A DNA stretch of 32,814 bases, taken from contig JANQPD010000078.1 of the NCBI GenBank assembly GCA_028285465.1, positions 1 to 32,814 on the forward strand. The letters are read 5' to 3'. The stretch is from Owenweeksia sp. Lineage in GTDB: Bacteria > Bacteroidota > Bacteroidia > Flavobacteriales > Schleiferiaceae. The position numbers were made by a program, and so were the translations under genes. This document shows positions 1 through 32,814 of the stretch, one piece after another (within the stretch, counting starts at the first letter, position 1; every line of letters starts with the position of its first letter). The notes under the pieces are model-generated. The model did not search any database. It was not told the DNA's origin and saw only the letters and a list, made by a program, of their open reading frames with translations.

Positions 1-3000
1 TACGGCTGTTTGCGATAGCTTCAGCGTAAGCTTTGTCAACAACAGCACCCCGCTTAATGGAGAGCCGGCCACGAGCCTAACATACTCCTGGGATTTTGGG
101 AACGGGATCACAAGTCTTGTTGCCGATACAACCGTGGTGTATAGGAATACAGGGACGAGAGATACTGTGTACACCATTAGGCTTATTGTACAAAGCCAGC
201 ATGGCTGCCTGGATACTTTGTCATCTACCGTAAGGGTGCATCCAAATCCACAAGCGCTTTTTACTACGCAAAACACAGTAGACTGTGCTCCTTTTGCCAT
301 CGATTCCTTAAATATTCAAACCACGCTATTTCCAGATGCCAACGACAGCTACACCTGGCTCGCCAATGGGGTTTTGATAGGAAATGGCCCGTCCTTCCCC
401 GGTTTTACTATCGCAAACGATGGGGATACCGTAGTTTTTACCTTAATTGCCAACAACGTGCATACATGCACACCGGACTCTTTACATGTCCTTTTTCGAA
501 GTGTACAAAACCCCGTAGCCGATTTTGAAGCCTCTGCTTATACCGGTTGTGCACCGCTTACCGTAAGCTTTTTTGACAGCAGCAGTACAGGGGTGAGTTA
601 TGCCTGGGATTTTGGGAATGGACAAACTTCTAACCAGCAAAACCCTACCGTAAGCTTTTCAGGGAATGGGCAACGGGATACCACATATATGGTTCGGCTC
701 ATTACCACATTGTTGGGTGCGGGTTGCCCGGATACCATAGAGAAAGCCATTGAGGTATATGGTACACCCACCGCAGGTTTTGGTACAAACTTTCCCTGCC
801 AGGGAGATTCTGTTTTCTTCATGGACACTTCTTTTTCTGCCGTTCACCCGATCGTACAGTGGCTCTGGGATTTTGGAGACGGAACCACCAGCACGCTACA
901 AAACCCTGTGCATCTTTTTGCTTTAGGAAGTTACAACATAACCTTAACGGTAACTCATACCAACGGGTGTAGCCATACTATAACGGAGCCGCTGGTATAC
1001 AGACCTTCCCCGGTAGCTGATATAGGCATAGGGTATGCCTGTGCACCCGATTCAGCCTGTGTAGGCGACACCGTGTTGTTTTCAGACAATAGCAGTCTGG
1101 CGCCTTTAGGAGGCACTATTGTGGCCTGGGATTGGGATGTAGACGGGGATGGCTTGACAGACTATACCATTGCCAACCCGTCTCATGTGTATAATGCTAC
1201 GGGAAGCTATGCCATTCGCCTTATCGTGGAGTCGAGCTTCGGTTGCCGGGACACCACGTACGATACCCTTCAGCTTTCTGAGCCTCCTGTCGTAGCCTTT
1301 ACCCTGGATCGCAACCGGGGATGCGGGCCGTTAAACGTAAGTGCTATTGGATCCAGCACGGGTTTGATCCGCAATTATGACTGGGAAATATTTACGCTGG
1401 ATGACCAAGGGAATCCAACCTCTGTATTTAGCAGCACTTTGCAAGACCCTAATCCTTTTCCGGCATTACAGGCCGCTGTAAACCGGGACACCAATTATTA
1501 TATTTCCCTTACGGTAAGCAACTGTTGTGGTTTTGACCGGCAGGTAGATACGGTTACCGTTCTTCCCATTCCCATTCCCTACTTTGAAGCTGCAGTAGAT
1601 TCAGGTTGCTCTCCTGTAAACATTACGTTTCAAACGGATGGCCTGGTAACGGGCAGGCCGGACTCCATTTTATTTGACTTTGGGGATGGTTCCCCCATAG
1701 AAACCCTTTTGCCCAATATATCTGTACAGCCTAACGGAGATACTTTGCTTACCTGGAATCAACGCAGCCATGTATTTACGTATAATGGTACCTCGCGCGA
1801 CACGGTTTATTTTGTTACCCTGCGTGCCATAAGCGAATGTGGCGACAGTACCTTTACCCAGCCGGTTACGGTTTACCCGAATAACGTACAGGGCTTTTTT
1901 AATACGAGTACCAATGCGGGCTGTGCTCCATTGGCGGTAACCTTCAACGATTTTTCATTCGGGGCTTCGGTTATCAATTGGTGCTCCGACTTTGATACAA
2001 TAAATAAGGTATGTAACGGGGCTTTATCTTCCCAGCTCCAACCCACGTTCTCTTATGCGGTACCGGGAACCTATATAGCTGCACTTTTTGCTTCCAATGA
2101 ATGTAGCATCGATACGGTATACCAGGTCATCAGGGTGGCCCCGAGTCCGGTAGCGAATTTTGCCTCCTCTAACTTCCTTTGCCTGGGCGATACCTTTAGC
2201 TTCACCAACCAGAGTACGGTAAGCACGGGTACTATAGCTGGCTATCGTTGGGACTTCGGAGACGGAGATACATCCATACAAACAAACCCTACGCACGTAT
2301 ATGGCCAGGGAGGAAGTTTCGATGTATGCCTGGAGGTTGTTTCGGCTAACGGTTGTGTAGACAGCATTTGTCAAACTGTGAATGTAAATGCCCCCCCTGA
2401 TATCGGTTTCAGTGCCGCAAACATTTGCCTCAATGAGCAACCTTTGCAGTTCTATGACAGCACTTTTGTAGCGGGCGGCATTATCATAAGTCGCGTTTGG
2501 GATTTTGGGGATGGCAATACGTCTACACAAATTAATCCCTTGCATACCTACCAGGCCCCGGGCCAGTACTGGGTAAAACTCACCGCACTCACCGATGACT
2601 TTTGCGAGCGAACGGACTCTCAGCAGGTATCCATATACCCGATCCCCGTTACGGACTTTACCTTTACACGTACGGGCGGAGATTCGTGCGGAGCTCCGCA
2701 AACCCTTACTTTCCAAAATACATCTACGGGGGCTGCGGGTTTTGAATGGGATTTTGATTTGAACAATGCCGGTGTAAACACCTCTACTTTAGTAAGCCCA
2801 ACCATTACATTCACAGATGCAGGCATTTATACTGTACGGCTTATAGCAGGGAATGGCTTTGGCTGCAGCGATACCGTTATCAGAGAAGTGCGTATCCTGC
2901 CCACACCCGAAATTGATATTGATGCCTCTGAGTTTGAAGGTTGTGCCCCCCTGACCATTGATTTTGAGGATCTGAGTGATGTGTTCGATACGGTATCAGG

Positions 3001-3757
3001 TTCGCAAATTGTGGCCTGGCGCTGGTATTTTTCAGACGGTTCGCGCAGTGTTCTACCCAACCCTACGCGGACGTTTGCGGCAGGGAGTTACTCGGTAGGT
3101 TTGGCCATAGAGACCAACCTGGGCTGTTTTGATACAGCCTGGTTCCCTGATCTGGTACGCGTGTATGAAAGCCCTGAAGTAGGTTTTGAAGGAGAACTGG
3201 TTTCGGAAGGTACCTATGCTTTTGCGTCCAGTGTTAGTGGGGGAAGGCCGAGTTATACCTATTACTGGGATTTTGGCGATGGAGACAGTGCTTTTACGCC
3301 TAATCCCTTTCACACGTACCTGCTTACCGGAGAAGGTCTTGCCTCAGGCTACGAAGTATGCCTTACGGTAATCGACAGCAATGGTTGTGAAGACCAGTTT
3401 TGCGATACGATCTCTATCGGCAGCAACAGCATGTTTGTCCCCAATGCCATGGTATTTGCAGATGGCCTGGACGGCACACTTGCTGCTCAATTTTTACCGG
3501 CTGCCCTAAATCTGGCTACGTATCACCTCCGTATTTACGACCGTTGGGGCAATCTTATATGGGAAACCACCAGCCTCGATCCCGAAACGGGTAAACCCAA
3601 CGAAGCCTGGGATGGTAGCCACAAAGGCGAATTTTTGCCTCAAGGAGTATATTATTGGCGGATTGACGGTATATTTAGAGACGGCACGCCCTACCGGGGT
3701 AAATATTACGATGACGATAAGCTAACCAATGTAGGTACCATAACCCTGGTTCGATGA
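1..3757 (+). CDS. PKD-repeat surface protein, T9SS type B cargo (5' end outside window)
   Basis: The frame is open from base 2, with PKD-type sequence (YSWDFGNG) before any start codon, so the gene begins upstream of the window. The visible part is about 1,250 residues. It is a chain of roughly a dozen PKD/Ig-like modules, each marked by WDFGDG-like turns (YAWDFGNGQT, WLWDFGDGTT, YRWDFGDGDT, VWDFGDGNT, YYWDFGDGDS) and by module starts of the form GCAPLTVxF. The last 100 or so residues form a gliding-motility-associated type B sorting domain (CHU_C/TIGR04131 type): YDRWGNLIW, then NEAWDGSHKG, PQGVYYWRI and the ending GTITLVR. The usual TPNGDG motif is missing and the start reads FVPNAMVFADG. 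In this family the domain directs export through the type IX secretion system and surface attachment. The stop codon overlaps the PorP/SprF start by ATGA. The role is probably adhesin or gliding-related surface protein; the ligand is unknown. Confidence 0.93.
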   Translation, partial: TAVCDSFSVSFVNNSTPLNGEPATSLTYSWDFGNGITSLVADTTVVYRNTGTRDTVYTIRLIVQSQHGCLDTLSSTVRVHPNPQALFTTQNTVDCAPFAIDSLNIQTTLFPDANDSYTWLANGVLIGNGPSFPGFTIANDGDTVVFTLIANNVHTCTPDSLHVLFRSVQNPVADFEASAYTGCAPLTVSFFDSSSTGVSYAWDFGNGQTSNQQNPTVSFSGNGQRDTTYMVRLITTLLGAGCPDTIEKAIEVYGTPTAGFGTNFPCQGDSVFFMDTSFSAVHPIVQWLWDFGDGTTSTLQNPVHLFALGSYNITLTVTHTNGCSHTITEPLVYRPSPVADIGIGYACAPDSACVGDTVLFSDNSSLAPLGGTIVAWDWDVDGDGLTDYTIANPSHVYNATGSYAIRLIVESSFGCRDTTYDTLQLSEPPVVAFTLDRNRGCGPLNVSAIGSSTGLIRNYDWEIFTLDDQGNPTSVFSSTLQDPNPFPALQAAVNRDTNYYISLTVSNCCGFDRQVDTVTVLPIPIPYFEAAVDSGCSPVNITFQTDGLVTGRPDSILFDFGDGSPIETLLPNISVQPNGDTLLTWNQRSHVFTYNGTSRDTVYFVTLRAISECGDSTFTQPVTVYPNNVQGFFNTSTNAGCAPLAVTFNDFSFGASVINWCSDFDTINKVCNGALSSQLQPTFSYAVPGTYIAALFASNECSIDTVYQVIRVAPSPVANFASSNFLCLGDTFSFTNQSTVSTGTIAGYRWDFGDGDTSIQTNPTHVYGQGGSFDVCLEVVSANGCVDSICQTVNVNAPPDIGFSAANICLNEQPLQFYDSTFVAGGIIISRVWDFGDGNTSTQINPLHTYQAPGQYWVKLTALTDDFCERTDSQQVSIYPIPVTDFTFTRTGGDSCGAPQTLTFQNTSTGAAGFEWDFDLNNAGVNTSTLVSPTITFTDAGIYTVRLIAGNGFGCSDTVIREVRILPTPEIDIDASEFEGCAPLTIDFEDLSDVFDTVSGSQIVAWRWYFSDGSRSVLPNPTRTFAAGSYSVGLAIETNLGCFDTAWFPDLVRVYESPEVGFEGELVSEGTYAFASSVSGGRPSYTYYWDFGDGDSAFTPNPFHTYLLTGEGLASGYEVCLTVIDSNGCEDQFCDTISIGSNSMFVPNAMVFADGLDGTLAAQFLPAALNLATYHLRIYDRWGNLIWETTSLDPETGKPNEAWDGSHKGEFLPQGVYYWRIDGIFRDGTPYRGKYYDDDKLTNVGTITLVR

Positions 3758-4857
3758 GGAAAGTATTGGTTTACCTTATACTGCTGGTTGCAGTTTCGGC
3801 AAAAGCACAGGATCCGGTGTTCAGCATGTTTTATATGAACAAGCTGTACCTTAATCCTGCCTATGCCGGTATGAACCGCGATTTGCAACTGAGCGCCATC
3901 AGCCGTTTTCAATGGACCGGAGTACCCAGTGTAACACGCACAAGTTTTGCGGCCGTAGACATTGCCTGCCCTAAAAACCGCCTGGGCTTTGCCCTTAACT
4001 TCTTTGATGACGTAGCCGGGGAGGGGATATTGCGGACCACGTATGGAGGCTTTACCCTGGCCACACACCTGCCTGCCCGTTTTGGACGTAACTTTCCTAA
4101 CCGGGCCATGCGCGGCCGCAAATACATCATTTCTTTTGGGTTAAAATACCAGGCGGGCAATAAAACCATTGACTGGAGCAAGTTGGTAACTTCAGATCAA
4201 CTGGATGCAGTAGCCGGTAGGATATACCCGGGGGCCATTAATGGGTTACGGGCTACCTCGGGCATCATTCATGATATGTCCGCAGGCTTCGTATTCAGAG
4301 GAGAGTTAAACCGGAAAGGGTCCTTTTTTAGTGCAGGCTTAGGGATGTCTCACCTGAACAGGCCGATTGAATCTATTTTAGGCACCCAGGCGCGTATTCC
4401 CATCCGCTATACGGCTCACCTGTATACAAACTTCAGAATATCAAAGAAATTCAGAAATACCATACCCATATTCCTCACCCTCGGAGGAATGCACAATGCC
4501 CAGCAAACCCTTCAAAGCACCACCTTTGGAGCCAGCTTCACCATGGGAGCCAACATATTGGTAGGAGTGTGGTTCAGAAACGAAAGGTTTGCTTTACTGA
4601 ACCGCAATACAGATGCAGTTTTGCTCAATCTGATATATTCTACGAAAAACTTGAGCATCGGGTATAGTTACGACATCACGACCTCCACCTTGGGATTAAC
4701 AAAATCGAATGGTACCCATGAGATAGGGATCAGTTATCGATTTGCAAATACCTATCTATGCAAGAAGGGCAAACGCGTTACCCGTTCCGATAAGGCCTGT
4801 TTCCTGATAGAACCCAAGTACATGAAGAATAGCGAGGTTGTCAACTTCCTGCCCTGA
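3754..4857 (+). CDS. PorP/SprF family T9SS outer-membrane protein
   Basis: The protein has 367 residues, with a signal peptide (about 1-18, ending SAKA before QDPVFS) and the family signature QDPVFSMFYMNKLYLNPAYAGM directly after cleavage. The rest alternates short beta-strand-like segments, as expected for a small outer-membrane barrel. Known biology: PorP binds PorE and the PorK/N ring in the type IX machine, and SprF-like paralogues are needed to export or attach type B-CTD cargo encoded next to them. Here the ATG lies inside the stop region of the type B cargo gene (ATGA overlap), which points to translational coupling and a dedicated cargo-partner pair. I favour a cargo-specific SprF-like partner over core PorP, because no porK/L/M/N genes are nearby. 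No clear terminator follows. Confidence 0.92.
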   Translation: MRKVLVYLILLVAVSAKAQDPVFSMFYMNKLYLNPAYAGMNRDLQLSAISRFQWTGVPSVTRTSFAAVDIACPKNRLGFALNFFDDVAGEGILRTTYGGFTLATHLPARFGRNFPNRAMRGRKYIISFGLKYQAGNKTIDWSKLVTSDQLDAVAGRIYPGAINGLRATSGIIHDMSAGFVFRGELNRKGSFFSAGLGMSHLNRPIESILGTQARIPIRYTAHLYTNFRISKKFRNTIPIFLTLGGMHNAQQTLQSTTFGASFTMGANILVGVWFRNERFALLNRNTDAVLLNLIYSTKNLSIGYSYDITTSTLGLTKSNGTHEIGISYRFANTYLCKKGKRVTRSDKACFLIEPKYMKNSEVVNFLP

Positions 4858-5181
4858 CATGAGGGAGTAAGCATTTTACCCTTCCCGTCTTTTCTATTCC
4901 GGGTTGCATTCCGTTACCGGGCTTGGCTTCATATATTATTGCGGTATATGCAATATGAGGTATACATCTTTCCGGGCGCTAAGCTCAACAGCTCCAGGCA
5001 CAACTTCTCCAGATACGTGCAGGTATCTAGAAACACTAAGTCCAGTTTTGCGTAACAAGCGTTTAGTATAATATAGGTATAAAGAGGCCCCAACCTTGCT
5101 GTATACCTATGTGAAAAGAAAAGACGTATTACCTGCTCCGGTTTCATTCCTGCCAGATGAGTCGCCTATTTCCGGAATAAG

Positions 5182-5283
5182 ACCCAAACCCCTCTTCATG
5201 TGGAAAAGCTACATGTATTATGCTGCCCTTAGTGAGCAAATTGCCGTTCCCGGATCCCGGGAATAAGCAAAAGAGGGGCGGGT
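5182..5283 (+). ncRNA. Candidate structured RNA with closed multi-branch fold
   Basis: The outer stem CCCCTCTT (5189-5196) pairs perfectly with AAGAGGGG (5271-5278), and ACCC (5182-5185) can extend it with GGGT (5280-5283). Inside lie a 7-bp hairpin, 5197-5203 with 5209-5215 (one G-U pair, loop AAAAG); a weak 4-bp hairpin, 5221-5224 with 5235-5238; and a stem of TTGC/GCAA plus TTCCCGG/CCGGGAA (5241-5270, loop ATC). The stems abut with almost no gaps. The cloverleaf-like outline is not a tRNA: there is no T-loop motif and no valid anticodon arm. The strand is unknown, because the complement folds equally well. This is structure seen by eye, without proof of transcription. Confidence 0.3.
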
Positions 5284-5310
5284 GTTTCGTGTGCTAATCG
5301 AGCTTTCCGG

Positions 5311-5543
5311 TGATTTTAAGGCAAAACCAGGTTTCGGGAAATGACTATCTGACTTTTATTTGATCGAGAATTAGAGAGTAATACGAATACTACTTAAGAA
5401 CCCGTAATAAACTAATTCTAACTGCCTTAAAATAATTAAGACTCCAGTTTGGGCTGTGGCTTTTTCTTTACATATAGGGATATTAGCCTTATGAACAGGC
5501 TAATAAATCATTAAGAAATTTTTATTTCTCAATGATTTTAAGG
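5311..5543 (+). promoter_or_regulatory. Possible switch-like structured leader of the giant secreted-protein gene
   Basis: The 11-mer TGATTTTAAGG occurs twice, at 5311-5321 and 5533-5543. Between the copies, CCTTAAAAT (5425-5433) is complementary to both. Pairing with the first copy extends to 11 bp (5313-5323 with 5423-5433) and encloses a second stem, 5367-5374 with 5412-5419. Pairing with the second copy (5535-5543) would break the strong hairpin 5506-5537. A separate perfect hairpin, 5481-5489 with 5497-5505, directly adjoins that hairpin. The region ends 47 nt before the ATG at 5591. The geometry is like that of a two-state leader, but no ligand, regulator or transcription start can be read from the sequence. 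Confidence 0.3.
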
Positions 5544-5590
5544 AATTTTAGCCTCCTTTTTACACAATTGAAATTAATTAAAAATCCACT

Positions 5591-8500
5591 ATGAAGAGAA
5601 TTTTACTATTGTTCGGCATCGTTGCATGCTGGGTAAGTTCTAATGCACAAATTACCGCTCCGTTTACAGAGAGTTTTGATGCAACCTCCATCCCTACGGG
5701 TTGGACAAATACCTCGGCAAGTAGTTCAACTAATGCCAATTGGAAGTTTTCAGGTACTCCTGGAAATCCATCCATGAGTACCTCTGCTTTATATCAGCCT
5801 CCTGTTCCACTTGATCACACTGGAAATGCAGGGAGTTTTGCATGGGTAGACGGCTCTACGCCAAATGTTGATGACACCGGTTTGCTCACAGATACAATTA
5901 ACGCTTCCGCACTCACCAGTGCTTTTGTGGAATTCTGGTATTACTCTAACAACGTTACTAACCCGGGGGACAACATGACCCTCTACCTCAATTTTTATGA
6001 TGGTACTACCTGGCATGACAGCATATGGGGGTATGCGGGAGATGGTAACTTCTGGCAATATGCCGGAGTTGACCTTTCAACTTATACGATTAGCGGGGGC
6101 ATTCTTTTTGAGTTTGTGTTAGATCAAACCACTGCTGGTACCGCTTTTTATAACGATATCTTACTAGATGACATCTCGGTTATCAATAAGCCTTCTTGTG
6201 TTCAGCCTTTTGCTTTTCAAAAGACGAACATTACCAACCAATCCGTTGATTTGGATTGGACGCAATTAAGCACGGCAGGCTCTTATACCATTTTATATGG
6301 ACCAGCTGATTTTGACCCGGCTGTTGCAGGAACAGCCGTAACGGCCAACACAAAACCACACACACTAACAAATTTAGCGGGAAGCACCGAGTATGACCTC
6401 TATATGATCGCCAATTGTGGAGGAGCCAATGGGGTAAGCGATACCTCTGAGGCTACTCGTTTTACGACTTTGGTAAATTGCCCTGCCCCAAGTGGCTTAG
6501 TAGCCACGGATTCAGCATTAAACACTATAACCCTTTCCTGGACTACAGGTGGTTCTACCGCCTGGTTGGTAGAGTATGGTGCTCCTGGCTTTAGCCCGGG
6601 TACGGGTACTACGGTTTCTGCATCCACCAGTACAGGTTTTGTATTGGGTTCGCTGAGCGCATCTACGTATTATGAAATATATGTGCGGGATTATTGCGCT
6701 TCTTTCCCGGATACCAGTACGTATGTTGGCCCTATATTGGTACGCACAGACTGCGCCCCGATTACAGCTCCCTACACAAATGATTTTGAAAGCGAAGCTG
6801 ATGGAGAGCTTACCGCTTGCTGGACACAATACAGCAGTGTAGGCAATGGTTACGCCAGAACGGAGAACCTGGGAGCACCCAGGAGCGGGTCTCAACAACT
6901 GGCTATATACAGTGGCTCCAGTAGTGCAGGCGATACTATAGTGAGCATTATGCCTATGTTAAGCGACCTTACGGCCGGGGATAAGCAATTGGAGTTTTTT
7001 GCCAAGACTTCCAATGCTTCCACGGATCTCGTGATCGGTACACTTTCTTCCGATGACTTTACCACCGGCACTTTTACGCTTATTGATACCGTTAAATTCG
7101 CTGCCGTTAATACGTATGAGCAATTGGTGTATGACCTGACCACGGCAAACGGGTACAATGGAACCGATCAATACGTTGCCTTTATAAATACAGCCGGAAC
7201 TACTTTCGACTACATTTATATAGATGACCTTACGTACCAGACTATCCCTGCCTGTCAGGATCCGATAGCTCTTGCCGTGGGCGGTGTTACCGACTCAAGC
7301 GTAACCCTTACGTTTACCAGTAGTGATACTGTTTTTGACTATGAATATGGCCCCATCGGTTTTGTGCAAGGCACGAATGCAGCAAACATAGGAACAGGCA
7401 CAGGGAACCCGCTTACGGTTTCCGGTCTGGCCGCGGGTACAGGCTATCACATCTACATCAGGACCAATTGTACCAATGCGGGAAGCGGTGTTTCCGGTTG
7501 GGTAGGTCCGGTTACGTTCTTTACGGATTGTTCTATACCACCAGCTGTTACGTTGCCGATACTGGAAGACTTTGAAGGCAGGAGCGGTACATATTTCGAG
7601 AATGCTAATTTTTGCGGAACAGATTACAATATAGATTTCAGTAGCGATGACGCGACAGGCAGGCTGCGTTTTGATGCAGGGGCCGGTTTTGCTCAAAGCG
7701 GAAATGGAGCCGCTACATTAGATCGCAATCCAAGTGGTGGAGTTGTGACAAATTACCTGGATTTTACGATCAATATGACCAATTATGTAGGGGCATCTAA
7801 TATTCAGTTGATATTCGACTTCACACACCATGGAGAAGAGTCAAGCCCCAACGACCGGGTATGGATACGGGGCCACCAAGATTCTGCCTGGATACAGGTA
7901 TATGACCTCTATGCCAACAGGGGCACAGCCGGAACATACAATACAGGGATTACCATAAACCTGGACGATACACTGGCCAATAGCAACCAGGTGTTTACGG
8001 AGTCTTTTCAGATCCGTTTCGGACAGCAGGATGACTTTCCGGCTAATACTCCAGTAGCATCAGATGGTTTTTCTTTTGACAACATACAGGTAAGGCAATT
8101 GCTTTGTGCCCTTCCTACGAACCTCCAGGTCGTGCCTTCCAGCATTACCGCTACTTCGGCCCAGGCCATCTATACCAGCGGAGGGGCTTCCCATCATGTT
8201 GTAGAATGGGGCGTAAGTGGTTTTGTGCCCGCTACCGGGGCACAGTTAGGTAGAATAACCACTACCGATACTTTTTATACCATTACCGGTTTAGCACCTT
8301 CCTCCGTATACGATGTATATGTGTATGACAGTTGCGCGGTTGGTGGCCTTAGCTTCCCGGTAGGTCCGGAAACTTTTGGTACGGCCTGTCCTACTTTTAG
8401 CCCGGCTACCCTACCCTTTGTAGATGGTTTTGAGTCCTATACCGGTCCTGTAAGTACAGACGGTGCTTTCTTCTGCGGGCCCGATTTTTCCTGGTCGGTA

Positions 8501-11500
8501 GATAGACCAGGGGGCACAGGAGAGATCCTGTTTACCTATACTGCTTCTTCGGGGCCAACGCCTCCTTTTGCAGGTTCTCAATCAGCCGGTTTCCAGTCGT
8601 TGAGTTCAGCAAACCCGGTTTACCTCATTCTTACTATTGACATGAGTGCGTATGTAAGCTCTACCACGTCTATTGGCCTCTCTTTTCAATATGCAGACCA
8701 TGCCGATGAACCCAGTGCAAACGACCGGGTATGGGCCAGGGGCAACAATAGCGACCCATGGATCGAGATTTTTGATTGGAGCACGGTAAACTCAAGTAAT
8801 TGGGAGTTTTTTAGCACTAACTTAGATTTGGATTTGGCTGCTGCCGGGCAAAGTTTCTCTTCTTCTACGCAAATAAGATGGGGGCAACAGGACAATGCTG
8901 CCTTAACCGGGGCAGATGGCTTTAGTATAGATGACGTGCGCATTGAAGAAATTCCTTGTCCTGATCCATCAGATCTGGCTGTGCTTAATCTCGTTGACAC
9001 AGCGGCTACACTTTCTTGGCTAGGAAACTCCTCTTCCTATGACGTATGGTTCGGCAGTGCTGGCTTTTTTCAAGGTTCGCTTACCGTAGGAGGTATCAGG
9101 ACCAATGTAACTTCAGACAGCTTGCACGTAGATACCCTTACACCCAATACGTGCTATGAGTTTGTGGTGAAGGCAAAATGTGCCAATGGAGACAGCTCTG
9201 CTTTTGTAGGCCCATTCTTTTTCTGTACACCATGTTCCCCATTTTTTGCTCCCTATACCGAAAATTTTGACGGTACTACGGCACCTGCACTTAACTCGTG
9301 CTGGACAGCTATAAACAACACCTCTTCTACCCTTTCTTTTGTAGGAACCTCCACCTTGAGAAGTACCTCTCCGCCCAACAGCGCGGAAATCGAATACTGG
9401 ACGGGAGGAAGTGGAACCAATGATATATTATTAGTGACGCCTCCGTTTGGTGATTTTGATAATCTCAAAAGGGTACGCTTTAACGTATGGGACGATGACG
9501 GTACCTCTGATCTGATCGTGGGGACAATGAGCAACCCTTCAGATCCTTCCACTTTCACCCCTTATCAAACCATTACGGAGGCCGAAATGCCCGACCAGGA
9601 ATGGAAAGAGATCAGGGTGTTCTTTGGCAATTATACCGGTACCGATAAATATGTGGCGTTTGCACATGGGCTGAATACTACTACAGACCAATTCTACATA
9701 GATGATTTCATTTATGAGCAGCCTACTTGCTTCGATCCTACCAACTTTACCTTTAACGGGAACACTTCCACAAGTGTAGACCTGAGTTGGGTAACCGGAG
9801 GGGCAAGTGACTGGGAAGTAGAGTATGGGCCTCTTGGTTTTGAACCGGGTAGCGGTACAAGGCTTAGCACAACTACGAATACCAATTACATCCTACCCGG
9901 ACTTACTCCCGGTTCCATTTATCATGTATACGTACGCGACAGTTGTGGAGTAGGAGACGTAAGCTTGTGGACCGGACCATTGGTGGCCTATACCTCTTGT
10001 GCTCCGCTGAGCGGTACCTATACCATTGGTGCCACCGGTGATTATGCTTCATTCGCTGATGCAGCCAATGCCTTATCCGTATGTGGTGTGTCCGGGCCGG
10101 TTACCTTCAACGTTCAGCCCGGCTATTATACCGATCATTTGCACCTGAGTGGTATACCCGGTGCAAGAAGAGGGGTGCCCGGTATATCGGCTGCCAATAA
10201 CGTAACGTTCAATGGCTCCGGTAGTGATACCCTGGAGTGGGATGGTTTTGGTGAGCAGGCAACGGTTTGGGTGGATAGCGTAAGCCATGTTACCTTCAAC
10301 AATATGTACATCATCAACGATGTGCCTTCTGAAGGGTGGGGTATCCTGATCACAGACAACTCAGACAGTATTGCGATTACGAACAATACGGTCTTCATGG
10401 ATACCTCCGGTGTCTTCCGCTCGGATAAAGCACCCATTAATGTTTCGGGTGATCCTGAAAATGACATTGTAACCGGAGCCAGTGTAGATCACCTGGTCAT
10501 TACCGGTAACAAGCTGTACGGTGGGTATTATAGCGCGTCTATTTTTGGTGCAGGTACGGCACGCAGTAGCTTTAGTACCGATGTCACGTTTGACAACAAC
10601 GAAGTAAAAGGCTTTTATCTAACCGCGGTTTATATACGTTATTATGATGGTGTCCAGGTAAATGGAAATACCATACGTTCTACGGTATCGGTTACGGATG
10701 AAGACGGTATTTACCTGTTGGATTGCGACAACTATACGGTTGAAGAGAACCAGGTATACGTAAAAGACTGGGCCTTGTACATCAACGATGGCAATGATGG
10801 TGCTACAGTAAGCTCCAACTCTACGGTGATCAACAACATGCTAACCAGTGAAAACGACTACGGCATGTATCTGAATGACCTGGAGAATACCGATGTGTTC
10901 CACAACTCCGTGCTCGGGGAACCCGCTTTACGTCTCAACGACCAGGTGAGTCTCAATATTCAAAACAACATCCTTACTTCTACGGGAGATTTTGCTTTTG
11001 AATCGGACGATGACCTCACCACAAATGATGTGGTAAACTACAATGTGTACTATAGTACAGGGGCCAATCCTTTTGACGTAGGTGCCGGAGGGGTGTATGC
11101 CGACCTGGCCGCCTGGCAGGCAGGCGATGCGGCCAACAATGTGAATTCCTTGGAAGGGGATCCTTTGTTCTTTGGCCCGAACGATTTGCATGTATTTGGC
11201 AGCCTGGCCAATGATGTGGGGAACAACACCCTCGGCATTACGGTGGATATTGACGGAGATACCCGTCCTGCTACAGGCTCTACTATAGTAGACATAGGTG
11301 CGGATGAGTACACACCCGTTCCCGGTGACTATGCCCTGAAGGGAGCAGATTTTGAGAAAGACGGTTTCTGCTTGCGGAACAACGATACCATTGTACTCTT
11401 TGTGGAGAACATCGTAGGTTCCACATCCGATCTTTCCGTAGCTCCGCTTACGGCGAATTACTCCGTTACCGGCCCGGTGAACAGTTCAGGAACCATTACA

Positions 11501-14212
11501 GTAAATACCGGCACCCTGGCGTTAAACGACACCCTGGAAATGCGGGCCTTTAACATCGACTTGAGTATTCCCGGGGAGTACACGCTCAATGCGTATATTT
11601 CTCCTACCGCTGATAATGTTTTAGCGTTCAACGATACGCTTGCGTTCAACAGCGTGACCATACGGATAGACACCGTGTTCCGGGTTACGCCTAAGTCAAC
11701 GGTATTAGGCCTTGGAGATTCTGTGGAGTTACGCGCCCTTTCTCCCTTCTTTGGCGGAGGAGACTTCCATTTTACGGAAATCATGCATTTTAGAAACGCT
11801 GCTGCTGGTTTTCCGGCAGGCGGATGGCCGGCATATATGCCCGCTTCAGTAGATGAATATGTGGAGATCACCGGGGTTCCTGGATCTGATTTGGCCGGGT
11901 ATACTTTTGAACAGTGGAATAATACGGGTACAGCTCCTACGGGTACCATAACTTTTCCGGCAGGTACGGTGATCGGGCCTAACGGAACGGCCTTATTCAC
12001 CATGCGGGGTACGGCTGCCACCAGCCCTGCAGATTTTCTGTATGATGGTTCCGGTGGAAATACTGTGGATTGGCAGTCCGCCAGAGGACAAGGTGTTATC
12101 CTTAAAGACCCAGGCGGCAACATTGTAGACGCTGTAGGTTATCCAGAAAATGGTAACCCATATACTTTTCCGGCCGATGCCAATGTGTCTGCTGCAGATT
12201 GGGGTGGCGGTTCACCGGGGTCTACAAGTAATACATGTGGTGTAAGGCTTGAAGGCCCTGATGTTAATGACGCTACAGGCTGGCTGGTTTCTTCAGCTAC
12301 TTCTCCGCAAGATCCCAATACGGTTAATCTAAATGTAGTTATACCCGCCCCAATATCCGTTACCGGTTTTGACTGGTCCTTAAGCGGAACACAGATAAGT
12401 ACGGATGCTTCTATTAAGGCATATGCAGACAGCTTACCAGCGGGCACCTACAGTTATGTAGGTACCTTCAACAGTCCTTGCGGTACGTTTACGGATACGG
12501 CTGTAGTTGTAATTCCTTCTTGCTTTGCACCCGATGCAGATAGCTTAACGGCTATGACCTTGAGCCAAAGTTCAGCGAGTGTAAGCTGGGATACTACCGG
12601 TTTAGGCGGCAGTACCAATTACGAAGTGGAATTCGGTCCTGTGGGCTATACGCCTGGTACGGGTACGGCTACACCGGTGGTAGCGAATAATACCACTACC
12701 ATTACGGGACTTACTCAAAACCTCTGTGTAGATGTGTATGTGCGTACGGCCTGTTCGCCTAACGACCTCAGTATATGGTCTGGTCCGGTACAAGTGTGTC
12801 CAACTTCGGTACCTTGTGATGACCTGGATGTATACGCACCCGGCCTGGTCGGTGGCCAATCGTCCCTGTTCCTGGAATGGGCAGGTGCCGGTGGCGATGC
12901 TGAGGTGAGTACTACCCGCGCACAAAGCGGTACGCAATCCATGCGCATTACCGACAAAGGTCCGGAAGCCTTTAGCGATATTGTGGCGTACTTTGATACC
13001 ATAGACAATGGCGTATGGGATATTGGATTTAGTATGTATGTGGAATCCGGAGACGGGGCCTACTACAACATCCAGCAAAATCACGTATTGCCAGGACTTA
13101 GCGGGACCAACCTGTGGGGATGCGACATCTACTTTGACGGAAGCGGTACGGCTACGGTACAGTATGCCAACCCTGCGGTAACGGTAGGTACTTTTAGCTA
13201 TGTGCAGGGGCAGTGGATAGATATCAATACGGTGATCGACCTGGACAACGACTCTATCTGGGTAGAGTACAACGGTACATCTACTGGTCTGGGTTGGGAT
13301 TATTCCTCAGCGAATCCCGGGCAGGCACTACAGTTCAACGGAGTGAATTTCTACTCCGGTGTGTTGGCAGGTGGAACTTACGCTATAGATTTTTATATGG
13401 ATGATTTCTGTATCACCCCGAGGGCCGGTGTTTGTCCGATGCCTTCCGCGCCTACTGTAGGAAACATTGATTGTGACAACATCGATGTGAACTTCAGCAG
13501 TAATATAAGCAGTGTGTTGATACAGCACGGTCCTACCGGATTTGGCCTGGGCAACGGTACCTTTAGCGGTATACTAACCGGGGTAAATACATACAATATC
13601 CCTGGCCTGACGGTAGGGAATACCTATGATATATACCTGGCCAATGTGTGCTCCAGCGGAGATACCAGTGCTTTTGCCGGCCCGCTTACCGTAACCACCA
13701 GTGGCCCTGCACCGGTAGCTTCTTTCACCTATGTGGCAAATGGCCTCTCGGTAGACTTTGATGCTACGTCTTCTTCGGCAGGTGTATCAGCAGTCTATGC
13801 CTGGGATTACGGAGATGGAAATATGGGTACAGGGTTAACACCTACTCATGTGTACACCAGTGGAGGCAATTACAATGTGACGCTCACGGTAACAGACGTT
13901 TGTGGTACGGATGATACGACCTTTACGGCAGCAAGCATCAATTTGCTGGAAAACGCACTTGGGCAATCCCTGGCGGTATACCCGAACCCATCTAAAGATG
14001 TGGTGCAGATTGAGTTCAGCAGTATGGGCGAACGCGAGGCTACCATAAGGGTACTCGAACTGAGCGGAAAAGAAGTAATGCGCTTGGAAGTAAGTAACCT
14101 GGATGAAACCTACAGCGGTCAATTGCATCTTGATAAACTGGCACGCGGGGTATATACCCTTGAGATCAATGCCGGTGCATTAAACGCAACCCGCAGGTTG
14201 ATTAAGAACTAA
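5591..14212 (+). CDS. Giant multidomain secreted protein with type A T9SS sorting domain
   Basis: The protein has 2,873 residues. In order: signal peptide about 1-19 (ends SSNA before QITAP); beta-sandwich (MAM/jelly-roll-like) module about 20-203; fibronectin III-like domains about 204-296 and 297-387; then alternating beta-sandwich and FN3-like modules to about 1470 (sandwiches near 388-555, 647-838, 933-1122 and 1215-1379); a right-handed parallel beta-helix about 1471-1913 with repeated VTFNN and VITGNKL-like turns; a CARDB-like segment to about 2030; a lamin-tail domain about 2056-2222 (FTEIMHF, DEYVEI); another Ig-like and an FN3-like domain; a laminin G-like module about 2404-2617; a further FN3-like domain; a PKD domain about 2707-2790 (YAWDYGDGN); and a type A sorting tail from about 2795 (LAVYPNPSKD, ending RRLIKN). 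FN3 units repeat EYGxxGFxPGTGT and YxxYVRDxC. It is probably a surface adhesin; enzyme activity is not evident, although beta-helix folds can be polysaccharide-active. A terminator follows. Confidence 0.93.
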   Translation: MKRILLLFGIVACWVSSNAQITAPFTESFDATSIPTGWTNTSASSSTNANWKFSGTPGNPSMSTSALYQPPVPLDHTGNAGSFAWVDGSTPNVDDTGLLTDTINASALTSAFVEFWYYSNNVTNPGDNMTLYLNFYDGTTWHDSIWGYAGDGNFWQYAGVDLSTYTISGGILFEFVLDQTTAGTAFYNDILLDDISVINKPSCVQPFAFQKTNITNQSVDLDWTQLSTAGSYTILYGPADFDPAVAGTAVTANTKPHTLTNLAGSTEYDLYMIANCGGANGVSDTSEATRFTTLVNCPAPSGLVATDSALNTITLSWTTGGSTAWLVEYGAPGFSPGTGTTVSASTSTGFVLGSLSASTYYEIYVRDYCASFPDTSTYVGPILVRTDCAPITAPYTNDFESEADGELTACWTQYSSVGNGYARTENLGAPRSGSQQLAIYSGSSSAGDTIVSIMPMLSDLTAGDKQLEFFAKTSNASTDLVIGTLSSDDFTTGTFTLIDTVKFAAVNTYEQLVYDLTTANGYNGTDQYVAFINTAGTTFDYIYIDDLTYQTIPACQDPIALAVGGVTDSSVTLTFTSSDTVFDYEYGPIGFVQGTNAANIGTGTGNPLTVSGLAAGTGYHIYIRTNCTNAGSGVSGWVGPVTFFTDCSIPPAVTLPILEDFEGRSGTYFENANFCGTDYNIDFSSDDATGRLRFDAGAGFAQSGNGAATLDRNPSGGVVTNYLDFTINMTNYVGASNIQLIFDFTHHGEESSPNDRVWIRGHQDSAWIQVYDLYANRGTAGTYNTGITINLDDTLANSNQVFTESFQIRFGQQDDFPANTPVASDGFSFDNIQVRQLLCALPTNLQVVPSSITATSAQAIYTSGGASHHVVEWGVSGFVPATGAQLGRITTTDTFYTITGLAPSSVYDVYVYDSCAVGGLSFPVGPETFGTACPTFSPATLPFVDGFESYTGPVSTDGAFFCGPDFSWSVDRPGGTGEILFTYTASSGPTPPFAGSQSAGFQSLSSANPVYLILTIDMSAYVSSTTSIGLSFQYADHADEPSANDRVWARGNNSDPWIEIFDWSTVNSSNWEFFSTNLDLDLAAAGQSFSSSTQIRWGQQDNAALTGADGFSIDDVRIEEIPCPDPSDLAVLNLVDTAATLSWLGNSSSYDVWFGSAGFFQGSLTVGGIRTNVTSDSLHVDTLTPNTCYEFVVKAKCANGDSSAFVGPFFFCTPCSPFFAPYTENFDGTTAPALNSCWTAINNTSSTLSFVGTSTLRSTSPPNSAEIEYWTGGSGTNDILLVTPPFGDFDNLKRVRFNVWDDDGTSDLIVGTMSNPSDPSTFTPYQTITEAEMPDQEWKEIRVFFGNYTGTDKYVAFAHGLNTTTDQFYIDDFIYEQPTCFDPTNFTFNGNTSTSVDLSWVTGGASDWEVEYGPLGFEPGSGTRLSTTTNTNYILPGLTPGSIYHVYVRDSCGVGDVSLWTGPLVAYTSCAPLSGTYTIGATGDYASFADAANALSVCGVSGPVTFNVQPGYYTDHLHLSGIPGARRGVPGISAANNVTFNGSGSDTLEWDGFGEQATVWVDSVSHVTFNNMYIINDVPSEGWGILITDNSDSIAITNNTVFMDTSGVFRSDKAPINVSGDPENDIVTGASVDHLVITGNKLYGGYYSASIFGAGTARSSFSTDVTFDNNEVKGFYLTAVYIRYYDGVQVNGNTIRSTVSVTDEDGIYLLDCDNYTVEENQVYVKDWALYINDGNDGATVSSNSTVINNMLTSENDYGMYLNDLENTDVFHNSVLGEPALRLNDQVSLNIQNNILTSTGDFAFESDDDLTTNDVVNYNVYYSTGANPFDVGAGGVYADLAAWQAGDAANNVNSLEGDPLFFGPNDLHVFGSLANDVGNNTLGITVDIDGDTRPATGSTIVDIGADEYTPVPGDYALKGADFEKDGFCLRNNDTIVLFVENIVGSTSDLSVAPLTANYSVTGPVNSSGTITVNTGTLALNDTLEMRAFNIDLSIPGEYTLNAYISPTADNVLAFNDTLAFNSVTIRIDTVFRVTPKSTVLGLGDSVELRALSPFFGGGDFHFTEIMHFRNAAAGFPAGGWPAYMPASVDEYVEITGVPGSDLAGYTFEQWNNTGTAPTGTITFPAGTVIGPNGTALFTMRGTAATSPADFLYDGSGGNTVDWQSARGQGVILKDPGGNIVDAVGYPENGNPYTFPADANVSAADWGGGSPGSTSNTCGVRLEGPDVNDATGWLVSSATSPQDPNTVNLNVVIPAPISVTGFDWSLSGTQISTDASIKAYADSLPAGTYSYVGTFNSPCGTFTDTAVVVIPSCFAPDADSLTAMTLSQSSASVSWDTTGLGGSTNYEVEFGPVGYTPGTGTATPVVANNTTTITGLTQNLCVDVYVRTACSPNDLSIWSGPVQVCPTSVPCDDLDVYAPGLVGGQSSLFLEWAGAGGDAEVSTTRAQSGTQSMRITDKGPEAFSDIVAYFDTIDNGVWDIGFSMYVESGDGAYYNIQQNHVLPGLSGTNLWGCDIYFDGSGTATVQYANPAVTVGTFSYVQGQWIDINTVIDLDNDSIWVEYNGTSTGLGWDYSSANPGQALQFNGVNFYSGVLAGGTYAIDFYMDDFCITPRAGVCPMPSAPTVGNIDCDNIDVNFSSNISSVLIQHGPTGFGLGNGTFSGILTGVNTYNIPGLTVGNTYDIYLANVCSSGDTSAFAGPLTVTTSGPAPVASFTYVANGLSVDFDATSSSAGVSAVYAWDYGDGNMGTGLTPTHVYTSGGNYNVTLTVTDVCGTDDTTFTAASINLLENALGQSLAVYPNPSKDVVQIEFSSMGEREATIRVLELSGKEVMRLEVSNLDETYSGQLHLDKLARGVYTLEINAGALNATRRLIKN

Positions 14213-14251
14213 AGCTAATATAATGAAGTAAAGCACTAAGTTCATAAGAGG

Positions 14252-14285
14252 AAAAGGGGCTACCTATTAAAGGTAGCCCCTTTTA
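14252..14285 (+). terminator. Rho-independent terminator of the giant secreted-protein gene
   Basis: A perfect 14-bp stem runs from AAAAGGGGCTACCT (14252-14265) to AGGTAGCCCCTTTT (14271-14284), with loop ATTAA. The 3' arm ends in a T run that continues TTTTATTTAT. It lies 40 nt after the stop codon. Confidence 0.9.
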
Positions 14286-14383
14286 TTTATGTTGAATAGA
14301 CCGTGACCAAATCAGTGTATTTCGACTTATACTTTTTTGATCTGTTAAGGCATTCGGCTTCTTTAAGGTTCTGATCAAAAATG

Positions 14384-14414
14384 TTGTGTTTCTGGGCATA
14401 AAGCTATAGATTTA
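14384..14414 (+). promoter_or_regulatory. Possible promoter of the small cysteine-rich protein gene
   Basis: TTG (14384-14386) and TAGATTTA (14407-14414) are separated by 20 nt, close to the Bacteroidota -33/-7 pattern with one mismatch in the TAnnTTTG box. The ATG is 18 nt downstream. Just upstream, TTTTTGATC (14334-14342) and GATCAAAAA (14373-14381) form a 9-bp inverted repeat with a 30-nt spacer. Confidence 0.4.
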
Positions 14415-14432
14415 ATAATTAAACTACTTATT

Positions 14433-14861
14433 ATGAAAACTTTACTCAATTATTTGGCTACGGCGCTAGCCCTAACGGTACTTTGCTTAAACGCTAATGC
14501 GCAGCAAACAAGTCTGACGGTTTATAATGAATCGAGTTGTGAAATTGTAGTGCAGGCAGCGGCATATAACTGCACTGATCATTGCCTCACTGCTATTGTA
14601 TGTGTGGCTCCTGGTACAAGTGTTACTATAAGCCCATGCGGCGCAGCAGGAAATCATTTTGAATGGAGTTGGGCCGGTATTGCTCAATCTGAGAACTGTG
14701 CTTCTTGTGATGAGCTATTCCTTTATGATTTAAACTCCTCCTTTCTTACCTGTACTACACCATCAGGTCCATTCCAAATATCTATTCCTCCTTGTGGGGG
14801 TGATTGCTCGGAACAACTTACGGCAGAATTTACAAGCGCAAATGAATTATTAGTGTATTAA
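14433..14861 (+). CDS. Small secreted cysteine-rich protein of unknown function
   Basis: The protein has 142 residues, with a clear signal peptide (about 1-23, ending NANA before QQTS). The mature part of about 119 residues has ten cysteines (within ESSC, YNC, DHC, IVC, SPC, ENC, ASC, LTC, PPC and GDC). The even number suggests disulfide bonds in a small beta-rich extracellular fold. It has no T9SS tail, no lipobox and no transmembrane segment after the signal, so Sec export to the periplasm or a route outside T9SS is expected. I do not recognise the family. The gene stands alone between two strong terminators and has its own possible promoter, so it is a single-gene unit. The run VAPGTSVTISPCG resembles an Ig-like strand pair, but that is weak. 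Confidence 0.82.
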   Translation: MKTLLNYLATALALTVLCLNANAQQTSLTVYNESSCEIVVQAAAYNCTDHCLTAIVCVAPGTSVTISPCGAAGNHFEWSWAGIAQSENCASCDELFLYDLNSSFLTCTTPSGPFQISIPPCGGDCSEQLTAEFTSANELLVY

Positions 14862-14883
14862 GTCTTTTAACTCTCTAAAGATT

Positions 14884-14912
14884 AAAAGGGTTGCAAGGTG
14901 CAACCCTTTTTT
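14884..14912 (+). terminator. Rho-independent terminator after the small secreted protein
   Basis: The stem AAAAGGGTTGCA (14884-14895) pairs perfectly with TGCAACCCTTTT (14899-14910) around loop AGG, followed by further T residues. It begins 22 nt after the stop codon. Confidence 0.9.
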
Positions 14913-15013
14913 AATGGATACCATAAAGAACGAACATTGTACCCTAATCTTCAGAAACACAAAGACTTTTTCTTAAACACTCTCGCAATAAGCTTTTAAT
15001 AGTTGGGTTTTTC

Positions 15014-15039
15014 AGACATAAATGGTATGTCTATCTTGG
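15014..15039 (+). promoter_or_regulatory. Possible promoter with palindromic operator before the aminotransferase gene
   Basis: AGACATA (15014-15020), AATGG, TATGTCT (15026-15032) is a perfect 7-bp inverted repeat with a 5-nt spacer, typical in size for a dimeric regulator. It runs into TATCTTGG (15032-15039), a TAnnTTTG-like -7 box with one mismatch. A protein bound here would cover the promoter spacer. The ATG at 15091 would leave a leader of about 45 nt. Confidence 0.35.
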
Positions 15040-15090
15040 GCACTTCAGCCAAAACAAAACAAAGGTCACCATCTCTCATAGCAGCAAGCC

Positions 15091-16245
15091 ATGAAAATTC
15101 CTTTTAACAAACCTTTTCTTACGGGTAAAGAAACCGGATATATCGAGCAGGCTTTTGCCTCAGGTAAGGTTTCTGGAGATGGGATGTTTACGGCACGTTG
15201 TCATACATTTTTTGAACAAAAATTTGGCTTCAAAAAAGTTTTGCTCACCACCTCTTGTACGGACGCTTTGGAAATGGCCGCCATTCTATTGGATATCAAG
15301 GAAGGAGATGAGGTGGTCATGCCTGCTTTCACCTTTGTATCAACAGCCAATGCCTTTGTACTGAGAGGGGCTAAGGTGGTGTTCGTGGATAGCAGTGATA
15401 CGCATCCCGGCCTGGATGAGAACAAACTTAGAAAAGCAATATCCGAAAAGACAAGGGCCATAGTGGTAGTGCATTATGCAGGCATAGCCTGTAACATGGA
15501 GGAAATTTTGCGTGTCGCCCGGGAAAATGAGCTGTACGTGGTAGAAGACGCTGCCCAGGCAATTGACAGCTATTTTGTATCCCCAAACGGCAAAAAACAG
15601 CCACTGGGCACAATGGGGCACCTGGCTACTTTCTCCTTCCATGAAACAAAGAACATCAGCTCGGGAGAAGGGGGGATGCTGGCCATAAACGATGAACAGT
15701 TTATAGCACGTGCTGAAATAATCAGGGAAAAGGGGACCGATCGTTCTGCTTTTTTTAGAGGTGAAGTAGAGAAATACGGCTGGCAGGATATCGGGAGTTC
15801 TTTTTTACCTTCCGATCTCATTGCGGCTTTCCTGTTTGCCCAGCTTGAGCAAATGGAACAGATACAGGAAAAACGGCTGGAGCTTTGGAGGGAGTACGAC
15901 AAGCACTTTAGGGGATTGCTGGATAAAGGCTATGGGGTTAGGCTACCTTGGATACCGGGATACGCCACCAATAATGCACATTTGTATTACCTGGTTACAA
16001 AAAACAATGCCGAGCGCAACGCTTTACTCACCCTTTTGAATTATAAAGACATAGGAGCAGTTTTTCACTACCAATCTCTTCACAATAGCGCCTATTACAC
16101 AAAGCATTATGATGGTGTTCAAATGCCCAACAGCCGTGTTTACTCCGATTGCCTGATACGCCTGCCCTTGTTCTACGAGCTTACGCCCGCCCAACAAGCC
16201 TTTGTTGTGGCTACCATTATTGAGTTTTATCGTACGTACCGTTAA
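15091..16245 (+). CDS. rffA: dTDP-4-amino-4,6-dideoxygalactose transaminase (DegT/DnrJ/EryC1/StrS family)
   Basis: The protein has 384 residues, full length for the RffA/WecE family of PLP-dependent sugar aminotransferases. This enzyme moves an amino group from glutamate to C4 of dTDP-4-keto-6-deoxyglucose, giving dTDP-4-amino-4,6-dideoxygalactose for cell-surface glycans. The start MKIPFNKPFLTGKE is the family's substrate-binding N-terminus. TTSCTDALEMAAILL binds the PLP phosphate, VVEDAAQAID carries the Asp that contacts the pyridine nitrogen, and FSFHETKNISSGEGGM contains the Schiff-base lysine, near residue 187. Flanking regions hold a terminator upstream and a separate promoter for tatA downstream, so it may be transcribed alone. 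No other sugar-nucleotide gene is next to it; an RmlD-like gene lies 17 kb away at the window end. Cytoplasmic. The precise sugar substrate is inferred from the family. Confidence 0.9.
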   Translation: MKIPFNKPFLTGKETGYIEQAFASGKVSGDGMFTARCHTFFEQKFGFKKVLLTTSCTDALEMAAILLDIKEGDEVVMPAFTFVSTANAFVLRGAKVVFVDSSDTHPGLDENKLRKAISEKTRAIVVVHYAGIACNMEEILRVARENELYVVEDAAQAIDSYFVSPNGKKQPLGTMGHLATFSFHETKNISSGEGGMLAINDEQFIARAEIIREKGTDRSAFFRGEVEKYGWQDIGSSFLPSDLIAAFLFAQLEQMEQIQEKRLELWREYDKHFRGLLDKGYGVRLPWIPGYATNNAHLYYLVTKNNAERNALLTLLNYKDIGAVFHYQSLHNSAYYTKHYDGVQMPNSRVYSDCLIRLPLFYELTPAQQAFVVATIIEFYRTYR

Positions 16246-16283
16246 CCTCAATACACACCGGTAGCACACGCTTTAGATTTCGC

Positions 16284-16291
16284 TATTTTTG
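16284..16291 (+). promoter_or_regulatory. -7 box of the tatA-exchanger operon
   Basis: TATTTTTG matches the Bacteroidota -7 consensus TAnnTTTG exactly and ends 16 nt before the ATG at 16308. No clear TTG -33 element is visible at the usual distance. Confidence 0.5.
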
Positions 16292-16307
16292 TACACTTAA
16301 TACGTAT

Positions 16308-16586
16308 ATGATAATGGGCACGCTCTTGTTTATTAGTGGAGGTGAGATATTTTTTATCTTGTTGATCGTGGTGATGCTGTTTGGAGCAGATAAAATACCC
16401 GAAGTAGCCCGGGGTCTGGGCAAGGGCATCAAAGAGGTACGCAATGCTGCCAACGACATTAAAAATGAGATAAACAACAGCGCGGGTAACAACAAAGAAG
16501 TAGGGCAACTCAAAAAGGAACTGGAGAAAGGGAAAGAAGAGTTGGACAAGATCAAGGGATCTATAAAGCGCAATATAGATCTGTAA
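16308..16586 (+). CDS. tatA: Twin-arginine translocase subunit TatA/TatE family
   Basis: The protein has 92 residues: one N-terminal membrane helix (about 5-24), then the family hinge and amphipathic helix FGADKIPEVARGLGKGIKEVR, then a charged, Lys/Glu-rich tail likely to be helical (KKELEKGKEELDKIKG). TatA forms the pore component that moves folded proteins with twin-arginine signals across the inner membrane. TatC and a second TatA/B copy are not in the window. ATG codons at 16308 and 16314 are both possible; the second gives MGTLLFISGGE, the more usual TatA start. The stop TAA shares its last base with the ATG of the exchanger gene, so the two genes are cotranscribed and probably coupled. 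TatB cannot be excluded, but the short length favours TatA. Confidence 0.9.
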   Translation: MIMGTLLFISGGEIFFILLIVVMLFGADKIPEVARGLGKGIKEVRNAANDIKNEINNSAGNNKEVGQLKKELEKGKEELDKIKGSIKRNIDL

Positions 16587-17545
16587 TGGAATACCTATAC
16601 CTGCTGTCGGGAGTAGTTCTTTTGTTGCTGGGAGGAGATTTTCTGGTACGGGCAGCGGTAGAACTTGCACTCAGGATGAAGATATCCGTACTGGTAGTAG
16701 GCATGACGGTAGTTTCGTTTGCAACCAGTGCCCCTGAGCTTTTGGTAAGCCTGAAAGCTGCCTTTGATGGCTACAGCGATATATCCTTGGGGAACGTAAT
16801 CGGTTCTAACATCGCCAATATATCCCTTATTCTGGGGCTTACGGCTATGCTGCTGCCCATTTCTGTAAAAAGGACAACCTATCAGGTAGATTGGTGGATC
16901 ATGATGGGAGCTACCCTAATGTTATACCTGTTTATCGCTTTTGATGGCGCCATTGTATTTCACGAAGGAGTATTAATGGTGTTGGCGCTTATCTGGTTCA
17001 ATGTGTTCCAAATCAGGAGTTCACGTAAAAAGAACAAGCAGGCTGCTACAGCCCCGGTACCCCAGCAAGAAGAGGAGCCCTCCGGGCGCATGCACATAGG
17101 TTTAGCTTTGTTTTTTTTACTCGGAGGAGTAGCGGCGTTGAAATTCGGCTCGGATTTTTTGGTGAGTGGCGCAGTTGACCTGGCACAAAAATGGAATGTT
17201 TCCGAAAGAGTGATCGGACTTACGATTGTCTCTTTAGGGACCTCCCTTCCCGAATTGGCCGCTTCGGTTATTGCCTCACTCAAAGGAGAGCAGGAGCTGA
17301 GCCTGGGTAACCTTATCGGATCTAATATCTTCAATATTCTGGCGGTGTTGGGCTTTACAGGCCTGGTGATCGATATTCCCGTTAAAAACCAGGCCCTCTT
17401 AGCTTTTGACTTCCCCGCACTCTTTTTTATTTCCCTGCTGCTTTACCCGTTTATGGTATTTTTTACCAAAGGGCGCATTTCGCGTGCGGAGGGACTGATT
17501 TTATTTGGGTGCTTCACATTATATACGGTGCTTTTGTTTGTTTAA
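16586..17545 (+). CDS. Calcium/sodium antiporter (CaCA family, YrbG type)
   Basis: The protein has 319 residues and about ten hydrophobic segments in two inverted halves joined by a charged cytoplasmic loop near residues 145-170 (RKKNKQAATA and following). Each half carries an alpha-repeat signature: SFATSAPELLVSLKAAF with GNVIGSNIANISLILG (about 42-80), and SLGTSLPELAASVIASL with GNLIGSNIFNILAVLG (about 215-252). The paired acidic residues in the SAPE and SLPE motifs bind cations in this family. The protein exchanges Na+ or H+ for Ca2+ across the inner membrane. It overlaps tatA by one base. After the stop there is only an imperfect hairpin (about 17546-17573) without a T-tract, so termination is unclear. 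Confidence 0.93.
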   Translation: MEYLYLLSGVVLLLLGGDFLVRAAVELALRMKISVLVVGMTVVSFATSAPELLVSLKAAFDGYSDISLGNVIGSNIANISLILGLTAMLLPISVKRTTYQVDWWIMMGATLMLYLFIAFDGAIVFHEGVLMVLALIWFNVFQIRSSRKKNKQAATAPVPQQEEEPSGRMHIGLALFFLLGGVAALKFGSDFLVSGAVDLAQKWNVSERVIGLTIVSLGTSLPELAASVIASLKGEQELSLGNLIGSNIFNILAVLGFTGLVIDIPVKNQALLAFDFPALFFISLLLYPFMVFFTKGRISRAEGLILFGCFTLYTVLLFV

Positions 17546-17584
17546 CCCCCTCTTTTTTATACAGGGTGTTGAAAAAACAAGTGA

Positions 17585-17621
17585 TTTTGTTTATGTACCC
17601 CCTCCGCAAGGTGTACCTTTG
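17585..17621 (+). promoter_or_regulatory. Promoter of the glutamine synthetase III gene
   Basis: TTTTG (17585-17589) and TACCTTTG (17614-17621) form a good -33/-7 pair with 24 nt between them. The -7 box matches TAnnTTTG exactly and ends 26 nt before the ATG, predicting a leader of about 20 nt. No riboswitch-sized leader is present. Confidence 0.65.
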
Positions 17622-17647
17622 CCTGGAAATTATAAATAAAGAGCAAA

Positions 17648-19837
17648 ATGCCCACCATTAGATTTTCAGCCATTAAAGAAACCTTCAGCCGTCAGCCTAT
17701 TGAGTTCAGCATAGGAGATACCAAAGTTTCTGAACTCTTTGGTGAGAACGTATTCAACCGTAAGGCCATGAAAGAGTTCATGACTTCGGAAGCCTACGAT
17801 AGTGTAATGAACGCTATTGAGAAAGGCACTAAAATAGACCGTACTATGGCAGACCAGGTTGCGGCAGGCATGAAATCCTGGGCATTGTCGAAACACGCCA
17901 CACACTATACGCACTGGTTTCAGCCCCTTACGGGCGCAACAGCCGAAAAACACGATTCATTTTTTGAACCTACCGGGGATGGAGCAGCAATAGAAAAGTT
18001 TACCGGTAGTCTCCTGGTACAACAAGAGCCGGATGCTTCCAGTTTTCCGAACGGAGGCATCAGGAATACGTTTGAGGCCCGGGGCTACACAGCCTGGGAC
18101 CCTACCAGCCCGGCCTTTATTATGGGGCGCACCCTTTGTATCCCCACAGTTTTTGTATCGTATACGGGAGAAGCGCTAGACAATAAAACCCCCTTGTTGC
18201 GCGCCTTGCAATCTATAGACCATGCAGCCACCGCAGTTTGCCAGTATTTTGACAAAGGGGTGAAAAAAGTTACTTCTACCCTCGGTTGGGAGCAGGAATA
18301 TTTTCTCATAGACACCTCCCTGTTTCAGGCGAGGCCCGACCTCGTCATGACCGGGCGTACCCTTCTGGGACATGCTCCTGCAAAAGGGCAGCAGTTGGAT
18401 GACCATTATTTTGGCGCTATTCCGGATAGAGTAAGAATGTTTATGCGGGAACTGGAGTACGAATGTTACCTCCTGGGGATACCGGTAAAAACCAGGCATA
18501 ACGAAGTGGCCCCCTGCCAGTTTGAGCTGGCCCCCATTTTTGAAGAGGCCAATGTATCGGTTGATCACAATGCGTTGATCATGGATGTAATGGACCGGGT
18601 AGCCAACCGCCATTTTTTTAAGGTGCTTCTGCACGAGAAACCTTATGCTCGCGTAAACGGTAGTGGGAAACACAACAACTGGTCACTGGCTACGGATACC
18701 GGAGTGAATTTGCTGAGCCCCGGTAAAAATCCAAAGAGCAACCTGCAATTCCTTACCTTTTTTGTAAACACCATTAAGGCTGTGCACGACAATGCCGATC
18801 TGTTGCGTGCATCCATCGCTTCAGCGGGAAATGACCACCGCCTGGGGGCCAATGAAGCTCCTCCGGCTATTATTTCCGTCTTTATTGGCAGCCACCTTAC
18901 GGCAACCCTGGACGCACTGGAAAAACTGGAAGGTGGTAAAATGACCCCCGAACAAAAAACAGATGTGAAGCTGAACGTGGTGGGTAAGATCCCGGAAATA
19001 TTGTTGGACAATACAGATCGAAACCGTACTTCCCCCTTTGCCTTTACCGGAAATAAGTTTGAGTTCAGAGCCGTAGGTTCTGCGGCAAACTGTGGAGTGC
19101 CGATGGCTGTACTTAACACCATTATGGCAGCCCAGTTGCGTACCTTCAAAAAAGAAGTAGATGCTAAGATCGAAGGGGGTATGAAAAAAGATGAAGCCAT
19201 CTTTAGCGTATTGAAAGATTACATCAAGGCGAGTAAAAAAATTCGCTTCGAGGGAGACGGATATGGAGACGAATGGGTAAAAGAGGCGGAGAAGCGCGGT
19301 TTGAGCAATGTGAAAACCACTCCCCATGCACTTGATTTTTACGTGAGTAAACCTGCCCTTAAGCTTTTTGAAGAACAGGGAGTAATGAGCAAAGTTGAGG
19401 TAGAAGCGCGCCACGAGATCATGTTGGAGGAATACCAAAAAAAGATCCAGATCGAATCGCGTGTGCTGGGCGATATTGCCGGCAACCACATTGTGCCAAC
19501 GGCTATAAACTACCAAAACCGCTTAATCGAAAACGTGCGTGGCTTGAAACAGGTGCTGGACGAAAAAACGTACAAAAAAGTAGCGAAGGAACAGTTAGAC
19601 ATGATCGAAGAGATCAGCGGGCGCATATCTGTCATCATCTCTAACAAGGAAGATATGATAGAAACCCGCAAAAAGCTCAACAAGCTGGAAGATACCCGTA
19701 AAATGGCCATTGACTATTGCGAACAGGTGATCCCTTTCATTGAAAAGATCAGGTACGAATGCGATAAATTGGAAATGCTGGTAGACGATGAGATATGGCC
19801 TATGCCCAAATACCGGGAATTGCTTTTCAGTAAGTGA
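17648..19837 (+). CDS. glnN: Glutamine synthetase type III
   Basis: The protein has 729 residues, the usual size of GSIII (about 700-730) and much larger than GSI. It makes glutamine from glutamate, ammonium and ATP in the cytoplasm and is the main ammonium-assimilating GS in many Bacteroidota. The N-terminal GSIII-specific part ([22 protein letters not shown], about 76-97) leads into the catalytic barrel. This contains [27 protein letters not shown] (about 280-300), [12 protein letters not shown] (about 335-346, glutamate-binding loop) and [20 protein letters not shown]. The C-terminal part is helical and charged, as in other GSIII. The start ATG sits just behind a good promoter. The gene is monocistronic, ending in a terminator. 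No glnB or ammonium transporter gene is adjacent, so regulation cannot be read from context. Confidence 0.96.
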
Positions 19838-19860
19838 TACTAGCGCTTTAATAAAGAAAG

Positions 19861-19900
19861 AAAAGCCGCTGGAGTAAAATAATAGTTCAGCGGCTTTTTT
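19861..19900 (+). terminator. Rho-independent terminator after glutamine synthetase
   Basis: AAAAGCCGCTG (19861-19871) pairs with CAGCGGCTTTT (19888-19898). Two more pairs, one of them G-U, extend the stem inward, leaving a 12-nt AT-rich loop, and a T-tract follows. It lies 23 nt after the stop codon. Confidence 0.88.
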
Positions 19901-19918
19901 CTTACATGAAATTATGGA

Positions 19919-19987
19919 AAGCCTTAATATACTTAGGTTAAGCGGCTTCCTATTAATTTCGGCAATTCAATTATTTGCTTATTTTAG
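19919..19987 (+). promoter_or_regulatory. Possible promoter and upstream hairpin of the OmpA-family gene
   Basis: TATTTTAG (19980-19987) is one mismatch from TAnnTTTG and lies 33 nt before the ATG at 20021. Upstream, AAGCC-TTAA (19919-19927) pairs with TTAA-GC-GGCTT (19938-19948), giving nine pairs with a 2-nt bulge. No strong -33 element is seen. Confidence 0.35.
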
Positions 19988-20020
19988 CGCATTAGAGCAT
20001 AATTATTTTTTCATCCACTT

Positions 20021-22570
20021 ATGAGAAACCCTCTCTTGGGCGTTTGCCTAATGTTTACATCTCTTGTCGCTTCACCCGTTTTTGCTCAAAATGCGGATGC
20101 AGACACCTCCCAAACAGATCCGAAAGAAAAAGTGCCCAAAAAGCTGCAGAAGGCCTATGACGCCTATGCGGGCAATGCGTATACGGATGCTATAGATCTA
20201 TTGAAAGATGCACTGTCGGATGCTAAAGGACGAAAAGAGAAAGGAGACGTTACCTTTAAAATAGCAGAGTCTTACCGTCATATACAAGACTATAAAAATG
20301 CTGCCAACTACTACCAACGCACGGTTAAATTGGGGTATGACAATAAGGAGGCTCAATTATTGTATGCTGATATGCTGAAGGCTCAGGGACTTTATGAAGA
20401 GGCCCTTGTGGCATATAAAGAATATAAGAAAATGGTGCCTACCGACCCTCGGGGGGATGTGGGTATTGAGAGTACCAAACAAGCTGTGGAATGGCAAAAT
20501 GAGCCGAGCAGGTATGCCGTAGACAACATTAAGAGTATAAATTCCCGCAATCGTGACTTTGCTGTAGCCTTTGGCGGCAAGATGCGGGAAAATGATGTGC
20601 TCATCTTTACGTCAAGCCGGGAAGAGAGTGTAGGCGGCAAAGAAGATGGTTGGACAGGAGAGGAGTTTTTCGACCTTTTTATTACATCTGCTGAACGTAA
20701 GACCAGGAGAAGGCGGAGAGGTGCCCCTGCACAGGAAGAAAAGATCAGCCCGGCAGACATGAAGTGGTCTACTCCCGTCCTTTTAGATGAAGAGTTTGTC
20801 AATACCAAGGCCCACGAAGGGATGGCTGTATTCAATAGCCGGAAGAAAGACCTGTATATTACGCGTTGTGCCCGCGAGGATGGCAGCAAAGAATACATCT
20901 GCGGGATCTACATTACCGAACAGGTGGGCCAAAACTGGAAAGAAGCAGAACGGGTGATCATTGGCGGGGATACACTTGCCAATGTAGGGCACCCAAGCCT
21001 TTCGGCTGAAGACCGCTTCCTGTATTTTGTCTCAGACCAGTTTACTACGAGAGGTGAACACGACATTTTTGTGACTACCTACGACCGCAGAAAAAAAATG
21101 TGGGAAACACCCAAAAACCTGGGCCCTGCTGTAAACACCACAGGAGAAGAGTATTATCCGTTTATGCACGACAACGGGTATCTTTACTTTTCTTCGAATG
21201 GCTTACCCGGTATGGGAGGCCTGGATGTATTCCGTATTAAGATCGGTGAAGACGGCCTTCCCGAACCAGGTGCCAAAGCGGAGAACATGCGTGCTCCTAT
21301 AAACAGCAATTTCAATGATTATGCCTTGGTGTTTCAACCGGGAGGAGATGAGGTCGGCTACCTGAGTAGTAACCGGAACGAGCGTACCGGGGACGATATT
21401 TTTGCTGTAATGAAGACACCACTTGTGTTTAACGTGCAAGGGGTAATCACCAGTGCGAAAACAGGTTTACCGGTACCCGAAACTACTGTTCGGCTGGAAG
21501 GCAGCGATGGAACCAGCATTACCCAGGTGTCGGACAAAGACGGGTATTACGTTTTTGACAAGGAAAAGATTAAGCCCGATGTGCAATATGAACTGACCTT
21601 TGAGAAGAAAAAGTACCTGAGCAGTACGTCAAATACAACCACCATTGGGGTACCTTTGACCAGCTTTGAATACATCCCGTCCGATAACCAGTTTCTAAAC
21701 GTACTGACGGTAAATAAAGTGCTGGATCCTATAGATGTACCTATTGTATTGCCTGATGTATTCTTCGACCTGGGTAAGGCCTTTTTACGCCCTGAAGCAA
21801 AAGTAGCGCTTGATAGTGTGGTGGCTATATTGAACACGAACCCCACCCTGGTTATTGAAATGCGTTCGCATACGGATTACCGCGACAGTGACCAGAGCAA
21901 CCAGAAGCTATCACAACGCAGGGCCGATTCTACCGTGGCTTACCTGATTAAGAAAGACATTGATTCTGCCCGCCTGGTTGCCATGGGTATGGGTGAAAGC
22001 GAACCCTTTGTCATCCCTGAAAACTATAAGGGGTATGGGGCAGGTGAGTTCCCGGTTGGGGCGCGCTTAACAGAGGCATACATTAAATCGCTCTCTGCCG
22101 AGAAGCAGGAAATTGCCAACCAGATCAACCGGAGAACGGACTTTAAGGTACTGCGCGATGATTATGTACCCGCTGATCCAAGTAAACTTCCCGGTGCCAA
22201 TGCCGTGGATGTACGCGATATCCTTAGCGAGAAGCAAAATGAAACGGCACCTCCCGGTGAGATATACGTGCTAAAGGCCCGCGAAAGCCTGGGAATTGTG
22301 GCCCGGAAGTTCAAGATCAATATTCGCGACCTGAAACAACTCAACGGAGGCTTAAGAGGCGTAAGGCCATTTGAGGGCATGCAGTTGAAAGTGGAAAAAG
22401 ACGGGGATTATACCGCCTGGGATGAGACGCACTACCAGGTACAGATGAGAGAGAACTCATATAAGATCATCGGTAAAAAGCTGGATATAGACGATGATAC
22501 CCTGGAAGACCTCAATCCGGAAATAAAGAGTAAGGATCTGAAACCCGGCCTTTGGATCAAGATCAAGTAG
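20021..22570 (+). CDS. OmpA-family envelope protein with TPR, beta-propeller and LysM-like domains
   Basis: The protein has 849 residues. A signal peptide (about 1-22, ending PVFA before QNAD) has no proper lipobox, so it is not predicted to be a lipoprotein. TPR-like helices cover about 28-150 (AYDAYAGNAYTDAIDLLKDAL, DYKNAANYYQRTVKLG). PD40/WD40-type propeller blades follow to about 460 (HPSLSAEDRFLYFVSDQ, YPFMHDNGYLYFSSNGLPGMGG). Next are a carboxypeptidase-regulatory-like beta fold (about 466-545), an OmpA C-terminal peptidoglycan-binding domain (about 572-710; VFFDLGKAFLRPEA, LSQRRADSTVAYL) and two LysM-like segments (about 747-795 and 800-849). The TPR-propeller-CRD-OmpA order matches the PorE-like proteins that tether the type IX machine to peptidoglycan, but PorE is a lipoprotein and lacks LysM, so the role is an inference. 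Probably periplasmic or outer-membrane linked. Monocistronic, with its own terminator. Confidence 0.9.
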   Translation: MRNPLLGVCLMFTSLVASPVFAQNADADTSQTDPKEKVPKKLQKAYDAYAGNAYTDAIDLLKDALSDAKGRKEKGDVTFKIAESYRHIQDYKNAANYYQRTVKLGYDNKEAQLLYADMLKAQGLYEEALVAYKEYKKMVPTDPRGDVGIESTKQAVEWQNEPSRYAVDNIKSINSRNRDFAVAFGGKMRENDVLIFTSSREESVGGKEDGWTGEEFFDLFITSAERKTRRRRRGAPAQEEKISPADMKWSTPVLLDEEFVNTKAHEGMAVFNSRKKDLYITRCAREDGSKEYICGIYITEQVGQNWKEAERVIIGGDTLANVGHPSLSAEDRFLYFVSDQFTTRGEHDIFVTTYDRRKKMWETPKNLGPAVNTTGEEYYPFMHDNGYLYFSSNGLPGMGGLDVFRIKIGEDGLPEPGAKAENMRAPINSNFNDYALVFQPGGDEVGYLSSNRNERTGDDIFAVMKTPLVFNVQGVITSAKTGLPVPETTVRLEGSDGTSITQVSDKDGYYVFDKEKIKPDVQYELTFEKKKYLSSTSNTTTIGVPLTSFEYIPSDNQFLNVLTVNKVLDPIDVPIVLPDVFFDLGKAFLRPEAKVALDSVVAILNTNPTLVIEMRSHTDYRDSDQSNQKLSQRRADSTVAYLIKKDIDSARLVAMGMGESEPFVIPENYKGYGAGEFPVGARLTEAYIKSLSAEKQEIANQINRRTDFKVLRDDYVPADPSKLPGANAVDVRDILSEKQNETAPPGEIYVLKARESLGIVARKFKINIRDLKQLNGGLRGVRPFEGMQLKVEKDGDYTAWDETHYQVQMRENSYKIIGKKLDIDDDTLEDLNPEIKSKDLKPGLWIKIK

Positions 22571-22590
22571 TATAAATTACCAATAAGTAT

Positions 22591-22626
22591 AGCGCTCCAT
22601 GTAAGTTTTACATGGAGCGCTTTTTT
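22591..22626 (+). terminator. Rho-independent terminator after the OmpA-family gene
   Basis: A perfect 14-bp stem, AGCGCTCCATGTAA (22591-22604) with TTACATGGAGCGCT (22608-22621), loop GTT, is followed by TTTTTT. Its T-tract runs directly into the purM -7 box. Confidence 0.92.
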
Positions 22627-22633
22627 ATTTTTG
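22626..22633 (+). promoter_or_regulatory. -7 box of the purM-prfA-pyrF operon
   Basis: TATTTTTG matches TAnnTTTG exactly and ends only four bases before the purM ATG. Transcription would start at or next to the ATG, giving a nearly leaderless message. The -33 position would fall inside the preceding terminator hairpin, and no good TTTG is seen there. Confidence 0.5.
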
Positions 22634-22637
22634 CAGC

Positions 22638-23813
22638 ATGGATGCACAACGATACAGCCAAAGGGGCGTGTCTGCTCAGAAGGAAGACGTACACCAGGCG
22701 ATCAAACAGCTCGACAAGGGTTTGTACCCTAAAGCTTTTTGTAAGATCATACCGGATGTACTCACGGGAAGTCCTGAACATTGCCTGGTAATGCATGCGG
22801 ATGGAGCGGGAACAAAATCTTCTCTGGCGTATATGTACTGGCGGGAAACGGGAGATCTTTCTGTTTGGAAAGGCATCGCGCAGGATGCACTCATTATGAA
22901 TATTGACGACCTCCTATGTGTGGGAGCAGTTAATGAGCCCATCCTGCTTTCTTCTACCATAGGGCGCAATAAGAACCTGATACCGGGAGAAGTAATAGGA
23001 GCCATTATAGAAGGTACCCGCGAGTTGATCGAGGAGTTGGCCAAATGGGGAGTGGATATTGTGCATACCGGGGGAGAAACGGCTGATGTTGGGGACCTGG
23101 TACGCACCATTATTGTAGATAGCACGGTAACGGCCCGCATGAAAAGAGATGAAGTGATCGACAATGCGCGTATAAAGGCCGGGAACGTAATCGTAGGAAT
23201 GGCTTCTTACGGGCAGGCCACCTACGAAAAAGAGTACAATGGTGGAATGGGAAGCAATGGTCTCACCAGTGCACGCCATGATGTTTTTCATAAAGTTCTG
23301 GCCGAGACCTACCCTGAATCTTTTGACCCCTTAGTACCCGGGGAACTGGTGTACAGCGGTTCCAAAGCATTGACGGAAGAAGTAAAAGAGAGTCCTCTGA
23401 ATGCCGGGAAACTTGTGCTTTCGCCCACGCGCACCTATGCGCCTGTCATCAAAAAAGTATTGGCGCAGGTGAAAAAAGGAATTCATGGCATGGTGCATTG
23501 CAGTGGAGGAGCACAAACCAAAGTGCTGCATTTCGTTGACCGCGTACACGTTATTAAGGACAATTTGTTTCCTGTGCCTCCTTTGTTTACACTCATACAG
23601 GAAAGTAGTGGAGCGGCGTATAAAGAAATGTACCAGGTGTTTAATATGGGGCACCGCATGGAACTTTATTGCGATGAGGCGGTAGCGGAGGAGATTATTG
23701 CCGTCTCCCGCTCTTTTAACGTGGATGCGCAGGTAGTGGGCAGAGTAGAAGAGAGTGAGGTTCCCAGGCTTACCATAGACAGTAGCTTTGGCCGGTTTGA
23801 ATACCCCGGTTAA
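22638..23813 (+). CDS. purM: Phosphoribosylformylglycinamidine cyclo-ligase (AIR synthetase)
   Basis: The protein has 391 residues, the long form usual in Bacteroidota (about 345 in E. coli). It closes FGAM to aminoimidazole ribotide with ATP in step five of purine synthesis, in the cytoplasm. The N-terminus (RYSQRGVSAQKEDVHQAIKQ) is typical, and HADGAGTKSSLAYMYWRETG (from about residue 53) carries the DGxGTK nucleotide-binding motif of the PurM/PurL/SelD superfamily. VDIVHTGGETADVGDLVRT and GMGSNGLTSARHDVF are further conserved blocks. The ATG fits homologues and lies immediately after a -7 box. prfA follows after 21 nt, so a purM-prfA-pyrF operon is likely. No other purine genes are adjacent. 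Confidence 0.95.
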   Translation: MDAQRYSQRGVSAQKEDVHQAIKQLDKGLYPKAFCKIIPDVLTGSPEHCLVMHADGAGTKSSLAYMYWRETGDLSVWKGIAQDALIMNIDDLLCVGAVNEPILLSSTIGRNKNLIPGEVIGAIIEGTRELIEELAKWGVDIVHTGGETADVGDLVRTIIVDSTVTARMKRDEVIDNARIKAGNVIVGMASYGQATYEKEYNGGMGSNGLTSARHDVFHKVLAETYPESFDPLVPGELVYSGSKALTEEVKESPLNAGKLVLSPTRTYAPVIKKVLAQVKKGIHGMVHCSGGAQTKVLHFVDRVHVIKDNLFPVPPLFTLIQESSGAAYKEMYQVFNMGHRMELYCDEAVAEEIIAVSRSFNVDAQVVGRVEESEVPRLTIDSSFGRFEYPG

Positions 23814-23834
23814 GCGCAAAATCAGAAATTCAAC

Positions 23835-24908
23835 ATGCTAGAAAAGCTAGACGCGATAAAGCAACGCTATGATGAGGTGAACGACCTGATCATTCAGCCC
23901 GATGTTATAAACGACCAGAAGCGCTATGTAAAGCTTACAAGGGAGTACAAAGACCTGAAAGCGCTGGTAGAAGTACGCGAAACGTACATAACCCTTTTGC
24001 AGAACATAGAAGAAGCAAATGAATTACTGGCCAACGAAAAAGATCCTGAAATGAAGGAAATGGCCAAGGCTGAGCTGGAGGAGAATGAGCCAAGACTTAA
24101 AGCGTTAGAAGAGAAAATAAAGTGGATGCTCGTGCCTAAAGACCCGGAAGATGCCAAAAATGCCGTGTTGGAGATCCGGGCAGGTACCGGTGGGGATGAG
24201 GCTTCTCTTTTTGCAGGAGACCTCTATAAAATGTATACGCGCTATTGCGAGGAGAAGGGATGGAAAATACAGGTTATAGATGTAAGTGATGGTACGGTAG
24301 GGGGCTACAAAGAGGTTATCCTGGAAGTAAGCGGTGAGGATGTATACGGTACGTTGAAATTTGAAAGTGGGGTACACCGCGTACAGCGGGTGCCTGATAC
24401 GGAAACACAAGGCCGGGTGCACACTTCCGCAGCTACGGTAGCCGTATTGCCGGAAGCAGAAGATGTAGATGTAGAACTAAATCCGGCGGATATTGAAATG
24501 CAGACTTCCCGTTCCGGTGGGGCAGGAGGACAAAATGTAAATAAGGTAGAAACAAAAGTGCAGCTTACTCACAAACCAACCGGTATAGTAGTGGTATGCC
24601 AGATAGAGCGCTCTCAGCTTGCCAACCGTGAAAGAGCGATGCAGATGCTGCGGACCAAGTTGTATGAGCAGGAATTAGCTAAGCATAATGAAGCGATAGC
24701 CAGTAAACGCAAAACCATGGTGAGTAGTGGCGACCGCTCTGCAAAGATCCGCACCTACAATTTCCCGCAAGGACGGGTAACCGACCACCGCATAAACATG
24801 ACCGTATACAACCTCAATGAAGTGCTCAATGGCGACATCCAGCCTTTTATTGATCAGCTTATGATCGCTGAAAACACGGAGAGATTAAAAGAAGGTTCAG
24901 AAGTATAA
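23835..24908 (+). CDS. prfA: Peptide chain release factor 1
   Basis: The protein has 357 residues, full length. It recognises UAA and UAG in the ribosomal A site and triggers peptide release. The N-terminal coiled-coil-rich domain (1 to about 100) is followed by the codon-recognition domain, in which [22 protein letters not shown] includes the PxT anticodon tripeptide of RF1 (here PDT), and by the catalytic GGQ loop [10 protein letters not shown] (GGQ at 231-233). The C-terminus [20 protein letters not shown] is typical. No programmed frameshift is present; that feature belongs to RF2. It sits between purM and pyrF, with gaps of 21 and 9 nt, which implies one transcript. Confidence 0.97.
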
Positions 24909-24917
24909 CTAAGTAGT

Positions 24918-25739
24918 ATGAACAGGAAAGAGCTGATAGCAGAGATCAAAAAAAAGAAGTCTTGCCTGTGCGTGGGGCTGGACACGGATTTGGAAAAGAT
25001 CCCGGGTCACCTGCTGGAAGAAGAAGACCCTCTGTTTGCCTTTAACAAGGAGATCATAGATGCTACAGCACCTTTTTGTGTAGCGTATAAGCCAAACATT
25101 GCCTTTTACGAAGCCTATGGTTTACAGGGCTGGAAAAGCCTGGAAAAGACCATGGCTTATCTAAGGCAGTATTACCCGAATCACTTTAGCATAGCAGATG
25201 CCAAGCGAGGAGATATTGGCAATACGTCTACCCGCTATGCAAAAGCTTTTTTCAACAAGCTTGGTTTTCACAGCATAACGGTAGCACCCTATATGGGAGA
25301 AGATAGCGTGAAACCTTTCCTGGCCTTTAAAAACAAGTGGAGCATTGTGCTGGGCCTTACCAGCAATAGCGGTGCCCGTGATTTCCAGTTCGCACCTGTG
25401 GGTATGGAGCAGACCCCTCTGTATGAAACGGTATTGCGAAAAACCTCCTCGTGGGGAAATACGGAGAACCTCATGTTTGTGATTGGAGCTACCAAGGCTG
25501 AACACCTACGTAAGGTGAGGGCGGTAATACCCGAGCATTTTTTATTGGTGCCCGGAGTAGGTACCCAGGGAGGAAGCGTGGAAGAGGTAATGACTCATGG
25601 GGCTATCCCCGGTGAAATAGGTTTGCTCATCAACGCATCGAGAAGCATTCTTTACGCATCCTCAGATAAACATTTTGCCAAAACGGCCGCTTCTGAGGCT
25701 GCTCGGTTGAGCCAGCAAATGGTCAAGTTTTTTCTGTAA
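24918..25739 (+). CDS. pyrF: Orotidine 5'-phosphate decarboxylase, type 2
   Basis: The protein has 273 residues, the length of the second PyrF subfamily. It decarboxylates OMP to UMP, the last step of de novo pyrimidine synthesis, in the cytoplasm. CLCVGLDTDLEKIP and AYKPNIAFYEAYG line the substrate site. The catalytic Asp-Lys-Asp network is in ADAKRGDIGNTSTRYAKAFF (D94, K96, D99), which is the type 2 form. LLVPGVGTQGG binds the phosphate. The ATG lies 9 nt after the prfA stop. It is probably the last gene of the operon, because a 290-bp gap with inverted repeats follows. Confidence 0.96.
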   Translation: MNRKELIAEIKKKKSCLCVGLDTDLEKIPGHLLEEEDPLFAFNKEIIDATAPFCVAYKPNIAFYEAYGLQGWKSLEKTMAYLRQYYPNHFSIADAKRGDIGNTSTRYAKAFFNKLGFHSITVAPYMGEDSVKPFLAFKNKWSIVLGLTSNSGARDFQFAPVGMEQTPLYETVLRKTSSWGNTENLMFVIGATKAEHLRKVRAVIPEHFLLVPGVGTQGGSVEEVMTHGAIPGEIGLLINASRSILYASSDKHFAKTAASEAARLSQQMVKFFL

Positions 25740-25833
25740 GAAAAATCCTTCTTTTTCAACACATTTCTACATGGGTCTTACACTCTATACTGAGCTAAAC
25801 AGGAATATATTATAACTTTTTCTACAAGTTTGA

Positions 25834-25897
25834 TTTTCTTAAAATTTTGATAATCAGTTAGTTTTAAGAAAAAAGCAGCCTTTTTGGCTAACTGATT
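25834..25897 (+). promoter_or_regulatory. Overlapping inverted repeats after pyrF (pseudoknot-like or terminator-like)
   Basis: Stem A is TTTTCTTAAAA (25834-25844) with TTTTAAGAAAA (25862-25872), 11 bp perfect with a 17-nt loop. The last ten bases of that loop, AATCAGTTAG (25852-25861), pair perfectly with CTAACTGATT (25888-25897), stem B. Inside B, AAAAAG (25869-25874) and CTTTTT (25880-25885 by eye) could pair around about five bases. A and B can coexist only as an H-type pseudoknot, or alternate. The element may terminate the purM operon or regulate the gene at 26030. The rest of the 25740-26029 gap is AT-rich without a gene. Confidence 0.45.
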
Positions 25898-25964
25898 GTA
25901 AACGGTTTTGCACTCCCCTTTTTTTGTAAGAATTTGATGCTCAATTCGCCAGGTTGACATCTTT

Positions 25965-26001
25965 TTGCGTTTTTAAAAATAGGGCATATGCGGTACCTTT
26001 A
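25965..26001 (+). promoter_or_regulatory. Promoter before the IgGFc-binding-like gene
   Basis: TACCTTTA (25994-26001) is one mismatch from TAnnTTTG and about 25 nt downstream of a TTTTTG in the run near 25965. This is the same layout as the glutamine synthetase promoter. The predicted start lies about 20 nt before the TTG start codon at 26030. Confidence 0.45.
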
Positions 26002-26029
26002 ATCACGCAACCAACACAACACAACACAC

Positions 26030-27400
26030 TTGAAGCAGTTTCATCTACTTCTCCTTTTTACACCTTTTTTATTCTTTTCAGATTTATCCGCTCAAACGGG
26101 GCAATCCTTTTGGTTTGTTGCTCCGGATGTTACGGAAACGCACACCGACCGTCCCATTTATTTGAGGATCACTTCAGGAGAAAACGCCTGCTCGGTGACA
26201 ATAGAGCAACCGGCCAATACAAGCTTCACTCCTTTGAATTATAATTTCACTGCCAACCAGACCCAAACGATCGACCTTACTCCTTATATCACTTCTATTG
26301 AAACCTCTGCCCCCGATACCATCCAAAACACCGGCTTGCACATTACTTCTACGGCCGATATAAATGTGTATTATGAAGTCCGCTCCAGCGGCAACAACAC
26401 CGACATTTTTGCCTTAAAATCAGATAATGCCCTGGGTACTGCTTTTTATATACCTGCACAAAGTTTTTGGGAGAACGCAGATAATTACCCACAGGCTTTC
26501 TCCATGTTTTTAGTCGTGGCTACGGAAGACAACACCCTGGTAACCATTACACCTGCCAATACCCTGGTTGGGCATACGGCCAATCAGGCTTTTTCGATTA
26601 CGCTTAACCGGGGAGAAACTTACTACGCCCGGTCTGCTTCCCGCCTGGCAACAGGTCACCTCGGTGGTTCAGAAGTAACCAGCGATAAACCCATTGCCAT
26701 TACCATAGCAGATGATTCCAACAGCAATGACACCTACGGGGGTTGCCGCGACCTTGCAGGAGATCAAATGGTTCCGGTAGACCGCATAGGAAGTGAGTAC
26801 ATCATTGTTAAGGGATTCCTGAAGAAAGGTGGAAATGACCTGGACGATAAGGTATATATACTCGCTATTGAAGACAACACTCAGATATACCTCAATGGGA
26901 ACACCAACCCGGATTATACACTCAATGCAGGAGAACAACAGGAAGTATCGCTGGGTAATACCTCTCTTTACATCACCAGTTCAGCCGATGTGTACGTACT
27001 ACATGTTACAGGGTTTGGATGCGAAGTAGGACTTGCACTATTGCCAAGTATTTATTGTACCGGCTCGGAAAAGGCAACCATTACACGTAGCACCAGCAGC
27101 GACTTCTATCTTCTCTTGTTGGTGCCCGAGGGAAGCGAAGCCGATTTCAGAACCAACGGAGATGACAGCACCATTAAAACCAGCGACTTCAGCCAGGTAA
27201 GTGGTGCAGGGGGCCGATGGATGATGGCTCGCCTGAAGATAGGCACCAATAAAATAGGAGTAGGCAGCGCAACTGAAATTACTAACCTGACTTCGCTTTT
27301 TCACGTAGGCGTCATCAACGGGGGATCAAGCTCGGGCTGCATGTACGGTTATTTCTCCGATTATGCCAGTGTTATTACAGATTCCATCTACCACTTTTAA
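26030..27400 (+). CDS. Secreted protein with IgGFc-binding-like domain, no sorting tail
   Basis: The protein has 456 residues. A signal peptide (about 1-22, MKQFHLLLLFTPF, ending LSAQ) is followed by sequence starting GQSFWFVAPDVTETHTDRP, with blocks typical of the bacterial IgGFc-binding domain (PF17517-like): SDKPIAITIADDSNSN, GDQMVPVDRIGSEYIIVKG and VGLALLPSIYCTGSEKATITR. The start codon is TTG: an in-frame TAA at 26000 rules out any earlier start, and the TTG gives an immediate signal peptide. In Bacteroidota this domain is normally the head of longer proteins that continue into Ig/PKD modules and a type B sorting domain. Here it stops at ITDSIYHF with neither, so export to the surface by T9SS is not assured. 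It lies 5' of two further secreted proteins on the same strand. The ligand is unknown; IgG binding is only a domain name. Confidence 0.85.
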   Translation: MKQFHLLLLFTPFLFFSDLSAQTGQSFWFVAPDVTETHTDRPIYLRITSGENACSVTIEQPANTSFTPLNYNFTANQTQTIDLTPYITSIETSAPDTIQNTGLHITSTADINVYYEVRSSGNNTDIFALKSDNALGTAFYIPAQSFWENADNYPQAFSMFLVVATEDNTLVTITPANTLVGHTANQAFSITLNRGETYYARSASRLATGHLGGSEVTSDKPIAITIADDSNSNDTYGGCRDLAGDQMVPVDRIGSEYIIVKGFLKKGGNDLDDKVYILAIEDNTQIYLNGNTNPDYTLNAGEQQEVSLGNTSLYITSSADVYVLHVTGFGCEVGLALLPSIYCTGSEKATITRSTSSDFYLLLLVPEGSEADFRTNGDDSTIKTSDFSQVSGAGGRWMMARLKIGTNKIGVGSATEITNLTSLFHVGVINGGSSSGCMYGYFSDYASVITDSIYHF

Positions 27401-27474
27401 TTCGATCTACCAGTCATTAACACTATATACTCAACAGAAACAATTGAAAATTCAACTTTAAAACAACAACGCCT

Positions 27475-27546
27475 ATGCAAACAACACTTATTTATCACCC
27501 CAAGGAAAATCCGGATCCCATGTTTTACCATTGGCTGCCTTATTAA
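27475..27546 (+). CDS. Possible 23-codon upstream ORF (leader peptide candidate)
   Basis: ATG at 27475 opens a 23-codon frame (MQTTLIYHPKENPDP, ending WLPY) that stops 67 nt before the next gene, within the 213-bp gap 27401-27613. It has no signal peptide or known motif and could be chance. The rest of the gap is AT-rich, and I see no clear promoter or terminator in it. Confidence 0.2.
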   Translation: MQTTLIYHPKENPDPMFYHWLPY

Positions 27547-27613
27547 GTGGCCTGGGTTATCAGGGATTATCAAAACACACACATAAACAACACAACAAAT
27601 ACATATTACAATT

Positions 27614-28252
27614 ATGAGAACTCATATGAAGCACTTTTTACTTTTAGCATTCACCGCGTTTTGTCTATTGGCAGTTATGCCTAAGGCCCAGGCCCAGTTT
27701 ACTACGCCAGATTCAGTATGTGCCGGCACACAAGACGTAGTCTATGGTGTGCTTAACGCCAACAGCAGCAGCACCTATGCCTGGTTTTTGTCGGATCCCG
27801 GTGCCGGTACCATAGACAGTAGCCTGGCTCCTAACGATAGCCTGATCCAGATCGATTGGGGTACTACACCAGGCGTGTATACATTACAGGTAGTAGAGAC
27901 ATCCTCCACGGGCTGTCTGGGAGATACGGTGAGCCTGGACATTACCGTGCGTGCACTGCCTACTATTGCGATCGTGGGCGACTCCGTATGTCAGAATGAT
28001 ATAGCCAGCCTTGCTGTAACGTTAACCGGGCAGGCTCCCTGGTATATTGATTATACCGACGGGACTAATAATTACACGGATACGGCTACTACAAGCAATT
28101 ACATCATTAACCTTGGTGGGTATACCACAACACAGACAATAACCATTACAGGGGTAACCGATGGCTACGCTTGTGGAGCAGCAGGCACTTTACCATCAAC
28201 TACTATACTGGTTTATCCTAAGCCCAGCACAGGAGCAATTTTCCATTATTAA
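27614..28252 (+). CDS. Secreted Ig/PKD-like domain protein without sorting domain
   Basis: The protein has 212 residues. The signal peptide ends at about residue 27 (PKAQA before QFTT); a start at M5 (27626, MKHFLLLAF) is equally possible. Two beta-sandwich modules follow: about 29-112 (DSVCAGTQDVVYGV, YAWFLSDPGAGTI, IQIDWGTTPGVYTLQV, GCLGDTVSLDITV) and about 113-205 (IVGDSVCQND, APWYIDYTDGTNNY, ITGVTDGYACG). The end, YPKPSTGAIFHY, reads like a linker strand with no type A or type B tail after it. The first module is clearly related to the first module of the next gene, which begins only 6 nt after this stop, so the pair probably arose by duplication and is cotranscribed. It may act as a partner of the type B cargo; this is inferred from position only. 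Confidence 0.82.
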   Translation: MRTHMKHFLLLAFTAFCLLAVMPKAQAQFTTPDSVCAGTQDVVYGVLNANSSSTYAWFLSDPGAGTIDSSLAPNDSLIQIDWGTTPGVYTLQVVETSSTGCLGDTVSLDITVRALPTIAIVGDSVCQNDIASLAVTLTGQAPWYIDYTDGTNNYTDTATTSNYIINLGGYTTTQTITITGVTDGYACGAAGTLPSTTILVYPKPSTGAIFHY

Positions 28253-28258
28253 TACCGC

Positions 28259-29296
28259 ATGCGCCTGAAGCAGCACATATGGTTTTTGCTGCTTTCGCTT
28301 AGTACTCTTTTGGGCCGTGCCCAGATATTGGATACCATTTGTGTAGAAGGGGGCCGCCAGTCGAACCTGGCGGTACCCTATACACCAGGTGCCAGTTATG
28401 AGTGGAGTATTGGTGGAGGTATTATTATCTCGAAACCGGATAGCAATGATGTTTTGGTAGATTGGAGCACCAATAAAGGGTTGTACCTGGTAAGTGTGGT
28501 ATCTACTTTTGGAACAGCTTGTTATGGGGATACGAGTAAAGCATACATTTATCTGACCCTGCCCAATTACGCACGCATAGAGGGACCGGAAGAGGTTTGC
28601 CGGGGTACCGAAGTAAAGCTTGAGGCTTATGCCGGAAGTGTTTTTGCCTGGCTAGGCGGCAAATCCAGCCAGACAATAAAGTTTGTGGCTGAGCGGGATA
28701 CCTCTGTTTACCTCGTTGCTTTGAACGGACCTTGCCAAAACGATACTACGGTACATACCATCCGGGTACGTGAATTACCCAACCTCGATTTTGACGGGCC
28801 AAGCGATACCGTACCCCTGTGGTCGTTCCAGGATTTTATGCTCTTGAACGAAAATGCCTCGGGCTATGCTTGGTTGGCAGAGGGGCAAGAGGTGTCACAA
28901 GATCCACTCTATATCCATCACTTTAACAAACCCGGAGAATTCAATATCGGGGTCGTGGCCAAGTTTGGACAGTGCATTGATACCCTTATCCGTAAGTATT
29001 ATGTATTCGATGACTTTGCGGTGCATATTCCAAATGCTTTTACTCCGAATGGAGATGGTACAAATGAGCGCTTTCTCTTTAAGGGAGTAGGCATTAAATC
29101 GTTTGAAGCACAAGTATATACCCGGTGGGGGCAAAAAATATACAGTTGGAATGAAACGACAGAAGAACCGGGCTGGGACGGTCAAATGGCGGATGGAACG
29201 CAAGCTCCCTTAGGTGTTTACTTGTATAAGATCTTTGTCACAGACTATTACGGGGGAGTGCACCCGTATTCCGGTCAGTTCAGTTTGTTGCGCTAA
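28259..29296 (+). CDS. Ig-like secreted protein with type B T9SS sorting domain
   Basis: The protein has 345 residues: a signal peptide (about 1-21, LLGRAQ), Ig/PKD-like modules at about 24-100 (DTICVEGG, YEWSIGGGIIIS, VLVDWSTNKGLY) and 101-170 (GPEEVCRGTEVKLEAYAG), a further beta module, and a C-terminal gliding-motility-associated domain (about 255-345). The last has the full canonical signature IPNAFTPNGDGTNERFLFKG, YTRWGQKIY, PGWDGQMADG, APLGVYLYKI and the end GQFSLLR. It is exported by T9SS and anchored at, or released from, the cell surface. No PorP/SprF gene adjoins it, unlike the cargo at the window start. Its stop overlaps the stop of the MarR gene on the other strand (29293-29296). 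Probably cotranscribed with the gene 6 nt upstream. Confidence 0.92.
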   Translation: MRLKQHIWFLLLSLSTLLGRAQILDTICVEGGRQSNLAVPYTPGASYEWSIGGGIIISKPDSNDVLVDWSTNKGLYLVSVVSTFGTACYGDTSKAYIYLTLPNYARIEGPEEVCRGTEVKLEAYAGSVFAWLGGKSSQTIKFVAERDTSVYLVALNGPCQNDTTVHTIRVRELPNLDFDGPSDTVPLWSFQDFMLLNENASGYAWLAEGQEVSQDPLYIHHFNKPGEFNIGVVAKFGQCIDTLIRKYYVFDDFAVHIPNAFTPNGDGTNERFLFKGVGIKSFEAQVYTRWGQKIYSWNETTEEPGWDGQMADGTQAPLGVYLYKIFVTDYYGGVHPYSGQFSLLR

Positions 29297-29742
29297 GCAC
29301 GTACTTTATCCAGAAGGTTGCTTAACTGAAGGGCTTCTTCTTCGGTAAGTTTGTTAAGCACTTTGTCCAGGATATGCTCATCCTGATCCATTTTGTGGAG
29401 CAGAGCCAGCCCTTCTTCCGTAATACAAATGTCGACCAGGCGTTTATCATGTGCACAAACGCCTTTGGCCACCAGCTTCTTTTTTACCAGGCGATCCACA
29501 ATGCGTGAGGTGTCGCTCATCTTATCGAGCATGCGTTCGCGTATTTGTAAAGTGCTCAGTGGGTTAGGATTGCTGCCACGCAGTATGCGCAGTACATTAT
29601 ACTGTTGGGGTGTAAGGTCCTCTTTGGCAAAGCGGTCACGCATCTTTTCTGCCAGAAAACCATTGGTGTACATAATATTGATCAGCGCCTTTTGGCGATT
29701 GCTCTTAAACTTACTTTGCTTGATGTCCTCTTCCAGTCCCAT
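29293..29742 (-). CDS. MarR-family winged-helix transcriptional regulator
   Basis: With the start chosen here the protein has 149 residues, the usual MarR length, beginning MGLEEDIKQSKFKSNRQ. A longer frame opens at 29862, but its extra 40 residues are not MarR-like and a -7 box (TATCTTTG) lies between the two starts. Helices at about 15-40 and 115-149 form the dimer interface. The winged helix includes LTPQQYNVLRILRG, LSTLQIRERMLDKMSDTSRIVDRLVKKKLVAKGVCAHDKR (a recognition helix and a wing with the D-KR motif), then VDICITEEGLALLHKMD. MarR proteins bind DNA as dimers and respond to small phenolic, oxidative or metabolic signals. It is divergent from the DUF2851 operon and convergent with the cargo gene. 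Targets are unknown. Confidence 0.9.
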   Translation of the reverse strand: MGLEEDIKQSKFKSNRQKALINIMYTNGFLAEKMRDRFAKEDLTPQQYNVLRILRGSNPNPLSTLQIRERMLDKMSDTSRIVDRLVKKKLVAKGVCAHDKRLVDICITEEGLALLHKMDQDEHILDKVLNKLTEEEALQLSNLLDKVRA

Positions 29743-29759
29743 AGTGTTGATAATGTGTG

Positions 29760-29767
29760 CAAAGATA
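29760..29767 (-). promoter_or_regulatory. -7 box of the MarR gene
   Basis: On the minus strand TATCTTTG matches TAnnTTTG exactly and ends 17 nt before the ATG at 29742. It supports the shorter MarR start. No clear TTG -33 box is seen. Confidence 0.5.
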
Positions 29768-29904
29768 AGGCTGTACCAGAAAGTATTGTTTAAGGCATCA
29801 TGGGAAGTAAAGCTTCTCCAAAAAACGAATCGTTCCGGCAGGATGGCCGCAAGCTTTCTCAAAGACCCTTGTATTTAGTCCCCTCTATGCTTTTCTTAAG
29901 TCCG

Positions 29905-29940
29905 TTTTGCACAGGTTATACTTGGGAATTTGTATTTTAG
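29905..29940 (+). promoter_or_regulatory. Promoter of the DUF2851 operon
   Basis: TTTTG (29905-29909) and TATTTTAG (29933-29940, one mismatch to TAnnTTTG) are separated by 23 nt. The predicted start lies about 15 nt before the ATG at 29962. Confidence 0.45.
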
Positions 29941-29961
29941 AGGCAATCCTTTTGATACACC

Positions 29962-31239
29962 ATGACCGAAGACTTCCTGCACTACCTCTGGAAATTTCAG
30001 AATTTCAATAAAAGGGCACTTTTTACCACTGCTGGAGAAAAAGTGGAGCTTGTAAAGCCAGGTTTCCAAAACCATCATGGTGGTCCTGATTTCGTAGATA
30101 CCCGCATTAGGATCGGCACCCAGCTATGGGCAGGAAACCTGGAGATTCACGTACGCTCTTCGGATTGGAATAAGCACACCCACCAAACGGATGAAGCTTA
30201 CAACAACGTGGTTTTGCATGTAGTGTACGAGCATGATATAGAAGTGAAAAACGAGGCAAATAAGGTATTGCCCACACTCGCGCTTAAAGGACGGTTTGAT
30301 GAATACCTCTACTGGAGGTATGAACAACTCATGCAAAGTACAGGAGGCATACCCTGCAAAAACCATATAAGGAGCGTGGAACCTTTAGTAAGGGAAAGTA
30401 TGCTGGAGCGGGTGCTGGCCGAACGCATTTCAAGGAAGGGGGAGCAATTGCGCAAGCTGTTGGCTTTGAATAAGGGAGACTGGGAGGAAACAGCCTATCA
30501 GTGGCTGAGTTACGGGTATGGGTTGAAGATCAATGCTGATCCGATGCTTTGGCTGGCCAGAACCTTACCCCTCCGTATACTATTAAAACAAGCGGGCAAT
30601 GCACCTCAGGTGGAAGCCTTGCTTTTTGGTACAGCAGGTTTTTTACAAGACGAAGGGGCGGATGAATACTCGAGGACCTTGTTTCGGGAATACCGGTTTT
30701 TAAAGCACAAATACCGGTTGAGGTCTCTGGAAAAGAGCCTTTGGAACTACGGCAGATTACGCCCGGTTGCCTTTCCTGAAATGCGTATCGGCTATTGGGC
30801 AAGTGTACTCACCCAACGCATCCATCTCTTTCAAAGCCTAATCTCCATAGGGCATCTTCCGGAATTGATGAATTACTTCCGGGTTAAAAGCAACCTTTAT
30901 TGGAAGGATCACTACCGCTTGGGCAAGCCCAGCAAAGCGCATTACAACATACCTGGAAAAGCGTTTTTGGAAAACCTGGTGATCAATGTAGCCGTACCTT
31001 TTTTGTATGTATACGCAGAACAAACACAAGAAGATTTTTACCGCCAACGCGCATTGGACCTGCTGGACCAAATGCCCTCTGAAAACAATAAAGTAACCCG
31101 TCTTTTCGAACAATTTGGTACAACGGCTGCTTCTGCTTTTGACTCCCAGGCACTCTTAGAACTCAACACACGGTACTGTGGCCTTAAAAAATGTTTAAAT
31201 TGCAGCATCGGAAATCACATTCTGAAAAAGCAGGTATGA
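29962..31239 (+). CDS. DUF2851 family protein
   Basis: The protein has 425 residues and no signal peptide, so it is cytoplasmic. It matches the DUF2851 family, which is largely confined to Bacteroidota and has no established function known to me. The conserved N-terminal block is HHGGPDFVDTRIRIG (D43), then WAGNLEIHVRSSDWNKHTH (E61, H63) and AYNNVVLHVVYEHD. The spacing of D43, E61 and nearby basic residues resembles a PD-(D/E)XK-like metal site; that is my inference, not a known assignment. The C-terminus has YCGLKKCLNCSIG (C406, C411, C414), a CX4CX2C cluster that could bind zinc. It is first in a dense operon: its TGA overlaps the PspC ATG (ATGA), and a K+ channel and an NAD-dependent reductase follow. 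Confidence 0.92.
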   Translation: MTEDFLHYLWKFQNFNKRALFTTAGEKVELVKPGFQNHHGGPDFVDTRIRIGTQLWAGNLEIHVRSSDWNKHTHQTDEAYNNVVLHVVYEHDIEVKNEANKVLPTLALKGRFDEYLYWRYEQLMQSTGGIPCKNHIRSVEPLVRESMLERVLAERISRKGEQLRKLLALNKGDWEETAYQWLSYGYGLKINADPMLWLARTLPLRILLKQAGNAPQVEALLFGTAGFLQDEGADEYSRTLFREYRFLKHKYRLRSLEKSLWNYGRLRPVAFPEMRIGYWASVLTQRIHLFQSLISIGHLPELMNYFRVKSNLYWKDHYRLGKPSKAHYNIPGKAFLENLVINVAVPFLYVYAEQTQEDFYRQRALDLLDQMPSENNKVTRLFEQFGTTAASAFDSQALLELNTRYCGLKKCLNCSIGNHILKKQV

Positions 31240-31457
31240 TAAATAAAATCCGCGATTATTGCGAAAGGAGAGGCTTTGAAGTATGCACTCGTTTGGGAGA
31301 CAGAATGGGCATCCGGCCATCTGTGGTACGCCTTTATTTCATTTATATTTCTTTTCTGGCCTTCGGCTCTCCTGTGTTGATTTACTTCATGATGGCCTTT
31401 TGGATCCGCTTGAAGGACTACCTGCAGCGCAACCGGACCTCCGTACTTGATCTGTAG
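31236..31457 (+). CDS. PspC domain-containing membrane protein
   Basis: The protein has 73 residues. I chose the ATG at 31236 (MINKIRDYCERRGFEVCTRL), which overlaps the DUF2851 stop by ATGA; an upstream ATG at 31191 would overlap that gene by 49 nt and add residues unlike the family. The domain runs CTRLGDRMGIRPSVVRLYFIYISFLAFGSPVLIYFMMAFWI, a PspC fold with a membrane-inserted hydrophobic segment (about 30-57), ending RTSVLDL. PspC proteins in proteobacteria sense membrane stress, but in Bacteroidota these short forms have no proven role and are often labelled transcriptional regulators. The K+ channel gene starts 5 nt after the stop. Confidence 0.87.
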   Translation: MINKIRDYCERRGFEVCTRLGDRMGIRPSVVRLYFIYISFLAFGSPVLIYFMMAFWIRLKDYLQRNRTSVLDL

Positions 31458-31462
31458 TTTAA

Positions 31463-32485
31463 ATGAGCAGGCGACAACAGTCTCCTATATTGAGGAATGT
31501 GTACCTTACCCTGGGTATTCTGGTTGCTATCCTTGGCATAGGGATCAGTGGCTTTATGCTACTCGAAGGGTTCTCCCTTTTGGAAGCTTTTTATATGACG
31601 GTGATCACGTTGAGCACCGTAGGCTTTGGTGAAGTACATCCCCTTAGTGCAGGAGGCAAGCTTTTTACAGCACTGCTTATCATAAGCAGTTTTGGTATTT
31701 TCGCTTACGGAATTTCACAAATTACCCGTGCCTTGCTCAGCGGTGAGTTGGGGCGCCATTTAAAAATGTACCGCTTGGAGAAAAACATAGATCAGCTAAA
31801 CGGGCATGTTATCATTTGTGGCTTTGGCCGGAACGGCCGGAGAGCAGCTAAAAAGCTCGAAGCGTACAACAAGAGCTTTGTAGTAATTGAAAGCGACCCT
31901 GAAACCATAGATAAGTATGTGTTGCCGGCACAAATCCCTTATATCGCAGGAGATGCAACCAATGATGAAGTGCTTGGGCAAGCCGGCATAGACAAAGCAC
32001 AAAGCCTGATTACTACATTGAGTAAAGATGCCGACAATCTGTACACCGTTATTTCCGCACATGCGCTGAACCCAGCGCTTCGTATTATCAGCCGGGCCTC
32101 TAACAGCAGCGCGGAACAAAAGCTCAGAACTGTGGGAGCAAACGCGGTAGTAATGCCCGAAGGAGTAGGAGGGGCACACATGGCCACGCTTACGGTATCG
32201 CCCAATATTGTAGAATTTTTGGATCACCTCTCCGTAGAGGGGGGCAGTGCCATCAACCTCGAAGAAGTAGACGTAAGTAAGATCAGCAAAAGCAGGCAAA
32301 GCGGCCTATTGAAAGACCTTAAATTGCGCGGCCGTACCGGGTGTAGCATTATAGGCTTAAAAACCAAAGAGGGAGAGTATATCATTAACCCGGGAAGTGA
32401 TCAGGAAATCAGCAAGGATGCTAAGCTTTTTGTATTGGGAAAGCCCGATGAAATCCAAAAACTGTATAATCTGTTAAGCGAATGA
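31463..32485 (+). CDS. Two-TM potassium channel with RCK (TrkA-N/TrkA-C) domain
   Basis: The protein has 340 residues. A first membrane helix (about 10-32), a pore loop with selectivity filter TVGFGE (TVGFG at 52-56) and a second helix (about 66-88) form an MthK-like pore. The cytoplasmic TrkA-N Rossmann domain starts HVIICGFGRNGRRAAKKLE (G120-G125) and continues with VVIESDPETIDKY and YIAGDATNDEVLGQAGI. A TrkA-C domain covers about 255-340 (GCSIIGLKTKEGEYIINPG, LFVLGKPDEIQKL). Such channels conduct K+ and are gated by nucleotide, Ca2+ or redox state through the RCK ring. The gene lies between two PspC genes: 5 nt after the first, and overlapping the second by ATGA. Confidence 0.93.
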   Translation: MSRRQQSPILRNVYLTLGILVAILGIGISGFMLLEGFSLLEAFYMTVITLSTVGFGEVHPLSAGGKLFTALLIISSFGIFAYGISQITRALLSGELGRHLKMYRLEKNIDQLNGHVIICGFGRNGRRAAKKLEAYNKSFVVIESDPETIDKYVLPAQIPYIAGDATNDEVLGQAGIDKAQSLITTLSKDADNLYTVISAHALNPALRIISRASNSSAEQKLRTVGANAVVMPEGVGGAHMATLTVSPNIVEFLDHLSVEGGSAINLEEVDVSKISKSRQSGLLKDLKLRGRTGCSIIGLKTKEGEYIINPGSDQEISKDAKLFVLGKPDEIQKLYNLLSE

Positions 32486-32652
32486 ATAGGAAAGAAGCGA
32501 TGCTTTTGGGCGTATGCCTTTGGCTATCTGAGCGGTTTAGTCTTGACCTGCTTGGCATTCGACTCGTATTTATCATTGCCACCCTCATAGGTTTTGGTAG
32601 TCCTATTTTAATTTACCTGGTCCTGGCACTTGTAAAACCAAAATACTCATGA
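32482..32652 (+). CDS. Second, minimal PspC-like membrane protein
   Basis: The protein has 56 residues, from the ATG at 32482 that overlaps the channel stop (ATGA). The sequence opens MNRKEAMLLGVCLWLSERF, continues with SLDLLGIRLVFIIATLIGFG and ends SPILIYLVLALVKPKYS. This is the PspC pattern of an amphipathic start, a GxxLWxxExF motif, an LDLLGIRL turn and a GFGSPxLIY membrane hairpin. It resembles the PspC at 31236 (GSPVLIYFMMAF against GSPILIYLVLAL), so the two are paralogues on either side of the channel gene. Its stop again overlaps the next ATG. The function is unknown; the position suggests a role with the channel or membrane state. Confidence 0.8.
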   Translation: MNRKEAMLLGVCLWLSERFSLDLLGIRLVFIIATLIGFGSPILIYLVLALVKPKYS

Positions 32653-32814
32653 AAATACTTGTAACAGGCTCTAACGGCCTGTTAGGTCAAAAACTGGTTC
32701 ACAGGCTTAGCGCGGATGAAGAAATAAACCTTATAGCGACTTCACGCGGAACAAACCGCCTGGCGCATCAGAAAAACTACAGTTACTACAGTCTTGACAT
32801 CACGGAGCGGCATG
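32649..32814 (+). CDS. NAD-dependent sugar reductase/epimerase, RmlD-like (3' end outside window)
   Basis: The first 55 residues are visible. MKILVTGSNGLLGQKLVHRL is the GxxGxxG nucleotide-binding start of the extended short-chain dehydrogenase family, and the sequence then reads LIATSRGTNRL and YSYYSLDITE. GSNGLLGQKLV is typical of dTDP-4-dehydrorhamnose reductase (RmlD) and related proteins, but too little is present to fix the substrate. The ATG overlaps the previous stop by ATGA, so the gene belongs to the DUF2851-PspC-channel-PspC operon. Confidence 0.8.
   Translation, partial: MKILVTGSNGLLGQKLVHRLSADEEINLIATSRGTNRLAHQKNYSYYSLDITERH

Follow-up and report, generated by a model that had tools for sequence, protein, structure and literature searches.

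A small PspC protein is encoded directly upstream of an RCK channel in Flavobacteriales, beside a DUF2851 protein of predicted nuclease- and glycosylase-like fold

Introduction

A same-strand run of five genes in Owenweeksia sp. encodes a DUF2851 protein, a small PspC-type protein (PspC-A), an RCK channel, a second PspC-type protein (PspC-B) and a reductase. Such tight packing raises the question of which of these genes belong together. PspC proteins are stress sensors, and a reading made from the DNA alone (the sequence-only reading) had proposed a single functional unit joining membrane state, K+ flux and DUF2851. Comparison with other genomes shows that the gene order is conserved across many Flavobacteriales, yet its parts are unequally bound; the bond between PspC-A and the channel is near-constant. 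The order in related genera, on which the sequence-only reading had staked its proposal, was thus found conserved.

Samples and counting

The stretch of DNA analysed (the window, 32,814 nucleotides) is the entire contig C22. Conservation was followed in a sample of relatives (25 orthologous channel loci out of 60 relatives), in genomes sampled across the phylum and in named loci, the last being the best 80 of at least 589. The genomes of the first two samples and the named loci may overlap in species. Adjacency in the phylum sample was counted from the matches listed (92 PspC-A at E<1e-19, 96 DUF2851 and 23 channel rows), and the window-type channel clade was defined there by E<1e-140. Selectivity filter counts were taken from alignment columns. 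For the distance-matrix test, 40 named loci were used, each having DUF2851, PspC-A and the channel, with the DUF2851 frame exceeding 380 aa.

The gene run

The features of the locus are collected in Table 1. ATGA overlaps are found at 31236, 32482 and 32649, and a gap of 5 nt separates the end of PspC-A (31457) from the start of the channel (31463), so the gene coordinates confirm the junctions claimed earlier. The placement of two PspC-type proteins on either side of an RCK channel is likewise borne out by the PF04024 and channel domain matches. All three domain scores of the channel exceed their cut-offs, and PspC-A clears the PF04024 cut-off so narrowly that its family match is marginal. 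The final 99 nt of the window recur unchanged at the end of contig C3, where the reductase frame runs on to its stop (locus L003, 9426-10256, minus strand). A scan for sigma-70-type promoters gave 7 sites against 4.4 expected, a result of no informative value for this locus.

Table 1. Features of the locus, with positions in the window
Feature	Position	Strand	Evidence
MarR-type regulator, divergent upstream neighbour	29293..29862	-	
DUF2851 protein, 425 aa	29962..31239	+	PF11013 442.9 bits
PspC-A, 73 aa	31236..31457	+	PF04024 25.7 bits, cut-off 25
Two-TM RCK channel, 340 aa	31463..32485	+	TrkA_N 110.1, Ion_trans_2 52.9, TrkA_C 39.4 bits
Selectivity filter codons TVGFGEV, channel residues 52-58	31616..31636	+	alignment
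PspC-B, 56 aa, canonical PspC domain	32482..32652	+	PF04024 42.2 bits, cut-off 25
RmlD/epimerase-like SDR reductase, 3' part beyond contig end	32649..32814	+	Epimerase 24.3 bits, cut-off 20.9

The neighbourhood was compared at 27 channel loci by BLAST clustering of flanks of up to 6 kb. The reductase recurs at 23 of these, DUF2851 at 22 and PspC-type proteins at 21, which is more than chance, any other neighbour being found at 12 or fewer. An SDR reductase follows the channel or PspC-B in 23 of the 27. The MarR regulator, present at 11, is a looser neighbour. A defence-system reading of the locus was tried and dropped; PADLOC gave nothing for DUF2851, PspC-A or PspC-B, and for the channel nothing beyond a Cas8b match at chance level.

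The PspC proteins and their bond to the channel

PspC-A immediately precedes the channel in 22 of the 25 relative loci, in 15 of 15 phylum-sample genomes that carry the window-type clade (among the matches listed) and at 60 of the 80 named loci (the best 80 of at least 589). A channel with no adjoining PspC-A was found at 3 of the 25 relative loci and at 20 of those best 80, two of the 20 being near contig ends. Adjacency, however regular, is no proof of a complex. The spacing between the two genes ranges from -11 to +34 nt (18 loci measured, the window included). No natural fusion of a PspC protein to the channel was noticed incidentally. When distance matrices were compared over the 40 loci, the partial correlation of PspC-A with the channel given DUF2851 was 0.57, with 0 of 999 permutations as high, and that of PspC-A with DUF2851 given the channel was 0.34. 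The correlation between PspC-A and channel distances mostly reflects shared descent. Present throughout the class, PspC-A is found in unrelated contexts as well (20 loci read), and its alignments show a C-terminal S-V-[LF]-D-[LI] motif. A sequence search of known structures gave none for PspC-A up to E 10.

PspC-B is lineage-restricted. It follows the channel in 10 of the 25 relative loci and at 2 of the best 80 of at least 589 named loci. Features in common with PspC of the Psp response are the PspC domain and a conserved arginine, R32, present in 27 of 27 aligned sequences. PspC-A and PspC-B differ from it in their minimal size (56-73 aa), in having a channel as neighbour and in the missing partner of the classical Psp system; a search of the genome, which is 99.97% complete, for PspA (PF04012) gave no match, and 9 of 14 control genomes matched. 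In the portion of a broad Psp survey available to us, a K+ channel is mentioned only with PspA/CesT-Tir operons (PMC11237479).

The channel

The channel has the architecture of MthK and GsuK, two transmembrane helices and a P-loop followed by a cytosolic RCK domain, and it matches MthK across profile positions 12-335 (E 1e-47). Its filter, TVGFGE, conforms to the T-V-G-Y/F-G signature. The RCK motif reads GFGRNG...E143; GxGxxG is present in 29 of 29 channels, and residue 143 is Glu in 25 and Asp in 4 of these. The site resembles that of GsuK RCK2, a channel for which the accessible part of the report describes activation by NAD+ and ADP with such a GxGxxG...D/E motif (PMC3510474). GsuK has two RCK domains, whereas the channel here has a single one per subunit. 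It also differs from both MthK and GsuK in that a PspC-family protein is encoded directly upstream and in that its orthologues often have the second filter glycine replaced.

The window channel retains this glycine, which is missing in 51 of 97 PspC-A-adjacent channels; its loss would perhaps relax cation selectivity. The loss was considered as a trait tied to PspC-A and this was rejected, since channels that stand without PspC-A lack the glycine as often (13 of 18, the duplicate loci L202 and L194 being left out; 12 of 20 in the best 80 of at least 589 named loci). A PspC-A-adjacent channel family lacking the second filter glycine was not found described in a literature search.

The DUF2851 protein

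DUF2851, which the sequence-only reading took to be lineage-restricted, proved to be present in 280 of 395 sampled phylum genomes. The metal site and cysteine signature proposed in the same reading held: E3, D43, E61, H63, H72, H74, C132, C406, C411 and C414 are invariant in 61 of 61 sequences. The predicted model (pLDDT 96.7, pTM 0.90), used whole-length as the query for structure comparison, would consist of a PD-(D/E)XK-like domain (residues ~1-114) and an HhH-GPD-glycosylase-like domain (~133-421).

In VIA-align 2, model residues 1-114 matched EndoMS (Z 5.1, rmsd 3.3, 92 aligned), NucS (4.8) and Can2 (3.5). The predicted fold of this part may resemble that of EndoMS/NucS, and E3, D43 and E61 plausibly occupy the active-site places of a PD-(D/E)XK fold in the model. 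The motif itself departs from D...(D/E)-x-K, reading P42-D43...E61-x-H63 with His for Lys in 61 of 61 sequences. This replacement, and the fusion to an HhH-GPD-like domain, set the protein apart from EndoMS/NucS and other PD-(D/E)XK nucleases.

Model residues 132-425 matched five AGOG entries (Z 9.4-8.3), MUTYH (5.7) and MutY (4.6-4.3). The best AGOG match has Z 9.4, rmsd 4.2 and 205 aligned residues, with a Foldseek E that is not significant, and the tool warns that a Z of 9 for a helical domain can mean a common arrangement. A likeness to AGOG/MutY would lie in the predicted fold of residues 133-421 and in an Fe-S loop-like segment, SQALxxL...YC..KKCLNC. The MutY-branch Fe-S loop is C-x6-C-x2-C-x5-C; unlike it, DUF2851 has C406-x4-C411-x2-C414 together with the distant C132, and three of the four cysteines align with those of MutY. 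These would probably form a four-cysteine site holding Fe-S or Zn. HhH-GPD glycosylases have a catalytic Asp, plus a Lys in bifunctional members. No Asp or Lys is invariant in residues 133-425 of the 61 sequences, K159 being Lys in 51, and glycosylase chemistry has probably been lost.

Sequence comparison gave a narrower signal. In hhalign, DUF2851 against 25 MutY sequences from related genomes scored 33.0 (maximum 23.7 in 60 column shuffles). This match covers only ~30 columns at the Fe-S loop, is driven by the cysteines and has a probability of 16-21%. Comparison with 11 Nth-type sequences of these genomes gave no signal (probability 0.1-0.2), and the N-terminal half matched neither the MutY nor the Nth-type set. 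Foldseek and a viral structure library gave nothing at E<=0.001, and a sequence search of known structures gave none up to E 10. Of 28 Pfam families matched weakly over the 61 members, 25 were listed, and neither an HhH-GPD nor a nuclease family was in this list. A DNA-repair neighbourhood for DUF2851 was also considered; its neighbours, read by eye, are mixed and lend this reading no support. Literature searches found DUF2851 in a single paper, as a table entry, and did not find its predicted nuclease/glycosylase-like fold described.

Alternative explanations

The order could reflect a slowly changing, expression-driven housekeeping string (prfA-pyrF-...-DUF2851-PspC-A-channel-SDR-symporter-...) with no functional coupling. 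Neighbours of unrelated function do recur among the 27 loci (HhH-like at 12, MarR at 11, pyrF-like and symporter-like at 10 each), and in several distant lineages the gene immediately before DUF2851 appears to be pyrF. We consider this explanation rather unlikely, because PspC-A and the channel remain together in many families although DUF2851 moves or decays or the SDR is absent, and because their bond stands above the neighbour background of those 27 loci.

The proposal that DUF2851, both PspC proteins and the channel act as one unit, for example with a membrane or ion-flux response controlling a nuclease, draws on the DUF2851-PspC-A pair in 51 phylum-sample genomes (among the matches listed) and on the trio with the channel at 43 of the best 80 of at least 589 named loci. 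The sequence-only reading had also expected the channel at most such loci, but in 41 of the 51 pair genomes there is no channel match at E<=1e-40 among those listed. In 5 of 15 channel genomes (matches listed) DUF2851 has moved 4-34 kb from the channel while PspC-A stays with it; in two genomes (G056 and G043) DUF2851 is broken and PspC-A, channel and PspC-B are intact; and 38 of 40 mostly distant DUF2851 loci have no adjoining PspC-A. A single unit is therefore highly improbable. The same pairs could mean that DUF2851 and PspC-A are ancient partners, a membrane-tethered nuclease, and that the channel was inserted later between PspC-A and the SDR, as the direct succession of PspC-A and SDR in L082, L084 and L233 and the many channel-free pairs in f3, f6 and f17 genomes would suggest. 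This history too is improbable, since it is the channel that PspC-A accompanies in the five genomes where DUF2851 has moved. The 41 channel-free pairs (matches listed) and the unrelated contexts indicate that PspC-A has roles of its own.

Proposed mechanism and meaning

The reading that we favour, at about an even chance, takes the PspC-A-partnered, nucleotide-gated channel as the core of the locus, DUF2851 as an older, separate neighbour predicted to be a nucleic-acid enzyme, and the SDR reductase as a co-transcribed neighbour. At this core, encoded directly behind its own PspC-A, would be a cation channel of two TM helices whose RCK gating ring is of the nucleotide-binding type. As an auxiliary subunit beside the channel, PspC-A would bias its opening under perturbation of the inner membrane, and the RCK ring would respond to a nucleotide of the cytosol, either NAD(H) or an adenine nucleotide. 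The opened channel would pass K+, and possibly other cations in lineages lacking the second filter glycine, and this movement would reset turgor or membrane potential. We infer a link of the locus to membrane state. PspC-B may be a lineage-specific second copy of the PspC-A idea. DUF2851, by its predicted fold, would join a PD-(D/E)XK-like metal site to an HhH-GPD-like DNA-binding domain. A bolder version, which we regard as unlikely, is that PspC auxiliary subunits confer a PspA-free membrane-stress response on a nucleotide-gated RCK channel about half of whose orthologues lack the filter glycine, perhaps with relaxed selectivity, and that DUF2851 founds a nuclease family with PD-(D/E)XK and four-cysteine HhH-GPD-like domains.

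DUF2851 is widespread yet nearly absent from the literature, and its predicted fold makes the metal site and the four cysteines directly testable. With the second filter glycine freely replaced among its natural members, the channel family offers a ready test set for the role of that residue. If the favoured reading is true, the dedicated ion-channel partner would make it understandable how PspC proteins could act without PspA.

Organization of the five-gene run

The sequence-only reading described a run of five genes with near-zero junctions, and this was borne out. ATGA overlaps occur at 31236, 32482 and 32649. The channel is preceded by a gap of 5 nt. The last 99 nt of the window (contig C22) are identical to the end of contig C3, probably an assembly overlap, and the reductase frame ends on C3 at 9426 of locus L003. 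An apparent MutL, assigned by eye, lies about 6.5 kb past the reductase on the opposite strand. Apparent relatives of the IgGFc-binding-domain protein in the window (146 bits) are similarly placed in 4 of 27 related loci.

Coordinates of the five-gene run and of other features mentioned in the text
Feature	Position	Strand	Remark
DUF2851	29962-31239	+	first gene of run
PspC-A	31236-31457	+	second gene
RCK channel	31463-32485	+	third gene
PspC-B	32482-32652	+	fourth gene
RmlD/epimerase-like SDR	from 32649	+	fifth gene, start only
Secreted 2873-aa protein	5591-14212		fn3, PKD, MAM and beta-helix domains; type IX secretion tail
OMP decarboxylase (pyrF)	24918-25739		5' of run, several genes between
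IgGFc-binding-domain protein	26030-27400
Apparent MutL	1051-2895 of L003 (contig C3)

Gene order across genomes

Channel orthologues (E<1e-80) were found in 25 of 60 related genomes. PspC-A is directly 5' of the channel at 22 of these 25 loci, DUF2851 is directly 5' of PspC-A at 20 (cut short by a contig end at one of them and broken at two) and PspC-B is directly 3' of the channel at 10. When longer flanks were read at these loci plus L151 and L158, an SDR was found 3' of the channel in 23 of 27, and every other neighbour in at most 12. Two loci (L047, L060) have PspC-A and the channel without DUF2851, in genomes that lack any DUF2851, and at three (L056, L057, L061) the channel has neither partner. 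Stops and frame breaks disrupt DUF2851 at L049 and L051 (genomes G056 and G043), where the channel and both PspC genes remain intact.

In an evenly drawn phylum sample of 395 genomes, DUF2851 is present in 280. Among the matches listed, 92 genomes have a PspC-A-like match (E<1e-19) and 51 a DUF2851-PspC-A pair, with less than 700 nt between matches. The channel adjoins this pair in 10 of the 51 genomes, and in 41 no channel match (E<=1e-40) was found anywhere in the genome. Fifteen sampled genomes carry a channel of the window-type clade (E<1e-140). PspC-A is immediately 5' of it in all 15, with 6-43 nt between matches; DUF2851 precedes PspC-A in 10 and lies 4-34 kb away in 5. Wider-family channels (L205-L219) have neither PspC-A nor SDR adjacent within the flanks read. 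PspC-A-like genes stand in varied contexts at 20 further loci, and at L082, L084 and L233 PspC-A is followed directly by SDR, DUF2851 also being present at the first two.

Named genomes hold at least 589 channel loci. The best 80, mostly from Flavobacteriales, include those of Psychroserpens burtonensis, Polaribacter glomeratus, Maribacter halichondriae and Leeuwenhoekiella aequorea; the window host probably belongs to the same order, judging by these carriers. Among these 80, PspC-A is directly 5' of the channel in 60, most commonly at spacings of 3, -4 and 2 nt (16, 9 and 9 of 60). The complete DUF2851-PspC-A-channel trio is found in 43, SDR within reach in 24 and PspC-B in 2. The channel is missing in the sampled genomes of genus g21 and family f6 and is common among named loci in marine Flavobacteriaceae.

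The earlier proposal of one functional unit of DUF2851, PspC and channel is partly supported: PspC-A and channel are usually adjacent, and DUF2851 has moved in 5 of the 15 phylum-sample genomes and is broken in two relatives (G056, G043). Because DUF2851 moves or decays, and PspC-A stands beside DUF2851 without the channel in 41 genomes, PspC-A is the hinge and the channel depends on its company. For the three proteins at 40 named loci, every pair of distance matrices is correlated (0.84-0.88). Controlling for DUF2851, PspC-A and channel keep a partial correlation of 0.57, a value reached in 0 of 999 permutations; controlling for the channel, PspC-A and DUF2851 keep one of 0.34. Such correlations mainly reflect co-inheritance and are weak evidence for contact between the proteins.

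An apparent pyrF lies directly 5' of DUF2851 in several distant lineages (L125, L132, L135, L139, L141, L147), which suggests an old neighbourhood. Shorter DUF2851 relatives in family f38 (L142, L143, L138) match only the first ~200-220 profile positions and adjoin an apparent PRPP synthetase; their second domain may be different.

Predicted fold of DUF2851

The DUF2851 model, built from 61 aligned sequences, has a mean pLDDT of 96.7 and a pTM of 0.90. Foldseek gave no match at E<=0.001, and its top 1000 entries were aligned with VIA-align 2. For residues 132-425 the best rows are five AGOG-type glycosylase entries (Z 9.4, 9.2, 9.2, 8.8, 8.3), followed by MUTYH (5.7) and three MutY entries (4.6, 4.6, 4.3). 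One AGOG-type entry, 1xg7, is titled conserved hypothetical protein and was used as an AGOG search model (PMC9638937). Z below ~13 for a helical fold can reflect a common arrangement; other helical folds score mostly below 3, except a Fanzor entry (4.0) and an eIF2B-complex chain (3.7). The AGOG/MutY likeness was given weight since one superfamily fills the top six rows, above the other helical folds. Residues 1-114 match EndoMS (5.1), NucS (4.8), Can2 nuclease (3.5), DrdV (2.4) and one unrelated entry (2.1).

By hhalign, DUF2851 against 25 MutY sequences of related genomes scored 33.0 (P 0.001, probability 21%); 60 column shuffles averaged 16.3 and reached 23.7 at most. The match, which falls on the Fe-S loop of MutY (SQALLELNTRYCGLK-KCLNC vs NQAxMEfGAlxCxPKxPxCxxC), lends weak independent support to a glycosylase-like fold. 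Nth-type sequences gave no signal.

Ten residues are invariant in all 61 DUF2851 sequences: E3, D43, E61, H63, H72, H74, C132, C406, C411 and C414. Residues named for NucS are E127, D160, E174, K176, Q187 and Y191 (PMC7343888). Judged by order and spacing along the sequence, E3, D43, E61 and H63 would correspond to the first four, with His in place of Lys at the fourth. AGOG chemistry uses K142 and D174 (PMC9638937) and is probably absent here, because residues 133-425 contain no invariant Asp or Lys in the 61 sequences. C132 and the C-terminal C406, C411 and C414 would form one four-cysteine site; in AGOG the two ends of the chain share one domain (PMC9638937). The DUF2851 model looks like the HhH-GPD glycosylase and PD-(D/E)XK nuclease superfamilies in fold, and the protein was placed in neither because the defining motifs tested were not found. 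The single paper in which a literature search found DUF2851 lists it in a fosmid gene table (PMC3861447).

PspC proteins

Both PspC-A and PspC-B pass the Pfam cut-off, PspC-A barely. Arg32 is invariant in PspC-A, and its C-terminal S-V-[FL]-D-[LI] end is near-constant in nearer sequences and variable in some others. PspA was not detected in the genome by a search that was positive in 9 of 14 control genomes, so a role for the two window proteins in a classical Psp system of this genome is unlikely. In the parts consulted, a broad Psp survey links PspC to histidine kinases and to Toastrack and LiaI-LiaF-TM domains; a K+ channel is mentioned there alongside PspA/CesT-Tir operons, and no PspC/RCK channel pairing is described (PMC11237479). 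A literature search on PspC with potassium channels and on RCK channels with odd filters in Bacteroidota, mostly of papers outside subscription, returned nothing that describes the present arrangement, which is not proof of novelty.

Channel and selectivity filter

Sequence comparison relates the channel to MthK and GsuK. All 29 aligned sequences have the full RCK motif GxGxxG, and position 143 is Glu in 25 and Asp in 4, the pattern that binds nucleotides in GsuK, a channel activated by ADP and NAD+ (PMC3510474).

The filter in the window channel is TVGFGE. Its first Gly is constant in PspC-A-adjacent orthologues (37/37); the second is kept in only 46 of 97 such channels and is replaced in the others by one of S, N, A, Q, K, T, R, E and M. 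On a quick tree with the filter columns left out, Gly and non-Gly switch at least 21 times. Channels without PspC-A show the same variation (second Gly in 5/18 in one set and 8/20 among named loci), and thus it is a trait of the wider family. In one natural channel from bacteria, a different atypical filter goes with a lack of selectivity (PMC5052707); by analogy, relaxed selectivity where the filter is atypical is a reasonable prediction and no more. This variable filter, the predicted DUF2851 fold and the PspC-A/channel pairing are the most useful outcomes, and all functions are putative.
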